Of a stretch of DNA of 64,000 bases, positions 1 to 64,000 are shown piece after piece (the first letter of the stretch is position 1; each line of letters opens with the position of its first letter). The notes below the pieces were generated by a model. It worked only from the letters and a program-made list of their open reading frames with translations. It did not search any database and had not been told where the DNA came from. Position numbers and translations under genes: made by a program. Source of the stretch: Bradyrhizobium sp. 149 (GTDB taxonomy: Bacteria; Pseudomonadota; Alphaproteobacteria; Rhizobiales; Xanthobacteraceae); NCBI RefSeq assembly GCF_023073915.1, contig NZ_JADPKK010000022.1:496001-560000 (forward strand). Reading direction: 5' to 3'.

Positions 1-6
1 GCGGTG

Positions 7-441
7 TCAGCCCATCGGCAGGTGCGTTATGGTCGGCTGCCTGTCGGCGATGGTCTGCACCTTGTGCTCGCGCTCAGCGACCGGCTGCGTCACGGGCAGC
101 TGTAGCACGGTCGCGCGCTGACCTTCGACGAGCTGCGTCACCAGCACGTATTTGCCGTCCGGGAATTCGATCGCGTCATGATGGCGGTCGGGAATGTGCG
201 GATCGATTTTGCCGAACTTGGCGACGCGCGAATTGATGGTGCGCGTCCAGATCCAGCGATTGTCGTAGCGGACGTCGTCGGCGAAGGCGAGCTCCGTTCC
301 CGGCAGCAGGCAGACGGCTGTGGTCGGATCGGCTGCTGACGCAAAACCGCGCGTCGAGGTGCCGCGGAAGGTTGTCGTGACGATCGTCTCGCCGACTTCG
401 GCGGGACGCGACGCGACGGCATGCAGGCTGTAGTCACACAT
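7..441 (-). CDS. Conserved hypothetical protein (MCDYSL family)
   Basis: A 144-residue soluble protein that starts MCDYSLHAVASRP. I recognise this N-terminus from small uncharacterised rhizobial proteins; no function is known to me. There is no signal peptide or membrane segment. The middle carries a pattern ending HHDAIEFPDGKYVLVTQL, which looks like a small beta-rich domain. I chose the ATG at 441 because GAGGAG lies just upstream; the reading frame stays open further upstream to 516 but without a ribosome-binding site. It lies downstream of lexA on the same strand, separated by nearly 500 bp, so it is probably transcribed on its own. The gene call is solid; the role is unknown. Confidence 0.75.
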   Translation of the reverse strand: MCDYSLHAVASRPAEVGETIVTTTFRGTSTRGFASAADPTTAVCLLPGTELAFADDVRYDNRWIWTRTINSRVAKFGKIDPHIPDRHHDAIEFPDGKYVLVTQLVEGQRATVLQLPVTQPVAEREHKVQTIADRQPTITHLPMG

Positions 442-928
442 CGGGTGCTCCTCATGCTGGGATAGCAACCCGCGTCTCTTATCGAGGCGCAGGCCTCTAT
501 CAGAGTGAAAGCACAAACGCTCTGCTCGGTTGTGGGCAAATCTGCGGCTGGCTTCCGCAAGCCGCGATCACATTATCTTTCCCGAATACAATAGGAACAA
601 AGCCCGCTGCGATGCATTCGGGAGCCGCGTGCTCGAATATTGCCGGCTTGGCTGCAACGGTTGCTCGATCGCATTGCGCGTATTGCGGACCTGATCGCTG
701 GCCGCCGTTTCCTCGAACATCTGAGGCCACGAAGCGGTGCTGCTCGTGGGCGTCGCGAGAATCCAGCGCCGGAGGAGGGGCCGGATAGTCTGTGCAGAAC
801 CAGAAAGACTATCTAGCCAGAGCGGACGATGATCCGCTCCAATCTTTGACCGGCGATGCCGGTCAGAAGCGCGCGAGGCGCCAAGGACTCCCGATATCAG
901 GGACTCCCGATGTCAAGCACTCCCGGTA
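442..928. other. Intergenic region with no convincing gene
   Basis: This 487-bp gap separates lexA from the MCDYSL gene. A 76-codon minus-strand frame at 500-730 resembles no family I know. Near the lexA end (about 889-935) short imperfect repeats of an ACTCCCGATATCA-like unit occur three times. I see no tRNA, clear terminator or operator. Confidence 0.4.
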
Positions 929-1630
929 TCAGTACTTCCGGTACAGCCCGATCAGCTTGCCCTGAATCTTCACCCGGTTGGGCGGCAGGATGCGCACCTC
1001 ATAGGCGGCGTTGGCGGGCTCAAGCGCGATCGAGGCGCCGCGACGGCGGAAGCGCTTCAGCGTCGCTTCCTCGTCATCGATCAGCGCCACCACGATGTCG
1101 CCGGTATCGGCGCTCTCGTTGCGCTGAATCAGCGCCATGTCGCCGTCGAGGATGCCCGCCTCGACCATGGAATCGCCGCGCACTTCGAGCGCGTAGTGCT
1201 CGCCCGAGCCGAGCATGTCAGGCGGTACGCTGATAGTGTGGCTGCGGGTCTGCAACGCCTCGATCGGCGTGCCGGCCGCGATCCGGCCCATCACCGGCAC
1301 GGCGACGGGACGTTCGCCATCGTCCGCGGACAGGCTGGAGCTCGCACGCACCTTGCCGAGATTGCCCTCAATGACGCTCGGCGTGAAGCCGCGGCGGCTG
1401 CCGGCGGCGGCCTGGAGCTCCGGCAATTTGATGACTTCAATCGCACGGGCGCGGTTGGGCAGGCGTCGGATGAAGCCGCGCTCCTCGAGCGCCGTGATCA
1501 GGCGATGGATGCCCGACTTCGAGCGCAGGTCGAGCGCATCCTTCATCTCGTCGAAGGAGGGCGGCACGCCGCTTTCCTTCAGACGCTCACTGATGAACCG
1601 CAGAAGCTCGTATTGTTTGCGCGTTAACAT
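929..1630 (-). CDS. lexA: LexA repressor
   Basis: SOS-response repressor and self-cleaving S24 peptidase, 233 residues from the ATG at 1630. The N-terminal winged helix (residues 1-65) has the motif [13 protein letters not shown]. The C-terminal latent protease has the cleavage site Ala119-Gly120 (in GRIAAGTP), the nucleophile Ser154 (RGDSM) and the general base Lys192 (ATLKRF), so it should be cleaved when RecA is activated. The linker is longer than in E. coli LexA, as expected for alphaproteobacteria. An in-frame TTG at 1639 is an alternative start, but the family begins [10 protein letters not shown]. It follows moeA on the same strand but has its own promoter region, with a LexA box about 100 bp upstream, so autoregulation is likely. 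Confidence 0.97.
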
Positions 1631-1730
1631 CTCGACCAAAGTCTCCCGGTTGATGTCGTCCGATTCCGAGACGCTGAATTCGGCAATATGCCGCTACATG
1701 CTCGAAACAAATCATGAACAGACACTATAT

Positions 1731-1745
1731 GTTCGATACATGTTC
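1731..1745. promoter_or_regulatory. LexA (SOS) box upstream of lexA
   Basis: The sequence GTTC-GATACAT-GTTC matches the alphaproteobacterial LexA operator, a GTTC-N7-GTTC direct repeat. It lies in the moeA-lexA spacer about 100 bp before the lexA start, the expected place for LexA autorepression. The match is exact by eye; binding is inferred. Confidence 0.85.
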
Positions 1746-1806
1746 TGCAACTGCTTAATTTACCGTGAACAGAGCAGAGTTCGCGGAACGCGCATTGCCG
1801 AGGCGC

Positions 1807-3015
1807 TCAGACGGGGAGCCGCAACACTTCGCAAGCCGTGCCGGCTTCGGCCTTCGGCGCGAACGGTGCGCGCACGAGAAGTACCTGTGCTGCAGCGAGA
1901 TTCGCAAGCAGCGAAGAGTCCTGATGGCTGACGGGAAGGACGACGCGTGTGCCGTCGTCGCGCTCCTCCAGACGCGCGCGCAGATAGTCTTCGCGCTGAT
2001 CGTTGGCACCGACGTCGCGGCCCAGCACGGCACGCTCACGGCGATGGTGAATCACTGACCGGCCCGACAGCGCGCGAATCAGCGGCACCATGAACAGGAA
2101 AGCGCACACATAGGACGACACGGGATTGCCCGGTAGGCCGATCACACCCATTGCGCCGAGCCGCCCGTGCATCATCGGCTTGCCTGGCCGCATCGCGATC
2201 TTCCAGAACGCCATCGCGATGCCTTCGTCCCTTAGTGCCTGCTGGACCAGGTCGTGGTCGCCGACCGATGCGCCGCCGGTCGTGATCAGGAGGTCGGCGC
2301 CGCTCTTGCGGGCGCGGCCGATGCCGGCGGTGGTGGCCTCAAGCGTGTCGGCGGCAATACCGAGGTCGATGGTCTCGGCGCCCTCGCTGCGGGCGAGCGC
2401 GTGCAGGGCGTAGCCGTTGGAATAGACGATCTGGCCGTGACCGGGCGTGGCACCCGGCATCACCAGCTCATCGCCGGTGGCGAGAATCGCGACTTTCGGA
2501 CGCCGGCAAACGGCAAGGTGCGGATGATTCATCCCGGCAGCGAGCGCGAGATCGCGCTCGGTGAGACGACTTCCCTTGCGCAGGAGCGCGTCGCCCTCGC
2601 GGAAATCGACGCCGGCGGGGCGGATGTGCCGTCCGGAGATCGCGACTTCCTTGATCGTGATACGCTTGCCGTCGGCGACCGTGTCCTCCTGGATCACGAC
2701 GGCATCCGCGCCGTCGGGAACGACGCCGCCGGTGAAGATCCGCACAGCCTCGCCAGCGCCGACCGTCCCCGCGAACGGTCGGCCGGCTGCGACCTCGCCG
2801 ATGACGGTGAGCTTCGAATCGATCGCGGCATCGGCCGCGCGCACCGCGTAGCCGTCCATCGCCGACATCGCCTGCGGCGGCTGCGTGCGCCGCGCCGCGA
2901 CGTCACGCGCGAGCACGCGATGGTAAGCCTCGTCCAGGAAAACCATTTCTTCGGGCAGCGGCTCTACACCCGCCAGCACTGCGGCAAGCGCGTCAGAAAC
3001 CGGCATCAAGGCCAC
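1807..3015 (-). CDS. moeA: Molybdopterin molybdenumtransferase MoeA
   Basis: Inserts molybdate into adenylylated molybdopterin, the last step in making the molybdenum cofactor used by enzymes such as nitrate reductase. The protein has 402 residues, the normal length. Visible motifs are the N-terminal MSAMDGYAV (residues 50-58), an ATGDEL loop, the GGASVGDHDLV segment of the MoCF-binding domain and GLPGNPVSS, followed by the C-terminal domain IV. The GTG start at 3015 has AGGAG eight bases upstream; the ATG three codons later is too far from it. It precedes lexA on the same strand. Its usual partner moaC is 7.1 kb away at 10135-10653, which is unusual. Confidence 0.96.
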   Translation of the reverse strand: MALMPVSDALAAVLAGVEPLPEEMVFLDEAYHRVLARDVAARRTQPPQAMSAMDGYAVRAADAAIDSKLTVIGEVAAGRPFAGTVGAGEAVRIFTGGVVPDGADAVVIQEDTVADGKRITIKEVAISGRHIRPAGVDFREGDALLRKGSRLTERDLALAAGMNHPHLAVCRRPKVAILATGDELVMPGATPGHGQIVYSNGYALHALARSEGAETIDLGIAADTLEATTAGIGRARKSGADLLITTGGASVGDHDLVQQALRDEGIAMAFWKIAMRPGKPMMHGRLGAMGVIGLPGNPVSSYVCAFLFMVPLIRALSGRSVIHHRRERAVLGRDVGANDQREDYLRARLEERDDGTRVVLPVSHQDSSLLANLAAAQVLLVRAPFAPKAEAGTACEVLRLPV

Positions 3016-3179
3016 GGCGAAAACTCCTGCTCGGCACGTTCGGGCGAATGTTCCGCAAGTCTTCTAGCCGAGTGCGCGCGCAGAGGCAAAAACAGCCGAG
3101 CGGGCGCAATTTATCCCGCTGCTTCACATTAGTCTGGGAGGCAAGATCAAGCGTCGCGGCATGATCCGAAGAACGTCTC

Positions 3180-3371
3180 TCAGCTCCCTGTCTGCCCCGG
3201 ACTTACGTCGGGCGCCTTCGGCCCCTGATCTCTGTCGGGCAGCGGATCGGCCTGGGATTTCAGATCGGCGGCCTTGCTCACAAGCTTGGCCGAAAGCTCC
3301 GAGTCTGAAGTTGTCCTGGCGAACTCAAGAAGAAGAGAGGCCTGCTTGGTGAGGTAGGTTTTGCCCAACAC
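3180..3371 (-). CDS. Small conserved hypothetical helical protein
   Basis: A short protein with the core YLTKQASLLLEFARTTSD, then a helix ending KAADLKSQ and a Pro/Asp-rich tail. I recognise the pattern (KQA..LL.FA..T.D, then AA.L.SKAADLK) from small Bradyrhizobium proteins of unknown function. It looks like two amphipathic helices. The GTG at 3371 gives 63 residues and starts just before the conserved part; a GTG at 3458 would give 92 residues, but the added segment looks unconserved. Neither has a strong ribosome-binding site. It stands alone between moeA and the HAD gene. Confidence 0.5.
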   Translation of the reverse strand: MLGKTYLTKQASLLLEFARTTSDSELSAKLVSKAADLKSQADPLPDRDQGPKAPDVSPGQTGS

Positions 3372-3540
3372 GATGATGCGTCCGTCCGTAGAAGTCCCAA
3401 CGGACAGTAGAGTCCGGAAGACGGTATTCCGTTCCGGGAACTCTGTATAAAAATGCACAAAGTGACGCGGTTCCTAAGTTTCTTCAAAATTAGTTCCGGC
3501 CGGCCGTGATTTCGTTAGGCCTCGCGACGCTGGATTGTCG

Positions 3541-4173
3541 TCAGATGCCCAACGCCTTCAAGGCGTTCCCGACGTCGCGCGGCGAGGTCACATGGACTGC
3601 AGTCAAGCCGCGCGCCCGGGCTCCCTCGATGTTTTCGGCGAGATCGTCGAAGAATACGATCCGCGGGGCGGGCACGCCGATGGCCGCGACGACGTGGTCG
3701 AACGCTTCCGCGTCCGGTTTGCGCAGGCCGATGCTCGACGACAAATATAACTGCCGGAAGTGGCCGAGCACTTCGGCATATTCCTTCGAGAAATAGTCCA
3801 CGTGCGGCCGGTTGGTGTTGGAGAAAGCGTAGAGAGGCATCTGCTTCGCTGCCCGCGGCAGCAACTCGGCGATATCAGGCATTTCGCCGGCGAAGATCGC
3901 GTTCCAACCCTCCAGGAACTGCGCGTCCGAAATGCCGATTCCGAGCGAGGCTCGCAATGAGGCGAAATAGTCTTCGTCGCTGATCTTCCCCATCTCGTGC
4001 AACCGATAGGCTTCGCTGTCACGCACATAGCGTGCGACGATGGCGTCGGGCTTGCAGCCGGCATGTCCCGCCCAGCAGGCGATCGCCTTGGAGAAGTCGA
4101 TATCGAGCACAACGCGGCCGAGATCGAACAGAAGCGCATCCGCGCTGCCTGGAGAGAGCGATGTCACCTGCAT
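3541..4173 (-). CDS. HAD-superfamily hydrolase, subfamily IA
   Basis: A 210-residue haloacid-dehalogenase-fold enzyme, probably a small-molecule phosphatase; the substrate cannot be read from sequence. Motif I is LLFDLGRVVLDID near residue 15: the nucleophilic Asp is present but the second Asp of DxD is Gly, as in the FDxGGVL-type variant-3 members. Motif II is SNTNR (about 118-122), motif III the Lys of RKPDAEAF (about 151-158) and motif IV VFFDDLAENI (about 173-182). The cap is all-helical. The start at 4173 has only weak AAAGG pairing. The gene begins 8 bp after the stop of the hydroxy-acid oxidase gene on the same strand, so the two are probably co-transcribed. The longer upstream frame is antisense noise. 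Confidence 0.88.
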   Translation of the reverse strand: MQVTSLSPGSADALLFDLGRVVLDIDFSKAIACWAGHAGCKPDAIVARYVRDSEAYRLHEMGKISDEDYFASLRASLGIGISDAQFLEGWNAIFAGEMPDIAELLPRAAKQMPLYAFSNTNRPHVDYFSKEYAEVLGHFRQLYLSSSIGLRKPDAEAFDHVVAAIGVPAPRIVFFDDLAENIEGARARGLTAVHVTSPRDVGNALKALGI

Positions 4174-4181
4174 CCTTTCAC

Positions 4182-5315
4182 TCAGTATCGATATGGCTCG
4201 TGGTCGAACAGCGGAAACGCGCTGAACACGCTCGGCGCATTGGTTGCGGTCGCCTGGTGCAGGCAGGATTTGTTGACCTCGGCGAACGAGGTCGCACCCA
4301 AAAGGCCGAGGCAGCGCAGCACTTCGTCCTCGAGCAGCTCCAGCATGCGCGCCACGCCGGCTTCGCCGGCCGCCGCCAGCGCCCAGCATTGCAGCCGGCC
4401 GATGCCGACGAGGTCGGCGCCCGCCGCGATCGCCTTGACGATATCGGTGCCGCGGCCGAAGCCGCCATCGACCATGATCTTGGCGCGGCCCTTCACGGCC
4501 TCGACGATCTCGGGCAGCACATGCATGGCGCCGCGGCCGTGATCGAGCTGACGGCCGCCATGGTTGGAGACGTAGATCCAGTCGACGCCGTGATCGATCG
4601 CGATCAGCGCGTCCTCCGGCGTCGCGATGCCCTTGAGGATCAGCGGGATCTTGAACTTGTCCTTGATCATCTTCACCGTCCGCCACTCCAGACCCTTCTG
4701 GTAATCGCCGCCAGTGGCGCGCAGGCGGCTCTCGCGAACGTAGCGCTTGGCGATGTCACGTTCGCGGCGGCTGTAATGGGCGGTATCGACGGTCAGGCAG
4801 AAGGCGGCATAGGCGTTCTTCTCGGCTCGGCTGACGACGTCAGCGACGAAGGCGTCGTCGCCGCGCACATAGAGCTGGTAGAGGCGCAGCGCGTCGGGTG
4901 CAGCTTCAGCGGTCTTCTCGAGACCGGGCTCGGACACCGAACTCAGCATGTGCGCCGCACCGAACGTGCCGCAGGCGCGTGCCACGCTCGCCGCACCATC
5001 CGGGTCGAAGATCTCGAGCGCGCCGACTGGGGCGAGCACCACCGGCAGGCGCATCTTGCGGCCGAATTGCTCGACTGAGCCTGTGACCTTGCGGACATCG
5101 CGGAGCACGCGCGGGCGGAAGGCGATCTCGTCCAGCGCCATGCGGTTGCGGCGCATCGTGGTCTCGGTCTCGGCTGCGCCGACGATATAATCCCAGGCAT
5201 TCTGGTTGAGGTTGGAACGCGCTTTCCGGATGAACTCGTGCAGATTCTGGAACGGCTCGTCGCTGGCGCCGAGTTCGACGTTCCTTTCCGGTTGGATGCG
5301 GGGTGCTTCGTTCAT
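4182..5315 (-). CDS. FMN-dependent alpha-hydroxy-acid oxidase/dehydrogenase (LldD-like)
   Basis: A 377-residue TIM-barrel flavoenzyme of the L-lactate dehydrogenase, glycolate oxidase and mandelate dehydrogenase family, which oxidises a 2-hydroxy acid to the 2-keto acid. The signature SNHGGRQLDHG (residues 250-260) supplies the catalytic His252 and substrate Arg255; Lys228 in LILKGI and YQLYV (146-150) are further FMN-site elements. The C-terminal DGGFGRGTDI binds the FMN phosphate. There is no signal peptide or membrane anchor, so it is cytoplasmic. GGGAGG lies six bases before the ATG. It probably forms an operon with the HAD hydrolase, which might act on a phosphorylated hydroxy acid such as phosphoglycolate; that link is speculation. 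Confidence 0.92.
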   Translation of the reverse strand: MNEAPRIQPERNVELGASDEPFQNLHEFIRKARSNLNQNAWDYIVGAAETETTMRRNRMALDEIAFRPRVLRDVRKVTGSVEQFGRKMRLPVVLAPVGALEIFDPDGAASVARACGTFGAAHMLSSVSEPGLEKTAEAAPDALRLYQLYVRGDDAFVADVVSRAEKNAYAAFCLTVDTAHYSRRERDIAKRYVRESRLRATGGDYQKGLEWRTVKMIKDKFKIPLILKGIATPEDALIAIDHGVDWIYVSNHGGRQLDHGRGAMHVLPEIVEAVKGRAKIMVDGGFGRGTDIVKAIAAGADLVGIGRLQCWALAAAGEAGVARMLELLEDEVLRCLGLLGATSFAEVNKSCLHQATATNAPSVFSAFPLFDHEPYRY

Positions 5316-5618
5316 TGTTATCCTCCCGAGAATTTGAAGCCTTATCCCATCGCCTAACCCGTCCGGCTCGCCAAAACCATCCTAAAATCGCATGGCTACG
5401 AGGCGTGGGCCGGCCAGCCGACTCCCAATGCGCACGCACGGGTCCTGCAACGTTGCCAAAAGTTTAGGCCCGGACGAAGGGATTTTTACGGTGTACCCGC
5501 CGGCGTGGCATCCCGGCCTTGAAGAAACCGGAATGGTATTGTGAGAAACAGGCTGGATCGCCATTTGCATGGCGGCTCCCAGCCAACCGAACCGCGAAGC
5601 AAGAAGGCCAGTCTATCC
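5316..5618. other. Divergent intergenic region, oxidase gene / ctpA
   Basis: About 300 bp between two divergently transcribed genes, presumably holding both promoters. An in-frame GTG at 5541 could extend CtpA, but the added residues do not look like a signal peptide. I see no operator or RNA I can name. Confidence 0.35.
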
Positions 5619-6956
5619 ATGCGGAAAACCCTGCTGTTCCCCCTGGGCGCGCTCACGGGAGCGTGTCTGACCCTTCTGGTAGCCAGTCCGCACGGCGGCG
5701 TATGGGCAGCACGGGCGGCAGCGAGCGCGGATGACGCCTATTCCCGGCTCAATTTGTTCGGCGAAGTGTTCGAGCGGGTGAAGGCGAGCTACGTCGAGAA
5801 GCCTGACAATGCCAAGCTGATCGAAGGGGCGATCACCGGCATGGTGACCTCGCTCGATCCCCACTCGCGCTACATGAACGACAAGGCCTGGACCGAGATG
5901 CAGGAGACCACCTCCGGCGAGTTCGGCGGGCTCGGCATCGAGGTCACGATGGAGGAGGGCCTGGTCAAGGTCGTCTCGCCGATCGACGACACGCCGGCGT
6001 CCAAGGCCGGCATCATGTCGGGCGACCTCATCAGCAAGATCGACGGCGATGCCGTGCAGGGCATGACGCTCGAGCAGGCCGTCAACAAGATGAAGGGGCC
6101 GGTCGAGACCCAGACCAAGCTCACGATCGTGCGCAAGGGGGCCGACGCCCCGCTCGACGTCGCGATCAAGCGCGAGATCATCCATGTGCGCCCGGTGCGC
6201 TTCCATGTCGAGAACGGCGATATCGGCTACATCCGCGTCACCTCGTTCAACGAGCAGACCACCGATGGCCTGAAGAAGGCGATCGCATCGATCTCCAAGG
6301 ACATTCCGCCGGAGAAGCTGGTGGGCTACGTGATGGACCTGCGCAACAATCCGGGCGGACTGCTCGACCAGGCCGTATCAGTGTCGAGCGCGTTCCTGCA
6401 ACGCGGCGAAGTCGTCTCGACCCGCGGCCGCAATCCGGAAGAGACCCAGCGCTTCACCGCGCATGGCGGCGATCTCACCAAGGGCAAGCCGCTGGTGGTT
6501 CTCGTCAATGGCGGCTCGGCCTCGGCCTCGGAGATCGTGGCCGGCGCGCTGCATGACCACAAGCGCGCGACGCTGATCGGCACGCGCTCGTTCGGCAAGG
6601 GCTCGGTACAGACCATCATTCCGCTCGGCACCGGCAACGGCGCGCTGGCGCTGACCACGGCGCGCTATTACACGCCCTCGGGCCGCTCGATCCAGGCCCA
6701 GGGCATCGCGCCCGACATCGAGATCCTCCAGGACGTGCCGCCCGAGTTGAAGGGCCGGATGGACACCATGGCGGAGTCGCAGATGCGCGGTCATCTGCAG
6801 GCGGCCGATGGCACGGAGCAGACTGGATCGCAGTCCTATGTCCCGCCGGAAGAGAAGGACGATAAGGCCCTGCATACGGCCTACGACTTCCTGCACGGCC
6901 AAACCGCCAATGCGGTCGCCGCCAAGCCGGCGCTGAAGGCTGCGGTGCCGAACTAA
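5619..6956 (+). CDS. ctpA: Carboxy-terminal processing protease, S41 family
   Basis: Periplasmic serine protease that trims proteins at exposed C-terminal tails, 445 residues from the ATG at 5619. It has an N-terminal signal or anchor (MRKTLLFPLGALTGACLTLL), a PDZ domain at about 100-180 (GIEVTMEEGLVKVVSPIDDTPA) and the S41 catalytic domain with the Ser302/Lys327 dyad in ASASEI and FGKGSVQT. The C-terminal tail (about 380-445) is low complexity. The start was chosen because it places a signal sequence first, with AGAAGG upstream. It is transcribed alone and ends at a strong hairpin facing the GGDEF-EAL gene. Confidence 0.94.
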   Translation: MRKTLLFPLGALTGACLTLLVASPHGGVWAARAAASADDAYSRLNLFGEVFERVKASYVEKPDNAKLIEGAITGMVTSLDPHSRYMNDKAWTEMQETTSGEFGGLGIEVTMEEGLVKVVSPIDDTPASKAGIMSGDLISKIDGDAVQGMTLEQAVNKMKGPVETQTKLTIVRKGADAPLDVAIKREIIHVRPVRFHVENGDIGYIRVTSFNEQTTDGLKKAIASISKDIPPEKLVGYVMDLRNNPGGLLDQAVSVSSAFLQRGEVVSTRGRNPEETQRFTAHGGDLTKGKPLVVLVNGGSASASEIVAGALHDHKRATLIGTRSFGKGSVQTIIPLGTGNGALALTTARYYTPSGRSIQAQGIAPDIEILQDVPPELKGRMDTMAESQMRGHLQAADGTEQTGSQSYVPPEEKDDKALHTAYDFLHGQTANAVAAKPALKAAVPN

Positions 6957-6981
6957 GCCTCGCCAGTTCTGATCAGACGTC

Positions 6982-7019
6982 AAATCGCCCGGGAGTGGAT
7001 GACCGCTCCCGGGCGATTT
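6982..7019. terminator. Bidirectional terminator hairpin
   Basis: A perfect 14-bp inverted repeat (AAATCGCCCGGGAG and its complement, 10-base loop) sits between the convergent ctpA and GGDEF-EAL genes. The A-rich and T-rich outer ends would give a short U-tract in either direction, so it may end both transcripts. Confidence 0.8.
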
Positions 7020-7067
7020 CATATCAGGGCGAGGTTCGATCCGCCGCGTCCATCTGAGTACCAGGCC

Positions 7068-9791
7068 CTAGCCCGCTTCACGGCGGCGGCTTTCGTTGCC
7101 GCCGCGCTGGACGAGACGGCTGCGATGGAGCGCGAACAGCTCCAGCACCTTGTCGGCGGGCTTCGCAGCGCTGAACAGATAGCCCTGCATCTCGGAGCAG
7201 CCGAGCGCGCGCAGCAGCCGCTGCTGCTCCTCGGTCTCGACGCCCTCGGCCGTGGTGGTCATGCGGCGGGCGGCCGCGAGATTGACGACGGCCTGCACGA
7301 TGCTGGCGGTGCCGTCGGGACCGGCGATGTCGTTGACGAAGCAGCGGTCGATCTTGATCTTGTCGAACGGGAAGCGGTGCAGATAGCTCAGCGAGGAGTA
7401 GCCGGTGCCGAAATCGTCGAGCGCGATGCGCACGCCGATGGCGCGGAGTTGATGCAGGATCGCCAGCGCGGTGTCGTCGTCGCGGATCAGCACCGCCTCG
7501 GTGATCTCGAGCTCGAGCCGGCTCGCCGGCAAATTGGAGGCGGCGAGCGCCGCCATGATCTTCAGCGCCAGCGTGCCGCTCTTGAACTGCACCGGCGAGA
7601 CGTTGACGGCGAGGCGGATGTCGTCGGGCCAGTTCGCCGCGTCCCGGCAGGCGGTCGCCAGCACCCATTCGCCGATCTCGTTGATCAGGCCGGTGTCCTC
7701 GGCGATCGGGATGAACTCGGCCGGCGAGACCATGCCGCGCTCGGGATGGCGCCAGCGCACCAGTGCCTCGCAGCCGGTGATGCGGTCGTCCTTCAGGCTG
7801 AGGCAAGGCTGGTAATACACCTCGAGGCCGCCATGGGCGATGGCGTGACGCAGGTCGATCTCGAGCTGACGCCGCTCGTGGACCTTGGCGTCCATCTCCG
7901 GCTCGAAAAAGCGATAGGTGCGGCGCCCGGCGGCTTTGGCGGCGTACATCGCCATGTCCGCGTTCTTCAGGATCTGGTCCAGCGCGGTTCCGTGCTCCGG
8001 CGCCAGCGCGATGCCGATGCTGGCGTCGGTGGCAAGATGATGGCCCATGCAGTCGAACGGCGCGCGGATGGCCTCGAACAGCCGCGCGACGAGCTCGTTG
8101 ACCTGATCCAGCGATGTCACCGCGCTCTGTACGATGGCAAATTCGTCGCCGCCGAGCCGCGCCACGAAGTCCGCCGGACCCGCGCACCGGCGGAGGCTCT
8201 GCGCGACCGATTTCAGGAGTTCGTCACCGACGAGATGCCCGAGCGCGTCGTTGACGCCCTTGAACTCGTCGATGTCGATGTAGTGCACCGCGAGTTGCTC
8301 GCCCTCGGCGACGAGACCCAGTTCCTCGCGGAGATGCTCGTGGAACATGGTTCTATTGGGCAGGTCGGTCAGCGCGTCGTAATGAGCGAGATGGGTGATG
8401 CGCTCCTCGATACGCCGGCGCTCCGTGATGTCCTCATGCGTCGCCACCCAGCCGCCGTCCGCGAGCGGTTCGTTGACGATCTGGATCGAGCGACCGTCGG
8501 AGGTGTCGACCACCATGGAATTGCGCACATGGATGTCACGCAGGACCCGTGAGACATACTGGTCCACATCGCCGGTGAACGAGCCCGTGGCTCTGCGGTG
8601 CGCAATGATGTCGTGGAAGCTGCAGCCGGGTCTCACGATTTCGGCCGACAGCCCGTACATCTCGATGTAGCGCTGGTTACAGATCACGAGTTGCTGCGAG
8701 GAGTCGAACAGCAGCAGGCCCTGAGTCATGTTGTTGACGGCGCGGTCGAGGCGCTGCTTTTCCAGCGTCAGCCGTTCCCGCGAAAGGCGGTGCTGCTCCA
8801 GGAGCTTGCGCACGATCGCGATCAGCACGCCCGCGATGGCGAGCGCGGAAGAGGCGGCGACCGAGATCAGGATGCCGATCTGCTCGCGCCAGTCCGTCAG
8901 GGCCGCCGCGCGCGTCGTGGTTGCCATCATCAGGATCGGGAAGTGGGGCAAGGCGTGCGACGAAATCAGCCGGTCCTCGCCGTCGATGGGGCTCATGAAG
9001 CGGCCGGCAAAATGGTCGAGCCCGAAGACCCTTTGATGGGCGAACGGACCGTTCTTGAAATTCCTCCCCATCAATTCGCTGGAATGGGGATAACGGGCGA
9101 GCAGCGTGCCGTCCCGGTGCAGCATCGAGATCGTGGCGCTTTCGTCGAGCACGGCGGACTCGAAGAATGTTTCGAAGCTTGCCGGCTCGATGCCGCGTCC
9201 GACCACACCCATGAATTCGCCGTTCGGTCCGACGATCTTGCGCACGATCAGGATGGTCCAGGAGCCGGAGATGCGACTGTGCAGTGGCTCGATCAGGACG
9301 TCGGGAGCATTGGGGTCGTACCGGAAGGTCCGGAAATAGGCGCGATCGGCAACGTTCACTTTCGGGGCTGGCCACGTCGTCGACGAGTTGATCAAATTGC
9401 CTTCGGCATCGATGACGTTGACGCCGCCCATATAGGGCAGAGCCTCGATCTTCGAGCGCAGCATCCGGTGGATGTCCGGGCCGGAGAGGCGCTTGCGATA
9501 GTCCGCTGCGCTGGCAATGCCGCTCGCGCGAACGTGGTCGACGAAATCCTTCTGGATGACCGCGAAATCCTGCAATTGCTGGTCGAAATGATGGGCGAGC
9601 ATCAGCACGGTGTTTTCGAGCTCGCGGCCCGAATTGCGCAGCGCACGTTCGCGGAAATTCTGCGCCATCAGCGTGGCGCCGACGGCGATCGCCGCGATCA
9701 GCAGCGCGCCGCCCATTACCAGCCAGCGGATCGGTCCGCTGCGCACGAAGGCGTGGTCAAAAAGGCGACTGCCGAATCCCGTCATCATCAT
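7068..9791 (-). CDS. Membrane GGDEF-EAL cyclic-di-GMP signalling protein with PAS domain
   Basis: Predicted inner-membrane protein that makes and/or degrades the second messenger c-di-GMP, about 907 residues. Order: TM helix (about 22-45), extracytoplasmic Cache-like sensor (about 45-300, with the pattern VADRAYFRTFRYDP), second TM helix (about 310-330), PAS domain (about 350-455), GGDEF domain with the intact motif RLGGDEFAI, and EAL domain with CEALVRW, DDFGTGYSSLSYL and EGVET. Both catalytic signatures are intact, so dual activity is possible; which dominates cannot be told. Three ATG codons in a row at 9783-9791 are the likely start, though without a clear ribosome-binding site; an in-frame TTG at 9821 is an alternative. 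It has no partner gene. Confidence 0.93.
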   Translation of the reverse strand: MMMTGFGSRLFDHAFVRSGPIRWLVMGGALLIAAIAVGATLMAQNFRERALRNSGRELENTVLMLAHHFDQQLQDFAVIQKDFVDHVRASGIASAADYRKRLSGPDIHRMLRSKIEALPYMGGVNVIDAEGNLINSSTTWPAPKVNVADRAYFRTFRYDPNAPDVLIEPLHSRISGSWTILIVRKIVGPNGEFMGVVGRGIEPASFETFFESAVLDESATISMLHRDGTLLARYPHSSELMGRNFKNGPFAHQRVFGLDHFAGRFMSPIDGEDRLISSHALPHFPILMMATTTRAAALTDWREQIGILISVAASSALAIAGVLIAIVRKLLEQHRLSRERLTLEKQRLDRAVNNMTQGLLLFDSSQQLVICNQRYIEMYGLSAEIVRPGCSFHDIIAHRRATGSFTGDVDQYVSRVLRDIHVRNSMVVDTSDGRSIQIVNEPLADGGWVATHEDITERRRIEERITHLAHYDALTDLPNRTMFHEHLREELGLVAEGEQLAVHYIDIDEFKGVNDALGHLVGDELLKSVAQSLRRCAGPADFVARLGGDEFAIVQSAVTSLDQVNELVARLFEAIRAPFDCMGHHLATDASIGIALAPEHGTALDQILKNADMAMYAAKAAGRRTYRFFEPEMDAKVHERRQLEIDLRHAIAHGGLEVYYQPCLSLKDDRITGCEALVRWRHPERGMVSPAEFIPIAEDTGLINEIGEWVLATACRDAANWPDDIRLAVNVSPVQFKSGTLALKIMAALAASNLPASRLELEITEAVLIRDDDTALAILHQLRAIGVRIALDDFGTGYSSLSYLHRFPFDKIKIDRCFVNDIAGPDGTASIVQAVVNLAAARRMTTTAEGVETEEQQRLLRALGCSEMQGYLFSAAKPADKVLELFALHRSRLVQRGGNESRRREAG

Positions 9792-10134
9792 CGATCGTTG
9801 TGGTGCACACGCCAGGGTCAATTCGTGCCCCCGGAAACATCCGTTGGTTTACGGGAACGGAGTGGAGGCGAAGTTAGGAAGCTGGGTTAATGCGCAGTGA
9901 ATGGACACTCACAAAAGCAATCAATGCGGGGGACGCGAGACGTGCAGGAATTGCCGGAAGCTTCCGCGCGGCCGGACAATCTTTGCCGGCCATCGCGACG
10001 ATCAATCGAAAGGGTCCAAGGTGCCGGCCTGATCGCCGCCGGCATCGCGCATGCTTACCGTGATAAACGGCGTGGACAGCAGGCTGGGTTCAAACTTCGC
10101 GACGATCAGTACGTCGCTGAAGTAGCAGCTGCAA
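9792..10134. other. Intergenic region with no recognised gene
   Basis: About 340 bp between the end of moaC and the start of the GGDEF-EAL gene. Short frames exist (for example on the plus strand from 9897) but their translations are Arg/Pro/Ala-rich and match nothing I know. This is where moeA would follow if moaC and moeA were adjacent. Confidence 0.35.
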
Positions 10135-10653
10135 TCAGACGCGGTAATGACCGGACTTGCCGCCGAGCTTCTCGACCAGATGGATGCCTTCGATGCGGAC
10201 GCCACGCTCGACCGCCTTGATCATGTCGTAGATGGTGAGGCAGGCGACCGAAACAGCGGTGAGGGCTTCCATTTCGACGCCGGTCGGGCCCGTGACCTTC
10301 ACGCTGGCACGGACGAGGCAGCCTGGCAGCTTTGCATCGGGCTCGATATCGACGGTCACCTTCGACAGCGCGAGCGGATGGCAGAGCGGGATCAGTTCCG
10401 AGGTGCGCTTGGCGGCCATGATGCCGGCGATGCGGGCGGTGCCGAGCACGTCGCCCTTCTTGGCGTTGCCGGACACGATCAGGTCAAGCGTCGCCCTGGT
10501 CATGACGACTCGTCCTTCCGCGACCGCGAGCCGCTCGCTCGCGGGCTTGTCCGACACGTCAACCATCCGCGCCTCGCCGGAGGCGCCGATATGGGTGAGG
10601 GCAGGGCCGGTCTTGGTCTTGGCTGGTTTGGTCGTACTCGGCTTGCGGACCAT
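10135..10653 (-). CDS. moaC: Cyclic pyranopterin monophosphate synthase MoaC
   Basis: Converts the product of MoaA into cyclic pyranopterin monophosphate, the first committed intermediate of molybdenum-cofactor synthesis. It has 172 residues, with an N-terminal Lys/Thr-rich extension of about 15 residues before the usual start of the fold. Diagnostic segments are [12 protein letters not shown] (about 90-101) and [13 protein letters not shown] (about 124-136), followed by the conserved DMIKAVERG. The ATG lies one base beyond the trpC stop (TGACATG), so translation is probably coupled in the ppiD-trpD-trpC-moaC run. Confidence 0.97.
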
Positions 10654-10654
10654 G

Positions 10655-11473
10655 TCAGCGCGTGCCCGTCGCGCGCACGGTCTCGCGTGCGAGCAGCGTG
10701 CGCGTCGCAGCGGTAACGTCGGCTTGCCGCATCAGGCTCTCGCCGACCAGGAAGGTCGACATGCCGACGCGCTCGAGGCGGGCGAGATCGGCGGGCGTGA
10801 AGATGCCGCTCTCGCCGACCATCAGCCGGTCCCCGGGGATCAGCGGCGCCAGCGTCTCGCTGGTCGCAAGCGTGGTCTCGAAGGTACGCAAATTGCGGTT
10901 GTTGACGCCGATCATCGGCGAACGCAGTTTCAGCGCGCGGTCCAACTCGGCATGGTCGTGAATCTCGATCAGCACGTCCATGCCGTAGGCGAGGGTGGCG
11001 TCCTCGAGGTCTTTTGCCGCGGCATCATCGAGCGCCGCCATGATGATCAGAATACAGTCGGCGCCGTGCGCGCGGGCCTCCGCCACCTGATAGGTGTCGA
11101 ACATGAAATCCTTGCGCAGCACCGGCAGTGACGTTGCCGCGCGCGCCGCCACCATGAAATCGAGATGGCCCTGGAACGAGGGCGTGTCGGTCAGTACCGA
11201 CAGGCAGGCAGCGCCGCCGGACTCATAAGCCTTGGCGAGCAGCGGCGGATCGAAATCGGCGCGGATCAGGCCCTTTGACGGCGAGGCCTTCTTGACCTCC
11301 GCGATCAGCGCGTAGTCGCCACTGGCGTGCTTGGCCTTGATCGCGCGCACGAAGCCGCGCGGTGCTGCTTGCGCCTTGGCCTTCGCCTCTACGGCCGACA
11401 GCGGCTGCGCGCGCTTGGCCGCGGCGATTTCCTCGCGCTTGTAGGCTTCGATCTTGGTCAGGATGTCCGACAT
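10655..11473 (-). CDS. trpC: Indole-3-glycerol phosphate synthase
   Basis: Closes the indole ring, converting carboxyphenylaminodeoxyribulose phosphate to indole-3-glycerol phosphate in tryptophan synthesis. It is a 272-residue single-domain TIM barrel, not fused to TrpF. Visible motifs: [13 protein letters not shown] (about 59-71), [12 protein letters not shown] (about 117-128), [12 protein letters not shown] near 185 and [13 protein letters not shown] near 218. It starts 7 bp after the trpD stop and is followed at once by moaC, a layout common in rhizobia. All are on the minus strand. No leader peptide or attenuator was seen nearby. Confidence 0.97.
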
Positions 11474-11480
11474 GTCAGGC

Positions 11481-12494
11481 TCAACCGTTCGAGACCGCGA
11501 TCAGATGTTTCAGCCGGGCGCGCGCCGCGCCGCTGTCGAGCGATTTTACGCCGATCGCGACGCCTTCCTTGAGGTCCCTGGCACGCCCGGCCACGACCAA
11601 TGCGGCAGCGGCGTTGATCAGCGCGACGTCGCGGTAGGGGCTCGGCTTGCCGTCGAGCACGCTTTGCAGCGCGATCGCGTTGGCGTCGGCGTCGCCGCCC
11701 TTGAGTGCACCAGCCTCGCAGCGCGGCAGGCCGGCGTCCTCAGGCGTCACCTCGAAATTCCGGATCTCGCCATTGTGGAGCGCGGAGACGAAAGTCGGGC
11801 CGGTGAGCGTGATCTCGTCGAGGCCATCGGAGCCGTGCACGACCCACGCGGATTCGGAGCCGAGGTTCTTGAGCACTTGCGCCAGCGGCTGCACCCATTG
11901 CCGGGAGAACACGCCAACCATCTGCCGCTTCACGCCCGCCGGATTGGACAGGGGGCCGAGCAGATTGAAGATCGTGCGTGTCGCAAGCTCGACCCGGGTC
12001 GGGCCGACGTTCTTCATGGCGGGATGATGGGCGGGGGCGAACATGAAGCCGATGCCGCATTCGCGCACGCAGCGACCGACCTGCTCCGGCCTCAGATCGA
12101 TCTTCACCCCGAGCGAACCCAGCACGTCGGCGGCGCCCGAGCGAGACGACAGCGCGCGGTTGCCGTGCTTGGCCACCGGCAAACCAGCGCCCGAAACGAT
12201 GAAGGAGGCGCAGGTCGAGACATTGACCGAGCCGGAGCCGTCGCCGCCGGTGCCCACAATGTCGACGGCGTCCGCGGGCGCATCGACCGTAAGCATCTTG
12301 GAACGCATTGCCGAGACCGCGCCGGTGATCTCGTCCACGGTCTCGCCGCGCACCCGCAGGGCCATCAGCAGGCCGCCCATCTGCGAGGGCGTAGCCTCGC
12401 CGGACATCATGGCGTCGAAGGCGGAAGCCGCTTCGTCACGCGACAGGCTGGCGCCGGTCGCCACTTTTCCAATGATCGATTTCAGGTCGTCCAT
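11481..12494 (-). CDS. trpD: Anthranilate phosphoribosyltransferase
   Basis: Transfers the phosphoribosyl group of PRPP to anthranilate, the second step of tryptophan synthesis; 337 residues. The PRPP-binding signature [16 protein letters not shown] lies near residues 79-94, followed by [12 protein letters not shown] (about 107-118) and LGPLSNPAG (about 160-168). It is a stand-alone TrpD without a glutaminase domain. The gap to ppiD upstream is 14 bp and to trpC downstream 7 bp, so the three are one transcription unit. The earlier-step genes trpE and trpG are not in the window. Confidence 0.97.
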
Positions 12495-12508
12495 CGCGTG
12501 CTTTCAAC

Positions 12509-14407
12509 TCACTGGTTCGCGCCGGTCACCTGCGCGAAGGCGGCCTGATTGATTGTGGTCCCGATGTCGGTTTGAAGCTTGTTGACGTAGGAAGCGACCT
12601 GCTCCTCGGTCTGCGCTCGGTCGAGACTGTCCTTCAGCTTCTTGACTGCCTCGGAAGCGGCGTCGGCCGCGGGATCGATGATCTCGGTGACGCGGAACAC
12701 GATCACCTCGGTGCCGCCGGTCACCGCGGTCTGCCCGACGCCGTCCTTGGCCGCGCGGAAGGCGGCCGAAACGACGGTTGCGGGCACGCTGGCGGGCGAG
12801 TCGTCGCGCTTGAAGCCGGTGGCGGTCTCGACCTTGGCGCCGATCGCGGCGGCTTCGTCGGCGAGCCTGCCGCCCGATTCGAGCTTCTGCACCACCTCGG
12901 TCGCCTTGGTCTTCAGTTTGGTCGCGATCTGGTCCTGCCGCCAGCGCGCCTCGACCTGGTCGCGAACCTCATCGAGATTGCGGTCGCGCGAGGGCGTGAT
13001 GGCAAGCACGTCGTACCAGACATAGCCGCCCTTGAATGAGATCGAGTCGTTGTCGACGCCGACATCGGTGTTGAAGGCCTGCGACACCACGTCGAGGCCC
13101 TGCGGAATGCTGGAGACCGGCTGGCCGTTCGGGGCGCGGCCGGAACGGTCGACGGCGTCGATGGTCACGGCGGTGAGGCCGAGCTTCTGCGCTGCGTCGA
13201 TTACGCTGGCACCTCCGCCGCGCTCGTCTTCCATCTTGTCGCGGAGATCGGCGACCTTGACGCGTGCGCGCTCGGTGGCGATCTCCCGCTTGATATCGCC
13301 GGCAAGGCTCGCGTAGTTCGCCTCATTGCCTGGCTCGATCTTGTCGACCTTGACGATGGAGGTGCCGAGAGCGCCCTGGATCGGCTGGCTGATTTCACCG
13401 ACGGGAAGTGCGAAGGCGACAGTGCCGACCGCCGCATCGAGCGAGGATTTGGTCACCAGCCCGAGATCGACGTCGGACGCGCTCAGTCCGCGCTCCTTGG
13501 CGAGGTCCTCGAACGACATCCCGCCGGTGAGCCGCTCGCGTGCGGTCTGCGCCTCGGCCGCATTGGGGAATACGATCTGATGGATCTGGCGCTTCTCCGG
13601 CGTGCCGAGCCGGTCCTTGCGCTGGTCGAACGTTTTCTTGGCGTCGTCGTCCGACACCTCGCTCCACTTACCGATCTCCTCCGGCGAGACCACGACGAAC
13701 GCGATCTTGCGATATTCGGGTGCGCGGAACTGAACCTTGTGATCCTCGAAATAGGCGGCGAGCGCCTCGGGCGAGGGCGCGTCGATGGTGCCTGCCTGGG
13801 CTGCGTCGAGCCTGACGAATTCGATCGTGCGCTGCTCGTTCTGGAAGCGCGTCAGCACGTCGAGCATCGCCTTCGGCGGCTCGAGGCCGGCGCCGATCGT
13901 GCCGGTGATCTGCCGGCGCAGCGAGACCTTGCGCTGCTCGGAGACGTAGCGCTGCTCAGTATAGCCGAAATTGCGGATCACGGACTGAAAGCGGTTCGAA
14001 TCGAAGTTGCCGCCGACGCCCTTGAAGTTCGGGTCGTTCATGATGAGCTGGCGGATCTGGTCGTCGGACTGGCCGAGCCCAAGCCGGCGCGCCTCTTCGT
14101 CGAGGGCGGCTTCCGCGATCGTCTGCTGGAGCACCTGACGATCGAGGCCGAAGGCCCGTGCCTGCTCAGGCGACAGCGGCCGGCCGAACTGGCGACTGAT
14201 TTGCTGCAGACGGTCGGTATAGATCTGGCGGAACTCGTTCAGCGAAATCTCAGTGCCGCCGACCTTGGCCACGGTGGATTGCCCAAAGCCCTTGAAGATG
14301 TCGGCAATGCCCCAAACGCCGAAACTGATGATCAGCACGCCCATCACCACGGCCATGATGGTCTTGCCGAGCCAGTTTGATGAGGCCTTGCGCATTCCTC
14401 GAAGCAT
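12509..14407 (-). CDS. ppiD: PpiD-like membrane-anchored peptidyl-prolyl isomerase/chaperone
   Basis: Periplasmic folding factor anchored in the inner membrane, 632 residues. A TM helix near residues 15-35 is followed by a SurA-N/PpiD chaperone region (about 40-190), a second helical region, a parvulin-type domain (about 265-355; GLVTKSSLDAAVGTVAFALP) and a helical C-terminus. It probably helps outer-membrane proteins fold after Sec export. The parvulin domain looks degenerate, so its isomerase activity is uncertain. I chose the ATG at 14407; the in-frame TTG at 14416 is possible and neither has a good Shine-Dalgarno. It is first in the run leading to trpD-trpC-moaC and divergent from tpiA. 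Confidence 0.9.
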   Translation of the reverse strand: MLRGMRKASSNWLGKTIMAVVMGVLIISFGVWGIADIFKGFGQSTVAKVGGTEISLNEFRQIYTDRLQQISRQFGRPLSPEQARAFGLDRQVLQQTIAEAALDEEARRLGLGQSDDQIRQLIMNDPNFKGVGGNFDSNRFQSVIRNFGYTEQRYVSEQRKVSLRRQITGTIGAGLEPPKAMLDVLTRFQNEQRTIEFVRLDAAQAGTIDAPSPEALAAYFEDHKVQFRAPEYRKIAFVVVSPEEIGKWSEVSDDDAKKTFDQRKDRLGTPEKRQIHQIVFPNAAEAQTARERLTGGMSFEDLAKERGLSASDVDLGLVTKSSLDAAVGTVAFALPVGEISQPIQGALGTSIVKVDKIEPGNEANYASLAGDIKREIATERARVKVADLRDKMEDERGGGASVIDAAQKLGLTAVTIDAVDRSGRAPNGQPVSSIPQGLDVVSQAFNTDVGVDNDSISFKGGYVWYDVLAITPSRDRNLDEVRDQVEARWRQDQIATKLKTKATEVVQKLESGGRLADEAAAIGAKVETATGFKRDDSPASVPATVVSAAFRAAKDGVGQTAVTGGTEVIVFRVTEIIDPAADAASEAVKKLKDSLDRAQTEEQVASYVNKLQTDIGTTINQAAFAQVTGANQ

Positions 14408-14631
14408 TTGGTCCAACTTGTTTTGGCAGGAGGGAACGGGAAGCGCGTCTTAATGCAGATTCCGCAAAAGCGCGTCACCAAATTGATCAATCATCATAAA
14501 GTGGCGGCTTTCCACCCGCAACCTCGGCTCCGGCCGGCTTTCGGTCCCTGCGGTTAAAAGCCCTTGGTCTCTGGAACTGCCACGGGACCTCTGCTAGCGC
14601 ATGCACAAACCGAATTTTACTGGAATTTGAC

Positions 14632-15390
14632 ATGACCGATGCCATCCGCCCCCTGATCGCCGGCAACTGGAAAATGAACGGCCTGAAGGCCTCGACTGCC
14701 GAATTCGACGCCATGCTCAATGGCGCGGCAGAGGTGGCCGGCCAGGCCGATCTGCTGGTTTGCCCGCCGGTGACCCTGATCGCAGCCTTTGCCGACAAGG
14801 CACGCGGCAAGAAGGTCGCGGTGGGAGCCCAGGATTGTCACCCCAAGGCCTCCGGCGCCCATACCGGCGATATCGCCGCGGAAATGCTGGTGGATGCGGG
14901 TGCGACCGCCATCATCGTCGGCCATTCCGAGCGCCGCGCCGACCATGGCGAGGGCGATGCCCTGATCCGGCTGAAGGCTGAGGCCGCCTGGCGCGCGGGG
15001 GTGACGGCGATCGTCTGCATCGGCGAGACGCAGGGCCAGCGCGATGCCGGCCAGACCCTGAATGTGGTGCGCGGCCAGCTCAACGGCTCGCTGCCGGATG
15101 GCTCAACTGCGGCCAACCTGGTCGTCGCCTACGAGCCGGTCTGGGCGATCGGCACCGGCCTGACCCCGACGTCCCGGGATGTCGAGCAGATTCATGAGTT
15201 TATCCGGGAACTCCTGACCTCCCGGTTCAAGGGCGACGGCGGAAAGATGCGGATTCTCTACGGCGGCTCAGTCAAGCCCTCGAACGCGGCCGAGCTGATG
15301 GCGGTGAGGAACGTCAATGGCGCACTGGTCGGCGGCGCCAGCCTGAAGGCGGCCGATTTCCTTGCGATCGCCCAAGGCTGTCCCAAGTAA
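14632..15390 (+). CDS. tpiA: Triose-phosphate isomerase
   Basis: Interconverts dihydroxyacetone phosphate and glyceraldehyde 3-phosphate in central carbon metabolism. It has 252 residues, a normal TIM length. Substrate Lys14 is in GNWKMNG, the electrophilic His in IIVGHSERR (about 96-104), the catalytic Glu in [11 protein letters not shown] (about 165-175), and the C-terminal phosphate loop in [11 protein letters not shown]. The ATG at 14632 matches the family N-terminus. It is the first gene of the plus-strand backbone, followed by secG 150 bp later; its promoter must lie in the 224-bp region shared with ppiD. Confidence 0.98.
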
Positions 15391-15540
15391 GGCCCCCTAC
15401 CTAACTGCAAACCTTAGGACCTGGCCGATCGGGGGTGGCAATGCCCCGTCCGATCGTGTAACACCGCGCAACTTCAGGAAAACCCGCGAAGCACGATTGG
15501 CCGCCGTCTCGGCGCTGTCGGCTTGTGACGGAAGGACACT

Positions 15541-15927
15541 ATGCAGACTGTTGTCATCGTCATTCACCTCATGATCGTCACCGTCATGATTGGCGCCGTC
15601 CTGCTCCAGAAGTCGGAAGGCGGAGGCCTTGGCATGGGAGGCGGTGCAGGCTTCATGTCGAGCCGCGGCACCGCGAACCTTCTGACGCGGACCACCGCGA
15701 TTCTGGCCGTCGGCTTCTTCCTCACCAGCCTGTTCCTGTCCTGGTATGCCGGTTACGACCGCAAGCCGTCGTCGATCATCGGTGCGCCGGCGTCGCAGAG
15801 CCAGCCGGCCGGTGGCGGGCCGATCGCGCCGCCGACCTCGGGCGGCATCCTGGATTCGCTGAAGAAGGCCGACGAGCAGCAGCAGGCTCCGGCACCGAGT
15901 GGCCCGCAGGTGCCGCGTTCGCAATAA
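15541..15927 (+). CDS. secG: Preprotein translocase subunit SecG
   Basis: Small auxiliary subunit of the SecYEG export channel in the inner membrane. It has 128 residues with two TM helices (about 1-20 and 55-77) joined by the conserved loop QKSEGGGLGMGGG ending SSRGTANLLTR. The C-terminal 45 residues are Pro/Ala/Gln-rich and non-conserved, as in other alphaproteobacterial SecG. GGAAGG lies seven bases before the ATG. It lies between tpiA and pyrG, a common order in this class. Confidence 0.96.
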   Translation: MQTVVIVIHLMIVTVMIGAVLLQKSEGGGLGMGGGAGFMSSRGTANLLTRTTAILAVGFFLTSLFLSWYAGYDRKPSSIIGAPASQSQPAGGGPIAPPTSGGILDSLKKADEQQQAPAPSGPQVPRSQ

Positions 15928-16081
15928 AGCAGGGGGGCCATGCAGGGCGGCTCCTACCGTCCTGCATCAACAACCCCCATCAAGGCTCTGTCACCACTCT
16001 TCGTTCTGGCTCACCCACAGGCCCGCAAAATCTTTGGGGCGGAATACGAATCGCTTTGGCGAATCGAATTCGAGGGATTAG

Positions 16082-17725
<1,644 letters not shown>

Positions 17726-17729
17726 GGTC

Positions 17730-18392
17730 TCAGCGCGCAGTGGTGTAGTCGGGCGCGTGATGCGTAGGCTCCGGCGCGGCCGGCATTGATGCGTCCGGCG
17801 CAAGCGATCCCGTGACGAGCTTCATCTGCGGCCGGCGCGTCAGCTTGTAGACGGCGGCCGGCGGTACGTTCAGCAGGGCACGATCCACCAGCTTTGCGCG
17901 CAACCCCAGCCGGTCGAGCACGGGCCGCGGGATCGGGCAGCTCATGCCGTAGGTGAACTGGTAGAAGGCGCCGCCGGGTCGGACATGACTGAACGCGCCG
18001 CCGACGATCGAGACGACCTTGCGCGTCGACATGTTGAGCAGCGGCAGGCCGCTCACGACCGCGCCGACCGGCGCGCCGTGATAGAGGCGCTCCGTTGCCA
18101 GCCGCCCCGCATCCATCCACAAGACGCGCGCGTTGGGAAAACGCATCTGGAGCAGCTTCATGAAGTCGGAGCCGTATTCGATCAGCGTGAGGTCCTGCTG
18201 GCGCACGCCGCGTTTGAGCAGCTTGTAGGTGAACGCGCCGGTGCCCGGGCCGAGCTCGAGAACAGGGCCGGTCGATGCGGTGATCTCGCGGGTGATGAGA
18301 TCGGCGAGCGCCGCGCCTGACGGCGCGATCGCACCGACGCGGCGCGGAGCTGACATCCACGACAGGAAGAACGAGAGAAAATCGTTGGGCAT
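17730..18392 (-). CDS. SAM-dependent methyltransferase, phospholipid N-methyltransferase type
   Basis: A 220-residue class I methyltransferase. The SAM-binding motif is PVLELGPGTGAFT (about 43-55), preceded by the signature GAIAPSGAALADLI. This start and the short Rossmann fold resemble rhizobial PmtA/PmtX enzymes that methylate phosphatidylethanolamine towards phosphatidylcholine. Bradyrhizobium carries several such genes with different substrates, so which methylation step it performs, or whether it uses another lipid, cannot be decided. The ATG at 18392 has GGAG five bases upstream, better than the GTG at 18398. It is convergent with pyrG; the kinase gene lies about 100 bp upstream on the same strand. 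Confidence 0.82.
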   Translation of the reverse strand: MPNDFLSFFLSWMSAPRRVGAIAPSGAALADLITREITASTGPVLELGPGTGAFTYKLLKRGVRQQDLTLIEYGSDFMKLLQMRFPNARVLWMDAGRLATERLYHGAPVGAVVSGLPLLNMSTRKVVSIVGGAFSHVRPGGAFYQFTYGMSCPIPRPVLDRLGLRAKLVDRALLNVPPAAVYKLTRRPQMKLVTGSLAPDASMPAAPEPTHHAPDYTTAR

Positions 18393-18495
18393 GCGCACTC
18401 CGGCATCTTGGTTGCGCCTCGCAGGTCAGAAGCGAGGCAGCCGAAGAATCGCTTGCGTGCATTGCGACAGCATTGCGTGCGGCATGTCGATTGCG

Positions 18496-19872
18496 TCAAT
18501 TCTCCGGGACCGGCGGCAGCGATATCCTGAAGCACGCGCCGCCGATCGCTCCGTCCGCGACCGAGATGTGGCCGCCATGCAGGAGCACGATCTCGCGCAC
18601 CATGTTGAGGCCGAGGCCGGCACCGCGATCGAGCGGCGTCAGCCGGTAGAACGGCTCGAAGATCGCTTCGCGCTGATCGGACGGAATGCCGGCGCCTTCG
18701 TCTGTGACCTCGATGCTCGCGGGCCTGCTGACTCGAATGCCGATGGTGCCGCGGCGAGGGCCGTGCTGGATCGCATTCTGCACGAGATTGGTCAGCGCGC
18801 GCTCCAGCGCCGCCGCATCGCCGACCGTTTCGATCGGCGTGGCGGGAGCGTCGAGCGCCAGCTCGTAGCCGGCGGCTATCGCCAGCGGCGCGAGATCCGC
18901 CGCCGCGCTTTGCGCGATTGCGACGAGGTCGACGCGCGTGAAGGGATGACCGCAGCGGTCGAGCCGCTGAATGTCCAGCAGTTGCTCGGCAAGGGTTGCC
19001 AGCCGCGCGGCGTCCTCCAGCAGCCGGGTCTTGTCGGGCCCTGGTGGAAGCGACTCCAGCCGCGTGTTCAGGATCGCGATCGGCGTGCGCAACTCGTGTG
19101 CTGCATCGGCGACGAAGCGCTTGTGGCGGGCATAGCCCTGGTCGAGTCGCGCCAGCGCGTCGTTGATCGCGGCCACGAGCGGCACGACCTCCAACGGAAT
19201 CCGGTCCAGCGACAGCCGTGCGCCGCGTTGGTGGATGTCGATACGGCGCGCCTGGTCCGCCGTCGTATCGATCCCCCTAAAGGCGCGCCGCACGATCATC
19301 GGCGTTGCGATGAAGGTCGCCGTTCCCATGAGAAGCAGGCCGGGCAGGGCGATGCCGAGCAACGCAAGCGATGTCATGACCAACGCCTTGGCGCCAGTGA
19401 ATCTGCCTTGCGTCGCCGTGATGATTTGCACATTGCCGGCGTCGGTGTCGACCCGCTTCAGCCGCGCCGGAGGTTTGCGCGGATCGTCCTCGAACAGCTG
19501 CCAGCCGAGCCGGGCCTGGCTGATCTGGTCGAGGCCGTTGCCAATCGCGGCGAATTCGGCCGGCACGGCGCCCTCGCTGAGCGAATGCCCCTGCCTGTCG
19601 CGGACCAGGAACCAGAGGTCGGGGGTCTCGCTGCGCAATTGTTTCAGCTCGGTCGTCGATCGCAGGATCAGGTCGCCGCGCGCGTCGCGTGCGAGCGCGC
19701 GCTGGACGATTTCGATCACGCGATCTTCGTCGCGCCCGGCGAACACGAACCCCGACACACTCAATGCCCCGACGACGACGGCAACGAGCGCCGTGAGCAG
19801 CACCGCCTGGAGCGACAGCAGGCGCCAGCTCAGCCGCGAGCGCAGGCTATAGGGATCGTCGTGCTTGCTCAT
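18496..19872 (-). CDS. Membrane sensor histidine kinase
   Basis: Classical two-component sensor of 458 residues: TM1 (about 19-45), a periplasmic loop of about 115 residues, TM2 (about 163-190), a short linker, the dimerisation H-box with phosphorylated His259 (FVADAAHELRTPI), and an ATPase domain with N-box LTNLVQNAIQHG, G1 DEGAGIP and G2 GAGLGL. The signal sensed is unknown. Its ATG overlaps the stop codon of the response regulator by four bases (ATGA), so the pair is translationally coupled. The architecture resembles TctE/QseC-like kinases, but I would not name it after one. Confidence 0.94.
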   Translation of the reverse strand: MSKHDDPYSLRSRLSWRLLSLQAVLLTALVAVVVGALSVSGFVFAGRDEDRVIEIVQRALARDARGDLILRSTTELKQLRSETPDLWFLVRDRQGHSLSEGAVPAEFAAIGNGLDQISQARLGWQLFEDDPRKPPARLKRVDTDAGNVQIITATQGRFTGAKALVMTSLALLGIALPGLLLMGTATFIATPMIVRRAFRGIDTTADQARRIDIHQRGARLSLDRIPLEVVPLVAAINDALARLDQGYARHKRFVADAAHELRTPIAILNTRLESLPPGPDKTRLLEDAARLATLAEQLLDIQRLDRCGHPFTRVDLVAIAQSAAADLAPLAIAAGYELALDAPATPIETVGDAAALERALTNLVQNAIQHGPRRGTIGIRVSRPASIEVTDEGAGIPSDQREAIFEPFYRLTPLDRGAGLGLNMVREIVLLHGGHISVADGAIGGACFRISLPPVPEN

Positions 19873-20543
19873 GGCAGCTTCTTCAGCAGATAGCCGACGC
19901 CGCGGATGCCGTGGATCTCCACGCGCGCATCGGCTTCCGAGAGCTTGCGGCGCAGCCGCGACACATGCGTATCGAGCGCATTCGACTGAATCTCGTCGTC
20001 GAAACTGTAGACGGCTTCTTCCAGGGCCGAGCGCAGTACGGTCCGGCCCATGCGACGGACCAGGGCTTCCAGCACCAGGAGCTCGCGCCGCGGCAGCTCG
20101 AGCGGTGCCCCGTCGATGCTTGCCTCGCGATGGCCGAAATCGAAGGCGAGGCGGCCGGCGCGCATGATGTCGGGCTGCAGCCCGGCGGGTCGGCGCAGCA
20201 CGGCGCGCAGCCGCGCCAGCAATTCCTCCACCGCGAACGGTTTTGCCAGATAATCATCCGCCCCGCAGTCCAGTCCGGCGACCCGGTCGGCGAGTTCGCC
20301 GCGCGCCGTCAACACGATGATCGGCACGCCGCCGGCGCGCGCCCTGAGTTTCGGGATCAGGGTGAGACCGTCGCCATCGGGAAGCTGGCGATCGAGCAGG
20401 ACGGCGGCGTGGACGTCGGCGGAAATCGCCTCTTCCGCCTCGGCGAGCGTGGGAGCGTGGTCCACCACCATGTCGTAGCGCTTCAGCGCCGACGCCAGCG
20501 CGTCGGCCATTTCGGCCTCGTCCTCGACGAGCAAAATTCGCAT
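19869..20543 (-). CDS. OmpR-family response regulator
   Basis: DNA-binding partner of the adjacent kinase, 224 residues. The receiver domain (about 1-112) has acidic pocket residues in VEDEAE, the phospho-acceptor Asp51 (LLDRQLPDGDG) and the Lys of YLAKPF. The C-terminal winged helix (about 125-222) has the effector pattern ending DTHVSRLRRKL and GVGYLL. The ATG at 20543 has GAGG eight bases upstream; the GTG at 20552 does not. It is the first gene of the pair. Target genes are unknown; no palindromic or repeated operator stood out in the 195-bp upstream spacer. Confidence 0.95.
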   Translation of the reverse strand: MRILLVEDEAEMADALASALKRYDMVVDHAPTLAEAEEAISADVHAAVLLDRQLPDGDGLTLIPKLRARAGGVPIIVLTARGELADRVAGLDCGADDYLAKPFAVEELLARLRAVLRRPAGLQPDIMRAGRLAFDFGHREASIDGAPLELPRRELLVLEALVRRMGRTVLRSALEEAVYSFDDEIQSNALDTHVSRLRRKLSEADARVEIHGIRGVGYLLKKLP

Positions 20544-20738
20544 GGTCCGCACCTCAACCTCGATCGCGCCAATCTAGCGGCCGTATCATTACGGCAGCAT
20601 TGCGGGAACCGGCTCTCGAGGGAGCGGCTTCGGGCGGACCGAGCCATGCGCAGAACGCCACAGGGGGCGGCCCAGCGGGCCTCAAGACACCGTCAGGGCG
20701 GGCCGTTATAACCGCCGGACGTAATCAGGGAGGAAAGA

Positions 20739-21065
20739 ATGATCTATGAAATGCGCATCTATCGTTGCGTGCCCGGCCGCCTGCCGGCGCTGCTCAAGCG
20801 GTTCGAGACCGTCACGCTGAAGCTGTGGGAAAAGCACGGCATCAAGCAGGCCGGGTTCTTCACGACGCTGATCGGTGAATCCAACCAGGAGCTGACCTAT
20901 TTCCTGGCCTGGGACTCGCTCGCCGAGCGCGAGAAGAAGTGGGTCGGCTTCATGACCGATCCGGACTGGATGAAAGCGCGCGCCGAGAGCGAGGCGGACG
21001 GCCAGATCGTCGGCAACATCGTCAGCCAGATCCTGGCGCCGACCGCCTTCTCGGCCGTGAAGTAG
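20739..21065 (+). CDS. NIPSNAP-family protein
   Basis: A 108-residue dimeric alpha-beta barrel protein. The N-terminus MIYEMRIYRCVPGRLPAL and the segment LTYFLAWDSLAEREKKW are typical of NIPSNAP domains, also found in eukaryotic mitochondrial proteins. No enzymatic function is established for the bacterial members. The stop is followed by a 114-bp gap to kdsA; a shared transcript is possible but not certain. AGGGAGGAAAG lies just upstream of the ATG, a very strong ribosome-binding site. Confidence 0.88.
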   Translation: MIYEMRIYRCVPGRLPALLKRFETVTLKLWEKHGIKQAGFFTTLIGESNQELTYFLAWDSLAEREKKWVGFMTDPDWMKARAESEADGQIVGNIVSQILAPTAFSAVK

Positions 21066-21179
21066 AGGCTGACGTCGCGCGGAGCCTGGGCGCAACCCTG
21101 ATATTCTGGGAGCCCAGGCCGAATGGGGTTGATCCGCCCTTTATCGCGGCTATGGTCGCGCCGAAACGAGGGATTTGCC

Positions 21180-22043
21180 TTGAGCTCTTCGACGTCAGCG
21201 GCGCCGGTCGTCGCCATTGGCACGGTCAAATTCGGCAATGAACTGCCGATCTCGATCATTGCCGGGCCGTGTCAGCTCGAAAGCCGCCAGCATGCGCTGG
21301 AGGTGGCGTCCGCGCTGAAGGAGATCGCCGCGCGGCTGCAGATCGGCCTCGTCTACAAGACCTCGTTCGACAAGGCCAATCGCACCAGCGCGTCGGCTGC
21401 GCGCGGGCTGGGGCTTGCCCAGTCGCTGCCGATCTTCGCTGAAATCCAATCGTCGCTCGGCGTGCCGGTCCTGACCGACGTGCATGACGCAGCGCAGTGC
21501 GCCGAGGTGGCGCAGGCGGTGGACGTGTTGCAGATCCCGGCGTTCCTGTGTCGGCAGACCGATCTGCTGCTGGCGGCCGCCGCGACCGGCAAGGTCGTCA
21601 ACGTCAAGAAGGGCCAATTTCTCGCGCCCTGGGACATGGCCAATGTCGTGTCCAAGATCACCAGCGCGAACAATCCGAACGTGCTCGTCACCGAGCGCGG
21701 TGCGTCCTTCGGCTACAACACGCTGGTCTCTGACATGCGCGCCTTGCCGATCCTCGCGCGCACCACCGGCGCGCCCGTGATCTTCGACGCGACTCATTCG
21801 GTGCAGCAGCCGGGCGGGAAGGGGACGTCTTCCGGAGGCGAGCGCGAATTCGTGCCGGTGCTCGCACGCGCAGCCGTCGCGGTCGGTGTTGCCGGCGTCT
21901 TCATCGAGACCCATCCCGACCCTGATAGCGCGCCGTCCGACGGACCCAACATGGTGCCGCTGCGCGAGTTCGAAGGGCTGATCCGAAAGCTGATGGCGTT
22001 CGACGCGCTCGCCAAGGAATCCGTCAGAACCGGCCCGCGCTGA
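21180..22043 (+). CDS. kdsA: 2-dehydro-3-deoxyphosphooctonate aldolase (KDO-8-P synthase)
   Basis: Condenses phosphoenolpyruvate and arabinose 5-phosphate to KDO-8-phosphate for the lipopolysaccharide inner core. From the TTG at 21180 it has 287 residues, normal for the family. Motifs: [10 protein letters not shown] near residue 28, [11 protein letters not shown] (about 60-70), [13 protein letters not shown] (about 142-154) and [17 protein letters not shown] near 240-256. I prefer the TTG because GAGGG lies about seven bases upstream and the product then begins right before the conserved [13 protein letters not shown]; an in-frame ATG at 21123 would add 19 unconserved residues. The stop overlaps the MFS start by one base (TGATG). 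Confidence 0.95.
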
Positions 22044-23251
22044 TGCAGCAGGGCGAGGCGCGGCCGCACGATCACGGCCTGCCGGCCGCGCTCTACGTCA
22101 TCTGCGGTGCAAGCTTCGCCGCAGCGCTCTCCGCGCGCGCGCTCGATCCGGTGCTGCCGCACGTCGCCGAGGATTTTGGCGTCAGCATCGCGACCGCTGC
22201 CGGCTTCGCCGCGGTGTTCGCCTTCACCTTCTCGATCATCCAGCCGATTGTCGGCGCCGCGGCCGATCTGTTCGGCAAGACGCGGCTGATGATCGGCTGC
22301 CTCGCCCTGCTCGGCCTCGCCAACATCCTGGGTGCGTTCTCAACCTCGTTCTCGGTTCTGTTCGCGACCCGCATCCTCGCCGGCATCGGCTCCGGCGGCG
22401 TATTTCCGGTGGCGCTCAGCCTGACCAGCGATCTCGTCCGTCCGGAGAAACGCCAGGTCGCGATCAGCCGCACGCTCGCCGGCGCGATGACCGGCAATCT
22501 CCTTGGCGCCTCCGCCTCGGGCCTGATCGGCGATTTCCTCGGCTGGCGCGGCGTGCTGGCGGTGCTCGGCGTGCTCGTGATCGTTGCGTCGGTCGCGGTC
22601 GCTGCCGGTTTTCGTGGCGCCAGGGTCAAGCATCCGCCGAAGACGAGCCTGTCGGCGCTGAAGGCCGGCTATCGTACCATCTTCACCAACCCGAACGCCT
22701 ATGTCTGTTATTCGGCGGTGTTCATCGAAGGCTGCTGCGTGCTCGGCCTGTTTCCCTACATAGCCTCGTTCCTGTTCGAGATCGGGCAGACCTCGCTCTC
22801 GATCGCCGGTCTCGTCATCGCGGGCTTTGCGGTCGGCGGCCTGTTCTACACGCTGACGGTGTCGCGCCTGCTGCCGTGGCTGGGCATGAAGGGAATGATG
22901 ATGGCGGGCATGACGCTGGTGGCCTCGCAGCTCGTTGTCGTCGCCTTCGGCCCACGCTGGGAAGTCCAGGCGCTGAATCTCATCGTCATGGGCTGGGGCT
23001 TCTACATCGCCCATGGCTGCCTCCAGATGTTTGCCAGCGAGCTGTCGGTCGAGGCGCGTGCGACCGCGCTGTCGCTGCATTCGTTCTTCTTTTTCATGGG
23101 GCAAACCGTGGGGCCGCTGGCGTATGGCGTTGGCATCCAACATGGCGGCAAGATGCCGACCCTGTTCGCGAGCGCCGCGATCATGGTGGTGCTGGGCTTC
23201 GTCTGCGCCCGGCTGCTCAAACAGCGTGCACCGTCCGACGCGCGGGTCTGA
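22043..23251 (+). CDS. Major facilitator superfamily transporter
   Basis: Inner-membrane secondary carrier of 402 residues with about 12 hydrophobic segments in two halves and a central cytoplasmic loop near residues 190-215. The loop after TM2 has AADLFGKTRLMIG, a relaxed MFS signature. Such proteins are often drug or sugar exporters; the substrate is not predictable here. Its ATG shares a base with the kdsA stop, implying coupled translation, yet no LPS-related role is known to me for this family. The stop at 23251 is followed by the glutaminase remnant. Confidence 0.9.
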   Translation: MQQGEARPHDHGLPAALYVICGASFAAALSARALDPVLPHVAEDFGVSIATAAGFAAVFAFTFSIIQPIVGAAADLFGKTRLMIGCLALLGLANILGAFSTSFSVLFATRILAGIGSGGVFPVALSLTSDLVRPEKRQVAISRTLAGAMTGNLLGASASGLIGDFLGWRGVLAVLGVLVIVASVAVAAGFRGARVKHPPKTSLSALKAGYRTIFTNPNAYVCYSAVFIEGCCVLGLFPYIASFLFEIGQTSLSIAGLVIAGFAVGGLFYTLTVSRLLPWLGMKGMMMAGMTLVASQLVVVAFGPRWEVQALNLIVMGWGFYIAHGCLQMFASELSVEARATALSLHSFFFFMGQTVGPLAYGVGIQHGGKMPTLFASAAIMVVLGFVCARLLKQRAPSDARV

Positions 23252-23394
23252 TGGACGTATCAAGCTACCGCTCTCAGGTTGAGCAGGATCACCGCCGGGG
23301 CGCAAGCGAGCGTGTCGCGTCTGGTCACCGCGCCACAGCCGGCCGTCGTATGCATGGCACGGGGATTCCTTCCATTTGGAGGAAATCAAGGTGT

Positions 23395-23846
23395 GACACC
23401 GTGGATGCTCAGCCCATCCGTTGGCCCAGCGCGGCAAGCGCGACCCGATCGACAGGATACCCGACCAAGCCGCCACTGCGGCGTTTTCTGACCGATTGCT
23501 ACGAGGAGTTCAGGGCCGACAATTCGGGCGAGCTCGCCGAGTACATTCCCGAGCTGAAGCGTGCGACGATTTCGGCATTGCGCTCGTCACCATCGACGGG
23601 CACGTCTACGAGGTCCGTGACAGCGCGGTTCGACCTGCACATGCTCAACCGCAAAGCCGACGTTCGCAGCAGCGTCATGGCCGACCAGGCTTCGAGGAGA
23701 CGTGCGCGATATGGGCCGCTAGTTTTGCCGACTACCGCCGGCTGCATCCCGAGACCGCGCTGAAGATCATGCGCAACGTCGCCGCGATCCTGGCGCGGCG
23801 GCTGATGCTCGCAAATGCGAAGGTCGACCTGCTCAGCGTGTATTAG
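23395..23846 (+). pseudogene. glsA: Decayed glutaminase gene (long GlsA with C-terminal cyclic-nucleotide-binding domain)
   Basis: Two fragments of one family remain. At about 23455-23565 one frame reads YPTKPPLRRFLTDCYEEF and continues to AEYIPELKRA, the N-terminus of glutaminase A. One base of frame is lost near 23565 and the neighbouring frame continues DDFGIALVTIDGHVYEVRDS, where glutaminases have YEVGDS. The catalytic core, including the Ser-x-x-Lys motif, is missing; about 100 bp later (about 23724-23843) the frame reads RRLHPETALKIMRN and ends KVDLLSVY, which looks like the end of a C-terminal cyclic-nucleotide-binding domain. I read this as a large internal deletion plus a frameshift. 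The assignment relies on remembered family sequence. Confidence 0.72.
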
Positions 23847-23940
23847 CGGCACTGGCCGGCTTTGCGCTTGCCAAGCTCCCGCAATGTGAAAGGATGAATT
23901 CGGAGCGGTCAGCTCCCAACACAATTTCAGGGAGAGTCGC

Positions 23941-24396
23941 GTGAGTGAACCGCTTCATCCCGCTGCGCCCCATCATCTGCCTTCCTTCATTACGGCGCCT
24001 GGCGACACCGATATGCTGATGGTCGTCGTCGGCATCGTTCTCGTGGTGGCCGTTCTCGCGGTCGGGAATTTCTATTTGCACCTGCACACAATGCCGGAGC
24101 GGATGGCTCACAAGTCGCAGAAATTCCAGTTTGAAATCGTGGCCGTGCTGGGGCTGCTGGCGCTGTTCACGCACAACCACCTGTTCTGGGTGATCGGCCT
24201 GTTTCTCGCCATGATCGATCTGCCGGACTTCGGCACGCCGCTACGCAAGATTGCCGGATCGGTTGAGAAGATGGCCGGCGTCGCGCCTGAGGAAGGTTTC
24301 GCAGAATCGCCGCACGAAGCCGCTGCCGCGCCCCTTGCTGCAGCCGGCGATGCCAAGGCCGGGAGCGTTAAGAGCGAGGCGGCCAGCCATGCTTGA
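23941..24396 (+). CDS. Small inner-membrane protein upstream of an HlyD-family gene
   Basis: A 151-residue protein with a hydrophobic helix at about 28-48 (MLMVVVGIVLVVAVLAVGNF), a second hydrophobic stretch at about 72-97 and an Ala/Glu-rich soluble tail. I do not recognise a named family. It starts with GTG, well supported by AGGGAGAG upstream. Its last eight bases overlap the start of the HlyD-like gene, so the two are translated together and probably form one membrane assembly. Confidence 0.75.
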   Translation: MSEPLHPAAPHHLPSFITAPGDTDMLMVVVGIVLVVAVLAVGNFYLHLHTMPERMAHKSQKFQFEIVAVLGLLALFTHNHLFWVIGLFLAMIDLPDFGTPLRKIAGSVEKMAGVAPEEGFAESPHEAAAAPLAAAGDAKAGSVKSEAASHA

Positions 24397-25621
24397 GCTG
24401 TTTCTCTGCTCCCTCCTCACGATATTCCCGGACTATCTCTATCGCCGCTATCGGCAGGGAAAGCGCATCGGGCACGAAATCACGCTGTATTCGGTCTGGT
24501 TCGAGCTGCGATTTGGCATCATCGCCTGCCTGATGCTGACGGTCTCGCTCATCACGATGATCTTCTATTATCATCCGTCGACGTCGTCAGCGACGTTGTT
24601 CTATCGAACTGTCCCGATTGTGTCCGAAGTCACCGGCCGGGTCGCCGAGGTTCATGTCGACGTCAGCGCGTCAGTCAAACGAGGCGATGTGCTTTTCAGG
24701 CTCGACAGCGCCAAGCAGGAGGCGTCGCTCCTCACAGCCAAGCGCAAGATTGCCGAGGTCGATGCCGCCATGCTCACGGCGCAAGCCGATATCATGAAGG
24801 CGGAAGGGCAGCTTCAGGAGGCAAAGGGCTCGCTGCAGCAGGCTCAGGACGAACTCGATACCAAGCGCGAATTGCAAAAGCGCAATCCCGGTATCGTTCC
24901 GCAACGCGATATCGAGAAGCTCGAAGTGACCGCCGCGGGGCGACAGGGCACTCTCGATGCAGCGACCGCTTCCAGGCAATCCGCGACGACGCGGCTGAGC
25001 GCTCTGCTACCGGCGGAAAAGGCAAGCGCCGAGGCGGCATTGGCCGAAGCGCAGGTCGATCTGGACAAGACCTTCATTCGCGCCGGCGTCGACGGGCGTG
25101 TCGAGCAGTTCGGGCTGAGGCCGGGCGATATCGTCAATCCGATGATACGATCGGCCGGTGTTCTGATTCCCGAGGGGGCTGGACGGCGCGCCCTGTTGGC
25201 GGGATTTGGGCAAATCGAGGCACAGGTCATGAAGGTCGGTATGGTGGCCGAAGCAACATGTATCTCAAAGCCGTGGACGATCATCCCAATGGTTGTAACG
25301 AATGTGCAGGATTACATCGCGGCGGGCCAGTTCAGGGGCGGCGAACAACTGATCGAGGCGCAGCAGGTCGCGCGTCCGGGCACCATCCTCGTTTTCATGG
25401 AGCCGATTTACAGCGGCGGGCTGGAGGGCGTGACGCCCGGTAGCAGTTGTGTCGCCAACGCCTACACCAGCAACCACGAGCTGATCTCGTCAGGGAAGCT
25501 CGGTTCGTTCAAGAGCTTTGGTTTGCATGTCGTCGATGCGACCGGGCTTGTGCACGCAATGCTGTTGCGGATTCAGGTCCTGCTCTTGCCGATCCAGACG
25601 CTGGTGCTGAGCGGGCATTGA
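24389..25621 (+). CDS. HlyD-family membrane fusion protein
   Basis: A 410-residue periplasmic adaptor. The N-terminal region has a short hydrophobic stretch, a cytoplasmic loop and a TM helix at about 43-65. It is followed by a biotinyl-lipoyl-like half-domain (TGRVAEVHVDVSASVKRGDVLF, near 85-105), a long alpha-helical hairpin (about 110-225, Lys/Glu/Ala-rich coiled coil), the second lipoyl half and a beta-barrel domain with GVDGRVEQFGLRPGD. Such proteins bridge inner-membrane exporters to the outer membrane, but no ABC, MFS or RND pump is adjacent except the MFS gene 1.1 kb upstream. The start overlaps the preceding gene by eight bases. Confidence 0.88.
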   Translation: MLELFLCSLLTIFPDYLYRRYRQGKRIGHEITLYSVWFELRFGIIACLMLTVSLITMIFYYHPSTSSATLFYRTVPIVSEVTGRVAEVHVDVSASVKRGDVLFRLDSAKQEASLLTAKRKIAEVDAAMLTAQADIMKAEGQLQEAKGSLQQAQDELDTKRELQKRNPGIVPQRDIEKLEVTAAGRQGTLDAATASRQSATTRLSALLPAEKASAEAALAEAQVDLDKTFIRAGVDGRVEQFGLRPGDIVNPMIRSAGVLIPEGAGRRALLAGFGQIEAQVMKVGMVAEATCISKPWTIIPMVVTNVQDYIAAGQFRGGEQLIEAQQVARPGTILVFMEPIYSGGLEGVTPGSSCVANAYTSNHELISSGKLGSFKSFGLHVVDATGLVHAMLLRIQVLLLPIQTLVLSGH

Positions 25622-25644
25622 TCCGCCGGCAACGGCCACAAAGA

Positions 25645-26097
25645 TTATCCCCGCCCGCGATAGGGCGCGACGCCCTGGTCGGGTACCCACAGGCCCTTCG
25701 GCGCGCGGCCGGTCTGCCAGAACACGTCGATCGGGATGCCGCCGCGCGGATACCAGTAGCCGCCGATGCGCAAGAACTTCGGCTTGATCTCGCTCGCGAT
25801 GCGCTTGCCAATCATCACGGTGCAGTCCTCGTGGAAGGCGCCGTGATTGCGGAAGCTCGCGATGTAGAGCTTGAGCGACTTCGACTCCAGCAGCCATTGG
25901 CCGGGGGCGTAGTCGATCATCAGATGTGCGAAATCCGGTTGTCCCGTGACCGGGCAGAGCGAGGTGAATTCCGGCGCGGTGAGGCGCACCAGATAGTCCG
26001 TGCCCTTTTGCGGATTGGGCACACGGTCGAGCTGAGCTTCTTCCGGCGTGTGCGGCCATTCGACCGCACGGCCGAGCTGAAGGGATTTTTTTGCCAT
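25645..26097 (-). CDS. queF: NADPH-dependent 7-cyano-7-deazaguanine reductase
   Basis: Reduces preQ0 to preQ1 in queuosine biosynthesis, for modification of tRNA anticodons. It is a 150-residue unimodular QueF. The catalytic Cys48 in [13 protein letters not shown] forms the thioimide, with Asp55 seven residues later; the NADPH motif ESKSLKLY is at residues 71-78, and the conserved FHEDC follows at about 88-92. The ATG at 26097 has AGGA ten bases upstream. No other queuosine gene is in the window. It is convergent with the HlyD-like gene, and a Bradyrhizobium-type palindrome lies just upstream. Confidence 0.97.
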
Positions 26098-26116
26098 CGT
26101 CGTCACATCCTGTGGG

Positions 26117-26160
26117 GCATGATCCGGAAAAGTGGGCACCGGTTTTCCGAAAGATCATGC
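26117..26160. repeat. Short palindromic intergenic element upstream of queF
   Basis: GCATGATC pairs with GATCATGC, and the next CGGAAAA with TTTTCCG, enclosing an AGTGGGCACCGG-like centre. I recognise this as a small palindrome scattered through Rhizobiales intergenic DNA. It has no T-tract, and its role is unknown. Confidence 0.6.
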
Positions 26161-26235
26161 TCAGTCAAAAAACGGCTGGAGCGCGATAAGATCGCGTCCC
26201 AGAGGATGCCGGGATGGACGCAAACGCCGCTGCCG

Positions 26236-27213
26236 TCAACCGGCGGCGATCGTCTGGATCATGACGATCCGGTCGTTGCCGGACTCGCAGCCCCAGAGCT
26301 CGCCCAGCCTGCCGTCGAGCTGGCGCACATTGGCATTGGCCTTGTCGCTGGCGAACAGGTTGAACTTTTCGGTAGCCGGATCGAAGCGGACGATGGCGTT
26401 GGCGGAGAAATCGGTCAGCCAGACCTTGTCCTTGTCGTCGACATAGACCGCGTAGGCGCGGGGACGTTCACCCGGCAGCTTCCAGGTCTTCCAGGAGGCT
26501 TCCGCGGGATCGTGCACCGAGACGTGGCCGCTGTTCCACTCGCTGACCCAGATCCGGCTGGTCGAATCCGACCAGACGCGCCGCGAGCCCTGGCTCGGCG
26601 TCGGCGGCTCGACGACAGTGGCATTGCCCGTCGCAAGATCTATCTTCGCGATGTAGCTGCCGGCGAGCGAGGCGTACCAGACGTCGCCCTTGGGCGTTAC
26701 GGTGATGCCGTAGGGGCCGACGCCCTTGGGCGCCCCGAACACGTCCAACCGTCCCGAGTTCGGCTTGAGCCGGCCGTAATAACCGGACTGGCCGGTGAAC
26801 CAGTAGGTGCCTTCCTTGTCGAACACGCCGGTGTTGAGATTGGCGTAGGCGAACTTTTCGGGCAGGCGGAACAGCGTGACCTTGAGGTCGGAAGGGTCGA
26901 CGCGGCCGATCGCATTCTGGCCGCCCTCGGTGATCCAGGGCGCGCCGTCGGGGCCGATGGTCACGCCGTGCGGGGCCGCGCCCTGGCCGAGGCTGACCGT
27001 CTTATAGCTGCCATCCTTCGGATCGAGCCTGCCGAGCAGGCCCTTGCCCTGGGCCGTAAACCAAACCGTGCCATCAGGGGCGGGAGCGAGGTCGTGCAGA
27101 CCGATGCCGGGGCTGATGGGGAAGTATCTTGTCCGGAACGGCCCTTCCTGCGCAAAACTTGGGCGGGCCGCGAGGAGGGCGGCACTCGAGGCAAGAAACT
27201 GGCGGCGATTCAT
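26236..27213 (-). CDS. Tat-exported virginiamycin B lyase-like beta-propeller protein
   Basis: A 325-residue protein starting MNRRQFLASSAALLAARPSFA, a twin-arginine signal, so the folded product is exported. The rest is a series of about seven blades with recurring patterns such as HDLAPAPDGTVWFT, HGVTIGPDGAPWIT and GITVTPKGDVWYA, typical of Vgb/streptogramin-lyase and NHL-like propellers. The real substrate of chromosomal homologues is usually unknown, so antibiotic lyase activity should not be assumed. It is transcribed alone, divergent from eno. Confidence 0.86.
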   Translation of the reverse strand: MNRRQFLASSAALLAARPSFAQEGPFRTRYFPISPGIGLHDLAPAPDGTVWFTAQGKGLLGRLDPKDGSYKTVSLGQGAAPHGVTIGPDGAPWITEGGQNAIGRVDPSDLKVTLFRLPEKFAYANLNTGVFDKEGTYWFTGQSGYYGRLKPNSGRLDVFGAPKGVGPYGITVTPKGDVWYASLAGSYIAKIDLATGNATVVEPPTPSQGSRRVWSDSTSRIWVSEWNSGHVSVHDPAEASWKTWKLPGERPRAYAVYVDDKDKVWLTDFSANAIVRFDPATEKFNLFASDKANANVRQLDGRLGELWGCESGNDRIVMIQTIAAG

Positions 27214-27369
27214 GGCGTTACCCCGACTGTTTCAGATTGAGGTTTTGCGCGCGGACCAGATGCCGTCAAGCTTAGTCCTGGACACTTCACGCGTCAGTCG
27301 AAGCACGCCGTCCAAGCGTTCACATTTGCTTGCGCTCCGTGTAAGACCCGCGGCACCGATCAGCCCTAA

Positions 27370-28671
<1,302 letters not shown>

Positions 28672-28704
28672 GCCAGCGTCTCGACAAAACAGGGGAGGAT
28701 CGAC

Positions 28705-29844
28705 ATGAGCGACGGCAAGAACGGCCTGCAGCTGCGTTCGCTGATCAAGAAGAGCGGTGAGCTCGAGATCTCGCTCCTCGACGTGCCGACCCCCGAGCCC
28801 GCCGCGGACGAAGTCGTCGTCCGCGTCGAGGCGGCCCCGATCAACCCGTCCGACCTCGGGCTCCTGATCGGCGCGGCCGATATGAGCACGGCGAAGGCGT
28901 CGGGCACCAAAGATGCGCCCGTCATCACCGCGCAGGTTCCGGAAGGCGCGATGCGCGCGATGGCAGGCCGGCTCGACGAGTCCATGCCGGTCGGTAACGA
29001 AGGCGCGGGCGTCGTGATCAGGACCGGCTCGTCGGATGCCGCGAAGGCACTGATGGGCAAGACCGTCGCCATGATCGGCGGTGCGATGTATGCGCAGTAT
29101 CGTACGTTGAAGGTGCGCGAGTGCCTGCCGTTGCCGGAAGGCACGACGCCGGCCGAAGGTGCCTCCTGCTTCGTCAATCCGCTGACGGCGCTCGGCATGA
29201 CCGAAACCATGCGGCGCGAGGGGCACAAGGCGCTGGTGCACACCGCCGCCGCCTCCAATCTCGGACAGATGCTGAACAAGATCTGCATCAAGGACGGCAT
29301 CCCACTGGTCAACATCGTGCGCAGCAAGGAGCAGGCCGACATCCTGCACAAGATCGGCGCCAAATATGTCGTCGATTCCAGCGCGCCAAGCTTCCTCGGC
29401 GATCTCACCAACGCGCTGGTCGAGACCGGCGCCACCATCGCTTTCGACGCCATCGGCGGCGGCAAGCTCGCCGGCGATATCCTCAACTGCATGGAAGTCG
29501 CGATCAACAAGACCGCGAAGGAATACAGCCGCTACGGCTCCAACGTGCACAAGCAGGTCTATGTCTACGGCGGGCTCGATGTTCGCCCGATCGAGCTGCC
29601 GCGCGGCTTCGGCATGGCCTGGGGCGTCGGCGGCTGGCTGCTGTTTCCGTTCCTGATGAAGATCGGGCAGGCGGACGGGGCCAAGCTGCGCCAGCGCGTC
29701 GTCGACGAGCTGAAGACCACGTTTGCCAGCCACTACACCAAGGTGGTGTCGCTTCAGGAGACGCTCGATCCTGCCAATATCGCGATCTACGCCAAACGCG
29801 CCACCGGCGAAAAATTCCTCATCGCCCCAAATAAATTGTCGTGA
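28705..29844 (+). CDS. Zinc-binding-dehydrogenase-like (MDR) oxidoreductase
   Basis: A 379-residue medium-chain dehydrogenase/reductase, probably an NAD(P)H-dependent quinone or enone reductase. The N-terminal GroES-like catalytic domain includes VRVEAAPINPSDL and VGNEGAGVVIR; the Rossmann cofactor domain runs about 175-330, with HTAAASNLGQMLNKIC and TIAFDAIGGGKLAG. The zinc-ligand cysteines of alcohol dehydrogenases are absent, pointing to the zinc-free subgroup. It starts 33 bp after eno behind GGGGAGGA, so it may share the eno transcript. Substrate unknown. Confidence 0.88.
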   Translation: MSDGKNGLQLRSLIKKSGELEISLLDVPTPEPAADEVVVRVEAAPINPSDLGLLIGAADMSTAKASGTKDAPVITAQVPEGAMRAMAGRLDESMPVGNEGAGVVIRTGSSDAAKALMGKTVAMIGGAMYAQYRTLKVRECLPLPEGTTPAEGASCFVNPLTALGMTETMRREGHKALVHTAAASNLGQMLNKICIKDGIPLVNIVRSKEQADILHKIGAKYVVDSSAPSFLGDLTNALVETGATIAFDAIGGGKLAGDILNCMEVAINKTAKEYSRYGSNVHKQVYVYGGLDVRPIELPRGFGMAWGVGGWLLFPFLMKIGQADGAKLRQRVVDELKTTFASHYTKVVSLQETLDPANIAIYAKRATGEKFLIAPNKLS

Positions 29845-29954
29845 TCTGCGGCAGCTGGTCACCCAAAGAAGGTCTTGCCTTCTGAGCGAAGCGGGAGATT
29901 ACTCCGCCGCCATTGAAAGCGGAATAACCGCAGGCGCTCAGAAGGGGACCTCTC

Positions 29955-30953
29955 ATGACCGATCTCAATCGCCGCCACTTGCTCGCAGGCGCCGCCGCCC
30001 TCAGTGCGGCGGCCGTGACCAAGCTTGGACCGACCGCCGCCAATGCCGCGGTGCCGCAGGCCGGCACGCAGGCGCCGGGCTTCTACCGCTACAAGGTCGG
30101 CAGCTACGAGTGCACCTCGATCAATGACGGCGCGCGCACTTTCCCGATGCCGGACAAGTTCGTTGCCAACGCGCCGAAGGAGGAGGCGCTGGCCGCGGGC
30201 GAGGCAGCCTACATGCCGAAGGGCATGGTCACGGTGCCGTTCAATCCGCAGCTCATCAACACCGGCTCAAAGCTGGTGCTGATCGATACCGGCAACGGCG
30301 TCGCCAATCTCGAGCCGAGTAAGGGCGCGGTCGGCCGCGCGTTGCAGAACCTCCAGGCTGCCGGCATCGACCCCAAGAGCATCGACGTCGTGCTGCTCTC
30401 GCATCTGCATCCCGACCACACCAACGGCATTCGTCTCGCCGACGGCGCGCTTGCCTTCCCCAATGCGGAGATCATGGTGCCGGGCAAAGACTGGGAATTC
30501 TGGACCAGCGAGGACAACGCCGCCAAGGCCGAGTCCAACCCGATGATGAAGAACTACTTCGCCAACGTGAAGAAGACCTTTGCCGGCCTCGAGTCCAAGG
30601 TGACGAAATACGATTGGGGCAAGGAGGTCGCACCCGGCATCACCTCGATCGCGACGCCCGGCCACACCCCTGGGCACACCTCGTTCGCGGTCGCCTCCGG
30701 CGATGCCAAGGTGCTGATCCAGTCCGACGTCACCAACATCCCGGAGTTCTTCCTGCGCAATCCCGACTGGCATGTGGTGTTCGATACCGATGCTGCGATG
30801 GCGCAGGAGACCCGCCACAAATTCTACGACATGGCGGCGGCAGAGAAGGCGACCGTGATCGGCTTCCACTTCACCTTCCCCTCCGTCGGCCATGTCGAGA
30901 AGGACGGCGCCAGATATCGCCTGATCCCGTCGGCATGGAATCCGACGATCTGA
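29955..30953 (+). CDS. Tat-exported metallo-beta-lactamase-fold hydrolase
   Basis: A 332-residue protein with a twin-arginine-type signal (LNRRHLLAGAAALSAAA) and a metallo-beta-lactamase fold. The metal motif is LLSHLHPDHTNG (His150, His152, Asp154, His155), with further ligands in TPGHTPGHTSF (near 236-246), QSDVTN and a late GFHFTFP. Exported MBL proteins include lactonases and other hydrolases; the substrate cannot be assigned, and it is not evidence for beta-lactam resistance. AGGGGA lies upstream of the ATG. A terminator-like hairpin follows the gene. Confidence 0.88.
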   Translation: MTDLNRRHLLAGAAALSAAAVTKLGPTAANAAVPQAGTQAPGFYRYKVGSYECTSINDGARTFPMPDKFVANAPKEEALAAGEAAYMPKGMVTVPFNPQLINTGSKLVLIDTGNGVANLEPSKGAVGRALQNLQAAGIDPKSIDVVLLSHLHPDHTNGIRLADGALAFPNAEIMVPGKDWEFWTSEDNAAKAESNPMMKNYFANVKKTFAGLESKVTKYDWGKEVAPGITSIATPGHTPGHTSFAVASGDAKVLIQSDVTNIPEFFLRNPDWHVVFDTDAAMAQETRHKFYDMAAAEKATVIGFHFTFPSVGHVEKDGARYRLIPSAWNPTI

Positions 30954-30977
30954 GCCGGTCTGCAGATTGTAAGAAAG

Positions 30978-31003
30978 ATCGGGCCGCCGCTTGGCGGCCT
31001 GAT
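30978..31003 (+). terminator. Putative terminator after the MBL-fold gene
   Basis: An 11-bp stem centred on GGCCGCC-GCTT-GGCGGCC (one G-U pair) begins 24 bases after the stop codon and is followed by TGTCTT, a weak U-run. The position fits a rho-independent terminator. Confidence 0.5.
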
Positions 31004-31128
31004 TGTCTTGGGCAACCGTTCAGAAACTCAGCGTTTCCAAATCGCGCCGGTCCATGCACTTGCATCCATCGCCGAGGATCGCTTAAGTGCCGCCCCGGCA
31101 CTCCCGCTGAAGATTTCGAGGACACCCC

Positions 31129-31680
31129 ATGGCCTACAATATCGTCACGATCGCCGGCAGCCTGCGCAAGGACAGCTTTTCGCTGAAGATCGCCAATGCG
31201 CTCGCCAAGCTCGCGCCGGCCTCGCTCAAGCTCGAGGTCATCACGCCGGCCGGCATCTCGTTCTTCAACCAGGACCTCGAGGGCGCGCCACCGGCCGACT
31301 GGTTGTCTTTCCGCGAAAAGATCCAGAAGTCGGACGGCGTTATCTTCGTCACGCCTGAATACAATCGCGCGATCCCGGGCGTGCTGAAGAACGCCATCGA
31401 CGTCGCCTCGCGGCCCTATGGCAAGAGCTCGTTCAACGGCAAGCCGGTCGGCATCATCTCGAACTCGCCGGGTCCTCTGGGCGGCGTCAGTGCCGCAAAG
31501 ACGCTCCAGAACATCCTGCCGGGCATTTCCGGCCCGATCATGCAGCAGCCCGAGGCCTATCTAAACGGGGTCGGCGACGCCTTCGATGCCGAGGGCAACC
31601 TGACGAAGGATTCTCTGAAGCCGGTGCTGCAGGCCTATATCGACGCGTTTGCGGCGCACGTGGCGAAACATCACGGCTGA
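31129..31680 (+). CDS. NADPH-dependent FMN reductase
   Basis: A flavodoxin-fold reductase of 183 residues, like ChrR, YieF or AzoR-type NAD(P)H:quinone/FMN reductases that detoxify quinones, chromate or azo compounds. The FMN phosphate loop is TIAGSLRKDSFSLK (about 7-20), the isoalloxazine loop VTPEYNRAIPGVLKNAID (about 75-92), and NSPGPLGGV lies near 114-122. Length is normal. It is a single-gene unit between the MBL-fold gene and ftsB, with a palindrome just after its stop. The specific electron acceptor is not predictable. Confidence 0.92.
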   Translation: MAYNIVTIAGSLRKDSFSLKIANALAKLAPASLKLEVITPAGISFFNQDLEGAPPADWLSFREKIQKSDGVIFVTPEYNRAIPGVLKNAIDVASRPYGKSSFNGKPVGIISNSPGPLGGVSAAKTLQNILPGISGPIMQQPEAYLNGVGDAFDAEGNLTKDSLKPVLQAYIDAFAAHVAKHHG

Positions 31681-31693
31681 GGCCGCTCAATCC

Positions 31694-31726
31694 TTGTCAT
31701 GCCCGGGACAAGCCCGGGCATGACAA
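31694..31726. repeat. Perfect 14-bp palindrome between the FMN reductase gene and ftsB
   Basis: TTGTCATGCCCGGG and its complement around ACAAG form a strong hairpin with no T-tract. This is a familiar intergenic palindrome in Bradyrhizobium and relatives. It may stabilise or end transcripts. Confidence 0.65.
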
Positions 31727-31787
31727 TCGGCGGTTCGGGGCAGGGGCAATTAGCACGCCCTTAACCAACCTGACCCATCTTCCCAGG

Positions 31788-32105
31788 ATGGTCTCCCGCG
31801 CGCGCCTGAAATCGATCCTGACCGGTCTTGCCCTCTATGCCATGGCGGCCGCCATTGTCGGCTATTTCGGCGTCAACGCCTATACCGGCAAATACGGCCT
31901 CAACGCCCGCCAGGAGCTCGACCAGGAGATCGTGGCGCTGACCAGCGAGCTGGCACAGCTCAAGCGCGAGCGCGCCAGGAGCGAGCAGCGCGTTTCGCTG
32001 CTGCGCTCCGCGAAGATCGACCCCGACATGCTGGACGAGCGGGCGCGCTTCCAGCTCGACTACGTCAATCCGCGTGATCTCGTCCGGATGATCCCGGCGA
32101 ACTGA
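31788..32105 (+). CDS. ftsB: Septum formation initiator, FtsB/DivIC family
   Basis: A 105-residue bitopic membrane protein. It has an N-terminal TM helix (about 13-31), then a coiled coil (about 42-75; ELDQEIVALTSELAQLKRER) and the conserved end DMLDERARFQLDYVNPRDLV. In other bacteria FtsB bridges FtsL and FtsQ in the divisome. The position between eno and pdhA is a classic alphaproteobacterial order. Family membership is clear; the symbol is by analogy. Confidence 0.9.
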   Translation: MVSRARLKSILTGLALYAMAAAIVGYFGVNAYTGKYGLNARQELDQEIVALTSELAQLKRERARSEQRVSLLRSAKIDPDMLDERARFQLDYVNPRDLVRMIPAN

Positions 32106-32419
32106 GACGCGAGCGGCGCAAGCGTCCGTTCGCGGAGGCGTTGCGGTCTGTCACTGATTCCATCGATCTAGCGCGATCGCGATATGCAAACAGCCTGTTG
32201 CATTCCTGCAGCTGACGCGAGCGTGTCTGCGCTCCGCTTCCACACACGATGGTGGGAGTCGAGAGCTAAATGTTGCCCGATCTGCGTCAAAGATTTTGCA
32301 ATATTACGATCACGTTGCAGTGCGGCATAATGAAAGTCGTGCCATGCCGCCGCGGTGCTTTCCAAGGGCGTTTGAGTTGGGTTAGAGAGGGCTGAAGTTT
32401 TCTCTGACCCGGAATTCCC
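32106..32419. other. Intergenic region upstream of pdhA
   Basis: About 314 bp that presumably carries the promoter of the pyruvate dehydrogenase operon. The last 150 bp are AT-richer than the flanks. I saw no clear operator, RNA or frame. Confidence 0.4.
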
Positions 32420-33442
32420 ATGGCCGCACCCAAGAAAGCCGCCGCAAGCACTGCACAGGACAAGACCGACGGCGGTTCGCCCCCGGAATTCACCAGGGAG
32501 CAGGAGCTCAAGGCGCTCCGCGACATGCTCCTGATCCGGCGGTTCGAGGAAAAGGCCGGCCAGCTCTACGGCATGGGCGCGATCGGCGGCTTCTGCCATC
32601 TCTATATCGGCCAGGAGGCCGTGGTGGTCGGGATGCAGATGGCCCTGAAGCCGGGTGATCAGGTCATCACCGGCTATCGCGATCACGGCCATATGCTCGC
32701 CACCGGGATGGAGGCCAACGGCGTCATGGCCGAACTCACGGGCCGTCGCGGCGGCTATTCCAAGGGCAAGGGCGGCTCCATGCACATGTTCAGCAAGGAG
32801 AAGCACTTTTACGGCGGCCACGGCATCGTCGGCGCCCAGGTCTCGCTCGGCACCGGGCTCGCGTTCGCCAATCATTATCGCAGCAATGACAATGTCAGCG
32901 TCACCTATTTCGGCGACGGCGCGGCCAACCAGGGCCAGGTCTATGAGAGCTTCAACATGGCGGAGCTGTGGAAGCTGCCGGTGATCTATGTCATCGAGAA
33001 CAACCGCTACGCGATGGGCACTTCGGTCTCGCGCGCCTCGGCGCAGCAGGATTTCTCCAAGCGCGGCGCCTCCTTCAACATTCCTGGCCAGCAGGTCGAT
33101 GGCATGGACGTTCGCGCCGTCAAGGCCGCCGGCGACGAGGCTGCGGCCTGGTGCCGCGCGGGCAAGGGCCCCTTCATCCTGGAGATGCAGACCTACCGTT
33201 ATCGCGGCCACTCGATGTCCGATCCCGCAAAATACAGAACGCGCGAGGAGGTCGAAAAAGTTCGCCACGACCAGGATCCGATCGAGCAGGTGCGCAACCG
33301 CCTGTTGGCCGCCAAGGTCAGCGAGCAGGATCTGAAGGCGATCGACGCCGAGGTGCGCGAGATCGTCAACGCGTCCGCCGATTTCGCCCAGCATGATCCC
33401 GAGCCGGATGCCGCCGAGCTCTGGACCGATATTTACCGCTGA
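32420..33442 (+). CDS. pdhA: Pyruvate dehydrogenase E1 component, alpha subunit
   Basis: Forms an alpha2beta2 thiamine-diphosphate enzyme with PdhB that decarboxylates pyruvate and acetylates the lipoyl arm. It has 340 residues, starting with a Lys/Ala-rich tail. The ThDP motif is [13 protein letters not shown], ending at [26 protein letters not shown] and [15 protein letters not shown] are the conserved phosphorylation-loop-type segments of eukaryote-like E1 alpha. It is the first gene of the PDH operon, 29 bp before pdhB. Confidence 0.98.
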
Positions 33443-33471
33443 ACGCGCGCAAGCTTTCTTTTGGAGTCGAT

Positions 33472-34863
33472 ATGCCAATTCAAGTGCTGATGCCCGCGTT
33501 GTCGCCCACGATGGAGAAGGGCAACCTCTCCAAATGGCTGAAAAAAGAGGGTGAGACGATCAAGTCCGGCGACGTCATCGCCGAGATCGAGACCGACAAG
33601 GCGACCATGGAGGTCGAGGCGACCGATGAAGGTACGCTCGGCAAGATCCTGATCCCCGAGGGCACCGCCGACGTTGCCGTGAACACGCCGATCGCGACGA
33701 TTCTGGCCGATGGCGAGAGTGCCGCCGATCTCGCCAAGGCGCCCGCGCCCGCCCAGCAGCAGAAGGCCGCCGAGTCCGCAGCCCCTGCCGCCGCGAAGGC
33801 CGAGGCGCCTGCTCCGAAAGCTGCACCATCCGCGCCGCAAGCGGTCGCCGAACCCGACCCGGAAGTGCCCGCCGGCACCGAGATGGTAACGCAGACCATC
33901 CGCGAAGCCCTGCGCGATGCCATGGCCGAAGAGATGCGCCGCGACGCCGACGTCTTCGTGATGGGCGAAGAGGTCGCCGAATACCAGGGCGCCTACAAGG
34001 TGACGCAAGGGCTGCTTCAGGAATTCGGCGCCAAGCGCGTCATCGACACGCCGATCACCGAGCATGGCTTTGCCGGCATCGGCGTCGGTGCCGCGATGAC
34101 CGGATTGAAGCCGATCGTCGAATTCATGACCTTCAACTTCGCCATGCAGGCGATCGACCAGATCATCAACTCCGCGGCCAAGACGCTCTACATGTCCGGC
34201 GGCCAGATGGGCTGCTCGATCGTGTTCCGCGGGCCCAACGGCGCCGCCGCGCGCGTCGCCGCCCAGCACAGCCAGGACTATTCGTCCTGGTACTCCAACG
34301 TCCCGGGCCTCAAGGTCGTCGCGCCGTTCTCGGCCGCTGATTACAAGGGCCTGCTCAAGGCTGCGATCCGCGATCCCAATCCGGTGATCTTCCTCGAGAA
34401 CGAGATGCTGTACGGCCACACCGGCGAGGTGCCGAAGCTCGACGACTTCGTGATCCCGATCGGCAAGGCGCGCATCGTGCGCTCCGGCAGCCACGTCACC
34501 ATCATCTCATGGTCGAACGGCATGAGCTACGCGCTGAAGGCCGCCGACGAACTCGCCAAGGACGGCATCGAGGCCGAGGTGATCGACCTGCGCACGCTGC
34601 GTCCGATGGACACCGAGACCATCGTCAATTCCGTCAAGAAGACGGGACGTGCCGTCACGGTGGAAGAGGGCTGGGCCCAGAGCGGCGTCGGCGCCGAGAT
34701 CGCCGCGCGGATCATGGAGCATGCATTCGACTATCTGGACGCCCCGGTCGCCCGGGTCTCCGGCAAGGACGTGCCGATGCCCTATGCCGCGAACCTGGAG
34801 AAGCTCGCGCTGCCCTCGGCAGCCGAAGTCGTCGAGGCTGCCAAAGCCGTCTGCTACAGGTAG
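33472..34863 (+). CDS. pdhB: Pyruvate dehydrogenase E1 component, beta subunit, with N-terminal lipoyl domain
   Basis: Catalytic beta subunit, 463 residues, longer than a usual E1 beta (about 330) because of an N-terminal lipoyl domain (about 1-80). The lipoylation Lys is residue 43 in [11 protein letters not shown], followed by an Ala/Pro linker and the transketolase-like beta domain from about 140 ([14 protein letters not shown]; later [17 protein letters not shown]). This fusion is characteristic of alphaproteobacteria. The lipoyl domain is nearly identical to that of PdhC, suggesting a recent or maintained duplication. Confidence 0.97.
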
Positions 34864-34866
34864 ACC

Positions 34867-35169
34867 ATGGCGGGTCCGAAGGAGCAGCCATTGCCACCCG
34901 ACGTCCTCGTCCGCGATGATGCGGTCGAGATCCTGCGCGTCTTCGTGCTGGACGGCGGGCTGTCGATGGCGTTCCAGCGGGCCTTCGACGAGCCCGACAT
35001 GTGGGGCCTGCTGCTCGTCGATCTCGCTCGTCACGCCGCGCGCGCCTACGCGCGCGAGAGCGAATACACCGAGGAGGACGCGCTGAACCGGATCATCGAG
35101 ATGTTCCAGGCCGAGATCGAGCGTCCCACCGACACCGGCACCACGACGCCGCGCGGGAAGGGACACTGA
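34867..35169 (+). CDS. DUF5076-type small protein in the PDH operon
   Basis: A 100-residue soluble protein beginning MAGPKEQPLPPDVLVRDDAV with the core VEILRVFVLDGGLSMAFQRAF and MWGLLLVDLARHAARAY. I believe it belongs to DUF5076, a family without a known function. It starts three bases after the pdhB stop and ends two bases before the next start, so it is translationally coupled to both. A role in complex assembly or lipoylation is only suggested by position. Confidence 0.78.
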   Translation: MAGPKEQPLPPDVLVRDDAVEILRVFVLDGGLSMAFQRAFDEPDMWGLLLVDLARHAARAYARESEYTEEDALNRIIEMFQAEIERPTDTGTTTPRGKGH

Positions 35170-35171
35170 CC

Positions 35172-35624
35172 GTGGCGATCGAATCCTATCATTTCGATTT
35201 CATGCTGGAGGCGATCCGCGAGGCGGAGACCTCGATCGCGCAAGGCGGCCTGCCGATCGGCGCCGTGCTGACCCGCGACAACAAGGTCATCGCCCGCGGC
35301 CACAACAACCGCGTGCAGGAAAACAACGTCATCCTGCACGGCGAGATGAGCTGCCTGCGCGAGGCCGGCGTGATCTCGTTCCACGACACCGTCATGTACA
35401 CCACGCTGTCGCCGTGCTCGATGTGCGCCGGCGCGCTCGCTCTGTTCAAGGTCCAACTGGTGGTCATCGGGGAATCCGTCACCTTCCCGGGCTCCAAGGA
35501 CATCCTAGACAAGTTCGGCATCCCCTGGATCGATCTTGCGGACGACCGCTCGATCACCATGATGAAGAACTGGCGTTCCAATCCTGCCAATGAGCGCCTG
35601 TGGCAGGGCGACATCGGCAACTAA
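35172..35624 (+). CDS. Nucleoside/cytosine deaminase family protein
   Basis: A 150-residue zinc deaminase starting at GTG 35172. The zinc motif HGEMSC supplies His56 and the proton-shuttling Glu58, and PCSMC supplies Cys82 and Cys85. The short length and the C-terminal FGIPWIDL resemble fungal-type cytosine deaminase or guanine-deaminase-like enzymes more than TadA. The start has AGGG nine bases upstream. It lies inside the PDH operon between the E1 beta and E2 genes, where its metabolic link is not obvious. The substrate is uncertain. Confidence 0.85.
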   Translation: MAIESYHFDFMLEAIREAETSIAQGGLPIGAVLTRDNKVIARGHNNRVQENNVILHGEMSCLREAGVISFHDTVMYTTLSPCSMCAGALALFKVQLVVIGESVTFPGSKDILDKFGIPWIDLADDRSITMMKNWRSNPANERLWQGDIGN

Positions 35625-35686
35625 ATCTGGTCTGTTCGTCCTCGCTCCTGGGGCCGACGTTTTGAGAAGTTCTTCGTGAGGTCAGC

Positions 35687-37027
35687 ATGCCCATCAACAT
35701 CCTGATGCCCGCTCTTTCGCCGACGATGGAGAAGGGCAACCTCGCCAAGTGGCTGAAGAAGGAAGGCGACAAGGTCAAATCCGGCGACGTGATCGCCGAG
35801 ATCGAGACCGACAAGGCGACCATGGAGGTCGAGGCGATCGACGAGGGCACGATCGCCAGGATCCTCGTGCCCGAGGGCACGCAGGATGTCCCGGTCAACG
35901 ACGTGATCGCGGTGCTGGCCGGCGAGGGCGAGGACTTGAAGACGGCAGGTGCCGCCAAGCCCAGCGCTTCGGTCGCACCTCCGAAAGCTGCCGAAGCACC
36001 GGCGGCTGCGCCTGCTGCGCCCAAGGCTGTGCCGCCGTCCACTGCTGCTCCTGCGCCGCAGGCTGCCGCCGCACCGGCCGCAAAGAGCAACGGCCATGGT
36101 GGCCGCGTGTTCTCCTCGCCGCTGGCGCGTCGTCTCGCCAAGGAAGCTGGTGTCGACGTTGCGATGGTCACCGGCACCGGCCCGCATGGCCGCGTGGTGG
36201 CACGCGACGTCGAGCAGGCCAAGTCGGGCAAAGGCCTCAAGGCACCCACGGCGACGCCGTCAGGCGCGCCCTCGACCGCGCCGACCATGTCGGACAAGCA
36301 GATCCTGTCGCTGTTCGAGCCGGGCTCTTACGAGGTCGTCCCGCATGACGGCATGCGCCGCACGATTGCGCAGCGCCTGACCGCGTCGATCCAGAACGTC
36401 CCGCACTTCTACCTCACCATCGACTGCGACATCGGCAAGCTGCTTGCCGCGCGCGAGGAGATCAATGCGGCTGCTCCCAAGGACAAGGAGAAGAAGCCGC
36501 TCTACAAGATCTCGGTCAACGACTTCGTCATCAAGGCAATGGCAGTTGCGCTGCAAAAGATTCCGAACTGCAATGTGAGCTGGACAGAATCCGGCATGGT
36601 CAAGCACCACCATTCCGACGTCGGCGTTGCGGTGGCGATGCCCGGCGGCCTGATCACGCCGATCATCCGCAAGGCCGAGACCAAGACGCTGTCGACCATC
36701 TCCAACGAGATGAAGGATTTTGCGACACGCGCCCGCTCGCGCAAGCTGAAGCCCGAGGAGTACCAGGGCGGCACGACGGCTGTCTCGAATCTCGGCATGT
36801 TCGGCATCAGCCACTTCACCGCCGTGATCAACCCGCCGCATGCCACCATCCTCGCGGTCGGCACCAGCGAAGAGCGGCCTGTGGTGCGCGGCGGCAAGAT
36901 CGAGATCGCGAACATGATGAGCGTGACCTTGTCCTGCGATCACCGCGCCATCGACGGCGCGCTCGGCGCCGAGCTGATCGGCGCATTCAAGCAGCTGATC
37001 GAAAATCCCGTCATGATGATGGTCTGA
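35687..37027 (+). CDS. pdhC: Dihydrolipoamide acetyltransferase (PDH E2)
   Basis: Core of the PDH complex, 446 residues: lipoyl domain (about 1-80; Lys43 in [11 protein letters not shown]), Ala/Pro-rich swinging linker (about 88-135), peripheral subunit-binding domain (about 138-175; SSPLARRLAKEAGVDV, then GTGPHGRVVARDV) and the catalytic acetyltransferase domain ending LSCDHRAIDGALGAEL with the active-site His. It transfers acetyl groups from lipoate to CoA. One lipoyl domain is present here and another sits on PdhB. It starts 62 bp after the deaminase gene. Confidence 0.98.
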   Translation: MPINILMPALSPTMEKGNLAKWLKKEGDKVKSGDVIAEIETDKATMEVEAIDEGTIARILVPEGTQDVPVNDVIAVLAGEGEDLKTAGAAKPSASVAPPKAAEAPAAAPAAPKAVPPSTAAPAPQAAAAPAAKSNGHGGRVFSSPLARRLAKEAGVDVAMVTGTGPHGRVVARDVEQAKSGKGLKAPTATPSGAPSTAPTMSDKQILSLFEPGSYEVVPHDGMRRTIAQRLTASIQNVPHFYLTIDCDIGKLLAAREEINAAAPKDKEKKPLYKISVNDFVIKAMAVALQKIPNCNVSWTESGMVKHHHSDVGVAVAMPGGLITPIIRKAETKTLSTISNEMKDFATRARSRKLKPEEYQGGTTAVSNLGMFGISHFTAVINPPHATILAVGTSEERPVVRGGKIEIANMMSVTLSCDHRAIDGALGAELIGAFKQLIENPVMMMV

Positions 37028-37050
37028 CGCCGCGCGAGGGACCAGGTTGG

Positions 37051-37281
37051 ATGCGAACACGCTGGCCTTGGATCGCAATGCTGTTGTCGATCATCGTCCT
37101 CGTCAGCCCGATCGGCACCGAAGTGCTGCAAGGCGCGTTCTTTAGCGGCGAACAGCTCTCGCGCAACATTGCCCAGCCGGTCGCCTTCATCGGCTTCGCG
37201 ATTCTGATCTCGATCTGCATCATCGAATGGCTGGTGAGGTCGATCGTTTCAAAACGCCGCGCTCGCGGCGCAACGGGTTGA
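37051..37281 (+). CDS. Small membrane protein between pdhC and lpdA
   Basis: A 76-residue protein with two hydrophobic helices (about 7-25 and 43-65) and a basic C-terminus (SIVSKRRARG). I do not recognise a family. GAGGG with a suitable gap precedes the ATG, and it lies 23 bp after the pdhC stop, consistent with co-transcription. Its stop codon is at the start of the 15-bp tandem repeat. Confidence 0.62.
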   Translation: MRTRWPWIAMLLSIIVLVSPIGTEVLQGAFFSGEQLSRNIAQPVAFIGFAILISICIIEWLVRSIVSKRRARGATG

Positions 37282-37345
37282 GTTGCAACGGTTTGACTTG
37301 CAAGAGTTTGACTTGCAAGAGTTTGACTTGCAAGAGTTTGACTTG
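37276..37345. repeat. 15-bp tandem repeat ahead of lpdA
   Basis: The unit GTTTGACTTGCAAGA occurs three times exactly (37291-37335), followed by a partial copy and preceded by a degenerate one, about 4.7 units in all. It ends just before the lpdA ribosome-binding site, so copy number would set the spacing from the previous gene to lpdA. Confidence 0.9.
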
Positions 37346-37358
37346 AATGGGAGCCACC

Positions 37359-38780
37359 ATGGCCGATACATCCTTCGACGTCATCATCATCGGCTCTGGC
37401 CCCGGCGGCTATGTCACCGCGATCCGGGCTGCCCAGCTCGGCTTCAAGGTCGCGATCGTTGAGAAATCGTATCTCGGCGGCATCTGCCTGAACTGGGGTT
37501 GCATCCCGACCAAGGCACTGCTGCGCTCGGCCGAAATTTACCACTACATGCAGCACGCCAAGGATTACGGCCTGTCCGCCGATAACGTCTCGTTCGATCC
37601 CAAGGCAGTGGTGCAGCGCTCGCGCGGCGTCTCGAAGCGGCTGAACGACGGCGTCGGCTTCCTGATGAAGAAGAACAAGGTCAGCGTGATCTGGGGCGCT
37701 GCCTCGATCGACGCGCCCGGCAAGGTCACTGTGAAAAAGTCCGACGTCGAGGGCCCGAAGGGCACGCTGGGCGAGGGGACGTATCAGGCCAAGCACATCA
37801 TCGTCGCGACCGGGGCGCGCCCGCGCGTGCTGCCGGGCCTCGAGCCGGACAAGAAGCTGGTCTGGACCTATTTCGAGGCGATGGTTCCCGAGCGGATGCC
37901 GAAGTCGCTGCTGGTGGTCGGCTCCGGCGCGATCGGCATCGAGTTCGCCTCGTTCTTCCACACCATGGGCTCCGACGTCACGGTGGTCGAGGTGCTGCCG
38001 CAGATCCTGCCGGTCGAGGACGCCGAGATCGCCGGCCTTGCCCGCAAGCGTTTCGAGAAGCAGGGCATCAAGATCCTGTCCTCGACCAAGGTGACCAAGC
38101 TCGAGAAGAAGGCCGATAGCGTCGTCGCCACCATCGACGACGGCAAGGGCAAGCCTGTTACGACCGAGTTCGAGCGGGTGATCTCGGCCGTCGGCGTCGT
38201 CGGCAACATCGAGAATCTCGGCCTCGAGAAGCTCGGCGTGAAAACCGATCGCGGCGTCATCGTGATCGACGGCTACGGCAAGACCAACATCCCCGGCATC
38301 TACGCCATCGGCGACGTCGCCGGTCCGCCGATGCTCGCTCACAAGGCCGAGCATGAAGGCGTGATCTGCGTCGAGGCGATCAAGGGCCTCCACCCGCATG
38401 CCATGGACAAGAACCTGATCCCGGGCTGCACCTATTGTCAGCCTCAGGTCGCCTCGGTCGGCCTCACCGAAGCCAAGGCCAAGGAGAACGGCCGCGAGAT
38501 TCGCGTCGGCCGCTTTCCCTTCGTCGGCAACGGCAAGGCCATCGCGCTCGGCGAGGACCAGGGCCTGGTCAAGGTGATCTTCGACAAGAAGACCGGCCAG
38601 TTGCTGGGCGCCCACATGATCGGCGCAGAGGTCACCGAGCTGATCCAGGGCTACGTCGTCGCCATGAACCTGGAGACGACCGAAGAAGAGCTGATGCACA
38701 CGGTATTCCCGCATCCGACGCTGTCGGAGATGATGAAGGAAGCCGTGCTGGATGCTTATGGAAGGGTATTGAACATCTGA
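37359..38780 (+). CDS. lpdA: Dihydrolipoyl dehydrogenase (PDH E3)
   Basis: Reoxidises dihydrolipoamide with NAD, closing the PDH cycle; 473 residues from the ATG at 37359, which has GGGAG upstream. FAD-binding GSGPGGY is at about 12-18, the redox disulfide Cys43/Cys48 in GGICLNWGCIPTK, the NAD-binding Rossmann motif VVGSGAIGIEFASFF near residue 185, a second FAD motif YAIGDVAGPPMLAHKAEHEG, and the C-terminal His-Glu pair in HTVFPHPTLSE. An in-frame ATG at 37347 would add four residues. Confidence 0.97.
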   Translation: MADTSFDVIIIGSGPGGYVTAIRAAQLGFKVAIVEKSYLGGICLNWGCIPTKALLRSAEIYHYMQHAKDYGLSADNVSFDPKAVVQRSRGVSKRLNDGVGFLMKKNKVSVIWGAASIDAPGKVTVKKSDVEGPKGTLGEGTYQAKHIIVATGARPRVLPGLEPDKKLVWTYFEAMVPERMPKSLLVVGSGAIGIEFASFFHTMGSDVTVVEVLPQILPVEDAEIAGLARKRFEKQGIKILSSTKVTKLEKKADSVVATIDDGKGKPVTTEFERVISAVGVVGNIENLGLEKLGVKTDRGVIVIDGYGKTNIPGIYAIGDVAGPPMLAHKAEHEGVICVEAIKGLHPHAMDKNLIPGCTYCQPQVASVGLTEAKAKENGREIRVGRFPFVGNGKAIALGEDQGLVKVIFDKKTGQLLGAHMIGAEVTELIQGYVVAMNLETTEEELMHTVFPHPTLSEMMKEAVLDAYGRVLNI

Positions 38781-38826
38781 CTGCCGCCAAAGAGAGCCGT
38801 TCGCAAAATAAGAAGGAAACCAGCCC

Positions 38827-40068
38827 ATGCAGGACAACGACAACCTCACCATCGAACGCCCGACCTTCGTCACCCATCTCGAATGCGCGATGGAGGGCGA
38901 TCACTACGCCGCCGATCAGGTTCACAATCTCTCCAAGGCCGGCAAGCCGCTGCTGGTGCGCTACGACCTCGGTGGCGTGAAGAAGGCGCTGACGAAAGAC
39001 GCGCTAACGCAGCGCCCCGCCGACATGTGGCGCTACCGCGAGCTGCTGCCGGTGCGCAAGTGCAAGGACATCGTCTCGCTCGGCGAGGTCACGACGCCGC
39101 TGATCCGGCTGCCCAAGCTCGGTGCCAAGCTCGGCGGCGGCGAGATCATCGTCAAGGACGAGGGGCGGCTGCCGACCGGGTCGTTCAAGGCGCGCGGCCT
39201 CGTCATGGCGGTGTCGATGGGCAAGGCGCTGGGCATCAAGCACATGGCGATGCCGACCAACGGCAATGCCGGCGCGGCGCTCGCGGCCTATGCGACGTCC
39301 TGCGGCATCAAGACCACGATCTTCTGCCCGGCCGATACGCCGGAGGTGAATGTCAGCGAGATTGAGCTTCAGGGCGCCACCGTCTACCGCGTCAACGGCT
39401 ACATCGACGATTGCGGCAAGATCGTCGGCGAGGGCAAGGCGAAAGTCGGCTGGTTCGACACCTCGACCTTGAAGGAGCCGTATCGCATCGAAGGCAAGAA
39501 GACGATGGGGCTCGAACTCGCCGAGCAGCTCGGCTGGGATGTGCCCGACGTGATCTTCTATCCGACCGGCGGCGGCACCGGCCTGATCGGGATGTGGAAG
39601 GCGTTCGACGAGCTCGAGAAGATCGGCTTCATTGGACGCAAGCGCCCGCGCATGGTCGCGGTGCAGGCCTCCGGCTGCGCGCCAATGGTGCGTGCGTACG
39701 AAGCCGGCACCGAGCATGCCACGCGCTGGGAGGACGCTCACACCATCGCGTCCGGCATTCGCGTGCCGCAGGCCATCGGCGACTTCCTGATCCTGCGCGC
39801 GGTGCGCGAGAGCAAGGGTTTCGCCATCGCGGTCGACGACGACAAGATTTCGTCGGCGCTGAGCGAGGTCGCGCGCGAGGAGGGGCTGCTGTTGTGCCCC
39901 GAGGGTGCCGCGACCTACGCCGCCTACAAGGACAGCCTCGCCGACGGCCGCGTCAGCAAGACTGACCGCGTGATGCTGTTCAACTGCGCCACCGGCCTGA
40001 AATACCCGCTGCCGAAGGTCGACCGCACCCTCGATCGCCACAAGCCGATCGACTATTCGCAGTTCTAG
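38827..40068 (+). CDS. Threonine synthase-like PLP enzyme
   Basis: A 413-residue fold-type II pyridoxal-phosphate enzyme. The cofactor Lys is residue 121 in RLPTGSFKARG, followed by PTNGNAGAALAAYA and the glycine-rich phosphate loop YPTGGGTGLIGMWKAF. Sequence and length fit the threonine synthase family, which converts phosphohomoserine to threonine. Bradyrhizobium often has a second threonine synthase elsewhere, so this may be a paralogue or a diverged lyase. It begins 46 bp after lpdA behind AGGAAA. Confidence 0.85.
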   Translation: MQDNDNLTIERPTFVTHLECAMEGDHYAADQVHNLSKAGKPLLVRYDLGGVKKALTKDALTQRPADMWRYRELLPVRKCKDIVSLGEVTTPLIRLPKLGAKLGGGEIIVKDEGRLPTGSFKARGLVMAVSMGKALGIKHMAMPTNGNAGAALAAYATSCGIKTTIFCPADTPEVNVSEIELQGATVYRVNGYIDDCGKIVGEGKAKVGWFDTSTLKEPYRIEGKKTMGLELAEQLGWDVPDVIFYPTGGGTGLIGMWKAFDELEKIGFIGRKRPRMVAVQASGCAPMVRAYEAGTEHATRWEDAHTIASGIRVPQAIGDFLILRAVRESKGFAIAVDDDKISSALSEVAREEGLLLCPEGAATYAAYKDSLADGRVSKTDRVMLFNCATGLKYPLPKVDRTLDRHKPIDYSQF

Positions 40069-40098
40069 CGCGTCATTTCGTCTCTTCACGAACGATCC

Positions 40099-40120
40099 CT
40101 CTTCCCGTACGCGGGAAGAG
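40099..40120 (+). terminator. Putative terminator hairpin after the threonine synthase-like gene
   Basis: CTCTTCCCG and CGGGAAGAG form a 9-bp stem around TACG, 30 bases after the stop. No T-run follows, so it may act as a stabilising hairpin. Confidence 0.45.
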
Positions 40121-40155
40121 ATAGAAATAACAATGACATCGCCGGGGAGACAACA

Positions 40156-41124
40156 ATGAAGGCCGCTTGGGCTGCGCTGATTGCTATTCTCGCTGTTGCA
40201 GGCGCCGCGCGCGCCGACGATTACCCATCGCATCCCATCACCATCATCGTTCCCTTCGCCGCCGGCGGGCCGTCGGACGCGATGGCGCGGGTGCTTGCCG
40301 AGCGGATGCGGACGTCGCTCGGCCAGGCGCTGGTGATCGAGAACGTCACCGGCGCGGGTGGGTCGATCGGCGTCGGCCGCGCCGTGCAATCGCCGCCGGA
40401 CGGCTACACGATCTCCTTCGGCCATCTCGGCACCCACGTTGCCAACGGCGCCGTCTACAAGCTCAACTACGATCTCGTCGCCGATCTCGAGCCGGTGGTG
40501 CTGCTGCCGAGCAACCCGATGATCGTCGTCAGCAAGAACGCGGTGCCCGCCACCTCGCTGAAGGATCTGCTGGCATGGCTGAAATCGCGGCCGACACCGG
40601 CGACCGCCGGCACCGCCGGCGCGGGCTCCGGCAGCCACATCGCCGGGGTCTATTTCGAGAGCGTCAGCGGCATCAAGCTGCAATACGTGCCGTATCGCGG
40701 CACCGCGCCCGCCCTGAACGACCTCATCGCCGGCCAGATCGACGTTATCGTCGACCAGACCTCGAACTCCATCAACCAGGTCCGCGCCGGCACCATTCGC
40801 GCCTATGCCATCACCGACGACAAGCGCCTGTCGTCGGCGCCCGACATCCCGACGGCGGAGGAGGCGGGCCTGAAGGGCTTCAACATGACGCTGTGGTCCG
40901 GCATGTGGGTGCCGAAGGGTACGCCCAAGGCGATCGTCACCAAACTCAATGCCGCAGCCGTGGAAGCACTGAACGATCCCGCGGTGAAGAAGCAGCTCGA
41001 AAGCCAGGGCCTGGAGATGACACCCCAGGATCAGCTCACCCCCGAAGCGCTCGGCACGCGACAGAAAGCGGAGATCGCGAAGTGGTGGCCGATCATCAAG
41101 GTGGCGAACATCAAGGTGGATTGA
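40156..41124 (+). CDS. Bug/TctC-type periplasmic substrate-binding protein
   Basis: A 322-residue exported binding protein of the tripartite tricarboxylate transporter (TTT) family. A signal peptide (about 1-20, ending AGAARA) precedes the family motif PITIIVPFAAGGPSDAMAR, with the GQALVIENVTGAGG and GTAGAGSGSHIAGVYFE segments further on. These proteins bind carboxylates and similar small acids. No tctA or tctB membrane genes are nearby, which is common because this family is greatly expanded in Bradyrhizobium. GGGGAGA precedes the ATG. Ligand unknown. Confidence 0.92.
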   Translation: MKAAWAALIAILAVAGAARADDYPSHPITIIVPFAAGGPSDAMARVLAERMRTSLGQALVIENVTGAGGSIGVGRAVQSPPDGYTISFGHLGTHVANGAVYKLNYDLVADLEPVVLLPSNPMIVVSKNAVPATSLKDLLAWLKSRPTPATAGTAGAGSGSHIAGVYFESVSGIKLQYVPYRGTAPALNDLIAGQIDVIVDQTSNSINQVRAGTIRAYAITDDKRLSSAPDIPTAEEAGLKGFNMTLWSGMWVPKGTPKAIVTKLNAAAVEALNDPAVKKQLESQGLEMTPQDQLTPEALGTRQKAEIAKWWPIIKVANIKVD

Positions 41125-41203
41125 GCCGCCTTGCCTCTTCGTATGTGGCCACACGGACAAGTCGCCGCACTCCGGGGAGCTGTCAGGGCCACGCGCGGCC
41201 GTG

Positions 41204-41590
41204 TTACGTCTTGGCTTCACCGGCTCCCGACAGGGCCGTCTCGAGACATTCGATCAGAGCGGGCGTCGAAAACGGCTTCGCGAGAAAGCAGATGGCGCCA
41301 GCTTTCAGCGCGCGGTCGCGAACGGCATCGTCGGGAAATGCCGTCACGAAGATGAATGGTGTGTGGTGACCAAGGCCGCGCATATGCATCAAGAGATCAA
41401 CGCCGCCCATGACCGACATCTGCACATCCGCGATCACGCAGGACGTCGTCTTCAGTTCTGCCGACTGGAGAAATTCGCGAGCGGAGCCAAAGATGCAGAC
41501 CGCGTATCCCCGCGACGTCAGGAGATTATTCGTCGCAAGGCGGACCGATGGATCATCGTCAATCACGGAAATGACCGAGGGGGCTGACAA
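41204..41590 (-). CDS. Single-domain response regulator (FixJ-type receiver)
   Basis: A 128-residue CheY-like protein made only of a receiver domain. The acidic pocket is VIDDDPS (about 9-15), the phospho-acceptor Asp55 (VIADVQM), then a Thr in VTAFPD and the Lys of FLAKPFS. The TTG at 41590 is preferred because AGGAG lies nine bases upstream; an ATG at 41671 would add an unconserved tail. It is third in a kinase-regulator-receiver set, 83 bp after the FixJ-like gene, and may act as a phosphate sink or tuning partner. Confidence 0.9.
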   Translation of the reverse strand: MSAPSVISVIDDDPSVRLATNNLLTSRGYAVCIFGSAREFLQSAELKTTSCVIADVQMSVMGGVDLLMHMRGLGHHTPFIFVTAFPDDAVRDRALKAGAICFLAKPFSTPALIECLETALSGAGEAKT

Positions 41591-41673
41591 GATGTTCGCT
41601 CCTGATCGGGGAGCCGCCGTCGTGGTGCAGCCCACCCGAAAATGGGCCCTCGGAGCGAGCTTGAAAAGCATAC

Positions 41674-42345
41674 TTAGGTTTGCACGTTTCCCCCTGGCCG
41701 TGGGATTCCGAGCGCCTCGGTCATTCTGACGAGATCGGCCAATGACTTGGCGCCCATTTTCCGCATGATCTGTCCGCGATAGATCTTGACGGTAATCTCA
41801 GCCAGTCCAAGCTCGGCGGCGACTTGCTTGTTCATCAGGCCGGACGCAACCAGGGCGAGGATGTCACGCTGGCGCGCGGTCAGACCCTCGAAACGGGACC
41901 GCACTCCTGCGACCGACTTCTCGGCATTGCGCCGCCTGCGATCCCGATCGATGGCCGCCTGAACCGCATCCAGCATGTCCTGGTCGCGCACCGGCTTGGT
42001 CAGAAAATCGATGGCGCCGCTCTTCATGGCCCTGACGGTCATGGGAATATCGCCGTGACCGGTGATGAAGATAATGGGCGTGCGAATGTTGGCCTTGGCG
42101 AGGTCCGTCTGGAGGTCGAAGCCGCTCGAGCCCGGCAGCCGGATGTCGAGTACAAGGCAACTGGGGACCACCGGCGGCTTGGCTTCCATGACCTCCGCCG
42201 CTGAGCCGAACGCCTCGACCCTGAGGCCGACCGATTGAAAAAGATTGGTGAGCGCACGCCGCATCGACGGATCGTCATCGACGATCAGGACGATCGGATC
42301 GTCGGCACTCGCCTGTGCCTGCATCGGCTTGGCGTGGTCCGTCAC
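41674..42345 (-). CDS. FixJ-family response regulator
   Basis: A 223-residue regulator with a receiver (phospho-acceptor Asp67 in [13 protein letters not shown]; Lys in [12 protein letters not shown]) and a C-terminal LuxR-type helix-turn-helix (about 155-215; [15 protein letters not shown], then [16 protein letters not shown]). This is the FixJ/NodW class of transcription factor. Its GTG start overlaps the kinase stop by four bases (GTGA), so the two are coupled. Targets are unknown, and I cannot say it is the nitrogen-fixation FixJ; a NodW/NwsB-like or orphan role is equally possible. Confidence 0.93.
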
Positions 42346-44777
42346 GACGTGTCCTTGTGTGGGAAGGGCAGGGCAATCTGGAACGTTGCGCCGCTGCCCT
42401 CATTGGGAAGGGCCGAAAGCCGGCCCGCGTGAGCCTCGATGATCGATCGGCAGATCGATAGTCCCATGCCTAGGCCGCTCGATTTTGTGGTGAAGAACGG
42501 CGTGAAGATGCGGTCTGTTATCTCGCCGCCAAGGCCGACACCGCGATCACTCACGGTGAGGAGCAGGTGGCGATCGCCGTCCTCGCCAGCCTGACTGGAG
42601 CGGATCGCCAGCTCGCGCGGACGGTCGACATTGGCTTGCATGGCTTCGATCCCGTTCACGACAAGGTTGATCAGCACCTGCTGGAGCTGGATCCGATCGC
42701 CGCAAATCGTGGGCAGGCCGGACGACAACTCCATTCGCACCGACACGGCATGGGTAGCGAGCTCGCGCCGAACGAGGGCTATCACCTCCCTGACAACCTG
42801 ATTGATGTCGAGCGGAACCATCTCGATCTCGGTCTTCTTCGCAAGCGCCCGAATCCGGCGGATCACCTCGCTAGCCCGATTGGCGTCCTCGACGATCCAT
42901 TCCACGGAACGTCGCGCAGCATCCAGATTGGCCGGGTCGCGACCGAGCCAGCTGATACAGGCGTCGGCATTGGAAATCACGGCGGCAAGAGGCTGGTTGA
43001 TTTCGTGGGCTATCGAGGCGGTGAGTTCGCCGAGCGTCGTGACGCGCGTGACATGGGCGAGCTCGGCTTGCGCTTTGCGTAGCGCTTCTTCAGCCTGCTC
43101 GGCGCGGATCGCCGCCGTCACATCGCTGCTGACGCCCCGATATCCGAGAAAATGGCCGTCGGCATCATGCAAGGGCTTGCCGCTGGTGCGCACGTAAATT
43201 GGCGATCCGTTGCGATCTCTGCCGCGGTAAACCAGATCGCGGAATGGGAGGTGGGCGTCGAGCGCCGCGCGATGCTGCTCCCACTTCCCCGGCTCGAGCT
43301 CGGCGTCCGGCGGAATGTCCCAACGGCTCAGGCCGATCAAGCCCGTCGGCGCAGCTCTGGCCGCATCGGCGTGCTCCGATATCTGCGTGATACGGTGATC
43401 CGGACCGGTCTCCCAAAACCAGTCGGATGCCGTTTCAGCATAGTCCCGGAACCGCTGCTCGGATGTCTTGAGTTCATCAAATGCCCTTTGCAGCGCTTCT
43501 TTTGCCGCGATCTGCTCGGTGACATCCACGTGGGTACCGATGATCTCCGTCACTTCGCCGTCGCTACTGACGATGGGATGTCCCTCGGTATGGACTCGTC
43601 GTATCGAGCCGTCCGGGCGCGCAATGCGAAAGTCAAGTTCGAAGGGTTCCTTTCGCCGGACGGCCTGACGTTCCACCTCGACGATCCGTTGGAAATCCTC
43701 CGGAAGGACGCGTTGCTGGAAAGCCCACGCCGGTAGTTCAATCTGGCCCGGGTCAAATCCGAACAGGCGGTAGAGTTCAGCCGATCGGTAGGCAAACTCC
43801 TGACGACGCACATCCCAGGCCCAGCTGCTTGTATGGCTGAGCCGCTGTGCCTCGGCCAAATAGGCCTCGCTGCGGCGCAGCCTCTGTTCTGCCTCCTTTG
43901 CAACGGTGACATCGGTGACAGCCCCGACAAATTCGATGAGCCCGGATCCATGTCTCACCGCACGTGCTACGGAATGGAGATATTTGACCGATCCGTCAGG
44001 CATCAGCAGGCGATATTCATGGTCGAAATCCGCTGCTCGGCTGGCCGCTCGATCGAGGGTCTTGCTGACCGCATCGCGATCTTCCGGATGGATGCGCTGG
44101 AGAACAAAATCCAAGGTCGGCTTCACCGTCAGGTCGCATTGGAAGATGCGAAAGGTTTCCCTTGACCAGACGATCGCGCCTGTTGCCATGTTCAGGCCGA
44201 AGCTGCCGGTGCGGCTCAGTTCCTGGGCCTCGGCGAGGTAGGCCTCGCTTTGGCGTAGCGCATCCTCCGCCTCCTTGCGCTGGGTAATGTTTTCGCAGGC
44301 GACCAGCACGATCGGCGCGCCGTCGCCGCGCAGCATCGCCTTGGCGTTTTCACGGACCCAAAGCACCGATCCGTCCTTCCGGAACTTGCGAATCTCCCAA
44401 GTATGCGACTGGTGCAGGGTTTCCAGCGACAATGCTACGCATCGGCGAACAAAGTCGTGGTCCTCCTCGAAGAAGACGTTGAGCACGGATTGGCCAATCA
44501 GCTCGGCCGCGGTGTAGCCCAGTTGTGCGGCGCCGAATGTATTGACGTTGAGCACTGTTCCGGCCCGATCGACCATGAAGTACATGACCGGATTGTGCTC
44601 AAACACCTCGCGCCACTGCTTCACGGCGTCGCGTAGATCGAGGACGTCTTGCCGCAAGTCATCTCCGACAGCAGGCCTGTCCTTCTCGCCATTGCCGAAA
44701 GATCGAAGCGCCGCGAGGCCGCCGTGCAGCAATTGTGCGGCCGAATTCCCAAATTTCGCGATTTGGCCAGGCATCAT
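42342..44777 (-). CDS. Multi-PAS FixL-type sensor histidine kinase
   Basis: A soluble kinase of about 811 residues with four PAS/PAC modules in tandem. The last one ends [20 protein letters not shown]. It is followed by the FixL-class H-box [20 protein letters not shown] and an ATPase domain with N-box [13 protein letters not shown]1 SDRGVGLGG and G2 GLGMGLS. There are no TM helices, so it senses a cytoplasmic cue. A heme-binding PAS could not be recognised with confidence. The true start is uncertain: I placed it at the ATG at 44777 because the 65 codons upstream look like non-coding sequence; the frame is open to 44972. Confidence 0.88.
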
Positions 44778-45235
44778 CGCAGGCGTCCCGGCTCGCTGGG
44801 GCCGCAGCAAGTAGAGCACTTTGCAACAAGGGGAGCAATTCCCTCCGACCGAGTTAGAACTTCGCGCCGAAATTCGCGGTGACCGTGCGGCCTGCCGGCC
44901 TTGCGCCGTCTCGTTGCGAAGGTGCGGCGGGTCCGAAAAACTACGGAACAAACTTACGTATAGCTCGCGCATCCCAAGTCATAGCGCACATTTACCTCCG
45001 TACAATTGAGCGGTCCGTTGCATGCGGATTAGTCTCACGACCAATCGAGAGGACGCGATGTGCAAGACACAAGCCGGCAATTAGCTCGATGTGCTGCTTA
45101 CAGCTCTGCGTCCGTTGCCCGACTTGGCGCATGAATGGCTGATCACGATTAATAGGCTGCATTTCACGAACGGAGCGTGGATGGCTCTGCGTCAGCGTAC
45201 GAGCGAATCCACGGCCATGAAGCCGGGAGAGTATG
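44778..45235. other. Divergent intergenic region upstream of the PAS kinase and the small Cys gene
   Basis: About 460 bp with no convincing gene. It would hold the promoter of the kinase set and that of the small Cys-rich genes. A 23-codon frame at 45181-45252 has GGAGCG upstream but overlaps the next gene in another frame. Confidence 0.35.
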
Positions 45236-45424
45236 ATGTGCGATACGCCTGAACACTCCGAGCGCGGTCCTGCTGTAAAAGGTTGCGCTGTTTGTAGCGG
45301 CAAGTTTGGCCTGATCCGATATTATTCCTGGCGAACGCCGCTGTGCTCCAGAAAATGTCTCGATCGCTTCAGGGCGCGTCGCGAGCGCGACCGCCGATGG
45401 TTGTTCCGATTTCAGGCGGCGTGA
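45236..45424 (+). CDS. Tiny Cys-pair protein, probable zinc ribbon
   Basis: A 62-residue protein with GCAVCSGKFG, then TPLCSRKCLDRFRARRER: a CxxC and a CxxxC pair likely to hold one zinc, with an Arg-rich end. The start is one of two adjacent ATGs (45233 or 45236) behind GGGAGAG. Family unknown to me; similar tiny proteins are common in Bradyrhizobium. It is the first of four short genes in a row. Confidence 0.6.
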   Translation: MCDTPEHSERGPAVKGCAVCSGKFGLIRYYSWRTPLCSRKCLDRFRARRERDRRWLFRFQAA

Positions 45425-45474
45425 GGATTAGCCCTTCGATCCGCTCCATCCGCCAATTCTGAACAGGAGGCTGC

Positions 45475-45873
45475 GTGCTGAACCGTGCTTGCAAGCTCCT
45501 CTGGATGATCGCGCTGCCGCTTCCGTTGATAACGGGAGTGGAGGCCGACGAGGTTGGACAGGATGGCGCACATCGTCATCATCCGCTCCAGGATCAGCTC
45601 CTGCACGAAAAGTTCTATTCCAGCTGGCATATGCCCGACAATCCGGTGCTCAGCTGCTGCAACAATGCGGATTGCTATCCGACCGAGGTGCGATACGTCG
45701 ACGGCAGGGTCTACGCGCGACGCCGGGAAGACGGGAAATACATCCTGATCCCGTCCCAGAAGGTCGAGCGTAACAGAGACAATCCCGACGGCCGCAACCA
45801 TCTTTGCGCGCCGCCGCCGTCCGCCTCTCTGGTCGACACCGTCTACTGCTTCGCGCTGGGAGGTGCCACGTGA
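45475..45873 (+). CDS. Exported Cys-rich hypothetical protein
   Basis: A 132-residue protein with an N-terminal signal (MLNRACKLLWMIALPLPLITGVEA) followed by a His-rich start, then VLSCCNNADCYPTEVRYVDGR and an NHLCAPPP segment. Five or more cysteines in the mature part suggest disulfides or metal binding in the periplasm. I recognise the CCNNADC pattern in rhizobial hypothetical proteins but no function. The GTG at 45475 has AGGAGG four bases upstream, an excellent ribosome-binding site. Confidence 0.75.
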   Translation: MLNRACKLLWMIALPLPLITGVEADEVGQDGAHRHHPLQDQLLHEKFYSSWHMPDNPVLSCCNNADCYPTEVRYVDGRVYARRREDGKYILIPSQKVERNRDNPDGRNHLCAPPPSASLVDTVYCFALGGAT

Positions 45874-46058
45874 GATTCATATTGGTGAACGACAGAACCC
45901 CTCTCCGCAAGACGTTCTGTCTGTGGTGCTGCGAGCAGATCAGCACTGGCTATCTGCGCGACGCCAGCACGCAACTGCCTTACTGCGACTACGAGTGCTA
46001 CGCGCTTCATGGCGAAGCTGCGCCGTTGATCGAGGGCCGTACGCGAGCGGCGTCCTGA
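45870..46058 (+). CDS. Tiny Cys-pair protein, paralogue 1
   Basis: A 62-residue protein: VRFILVNDRTPLRKTFCLWCCEQ, then SYLRD-like GYLRDASTQLPYCDYECYALHG. The CxxC and CxxxC pairs suggest a treble-clef or zinc-ribbon fold. The GTG start overlaps the previous stop (GTGA), so it is coupled to it. It resembles the next gene closely enough to be a tandem duplicate. Confidence 0.68.
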   Translation: MRFILVNDRTPLRKTFCLWCCEQISTGYLRDASTQLPYCDYECYALHGEAAPLIEGRTRAAS

Positions 46059-46115
46059 GCGGACACATGCTCGAGACGATCGGCAGTGCGCCTGACGGCA
46101 GGAGAGGACACGACC

Positions 46116-46424
46116 TTGAGATTCATGCTCATCAATCATGGACGACCCAGCCATGGCGCCACCTGCAGCGCGTGCGCCCAGCCATTGGGCGCGAGTTACG
46201 TCCGGCATGTGTCTACGCGACGGCGTTATTGCGATACGGATTGCTACCGTCGCCATCAAATATCGGCCATGGGAATGCTCTGGCCTTACCACAGTTCGCT
46301 CGAGACGATCACGGCGCTGGCGGCCATTTCGAGCTGGAGCTGGATGATGCAGATGAGCGCGCTCTCGCGCTTGCTGACCGAGCCATATCTGCGCGCACAG
46401 CCTTCTGACAACGGAAGGCGGTGA
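46116..46424 (+). CDS. Tiny Cys-pair protein, paralogue 2 with C-terminal extension
   Basis: A 102-residue protein whose first half (LRFMLINHGRPSHGATCSACAQ, then SYVRHVSTRRRYCDTDCY) aligns by eye with paralogue 1. The extension includes a hydrophobic stretch LAAISSWSWMMQMS that could touch the membrane. The TTG at 46116 begins at the same point as paralogue 1 and has GGAGAGG upstream; an ATG at 46086 would add ten residues. Function unknown. Confidence 0.66.
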   Translation: MRFMLINHGRPSHGATCSACAQPLGASYVRHVSTRRRYCDTDCYRRHQISAMGMLWPYHSSLETITALAAISSWSWMMQMSALSRLLTEPYLRAQPSDNGRR

Positions 46425-46514
46425 TGGCCAGCCGAACAATGCTGGCCGCGCAGAGAAGCCGGCCGCAGTTACTGCATCAAGCCTCGCGCCGCGTCCAGCC
46501 CCGGCGTTGCGAGG

Positions 46515-48704
46515 CTAGGGCGCAGGGGCTGCGGCCGATGCCGTAGGTGCCGCGCTGACTTCATGCGTCGTGACACGCTGCTCGGACTTCGCCGTGGCGA
46601 GGCCGCTGCCCTCGAACCGGGTGCGGTAGACCAGCACGTTCTCGATCACGCGCTGGACGTAGTTGCGTGTCTCCGACAGCGGGATGCGCTCGACCCAGTC
46701 GACCGGATCGACCTTGGGGTCCCTGGGGTCGCCGCGCGCCTGCACCCATTCGCGCACGCGGCCACGGCCGGCATTGTAGCCGGCGAAGGTCATGATCTGG
46801 TTGCCGCGATATTCCGAAAGAAGCGCGCTGAGTTCGGCCGCGCCCATCTGGGTGTTGTAGACGGGATCGGAGACCATCTTATCCCAATCGTAGGTCAGGC
46901 CGAAGCGCTTTGCGGTGTCGCGGCCTGCTTCCGGCGTCACCTGCATCAGCCCGACTGCGTTGGCGGCCGATTTGTCGCGCTGATCGAACGAGCTTTCGGT
47001 GCGTGCCACCGAATAGATCACGCTGGTCTCGATCGCGGGCGCGACCTGCTTATGCTCGGGAATGCCGATGGTCGGGAAGGCGTAATGATCGAGCGCGAGC
47101 CCGCGCGCCAGCGCCGACTTGCCGACCTCCAGCATCACGCGTGCATCGTTGCGCCGGCCGGCGAGCTCGCCGAGCGCCTCGAGCGCCGCCACGTCGGTAC
47201 TCTCCTTGGCGAAATCCTCGGCGTAGTAAAACACCATGTCGCGCTCACCGACGCCGTAGAGCATGTCGGCGGCGCGCACGCGCTCGTCCGCGGGGCGCGT
47301 GTCGGCTGCTGCCAGCACGGGCGAGGGCGCGCGCAGCTCGATCCGGTCCATGCCGAGCCTGGCGCGGGCGAGCTGGCCGTAATAGGCGGTCGGATAGCGC
47401 GCCGCTGCCTGATAGCTCAGGCGCGCGTCGGCCGTCGCGTTCATCGCCTCGGCCGCGCGGCCGCGCCAGTAATGCGCGCGCGACAGCGCGATCGGATTGG
47501 CCGAGCCTTCGTCGATCGCGGCGAAATGCATCATCGCCGCCTTGGGATCGTCGAGATAGCGCAGCGCGATCCAGCCGCACATGAAGTGATAGTCGACGCG
47601 GTAGACTTCCATCGCGGGCACGGCCGCCGAGCGCACCACGTCATAGGCGGTTTTGAACTTGCCCTGGTCGAGCAGCTTTCGCGCGAGCAGGCGGCGCTCG
47701 CGCCACCAGGCGTCGGTGTCTTGCGCCGCCATCGTATCGGGCGCGGCGGCCAGGATCACCTCGGCCGCGTCGTCGATGCGGTCATTCTGGAGATGCCATT
47801 GCGCGCGGCACAGGACATAGCCGAGGTCACGGCGCGCATCGGCCGAGACGTCCTCGAGGTAGTCCTTGGCCTTGTTGGCCTTGCCAGTGACGGCGGCGCA
47901 GGCCTTGACGATTGCGAGCGCATCCTCGCCTAGCCGCTTGGCGGCGCGTCGCGCGCCGGCGTAGTCCTTGGCGCCGAGGCGCTTGTCCATGCGGGCGCGA
48001 TGATCCTCGGCCCTCAGGAGATCGCGAAACGCTTCGTAGGACTCTTCCTCGCTGCGCTCGGACAATTCATCCGTGCGCCAGGCCTCGCGCACCAGACGTG
48101 CGGCCCTGTCGCTGTCGCCCTCCGTCAGCAGCACGCGAGCGAGCGCGAACTTGCCCTTGGCGCTGGTCGGCCGGTCCATCGTGAATTTGTGCACGGTCGC
48201 CGCGTCGGCCTTCTCCTGCCACAGCCGCGCCTCGGCACGGCGGCGGAGCAGGGCGCTGCTCGGCCAGTCTGGATTGGCGGCGAGGAAGGCGGCGTAGCGC
48301 TTGAAATTCGCCGTGCTCTCGGAATGGCGCAGCATGAACCAGTCGGCGAGTTTCTGTCCGGCAGGGTCGGCAATGCGGTCGCGCGCCGCGCTCGCATCTT
48401 CGGTCTTGCCCTTCCGGGCGAGATCAATGGCGTCCTTCAGCGCGGCGAGATCGCCGCTCGGCGGCGGGGCTGCCGGCTTGTCCGGGGGCGCGTCGTCCGG
48501 CTTCTTCGACTTGCGCTTGGCCTCGGCATGCTTGCCGTGGCGCGCCTTGCCGGCGGAGGCATGGCGCTGCTTGCCGGTTTTCGCCTCATGCGTCTTCTTC
48601 GGCGCGGACGATTTGTGACTGCTTTTCGCTGCCAGCTCATTAGGGATGAAGGCCAAAGCGGCCACGGCAACGACACACGCGAGCGAGCGTAGGCACTGGT
48701 TCAT
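46515..48704 (-). CDS. Soluble lytic murein transglycosylase (Slt-type)
   Basis: Periplasmic enzyme that cleaves the peptidoglycan glycan strand between MurNAc and GlcNAc, 729 residues. A signal peptide (MNQCLRSLACVVAVAALAF) is followed by a basic Lys/Ala/Pro-rich segment (about 27-75), a long alpha-helical superhelical U-domain (about 80-520) and the C-terminal SLT domain. The SLT domain carries the catalytic Glu in ARTESSFDQRDKSAANAVGL, plus GLMQVTPEAG and ITFAGYNAGRGRV-like AGYNAG. The ATG at 48704 is supported by GGGGGGA; the frame is open further up, but only there does a signal peptide begin. Confidence 0.93.
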   Translation of the reverse strand: MNQCLRSLACVVAVAALAFIPNELAAKSSHKSSAPKKTHEAKTGKQRHASAGKARHGKHAEAKRKSKKPDDAPPDKPAAPPPSGDLAALKDAIDLARKGKTEDASAARDRIADPAGQKLADWFMLRHSESTANFKRYAAFLAANPDWPSSALLRRRAEARLWQEKADAATVHKFTMDRPTSAKGKFALARVLLTEGDSDRAARLVREAWRTDELSERSEEESYEAFRDLLRAEDHRARMDKRLGAKDYAGARRAAKRLGEDALAIVKACAAVTGKANKAKDYLEDVSADARRDLGYVLCRAQWHLQNDRIDDAAEVILAAAPDTMAAQDTDAWWRERRLLARKLLDQGKFKTAYDVVRSAAVPAMEVYRVDYHFMCGWIALRYLDDPKAAMMHFAAIDEGSANPIALSRAHYWRGRAAEAMNATADARLSYQAAARYPTAYYGQLARARLGMDRIELRAPSPVLAAADTRPADERVRAADMLYGVGERDMVFYYAEDFAKESTDVAALEALGELAGRRNDARVMLEVGKSALARGLALDHYAFPTIGIPEHKQVAPAIETSVIYSVARTESSFDQRDKSAANAVGLMQVTPEAGRDTAKRFGLTYDWDKMVSDPVYNTQMGAAELSALLSEYRGNQIMTFAGYNAGRGRVREWVQARGDPRDPKVDPVDWVERIPLSETRNYVQRVIENVLVYRTRFEGSGLATAKSEQRVTTHEVSAAPTASAAAPAP

Positions 48705-49033
48705 TCGATGGTCCCCCCGCGAAACCACTACAAACCAAGGTCCGCGACGACATGCGGCTTGAGAATCAAGGACGACACCAAAACGATGCCACGACATCGT
48801 TTCGCATTCCTCACGCTCGTTTAACAATGCGGCAAAATACGGATTGGAGCGCGGGAACTTTGGCAACGGAGAAAAAGGGGCAGGCTTCTTGACCTTCTGT
48901 TAGCAAATTGCACTCGCGCGACGGTTGCAGACGCTTGGAGGCGCCTCGAAGGGCCAGATTGCGCGTGTTCCGCCGGTCAAATCCGGTGTATTGAGTTCCC
49001 TCAAGCCGTCCTTTCAGCCTTTGCCCCACACCC
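48705..49033. other. Divergent intergenic region, lytic transglycosylase / adenylate cyclase
   Basis: About 330 bp that must hold the promoters of two divergent genes. It is AT-richer around 48,800-48,910. I see no clear operator or RNA. Confidence 0.35.
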
Positions 49034-50773
49034 ATGCCGCTCTTCAACCAGTCGATCCGGCGCAAGATCGTCGGGATCGCCCTCGGATTGATCGTCCTGA
49101 TGCTGGTCACCTCGATCCTGTCGATGGTGATGTCGAGCCAGGTCGGCGTCCTCCTTGACGAGCTGACCAACCGCTACATCCCGGCCTATGGACATCTGGC
49201 GCGCGCCAATATCCGCTCGCTGGAGCGGGCTCTGGCATTGCGGCGCATGGTCATGACCAGGATGCAGTCGCCGTCGGACGAAGAGGCCTATGCGGCGCGC
49301 CTCCGCGAGTTCGAGGAAACCGACCGCAGGATCGAAGAGGAGGCCGAGAGCGCGCGCAAGCTCATCAACGCGATTATCGACGATACCAGAACGACCTCCG
49401 ACAATGCCGCGCTGGCGCGGATCGAGATCCGCATCGAGGCCGCCGTCGCCGACCTGCGCCGCGAACTGAACGAGGACCACGCAAAACTCCTCAAGCAGGT
49501 CGATGGCAAGCAGATGACGGAAGCACGCGGCACGTTGGAACATCTCGATCTGCTGCGCGATCAGTTCAATCAGAAGATCGATGCGATCCGCGCCGACATG
49601 CTGAAGCAGGTATTTGCCAGCACATCGCAGGTGATCGGCCGGCAGGGCCAGGCGATGATCATTTCTGGCATCGTGACCTTGCTCGCGGCGATCGTCGGAT
49701 TCGTCTTTGCGCTCCTGGTCAGTAGCGGCATCACGCGGCCGGTGCGGCTGTTGCTGGCCGGCACCCGCGAGGTCGAGGCGGGCCGGTTCGACAAGACCAT
49801 CAATGTCTCGACCCGGGACGAGATCGGCGAACTGGCCGCCGCCTTCAACCGCATGATCGAGCAGTTGCGGCACAACGAGCGCATCCGCGAAACCTTTGGC
49901 CGCTACATCGATCCGAAGGTGGTGCAGGGCCTGATCGACCGGCCGGAAGTCGCCATCGACGGCCAGCGCCGAGTCATGACCATCATGTTCTGCGACATGA
50001 GCGGCTTTACCTCGATGAGCGAGGGCATGACCCCGCGCGGCCTTGTCAAGGTGATGAACCACTATTTCACGCTGATGTCCGGCCCGATCAGGAGCAACCG
50101 CGGCATCATCGACAAATATATCGGCGACGCCATCATGGCCTATTGGGGCCCACCCTTCATCGAGGAGGACGACGAGCCGGCGCTGCTTGCCGGCCTTGCC
50201 GCCATCGAGATGGCCGACCAGGTGCCCGCGCTGCAGAAGCAGTTGCCGGATCTGCTGGGCATCCGCGCCATGCCGGCGCTGTGCGATTTGCGGATCGGCA
50301 TCGCCACCGGCGAGGTTCTGACCGGCAGCATCGGCTCCGAACTCATGATGAGCTTCACCGTGATGGGCGATGCCGTGAATCTCGCCTCGCGCCTGGAGGC
50401 CGTCAACAAGACCTACGGCACTCGCATCCTGATCTCGCAGGCGACGGCGGACGCGATCGGCTCGCACCTCGAATTGCGCGAGGTCGATCGTCTTGCGGTC
50501 GCCGGCCAGAGCGCGCCGCAAACGATCTTCGAGGTGATGGGCCGGGCAGGTGTGCTCACGGCCGCGCATGAGAGCCTGCGTTCGCACTACGCCGAAGGCC
50601 TCGGCGCCTATCGCGCCCGTCGCTTCGAGGAGGCCCGTGCCGCGTTCAACGCGGCGCTGGAAGCCGTCCCCGGCGATGGCCCCTCGCGCGCACTGCTCGC
50701 CCGCATTGCGCAGTTCGCGGCCAACCCGCCGGACGAGCGCTGGGACGGCGCCTGGCGGCTGGAGCAGAAATAG
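49034..50773 (+). CDS. Membrane-bound class III adenylate/guanylate cyclase
   Basis: A 579-residue protein: TM1 (about 12-33), a largely helical periplasmic sensor of about 170 residues, TM2 (about 207-232), a HAMP linker (about 233-285) and a class III cyclase domain (about 305-490). The domain has metal-binding Asp321 (FCDMSGFTSM), Lys361 and Asp365 (KYIGDAIMAYW), and a later DAVNLASRLEA with the transition-state Asn and Arg positions. A short TPR-like helical tail follows. It probably makes cAMP in response to a periplasmic signal; cGMP cannot be excluded. It is transcribed alone. Confidence 0.94.
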   Translation: MPLFNQSIRRKIVGIALGLIVLMLVTSILSMVMSSQVGVLLDELTNRYIPAYGHLARANIRSLERALALRRMVMTRMQSPSDEEAYAARLREFEETDRRIEEEAESARKLINAIIDDTRTTSDNAALARIEIRIEAAVADLRRELNEDHAKLLKQVDGKQMTEARGTLEHLDLLRDQFNQKIDAIRADMLKQVFASTSQVIGRQGQAMIISGIVTLLAAIVGFVFALLVSSGITRPVRLLLAGTREVEAGRFDKTINVSTRDEIGELAAAFNRMIEQLRHNERIRETFGRYIDPKVVQGLIDRPEVAIDGQRRVMTIMFCDMSGFTSMSEGMTPRGLVKVMNHYFTLMSGPIRSNRGIIDKYIGDAIMAYWGPPFIEEDDEPALLAGLAAIEMADQVPALQKQLPDLLGIRAMPALCDLRIGIATGEVLTGSIGSELMMSFTVMGDAVNLASRLEAVNKTYGTRILISQATADAIGSHLELREVDRLAVAGQSAPQTIFEVMGRAGVLTAAHESLRSHYAEGLGAYRARRFEEARAAFNAALEAVPGDGPSRALLARIAQFAANPPDERWDGAWRLEQK

Positions 50774-50877
50774 CCGGCCGTGCGGAAAAATTGATTCTAC
50801 TCGATAACGATGTTCGCCGTGACCTATTTCCCGGGCTTAGGTTTGATGTCCTTGAGGCGTTTGATGGGGATACGCCG

Positions 50878-51054
50878 ATGACAGAACTTGAGGACAGGCT
50901 GGAGCGGTTCGAGACGCTTACCGCCGAATGCGAGCTGATCGCCAAGCTTGCCACCGACGGTACCAAGCGGGCATTTTACCAGAAGCTTTCGGAGCAGTAC
51001 CGCCAGCTGGCGCTGGACATGCGGCAGGCGATCGCGAGCAAGGCGGCGGCCTGA
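50878..51054 (+). CDS. Tiny helical hypothetical protein
   Basis: A 58-residue, highly charged helical protein: MTELEDRLERFETLTAECEL, then KRAFYQKLSEQYRQLALDM. It resembles the many short Bradyrhizobium proteins with a YxxLAxxM-type helix, of unknown function. A TTG at 50791 could give 87 residues. Moderate support from GGGGAT upstream. Confidence 0.5.
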   Translation: MTELEDRLERFETLTAECELIAKLATDGTKRAFYQKLSEQYRQLALDMRQAIASKAAA

Positions 51055-51206
51055 CGCCGGCTGCAACCCGTTCTTAACACTTCGCGCGCATCCTCAATGC
51101 AGATGCGGAGAAGCTTGTTGTGATTCTCCGCTGTGGGAATGCCGGGCTCGTTGCGGTGCAGCGCGCCTGATGGTCATTGTTTTGTCGTGCCTCACAGGGC
51201 CATCCC

Positions 51207-51419
51207 ATGCGCCTCCTTGCGGTCATCATGTTTGGACTCATGACGGCAGCCTGCAACCAGGAGCAGGACATCACCGGCTCGACCCCGGTGTGCGCGATGC
51301 GGACCTACACCTCCTTCAATCCCCGCGACATGAACCAGTGCGTCGCCGCCTGCAAGGCGTGCGACCACGGCAACACGGTTACCTGCACCACGTCGTGCAC
51401 CCTCAAGGGCGCCCACTGA
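51207..51419 (+). CDS. Small Cys-rich lipoprotein
   Basis: A 70-residue secreted protein. The signal MRLLAVIMFGLMTAAC ends at a lipobox-like LMTAAC, so it is likely lipidated on Cys16. The mature part has six more cysteines: VCAM, NQCVAACKACDHG, VTCTTSC. The spacing suggests disulfides or metal binding. Family not recognised. Confidence 0.6.
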   Translation: MRLLAVIMFGLMTAACNQEQDITGSTPVCAMRTYTSFNPRDMNQCVAACKACDHGNTVTCTTSCTLKGAH

Positions 51420-51500
51420 GCCGCGTCGCTTTGTGGGTTCACCGGAACGATTCACATGGATTAATCATTGAAGGACGGGCAGGACGCGGAGTCCTTTGGA

Positions 51501-51758
51501 ATGGGTATGCTCGATCCCGGTCGGTTCCTGGTGTCATGCTCGCATTGCGCGGCCTGGCCGATGGCGGCCAATGTGAAACGTTCGAGCTGGTCTGCATCCC
51601 CGCACGAGGTCCGTTTCGTGTGCCCGCGCTGTCGCCGCGAGGAGACCGCGATCATCTCCGCCTCCGGCGAGCTGACGCCGATCCGGCGCGTCGACGTCCC
51701 GCCGCGCGACGTCACCGCCGCCTGGGCTCAAGCCCAACGCGCAAGAGGGCGGGCGTAG
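51501..51758 (+). CDS. Zinc-ribbon hypothetical protein
   Basis: An 85-residue protein with CSHCAAWPMAAN and FVCPRCRREETA, two CxxC pairs that would bind one zinc, then a Pro/Arg-rich tail. The ATG at 51501 has GGAG nine bases upstream; a TTG at 51468 is less likely. Function unknown; a nucleic-acid contact is possible but unproven. Confidence 0.6.
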   Translation: MGMLDPGRFLVSCSHCAAWPMAANVKRSSWSASPHEVRFVCPRCRREETAIISASGELTPIRRVDVPPRDVTAAWAQAQRARGRA

Positions 51759-51776
51759 CCCGCCCGTCAAAGGGGT

Positions 51777-51896
51777 CCCGCTGAGCGCGCAGGCCGCTGC
51801 GAAAGCCAACACATCATGCGGCCCGCGCGGTTCGAGCGTGTAGAACAGCAGCATCGCACCGACCGACAGCAGTCCGAAGATCGTGATTGCGTCCAT
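51777..51896 (-). pseudogene. Truncated small membrane protein gene
   Basis: The frame begins MDAITIFGLLSVGAMLLFYT and continues through VLAFAAACALSG, resembling the first helices of a family of about 65-70-residue membrane proteins I recall from Bradyrhizobium. The expected C-terminus (a Trp-rich second helix) is replaced by unrelated sequence; the frame stays open to 51534 but reads antisense to the zinc-ribbon gene. Best seen as a 3'-deleted gene. Confidence 0.4.
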
Positions 51897-52494
51897 CAGC
51901 CGGCCGGCAGCTTCGGCGTCTTGGCCCCGAGGGCGTGGGAGACTGGGGGCTCCGTGATTTCAGATAGCACCTTGATGTGACTTTCACGATGCCGTCGCTG
52001 TGACCCGTCGGGCAAAACACCTGCCATTTCCGGACACGTCCGTGTCAAGCCGGCGCGCCAAAAACATTCCGCTTTACCGAAATTCGGAATTGGCGTATGT
52101 GTCGCCCATCCCGGCTCACCCAAGAGGGGCGATCGTACGTCGTCACGATATGCGAGCCGGGCTTGCGGTGGACGCGGCAGCGTCGGGCGCGAAAGGCGTT
52201 GGGCAGGGCGGATTGCTCTCCGTGAGCCCAAGGCGTCGCGCGGACGGACGGCGCTGTCAGGTTCGTCTCATCACCAGGTCGACGGCAATGTGCACAAAGT
52301 CGTCGAAACCGGTGGCGAAATGGCGGGCCGTGCGTACGGCAAAACCGTGTGGTCCTGGCCGTCGTTGCTACGGTCAAGCTCTTGCGAGGCGGCATTCGCG
52401 TCAACCGGCGCGGCGTCCGCGACTTTCGCGAAAGCGAGGGAGGCCAAAAGGAACTCGGCTCCCGGGAGAGCACGGCATAAGCCGTAAAGCCACT
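51897..52494. other. Gene-poor region, probably degenerate intergenic DNA
   Basis: About 600 bp with only low-quality frames. Translations such as LPGSHIVTTYDRPSW on the minus strand look like products of Bradyrhizobium repeat DNA that is often wrongly called as genes. I find no intact gene. Confidence 0.4.
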
Positions 52495-52609
52495 GCGCAG
52501 GGAAGGCCGAGTGATTGGCTACACCTGTATGCTGCTGTGCGGTTTTTTCTGCGTGTGCTTTTCGCGCAGCGGACCGCGGGTGCCAGCCGGCACCCGGCCT
52601 TCCCTGCGC
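52495..52609. repeat. Long-range structured repeat element
   Basis: GCGCAGGGAAGGCCG at 52495-52509 is perfectly complementary to 52595-52609. Inside, near the right arm, GGGTGCC-AGCC-GGCACCC (52578-52595) forms a second hairpin next to a T-run (TTTTTT at about 52543-52548). The 115-nt unit could fold as a closed stem with internal loops. I recall similar sequence in many Bradyrhizobium intergenic regions, but did not search. Confidence 0.6.
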
Positions 52610-52729
52610 CTTCTTGGACAGAGGGTGAAGCGATGAAGCAAAGCTCGGGCGAAATGCGCCGCGAGAATGCGAAGGTGTGTCTGCAATTCAAAATGCGAAC
52701 TGGAAGAGTGGCGCTGCTGCCCCATACTC

Positions 52730-52809
52730 CGTCATTGCGAGCGCAGCGAAGCAATCCAGAGTCTTACCGCGGAGGGATTCTGGATTGCTTCGCTGCGCTC
52801 GCAATGACG
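52730..52809. repeat. Perfect 31-bp inverted repeat (CERSEAIQ-type palindrome)
   Basis: CGTCATTGCGAGCGCAGCGA starts the left arm (52730-52760), which is fully complementary to 52779-52809 around an 18-base loop. In translation it gives the HCERSEAIQ peptide known from wrongly called proteins in many genomes. It is a mobile-type palindrome, not a gene. Confidence 0.88.
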
Positions 52810-53300
52810 ATGTGAGAGAATGTGCGCCACACTTTGTTCTCGTGTCTCAGACGCAGCGCAGAGCCCGTGCGGTGCTGAGCCATGTCGCCGCATCGTACCC
52901 TTGGCTCTGCGCAGCAATGGTGCGCGTGCAGCGCGTCCGGGACACGCGGCGCCGACTCACCCTGGCTGCCCCCGTCATCACGCCGAAAGTGGATGCATGG
53001 CACGCGTCGAAAAATCTCAAGTTGTGGATCGTCCTTCCAGCGAGGGTATCCCAGTAAGCTCGCCCCGTGTCCTCCGGGCCACGATTGTGCCGTCCACGCA
53101 ACACTCATCGCGGATTTAACCCTCATCTCCGTCCATTCGCATCAACGCCGCTTTTTAGCCACACCCGAACATGAATAAAATCATCCAAATGTTTTAGCGG
53201 CAGCGGTGGTCCTGGAAGGCGACGGGAAATCCCAAGGTCGATTCAAATCTTGGTTTTGATTTTTCGGGTCTGAAAGGGTTGGCCGGGAAACTGGTTTGCG
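52810..53300. other. Intergenic region upstream of ilvD
   Basis: About 490 bp between the palindrome and ilvD with no convincing gene. The last 150 bp are AT-richer and must hold the ilvD promoter. I see no leader peptide rich in Ile, Val or Leu codons. Confidence 0.4.
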
Positions 53301-55025
53301 ATGGACGCCAAGACCAACATCAAGCAGAGGCTGCCGAGCCGTCACGTGACGGAGGGCCCTGCGCGCGCGCCCCATCGCTCCTACCTCTACGCCATGGGTC
53401 TGACCACCGAGCAGATCCACCAGCCCTTCGTCGGCGTCGCCTCGTGCTGGAACGAGGCCGCGCCCTGCAACATCTCCCTGATGCGCCAGGCGCAGGCGGT
53501 GAAGAAGGGCGTCGCATCCGCCGGCGGCACGCCGCGGGAATTCTGCACCATCACCGTCACCGACGGTATCGCCATGGGCCATGACGGCATGCGCTCCTCG
53601 CTGCCGTCGCGCGAATGCATCGCCGATTCCGTCGAACTGACGATCCGCGGCCACGCCTATGACGCTCTCGTTGGCCTTGCCGGCTGCGACAAGTCGCTGC
53701 CGGGCATGATGATGGCGATGGTGCGTCTCAACGTGCCCTCGATCTTCATCTATGGCGGTTCGATCCTGCCCGGCAATTTCCGGGGCCAGCAGGTCACCGT
53801 GCAGGACATGTTCGAAGCCGTCGGCAAGCACTCGGTCGGCGCGATGTCGGACGAGGACCTCGACGAGATCGAGCGCGTGGCGTGCCCCTCGGCAGGCGCC
53901 TGCGGCGCGCAGTTCACCGCCAACACAATGGCGACCGTCTCCGAGGCGATCGGACTGGCGCTGCCGTACTCGGCTGGTGCTCCGGCGCCCTATGAAATTC
54001 GCGACGCCTTCTGCATGACCGCGGGCGAGCAGGTCATGGAGCTGATCGCCCAAAACATCCGGCCACGCGACATCGTCACCCGCAAGGCGCTGGAGAATGC
54101 CGCCGCCGTGGTCGCCGCGTCCGGCGGCTCGACTAATGCTGCACTGCACCTGCCGGCGATCGCGCACGAGGCCGGTATCAAGTTCGACCTGTTCGACGTC
54201 GCCGAAATCTTCAAAAAGACACCGTACGTCGCGGATTTGAAGCCGGGCGGCCGTTATGTCGCCAAAGACATGTTTGAAGTAGGTGGCATACCGCTTCTGA
54301 TGAAGACGCTGCTCGACAATGGATTTCTCCACGGTGACTGCATTACCGTCACCGGTCGAACGATCGCCGAAAACCTCAAAAGCGTGAAATGGAATCCGCA
54401 CCAGGACGTGGTGCACCCGGCAGACAAGCCCATCACCGTCACTGGCGGTGTGGTCGGTCTGAAGGGCAATCTGGCGCCAGAAGGTGCGATCGTGAAAGTC
54501 GCGGGAATGTCCAACCTCAGGTTTACCGGTCCGGCCAGGTGCTTCGACCGTGAGGAGGATGCATTCGAGGCCGTCCAGCAGCGCACCTACCGCGAAGGCG
54601 AAGTTCTCGTGATCCGCTACGAGGGGCCGAAGGGCGGTCCCGGCATGCGGGAAATGCTCCAAACCACCGCGGCGCTGACCGGCCAGGGCATGGGCGGCAA
54701 GATCGCGCTCATCACCGACGGCCGCTTCTCCGGCGCCACCCGCGGCTTCTGCATCGGCCATGTCGGGCCGGAAGCCGCCATCGGCGGCCCGATCGGGCTG
54801 CTCGAGGACGGCGATATCATCGAGATCGACGCGGTCGCCGGCACCCTTAACGTAAAATTGAGCGACCAGGAGCTTGCCCAGCGCAAGACCAAATGGAGCG
54901 CTCGCGCGACTAACCACACGACGGGCGCGCTCTGGAAATATGCTCAACAGGTTGGACCAGCGGTCGGTGGGGCAGTGACCCATCCGGGCGGCGCGCACGA
55001 GAAACAGTGCTATGCGGATATCTAG
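53301..55025 (+). CDS. ilvD: Dihydroxy-acid dehydratase
   Basis: Dehydrates 2,3-dihydroxy acids to 2-keto acids in isoleucine, valine and leucine synthesis; 574 residues with an Fe-S cluster. The cluster ligands are the Cys of NEAAPCNISL, the Cys of GCDKSLPG near residue 126 and the Cys of CPSAGACGAQ near 198. The C-terminal domain has ITDGRFSGATRGFCIGH. All are present. The Val-rich, well-conserved N-terminus supports the ATG at 53301. Its last 14 bases overlap exoR. Confidence 0.97.
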   Translation: MDAKTNIKQRLPSRHVTEGPARAPHRSYLYAMGLTTEQIHQPFVGVASCWNEAAPCNISLMRQAQAVKKGVASAGGTPREFCTITVTDGIAMGHDGMRSSLPSRECIADSVELTIRGHAYDALVGLAGCDKSLPGMMMAMVRLNVPSIFIYGGSILPGNFRGQQVTVQDMFEAVGKHSVGAMSDEDLDEIERVACPSAGACGAQFTANTMATVSEAIGLALPYSAGAPAPYEIRDAFCMTAGEQVMELIAQNIRPRDIVTRKALENAAAVVAASGGSTNAALHLPAIAHEAGIKFDLFDVAEIFKKTPYVADLKPGGRYVAKDMFEVGGIPLLMKTLLDNGFLHGDCITVTGRTIAENLKSVKWNPHQDVVHPADKPITVTGGVVGLKGNLAPEGAIVKVAGMSNLRFTGPARCFDREEDAFEAVQQRTYREGEVLVIRYEGPKGGPGMREMLQTTAALTGQGMGGKIALITDGRFSGATRGFCIGHVGPEAAIGGPIGLLEDGDIIEIDAVAGTLNVKLSDQELAQRKTKWSARATNHTTGALWKYAQQVGPAVGGAVTHPGGAHEKQCYADI

Positions 55026-55836
55026 GCGTACCGTAGTTGCGTTTGTGTTGGGGGCTACCGCGCTGGCCGCGCCGGCGCTCGCCTTTGACGGCGCGCCCGT
55101 CAGCCAGAAGGATGCGACCATCCCGGTGGTCACGACCTTGCCGGGTGTCGCAGGCAAGGTGCGCAACGTGCCGCCGGCGGTCGTGACCCAGGAAACCTCG
55201 CTCAGCGCCCTGCAGTATGCCGCGGAGGGTGGCCACCCCATTGCGCAGTGGAAGCTCGGCCGCATGTACGCCAATGGCGACGGCGTCGCCCAGGACGATG
55301 TGCGCGCGTTCGAGTATTTCACCCGTATCGCCAACGCGCATGCCGAAGACAGCCCGTCGGCGCCGCAGGCGCAGATCGTCGCCAACGCCTTCGTCGCGCT
55401 CGGCCGCTATTATTTGAGCGGTATCCCGAATTCGAAGGTCAAGCCGGACCAGGAGCGGGCGCGGGAGATGTTCTCCTATGCCGCGTCCTATTTCGGCAAT
55501 GCGGATGCGCAATACGATCTCGCCCGCCTGTACCTGAAGACGCCGGACGCTTCGCGCGAGGATTTCCGCTACGGCGCGCGCTGGCTTGGGCTCGCCGCGC
55601 AGAAGGGCCAGCACGAGGCCCAGGCGCTGCTCGGCCAGATGTTGTTCAACGGTGACCGCCTGCCGCGGCAGGCCGCGCGCGGCCTGATGTGGCTGACGCT
55701 GGCGCGTGACAGCGCAGGTAGCGACGAGACCTGGATCAAGGAAAACTACAACCGTGCCTTCGCAAAGGCCTCCGACGACGATCGCGCCATGTGCCTGCAA
55801 ATGCTGGAGCAATGGGTGCAGGGTCGCCGGGAGTGA
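55012..55836 (+). CDS. exoR: ExoR-like Sel1-repeat periplasmic regulator
   Basis: A 274-residue exported protein with a signal peptide (MRISRRTVVAFVLGATALAAPALA) and several Sel1/TPR-like repeats, for example LQYAAEGGHPIAQWKLGRMY (about 66-85), FSYAASYFGNADAQYDLARL and LGLAAQKGQHEAQALLGQML. Sequence and length match rhizobial ExoR, which in Sinorhizobium binds and inhibits the ExoS/ChvI system, controlling exopolysaccharide and motility. No ExoS/ChvI pair lies in the window. The ATG lies inside ilvD, so translation is coupled to it. Confidence 0.85.
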   Translation: MRISRRTVVAFVLGATALAAPALAFDGAPVSQKDATIPVVTTLPGVAGKVRNVPPAVVTQETSLSALQYAAEGGHPIAQWKLGRMYANGDGVAQDDVRAFEYFTRIANAHAEDSPSAPQAQIVANAFVALGRYYLSGIPNSKVKPDQERAREMFSYAASYFGNADAQYDLARLYLKTPDASREDFRYGARWLGLAAQKGQHEAQALLGQMLFNGDRLPRQAARGLMWLTLARDSAGSDETWIKENYNRAFAKASDDDRAMCLQMLEQWVQGRRE

Positions 55837-55851
55837 TTGGTTGAGGCGGCC

Positions 55852-56652
55852 TCACGCCGCCTCAAGATCGAGATCCGCCCACACCGGCACGTGGTCCGAC
55901 GGCTTCTCCCAGCTGCGTACATAGCTGTCGATGCCGACATTGGCGAGCCGGTCGCTGGCCTGTGGCGACAGCAGCAGGTGGTCGATCCGCAGGCCATGGT
56001 TCTTCTGCCAGGCGCCGGCCTGATAGTCCCAGAAGGTGTAGAGACCGGGCTCGTCGGTGACGGCCCGGAGCGCATCGGTCAGGCCGAGGCCGAGCAGGGA
56101 CTGAAAACTCTCCCGCGTCTCGGTCTTGAACAGGGCGTCCTCGGTCCAGGCGGCAGGGTTATGGACGTCGCGGGCATGCGGGATGACGTTGAAGTCGCCT
56201 GCGAGGATCAGCGGCTCCTCGGTCTTGAGGCGCTCTTTCGAATAATCAAGAAGTCGCGACATCCATTTGAGCTTGTAGGGATATTTCTCGGTCCCCACCG
56301 GATTGCCATTGGGCAGATAGAGGCAGGCGATGCGCAGCACCCCGCGCTTCAGGGTGACCACGCCTTCGAGGAAGCGGGCATGGGCGTCCTCGTCATCGCC
56401 GGCCAGCCCCGATTTGGTCTCGTCGAACCGGAGCTTCGAGAGCAGGGCGACACCGTTGAACGTCTTCTGCCCATGGGTGACCACGTTGTAGCCGAGCGCC
56501 TCGATCTCCAGCCGCGGGAAGGCCTCGTCGACGCATTTGATCTCCTGGAGGCAGACGATGTCCGGCTGGCACTCCTTCAGCCAGGTCAGCAGCAGGTCGA
56601 TCCGCTGCCGAACCGAGTTCACATTCCAGGTGGCTATTCTGATGGTCATCAT
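55852..56652 (-). CDS. xthA: Exodeoxyribonuclease III (AP endonuclease)
   Basis: DNA-repair enzyme that cuts at abasic sites and removes 3'-blocking groups; 266 residues of the EEP fold. Motifs: TWNVNSVRQR (about 8-17), CLQEIKC with the metal Glu, LAGDFNVIPHARDVHNP (about 149-165) with catalytic Asp and Asn, GLRIDHLLLS, and SDHVPVWADL with the catalytic His. The ATG at 56652 (or the next codon) has GGAG upstream. It is convergent with exoR, 15 bp apart. Confidence 0.97.
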   Translation of the reverse strand: MMTIRIATWNVNSVRQRIDLLLTWLKECQPDIVCLQEIKCVDEAFPRLEIEALGYNVVTHGQKTFNGVALLSKLRFDETKSGLAGDDEDAHARFLEGVVTLKRGVLRIACLYLPNGNPVGTEKYPYKLKWMSRLLDYSKERLKTEEPLILAGDFNVIPHARDVHNPAAWTEDALFKTETRESFQSLLGLGLTDALRAVTDEPGLYTFWDYQAGAWQKNHGLRIDHLLLSPQASDRLANVGIDSYVRSWEKPSDHVPVWADLDLEAA

Positions 56653-56782
56653 GGCGGCTCCGGGCAGGGGCCATGGTTAGAACAAACTGCAAACGCGCCC
56701 GTCAAGGCGCCCGCAAAATCTCCCACAAAATTAACCCGGCTTAAGTCGGGCCTGAGCCATTGATACCGAAAAGGTTTTTCGA

Positions 56783-59113
56783 ATGGGACGGCCGGCCAAA
56801 TCCATGAAGCGAACCGAGCCCCGCGACGGCCTGATCGGCGCGTTCCTGTACTGGCTTGGCGGCTACGAGATCGAGGACGGCCTGACCGCCGGTCTCAGCG
56901 AGCGCGAGCTGTGCCGCATCCGCGCCAAGCAGATCGACGCGGTGACGCGGCTGATCCCGGTGACGATGGCCGTCACCATGCTCAACGTCGCCGTCGTGCT
57001 GATCTTGTTCTGGGGCCGGGGCTGGAACGACTTTCTCGCGATCTGGGGCATGACTCTCGCCGCCACCGCCTCGCTCGCGGTGCGCGCGTGGCGGCGTTCG
57101 CATCAGAACCCGCCGCAAGAGGCTACCGCGCGCGCTGCGCGGCAGATGTTGCGGCAGGCGCTTTTCCTCGCCGCGATCTGGGGCACGCTGCCGCTCGCCC
57201 TGTTCAGCCGCATCGAGCCGACCAGCCAGCTGGTTCTGGCCTGCCTGATGGTCGGCATGATGTCCGGCGGCGCCTTCACGCTCTCGACCTTCCCGCGCGC
57301 CGGCCTCGTCTATCTCGCGACGACGACGATCGCCTGCGTCGGCGCCTTGCTGTTGTGCGGCACCGGGCCTTACCTCGTGACTGCCGTGTTCCTGTTGCTG
57401 TTCGCGTTCTTCATGGCGCGCAACATCGTCTCGCAAGGCAATCTGTTCCTCGGCAATCTCAAGGCCCAACTCGAGCTCGAGCGCCAGACCGAAATCATTT
57501 CGCTGCTGCTGAAGGATTTTCAGGAGAACGCCAGCGACTGGCTGTGGCAGACCGATGCCGAAGGGCATCTGATCGACGTGCCGGAGCGCTTCGCCGCCGT
57601 CGCGCAGCTGCCGCTTCCGCTGCTGAAGGGCTCGCATTTCGCCGATTTGCTCGACATGCTTTGCCCAGATGACAAGAGCGCGGCCTACAACGTCGTCGGC
57701 CTGATGGAGCACGCCGAACCGCTGCACGAGATGAACCTCAAGGTGGTCGCGGGCGGCGAGGCGCGGCTGTGGTCGCTCACTGCAAAGCCGGCCTACGACC
57801 GCGACGGTCAATTCCTCGGCTATCGCGGCTTTGGCCGCGACGTGACCGAACGCTGGCGCGCGGAAAAGGCCGAGGCCGAGAGCCGTGCCAAATCGAATTT
57901 CCTGGCGGTGATGAGCCATGAGATCCGCACGCCGATGAACGGCGTGCTCGGGCTTGCCAGCATGCTGCTTGAGACAAAACTCGATCCGGAGCAGCACGAG
58001 GCCGTCACCACCATCCGCGAGTCCGGCGACAATCTCCAGCGCATCCTCAACGACATCCTCGATCTTTCCAAACTCGAGGCCGGACGCTTCGCGTTCGAGG
58101 TGATCGACTTCGCGCCGCAGGCGCTGGTCGAAGCAGTGGCGACCGTGGTGCGCGCGGGCGCCAAGAGCAAGGGACTGCCGATCAAGGTCGAGCTTGATCC
58201 GAACCTGCCGCCGACGCTGCGCGGCGACGTCGCGCGCATCAGGCAGGTGCTGCTCAATCTCGCCTCCAATGCGGTGAAGTTCACCGATGCAGGCGAGGTG
58301 ACGATCGCAGCCGTCTGCCAGGCCCGCCGCGATCTGCTCGCCACGGTCGAATGGAGCGTGACCGACAGCGGCATCGGCATCGCCGCCGAGAAGCTCGGCC
58401 AGCTCTTCTCTGACTTCGCCCAGGCCGACGCCTCGATCAGCCGCCGCTTCGGCGGCACCGGGCTTGGACTTGCGATCTCCCGGCGCATCATCGAGCAGAT
58501 GGGCGGCACCATCGGTGTCACCTCGACGCCGGGCGAGGGCTCGACCTTCCGCTTCACGCTGGTGCTGCCCTGGAGCCAGGCGCAAGCATCCGACCACAAC
58601 GCAGACCGCGACGAAGCCGACGACCTCAAAACCCACATCGCAAATCTCGACCGGCCGCTGAAGGTGCTGGTCGCGGAGGACGATGCGGTCAACCGCCTGG
58701 TCGTCAGCAAGATGCTCGGCGCCTTCGACGTCGAGCTGCGCGTCGTGACCGACGGCGTCGAGGCCGTCGAGGCGGTTGCCGAGAGCGATTACGACGTCGT
58801 GCTGATGGACGTGCGCATGCCTGAGATGGACGGCCTTGCTGCGACGCGTGCGATCCGCTCGGAGGGCGGGCGCTTCGAGGCCCTGCCAATCATCGCGCTG
58901 ACCGCCAACGCCTTCCCGGAAGACGTCAGGATCTGCCGCGAGGCGGGCATGTCCGACTTTCTGGCAAAACCGTTGCGCAAGCCCGCGCTGGTCGCGGCAT
59001 TGCTGCGCGCGCTGGACGGCCAATTGGTGTCGGAGGACGTACCGCTTCAGCCCGAGCAGATGCCGGTCGAGGCGGACTGGACGGACGAGGAAAGGCAGAT
59101 CACCGGCGCTTAG
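56783..59113 (+). CDS. Hybrid sensor histidine kinase/response regulator
   Basis: A 776-residue membrane protein with about six hydrophobic segments in the first 215 residues, a PAS-like domain (about 245-355, ending [13 protein letters not shown]), the H-box [12 protein letters not shown] with His379, an ATPase domain (N-box [13 protein letters not shown] near 490-502; G1 DSGIGI; G2 GTGLGLAIS) and a C-terminal receiver with Asp676 ([13 protein letters not shown]) and Lys in FLAKPLRK. No HPt domain follows, so a separate phosphotransfer protein is expected. It starts divergently from xthA, 130 bp away. Confidence 0.94.
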
Positions 59114-59122
59114 CCGGCGGCG

Positions 59123-59452
59123 TCAGATCGAGAAGCTGGTCCCGCAGCCGCAGGACGCCGTGGCGTTCGGATTGTTGACGCGGAACGAGGCGCCGATCAG
59201 ATCGTCGACGAAATCGACCTGCGAACCCGCCAGGAACGGCTGCGAGGCGGAATCGACCAGCACCACCGCATTGTCCTGCTCGATCACGAGATCATCGTCC
59301 GTGCGGGCACGGTCGATGTCGAACTTGTACTGGAAGCCGGAACAGCCACCGCCTTCGACGGAGATCCGCAGCATCGCGCCAGACCCTTCGCCCTTGAGGA
59401 TCTCCCCAATCCGGCGTGCGGCCTTGTCACTGATGGTCATGTCAGTCGTCAT
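59123..59452 (-). CDS. erpA: Iron-sulfur cluster insertion protein ErpA
   Basis: A-type Fe-S carrier that hands clusters to apoproteins, 109 residues. The three conserved cysteines are Cys37 (GGGCSGFQY), Cys101 and Cys103 (SCGCGTSF). The ATG at 59452 has GGAG eight bases upstream; a second ATG at 59440 is possible. It is convergent with the hybrid kinase and divergent from dgt. IscA-like assignment is equally consistent by sequence. Confidence 0.93.
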   Translation of the reverse strand: MTTDMTISDKAARRIGEILKGEGSGAMLRISVEGGGCSGFQYKFDIDRARTDDDLVIEQDNAVVLVDSASQPFLAGSQVDFVDDLIGASFRVNNPNATASCGCGTSFSI

Positions 59453-59602
59453 CGCTCGTCTCCGATACTCCCGGGGTCACACCGAGATCACTTGGAGGAC
59501 AGTTGCCAATAAGGCCCTTTGCCCAATTCAGTTGGTATCCCGCCTCCGGCATAGTTAAGTGCCACCATACGCAGAATCAAATGGATAGGGACTAAATTCG
59601 CC

Positions 59603-60811
59603 GTGTCCGTCGGAATGGCTGCCCCCCACGCGTCCTATGCCTGCGATCCCGAGCGCAGCCGCGGCCGGCTGGTCCCGGAGCCGCCGAGCCGGACCCGTAG
59701 CCCGTTCCGGCGCGATTGCGACCGGGTGATCCATTCCACCGCGTTCCGCCGGTTGAAGTACAAGACCCAGGTGTTCGTGTTCCACGAGGGCGACCACTAC
59801 CGCACCCGGCTGACCCATTCGCTCGAGGTGGCGCAGATCGCCCGCGCGCTGGCCCGGCAGCTCGGGCTGGACGAGGACCTCACGGAAACCCTCGCGCTCG
59901 CCCACGATCTCGGCCACCCGCCGTTCGGGCATGCCGGCGAGCGGGCGCTGGACGCCTGCCTGAAGGATTTTGGCGGCTTCGACCACAACGCCCAGACGCT
60001 GCGCGTCGTCGCCGCGCTGGAGCATCGCTATCCCGAATTCGACGGGCTCAACCTGAGCTGGGAGTCGCTGGAGGGCATCGTCAAGCACAACGGTCCGCTG
60101 ATCGATCGCAGCGGCGCGCCCGTCGGGCGTTATCGCGAGCACGGCATTCCCGTCGGCATCGCCGATTACATCAAGACCTACGATCTCGAATTGTGGAGTT
60201 TCGCCTCGCTGGAGGCACAGGTCGCTGCGATCGCCGACGACATCGCCTATGATGCCCACGACATTGACGACGGCCTGCGCGCCGGCCTGTTTCACCTTGA
60301 CGACCTCAAGGTGATGCCGCTGACCGCGGAGATCATCGCCGAGACTTCTGCGCATTACCCCGATCTCGAAGACGTCAGGCGCGGCGCCGAGCTGGTCCGC
60401 GAGCTGATCTCGCACCTGATCGGCGCGGTGTTCTCGGAGGCGCAGAAGAACCTTGCAGCGATGAAACCGCAATCCGCCCAGGACGTGCGCCAGCAGAGCC
60501 GGGCACTGATCGCGTTCCCCGCCGACGTTGCCGAGGAGGAGGCCGCCATCAAACGCTTTCTGTATCAGCACATGTACCGCCACAAGCGGGTCATGCGGGT
60601 GATGGCCGAGGCGGAACAGATCCTGTTCGACCTGTTCGCAAAATACCTCAAATCGCCCGGCGAGCTGCCGCCGGAATGGTTGGTCGGGGCCGAGGCCGAC
60701 AATGAAGGTGACAAGGCCCGCCGGATCGGCAATTTCATTGCCGGAATGACCGACCGTTTCGCCCTGACCGAGCACCAGCGGCTCTTTGACTCGACCCCGG
60801 ATTTGCGTTAG
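59603..60811 (+). CDS. dgt: dGTP triphosphohydrolase-like HD protein
   Basis: A 402-residue HD-superfamily enzyme that hydrolyses dNTPs to nucleosides and tripolyphosphate. The metal residues are His72 in [11 protein letters not shown] and the His101-Asp102 pair in [15 protein letters not shown], followed by a distal Asp in [14 protein letters not shown]. The N-terminus [20 protein letters not shown] is typical. GTG at 59603 is taken as the start; ATG at 59615 would remove four residues. argS begins only 9 bp after its stop, so the two are probably co-transcribed. Confidence 0.95.
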
Positions 60812-60820
60812 GCGGCGCCC

Positions 60821-62611
60821 ATGCCCGACACATCCTCAGCACTGCACCTGTTCGCCAACGTGCTCGCACGCGTGCACGCCGTCTGCCGCGTGCTCGCGGC
60901 GGAAGCCAACTGGCCCGAGGGCATCGATTTCGCTCGCGTGGTAGTCGAGCCGCCGCGCGATGCATCCCATGGCGACATGGCGACCAACGCCGCCATGGTG
61001 CTTGCGAAAGAGGCAAAGGCAAAGCCGCGCGATCTCGCCGAGCAGATCGCCGAGCGGCTGCGTGCCGACCCGCTGATCGCCAAGGTCGACGTCGCCGGTC
61101 CCGGCTTCATCAACCTGACGCTGCAGCCGGCCGCGTGGGCCGAGGCGCTGCGGACGGTGCTGCGCGAGGGCGCCGATTACGGCCGCGTCCGCGGCGGCTC
61201 CAAGGTCAACGTCGAATACGTCTCCGCCAACCCGACCGGACCGATGCATGTCGGCCATTGCCGCGGCGCTGTGTTCGGCGACGCGCTGGCGAGCCTGCTT
61301 GAGTTCGGTGGCCACGATGTGACCCGCGAATATTACATTAACGACGCCGGCGCCCAGGTCGACGTGCTCGCACGCTCCGCGTTCCTCCGGTATCGCGAGG
61401 CGCTCGGCGAGGACATCGGCGCGATCCCGGAAGGCCTTTATCCCGGCGACTATCTGAAGCCCGTCGGACAGGCGCTGGTGAAGGAGCATGGCGACAAGCT
61501 CCTCGCCATGAGCGAGGGCGCGTGGTTGCCGACGGTGCGCGCCAAGGCAATTGCGATGATGATGGACGAGATCAAGGACGATCTCGCCGCCCTCAACATC
61601 CGCCACGACGTGTTCTTCTCCGAACGATCGCTGCTGGAGGCCGGCAACAACAAGGTCGCCGAGACCATCGATTTCCTGCGCGCCAAGGGCGACATCTACC
61701 AGGGCCGTCTGCCGCCGCCGAAGGGGGCGCCGGCCGAGGACTGGGAAGACCGCGAGCAGTTGCTGTTCAAGGCGACCGCCTATGGCGACGACGTCGATCG
61801 CCCGCTGATCAAGTCGGACGATTCCTACACCTACTTCGCCTCCGACATCGCCTACCACAAGAACAAGTTCGATCGCGGCTTTGCCGAGATGATCGACGTC
61901 TGGGGCGCCGACCATGGCGGCTACATCAAGCGCATGCAGGCGGCGGTAAAGGCGACGACCTCCGGCAGGGGGGCGCTCGACGTCAAGATCGTCCAGCTGG
62001 TGAAGTTGCTGCGCAGCGGCGAGCCGGTGAAAATGTCGAAGCGGAGCGGGGACTTCGTCACCTTGCGTGAGGTGGTGGATGAAGTCGGCCAGGACGCCGT
62101 CCGCTTCATGATGCTCTACCGCAAGAACGACGCGGTGCTCGATTTCGACCTCGCCAAGGTCATGGAACAGTCGCGCGAGAACCCTGTGTTCTACGTGCAG
62201 TACGGCCACGCCCGCGGCCATTCGATCTTCCGCAACGCGCGGGCCGAGGTGTTCCCGGAACTCCCGGATGATACCGAAAAGCGCGTCGCATGGCTCAGTG
62301 AGTCGGCGCTGGAACGGCTGTCGGACCCGGCGGAACTTGAACTTCTCAAGCGGCTCGCAATTTTTCCGCGCATGCTGGAAGCGGCCGCAAGCGCCCATGA
62401 GCCGCACCGAATTGCCTTCTATCTCTATGATTTAGCCAGCGAATTTCATGCACTTTGGACGAAGGGGCGCGATTTGCCCTATTTACGCTTCATTATCAAT
62501 AATGATGCACTTCTAACGAAGGCGCGGCTGGCCATGGTCCAGGGCGTCGTCTCTGTCCTGGCATCGGGCCTCGCCATCCTCGGCGTCCATGCTCCGGACG
62601 AGATGCGGTAG
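60821..62611 (+). CDS. argS: Arginyl-tRNA synthetase
   Basis: Charges tRNA-Arg; 596 residues of a class I synthetase. The N-terminal Add-1 domain (about 1-110) is followed by [20 protein letters not shown] with the HVGH (HIGH) motif at 143-146, the Rossmann catalytic domain, [13 protein letters not shown] (KMSKS-type loop) and a helical anticodon-binding domain to the end. All signatures are intact. It starts 9 bp after dgt and is followed by the SPOR-type gene, a conserved order in alphaproteobacteria. Confidence 0.98.
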
Positions 62612-62750
62612 TTTGGGGCGAACTACTTAAGGGATTTCGGGGGTAACCGGCAGAAGCCGGACCGCTTAGACTTGGTTGAAAGCCTTATGGGTCGAAAGCC
62701 GTGCCTTGGTCGAGGGGCGCGCGGCTTTCCCGAAGGGACGCATCATCACG

Positions 62751-64000
62751 ATGGCCGAACGATATCAGGACAGACCGTTTCCCTCCGATGACTATGGTCG
62801 CGGTGGCGATCAGCATGGGAGGGCAGAGAGCGGCGATCCCTTGGCCGAACTCGCCCGCCTGATCGGGCAGACTGATCCGTTTGCAGCGCAGGGGCGCCCG
62901 GGCGCGCACCCGCCAGCAGCGCCTGCGCCTGCCGAGAGCTATCAGCACGACGATTATCGTCAGGACGATGACCAGCAGGACTACGCCGAGCAGGCCTCAT
63001 CGCCGCCACCCGGGCCGCCCTCATGGATGCGGCGCGCCAATGTGCAGCCGCAGACCGCGCCGGCTGAGCCCGCCTATCCCGTTTCTGCCAAGCCGGTTCA
63101 TCCGTTGCATCGCTATTCAGCCCAGCCGACCGCGCCCGAGCCCGAACCTGATTTTCATCAGCCGCAAGCCTATCAGCGGCAGGCCTATCAGGATCAAGCC
63201 TATCAAGCTCAGGCCTATCAGAATCCGGCCTACCAGTACCACGACCAGGCTGACCAGGAGCAAGCCCATCAGGAGCCGTATCAGCAGCCCGATCCGGCGC
63301 GCTATGACGATGCGCTGTACGGACGGCTGGAGGCGGGCGAGCAGGACTATCAACGCGATCCCGCCTATCCCGACGATCCCTACGCGTTCCAGAGCGACTA
63401 TCCGGAGGCCGATCTCGACGAGCCGAAGAAGCAGCGCGGCGGCATGATGACGGTCGCAGCGATCCTGGCGCTCGCCGTGGTCGGGACCGGCGCCGCTTTT
63501 GCCTACAAGACCTATGTGGGCTCGCCCCGCAGTGGCGAACCTCCGATCATCAAGGCCGACAACACGCCGACCAAGGTCGTGCCGGCGCCGTCGGACTCCT
63601 CGGCCAAGGTGCCGGACCGCATGGTCACCGGCGATGGCACCGAGAAGATCGTACCGCGCGAGGAAGCGCCGGTCGACGTCAACGCCAAGGCGGGAGGTCC
63701 CCGCGTTGTGTTCCCGCCGCTGAACCAGAACGCGAACCCGCCCCCGGTCGCGAGCGTGTCGCCGTCCAACATCCCGCTGTCGAGTGCGGGTCAGAACCCG
63801 AGCAACGGCACGCTGCCGAACAATTCGCCGCGGGCGATCAGGACCGTAGCCGTGAAGGGCGATCAGACCGATGCCACGGCGTCGCAAGCCGCCGCGGCCG
63901 CGAAGCCGGCAACTCTACCGAAGCCCGTTGCGGCACCGGCTGCGCCACGCACGCCCCCGACCTCGGCCAATGCCAGTGCCAACCAGCCGTTGTCGCTGGC
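62751..64000 (+). CDS. SPOR-type cell-envelope protein (5' part; cut by the window edge)
   Basis: The reading frame from ATG 62751 stays open to the right edge, at least 416 codons. The start MAERYQDRPFPSDDYGRGGD leads to a Pro/Gln/Tyr-rich cytoplasmic region that includes five QAYQx units, a single TM helix near residues 231-253 (MMTVAAILALAVVGTGAAFA) and a periplasmic Pro/Ala/Ser-rich linker. This is the layout of alphaproteobacterial SPOR-domain proteins after argS; the C-terminal peptidoglycan-binding SPOR domain would lie beyond the window and is inferred. AAGGGA lies upstream of the start. Confidence 0.82.
   Translation, partial: MAERYQDRPFPSDDYGRGGDQHGRAESGDPLAELARLIGQTDPFAAQGRPGAHPPAAPAPAESYQHDDYRQDDDQQDYAEQASSPPPGPPSWMRRANVQPQTAPAEPAYPVSAKPVHPLHRYSAQPTAPEPEPDFHQPQAYQRQAYQDQAYQAQAYQNPAYQYHDQADQEQAHQEPYQQPDPARYDDALYGRLEAGEQDYQRDPAYPDDPYAFQSDYPEADLDEPKKQRGGMMTVAAILALAVVGTGAAFAYKTYVGSPRSGEPPIIKADNTPTKVVPAPSDSSAKVPDRMVTGDGTEKIVPREEAPVDVNAKAGGPRVVFPPLNQNANPPPVASVSPSNIPLSSAGQNPSNGTLPNNSPRAIRTVAVKGDQTDATASQAAAAAKPATLPKPVAAPAAPRTPPTSANASANQPLSL
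63165..63239 (+). repeat. In-frame 15-bp repeats encoding QAYQx
   Basis: Five tandem 15-bp units encode QAYQR, QAYQD, QAYQA, QAYQN and PAYQY (residues 139-163 of the SPOR-type protein). Third-base changes between units show they are not all recent copies. Confidence 0.85.

Follow-up and report, generated by a model that had tools for sequence, protein, structure and literature searches.

NodV is a large sensor kinase. In the accessible portions of PMC5793154 and PMC9927474, NodVW and NwsAB are presented as two-component regulators beside NodD. For FixJ, the sites obtained by SELEX are given as GTAMGTAG and GTAGTTTCCC in the available part of PMC4999443. Furthermore, StyR-P dimers are described, in the accessible section of PMC2442086, as binding several sites, two of them cooperatively and one at about -40 from the start. 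Concerning proteins with an NYN domain, the accessible literature text calls one from Bradyrhizobium poorly characterised. Blr5067, a LabA-like NYN protein that we liken by family to a target gene discussed below, was detected in the proteome of B. diazoefficiens (PMC4287336), and the accessible text of that paper gives no tie of Blr5067 to the operon or to the element described here.

Here, we analysed a window, i.e. the whole 64-kb stretch of DNA taken from the 6.74-Mb genome of Bradyrhizobium sp. 149, in which four small genes (g1 to g4) lie next to genes for a histidine kinase (HK), a response regulator (RR) and a stand-alone receiver (REC). The four genes probably form an operon controlled by the neighbouring two-component system, from which it diverges, within a regulon that extends across the genus and most likely serves the response to stress perceived in the cytosol. 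This reading is built on the coding status of the genes, their conservation, their co-divergence with HK and RR, and the genomic distribution of an element found upstream of them. The main addition of our analysis is this putative control element in the gap between HK and g1, the cluster already reported by the first-pass annotation being confirmed and extended; the stand-alone receiver gene and the conservation of an element in the gap are both new relative to that annotation. Titles and abstract openings of open-licence PMC papers, searched for small, zinc-finger and FixJ proteins, NYN and NodVW/NwsB of Bradyrhizobium, contained nothing on such a system.

The four small genes and their products

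All four genes are on the + strand. The first, g1 (45236..45424), encodes 62 aa with a CxxC-x16-CxxxC arrangement, a treble-clef-type cysteine spacing, and was delimited from its ORF, a conserved start and ribosome-binding site (RBS), dN/dS and alignment. Many relatives have ATC, ATA, ATT, ACG or ACA in place of the in-frame ATG just before it (45233), which makes a start at the second ATG more likely. The next gene, g2 (45475..45873; ORF, alignment and model), specifies a putative exported Cys-rich protein of 132 aa without clear fold match. It is followed by g3 (45870..46058; ORF and overlap in relatives), which encodes a CxxC/CxxxC protein of 62 aa from a GTG start located within the g2 stop (GTGA), and by its paralogue g4 (46116..46424; ORF, alignment and model), encoding 102 aa from a TTG start and ending in a helical extension.

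These are real genes under purifying selection. Median dN/dS reaches 0.11 for g1, 0.17 for g2, 0.31 for g3 and 0.46 for g4 (55, 55, 43 and 48 relatives, respectively, with 38, 55, 41 and 44 pairs at dS 0.05-1.5). Moreover, 51 of 52 loci have a g2-g3 overlap of exactly 4 nt, an RBS-like sequence stands upstream of each gene, and g4 starts with ATG in 28, TTG in 25 and GTG in two of 55 loci. Among 195 genomes of the genus, matches at E<=0.001 were found in 118 for g1, 106 for g3 and 98 for g2, the last count including weak, partial or stop-containing matches. In a set of 149 genomes drawn from the family of the host, ten have g3 matches, five of them belonging to the same genus. The g1 gene is often multi-copy, with up to ten matches in one genome. 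Hence, the four tiny Cys-pair genes of the first-pass annotation, together with their start-stop overlap, the ribosome-binding-site-like sequences before them, the exported Cys-rich nature predicted for the second product and the tandem duplication that gave g3 and the TTG-starting g4, were all upheld.

None of the four products scores above the cut-off of a Pfam or NCBIfam model, and the best PHROGs row (E 0.0084) is unconvincing. In addition, g4 is absent or decayed in some loci and g2 is frameshifted in a few. Such features would suit ordinary functionless small ORFs, retained beside a kinase by chance, an explanation that is hardly credible because it is contradicted by the dN/dS values, the conserved overlap, the promoter element and the HK/RR partner kept in other surroundings. 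As a separate observation, g2 is split or truncated next to an intact g1 in three loci (L140, L141, which is the place of L229, and L142), and g3 and g4 are without match in L142.

The products of g3 and g4 are 31% identical. In 32 sequences, F3, N7, P11, C17, Y28, R30, Y38, C39, C43 and Y44 are invariant and C20 is nearly so. The two paralogues have the pattern MRF-LVN...CxxC...YC...CY in common. The spacing C-x2-C-x(16-18)-C-x3-C is found in g1, g3 and g4. The model of g4 (residues 1-97, pLDDT 87.4) has short strands around the four cysteines, then a long helix. The top fold rows obtained with its core are mostly treble-clef-type small zinc domains (TFIIH p44, C1, TRASH, eL24), all of them weak matches (E 0.28 or worse, Z <=5.2). 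The g3/g4 sequence profile gave eL24 as its best PDB row (E 0.4). Among Pfam zinc families (best rows DUF2116, LIM and DUF3330), scores stay below cut-off for g1 (10 versus 26.8 bits) and g4 (13.2 versus 22.9 and 13 versus 25 bits), and g3 has no row. We read g1, g3 and g4 as treble-clef-like, the model covering g4 alone. Given the four-Cys arrangement and this treble-clef-like model, binding of zinc by the four-Cys proteins is plausible.

The g2 product begins with a signal-peptide-like stretch (by eye), its hydropathy peaking at 1.45 over residues 5-24. An alignment of 35 sequences shows conserved residues that include Cys and His: C61, C62, C111 and C125 are invariant and C67 is nearly invariant. 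The confident core of its model starts from about residue 40 (pLDDT 82-96 for residues 41-130). Searches of the PDB with this fold (Foldseek, VIA-align) gave nothing convincing, the best rows being cold-shock/OB-like (Z 4.2), and its sequence profile reached at best E 0.0057 in the PDB with a designed beta-trefoil, no stretch passing alone.

In line with the redox- or metal-linked regulon put forward as possible at first pass, the Cys-pair proteins could be viewed as a metal (Zn/Cu) or redox response set, TRASH- or metallochaperone-like, with a kinase sensing metal or redox state. The cysteine spacing, the presence of a TRASH domain (2das, Z 3.7) among the mostly treble-clef-type zinc rows of the g4 core and the conserved Cys and His of a putatively exported g2 point in this direction. 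However, zinc would be equally likely to be structural, and no metal transporter or oxidase was recognised by eye near the elements, and we hold this explanation to be unlikely.

The kinase locus and its company

From a common gap, HK, RR and REC run leftward and g1-g4 rightward. HK (42342..44972, -) was assigned as a soluble multi-PAS histidine kinase from its PAS, HisKA and HATPase_c matches; it lacks any 19-residue stretch above 1.2 on the Kyte-Doolittle scale, which fits the soluble multi-PAS kinase proposed at first pass. Its annotated start, 44972, falls inside the control element, and in relatives the homologous part often starts at residue 8-48; the true start is probably downstream of 44972. 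RR (41674..42345, -; Pfam and PDB profile) is a FixJ/StyR-type regulator, its receiver (PF00072, 1e-27) and GerE HTH (PF00196, 3e-20) placing it in the NarL/FixJ type. Its closest solved structure is 1yio (E 5.5e-57), which we take to be StyR, and FixJ comes next. The first-pass label "FixLJ-like" should be used cautiously, HK scoring 243.6 bits against the 850 required by NF041777 (FixL) and RR 196.8 against the 255 of NF006900 (FixJ), with 1yio as nearest solved relative of RR.

REC (41204..41671, -), which follows RR, was recognised by a receiver-domain match as a stand-alone receiver of 155 aa containing five Cys. FixT, a single-domain receiver that inhibits FixL, has a four-Cys motif binding Fe-S. 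A weak receiver match also follows RR in 19 of 20 loci (L105-L124). On a plasmid of a peanut Bradyrhizobium (L371), for which the gene table is incomplete, an RR and receiver pair was seen without annotated HK nearby.

The 3' side of the cluster is occupied by a lytic transglycosylase gene (SLT) and a HAMP-cyclase gene (GC). Named genomes were scanned with a profile of g2, which yielded 77 loci. HK and RR lie beside the cluster in 64 of them (including L225, whose HK match is partial), that is in 64 of the 68 labelled Bradyrhizobium. In one further locus (L230), the contig is short and has HK without RR. The 12 others have neither gene: five are Afipia loci, three are MAG contigs, two are second copies and two are short contigs from a single strain. 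Some g2 relatives are on MAG contigs labelled Acidobacteriaceae, Kaiserbacteria and Parcubacteria (L230, L231 and L240), for which binning errors seem likely.

The HK/RR partner is kept without the SLT and cyclase neighbours in seven loci (L222-L228) and in Bradyrhizobium sp. 132 (L168), whose RR and g1 are 100% identical to those of the window. Further loci are alike (L125, L127-L131, L139 and L144, L127 being the place of L225 and L130 that of L228), L139 and L144 being without g2. Moreover, pairwise protein distances among HK, RR, g1 and g2 correlate with r 0.78-0.90 (34 of 55 loci, 21 having been dropped for incomplete frames), compared with 0.19-0.38 between these proteins and SLT and 0.28-0.52 between them and GC. 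After removal of SLT and GC, partial r is 0.77-0.90, and none of 499 permutations was as high for any pair, a significance that is overstated since the genomes are related. Hence, the cluster appears to have evolved together with the neighbouring kinase. The first-pass annotation had named genes that are not conserved and change independently of the kinase locus as the outcome speaking against it, and we observed the opposite.

Such tight co-divergence with HK and RR could also be expected if the small proteins exerted feedback on the kinase in the way FixT does on FixL; in Caulobacter, according to the accessible text of PMC7078487, FixL is subject to feedback inhibition by a receiver protein that binds Fe-S. 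However, copies of g1 and of the element occur at places distant from HK, g2 is predicted to be exported, and we regard this role as very unlikely.

Outside the family, a plasmid of Microvirga ossetica (L372) bears a receiver gene together with a regulator that shares 67% identity with RR. A distant homologue of g2 (34%) lies 3.6 kb from them, and the ORF that comes next has CAHC and CHSLEC motifs. This is a single case of what, from homology, looks like the same gene company in another family.

The element in the gap and its putative targets

The putative control element (44942..45016, +) was delimited by alignment, profile and core pattern and is made of WWACCTNNGTA-type repeat copies. Site 1 (44948-44963, ACAAACTTACGTATAG) is one base off the WWACC consensus, a degenerate middle copy lies at about 44972-44983, and site 3 (44992-45010, TTACCTCCGTACAATTGAG) contains TACAAT. 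The outer copies are 42 bp apart, i.e. four helical turns, with the degenerate copy between them. In an alignment of the HK-g1 gap, one block is conserved across both the near clade and the far clade, whose HKs have only about 60% identity to that of the window. Relocated clusters have also retained the element, as have some of the loci with a solo g1. Within the 64 kb, only one match of the 75-bp profile exceeds 5 bits; it is located at 44942 and scores 87 bits.

The 19-bp 3' core pattern, TTACCTNNGTNCRATTGAG, has 107 matches in 58 of 98 genomes of the genus, and the reversed pattern has none in the same 98 genomes. An upstream WWACC[TC]NNGTAW copy was recognised in 88 of the 107 elements, at a spacing of 42 bp in 71, 43 bp in 14, 41 bp in one and 21 bp in two; the last two have no middle copy, which leaves the helical phase intact. 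The window's own site 1 copy (AAACTTACGTAT), 42 bp from the other copy and one base off consensus, is outside these 88. An element above 25 bits is present on the coding strand within 700 bp upstream of g1 in 60 of 65 named g1 loci, and the exact 19-mer core in 50 of 65; since pattern and profile were derived from these upstream regions (the profile from the 107 sites, i.e. 102 distinct rows, many of them from g1 loci), this presence is partly by construction. The five remaining loci score 11.6-21.7 bits, four of them with an intact site 3. The sites before NYN genes, the reversed control and the 21-bp deletions offer more independent support. The word "regulon", used at first pass, gains support from this conserved promoter element.

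The FixJ SELEX core TAMGTAG was considered as a shared operator and rejected as too rare, being found in 18 of 66 main and one of 23 other upstream regions and nowhere in the window. It is nevertheless enriched (2.2 expected in 89 regions by Markov shuffle), since some variants of site 1 (CCTACGTATAG) carry this core on their reverse strand. An Rfam scan of 44500-46600 gave no match at E<=1. The sequence strings of the element had no match in the open-licence PMC literature, supplements being outside the scope of that search, and a StyR-box string did not occur in the open-licence PMC papers listed for it.

The 107 core sites precede the main cluster (35), an NYN-domain gene of RNase type (29), a solo g1 (19), a solo g3/g4 (two) or other sequences (22, covered by an ORF scan). 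Taken together, Cys-pair genes are downstream of 56 of them. The product of the NYN gene has a clear NYN domain (PF01936, 130.5 bits for a cut-off of 24.2, E 8.6e-38), and the window genome carries a second strong element upstream of its own NYN gene, on another contig (C3). Among 157 fetched loci (77+60+20), there are four distinct places where 0.6-1.2 kb separates the NYN gene from this two-component pair or a related one: its neighbour is RR in L222, L223 (the place of L143) and L227, and a related HK in L353. L222, L223 and L227 each have just one other element, which precedes the NYN gene on its strand. An NYN-domain match was also seen about 2.3 kb downstream of an element-bearing solo g1 (L152, about 9785). 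Concerning the other sites, eight elements (L247, L248, L284, L294, L296, L309, L316 and L345) precede what seems, by eye, to be one recurrent, partly decayed locus with neither g1 nor NYN gene, and in L298 and L304 an element near-identical to that of the main cluster is followed by 700 bp without g1 match.

A blastn comparison covered ten solo g1 loci. Seven of them (L145, L146, L148 and L150-L153) have 340-740 bp in common at 82-92% identity, from about -220 (-130 in L145) to +210 or beyond, and L146 and L150 have 1.4 kb in common at 95%. L149 shows 72-78% identity over most pieces, and L147 and L154 are alike in little beyond the gene. The element itself is reduced to the end of site 3 in L145 and is degenerate in L149. 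Since the gene and its upstream stretch recur together at different places, upstream DNA and g1 seem to have moved together, and this stretch is possibly a small duplicating or mobile unit. No good element was found at the solo loci L147, L149, L154, L155, L156, L157, L162 and L163. By eye, a second small ORF follows the solo g1 in several of the seven similar loci.

Candidate regulator and likeness to described systems

A close RR (E<=1e-84) is encoded by 58 of 58 core-positive versus 12 of 40 core-negative genomes (Fisher p 2e-15), or by 58 of 58 versus 22 of 40 at E<=1e-72 (p 5.5e-9), both thresholds having been chosen after the values were seen and both p values being overstated by the relatedness of the genomes. 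At least two of the 12 core-negative genomes with RR (G165 and G194) carry the element with one changed base. This co-occurrence, the NYN gene located near RR and the receiver-GerE type of RR make it the best candidate for binding the element.

Alternatively, the element may be real and be read by another regulator or a special sigma factor, the two-component genes sharing the promoter region or being targets themselves. Binding by RR is indeed predicted from genomic data, and a sigma factor could recognise the conserved TACAAT as its -10 box. Furthermore, around other RR genes (20 loci: seven second copies, two plasmid-like RRs without HK and 11 HK-RR pairs), a loosened pattern found no element, and the profile gave one weak match (21 bits, L370). 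None of the 11 related HK-RR pairs, which come from genomes without good g2 match, has an adjoining core, which means that other regulators of the RR family could be the binder. However, the close RR of all 58 core-positive genomes, the proximity of the NYN gene to such a pair in four places (with its own element in three) and the co-divergence of HK/RR with g1/g2 go against this explanation, which we consider a possibility but a rather unlikely one.

If the cluster is the target operon of its neighbours, the cytosolic multi-PAS kinase would phosphorylate the FixJ/StyR-type regulator, REC acting as a competing or feedback receiver. RR dimers would, we infer, bind the helically phased WWACCTNNGTA repeats (21-bp steps), placed just upstream of and around the TACAAT -10-like box, and would activate g1-g4, related g1 genes elsewhere and the NYN-domain gene. 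The g1, g3 and g4 products would be small cytosolic treble-clef-like proteins, probably binding zinc, and g2 would be exported. Together, the products would most likely help the cell to cope with a stress perceived in the cytosol, perhaps by acting on RNA or ribosomes. This RNA- or ribosome-linked stress role of the small proteins is our preferred guess, drawn from the NYN partner and the zinc-finger-like core. Quite unlikely, in our opinion, is the full scheme of a genus-wide two-component stress regulon with a three-copy, 21-bp-phased operator, in which zinc-finger microproteins (partly spread as promoter-plus-gene cassettes) and an NYN ribonuclease would reshape RNA decay or ribosomes, alongside an exported Cys partner. 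With our analysis, small ORFs that lacked annotation, in a genus of major importance for nitrogen fixation, become a regulon that can be tested, its operator being defined, its target families named and a candidate proposed for its regulator. If confirmed, it would reveal a shared switch for Cys-pair proteins without curated family and for an NYN protein described, in the accessible literature, as poorly characterised.

Among described systems, FixLJ/FixT resembles this locus by its PAS kinase (the C-terminal half of HK best matches FixL-derived PDB chains), its FixJ-type regulator and its extra single-domain receiver. It differs in that HK and RR remain under the NCBIfam levels for FixL and FixJ and that the targets found here are not fixK or nif. 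The FixJ SELEX sites, as given in the accessible text, also differ from the WWACCTNNGTA repeat, although in some relatives site 1 and their TAMGTAG core overlap. StyS/StyR is close by 1yio, presumably StyR, the best solved relative of RR, but no aromatic catabolism genes were recognised at the main targets. NodVW/NwsAB are two-component systems of the same genus, likened here by description and not by sequence, whereas the locus of the window adjoins SLT and cyclase genes. TRASH/YHS, zf-HIT, eL24 and other treble-clef zinc fingers have the Cys4 spacing and the predicted strand-plus-helix core in common with the small proteins, which differ from them by matching no family model at cut-off and, for g4, by a long extra C-terminal helix. 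Finally, the likeness to NYN/LabA-like proteins (PF01936) comes from the second major putative target gene of the element.
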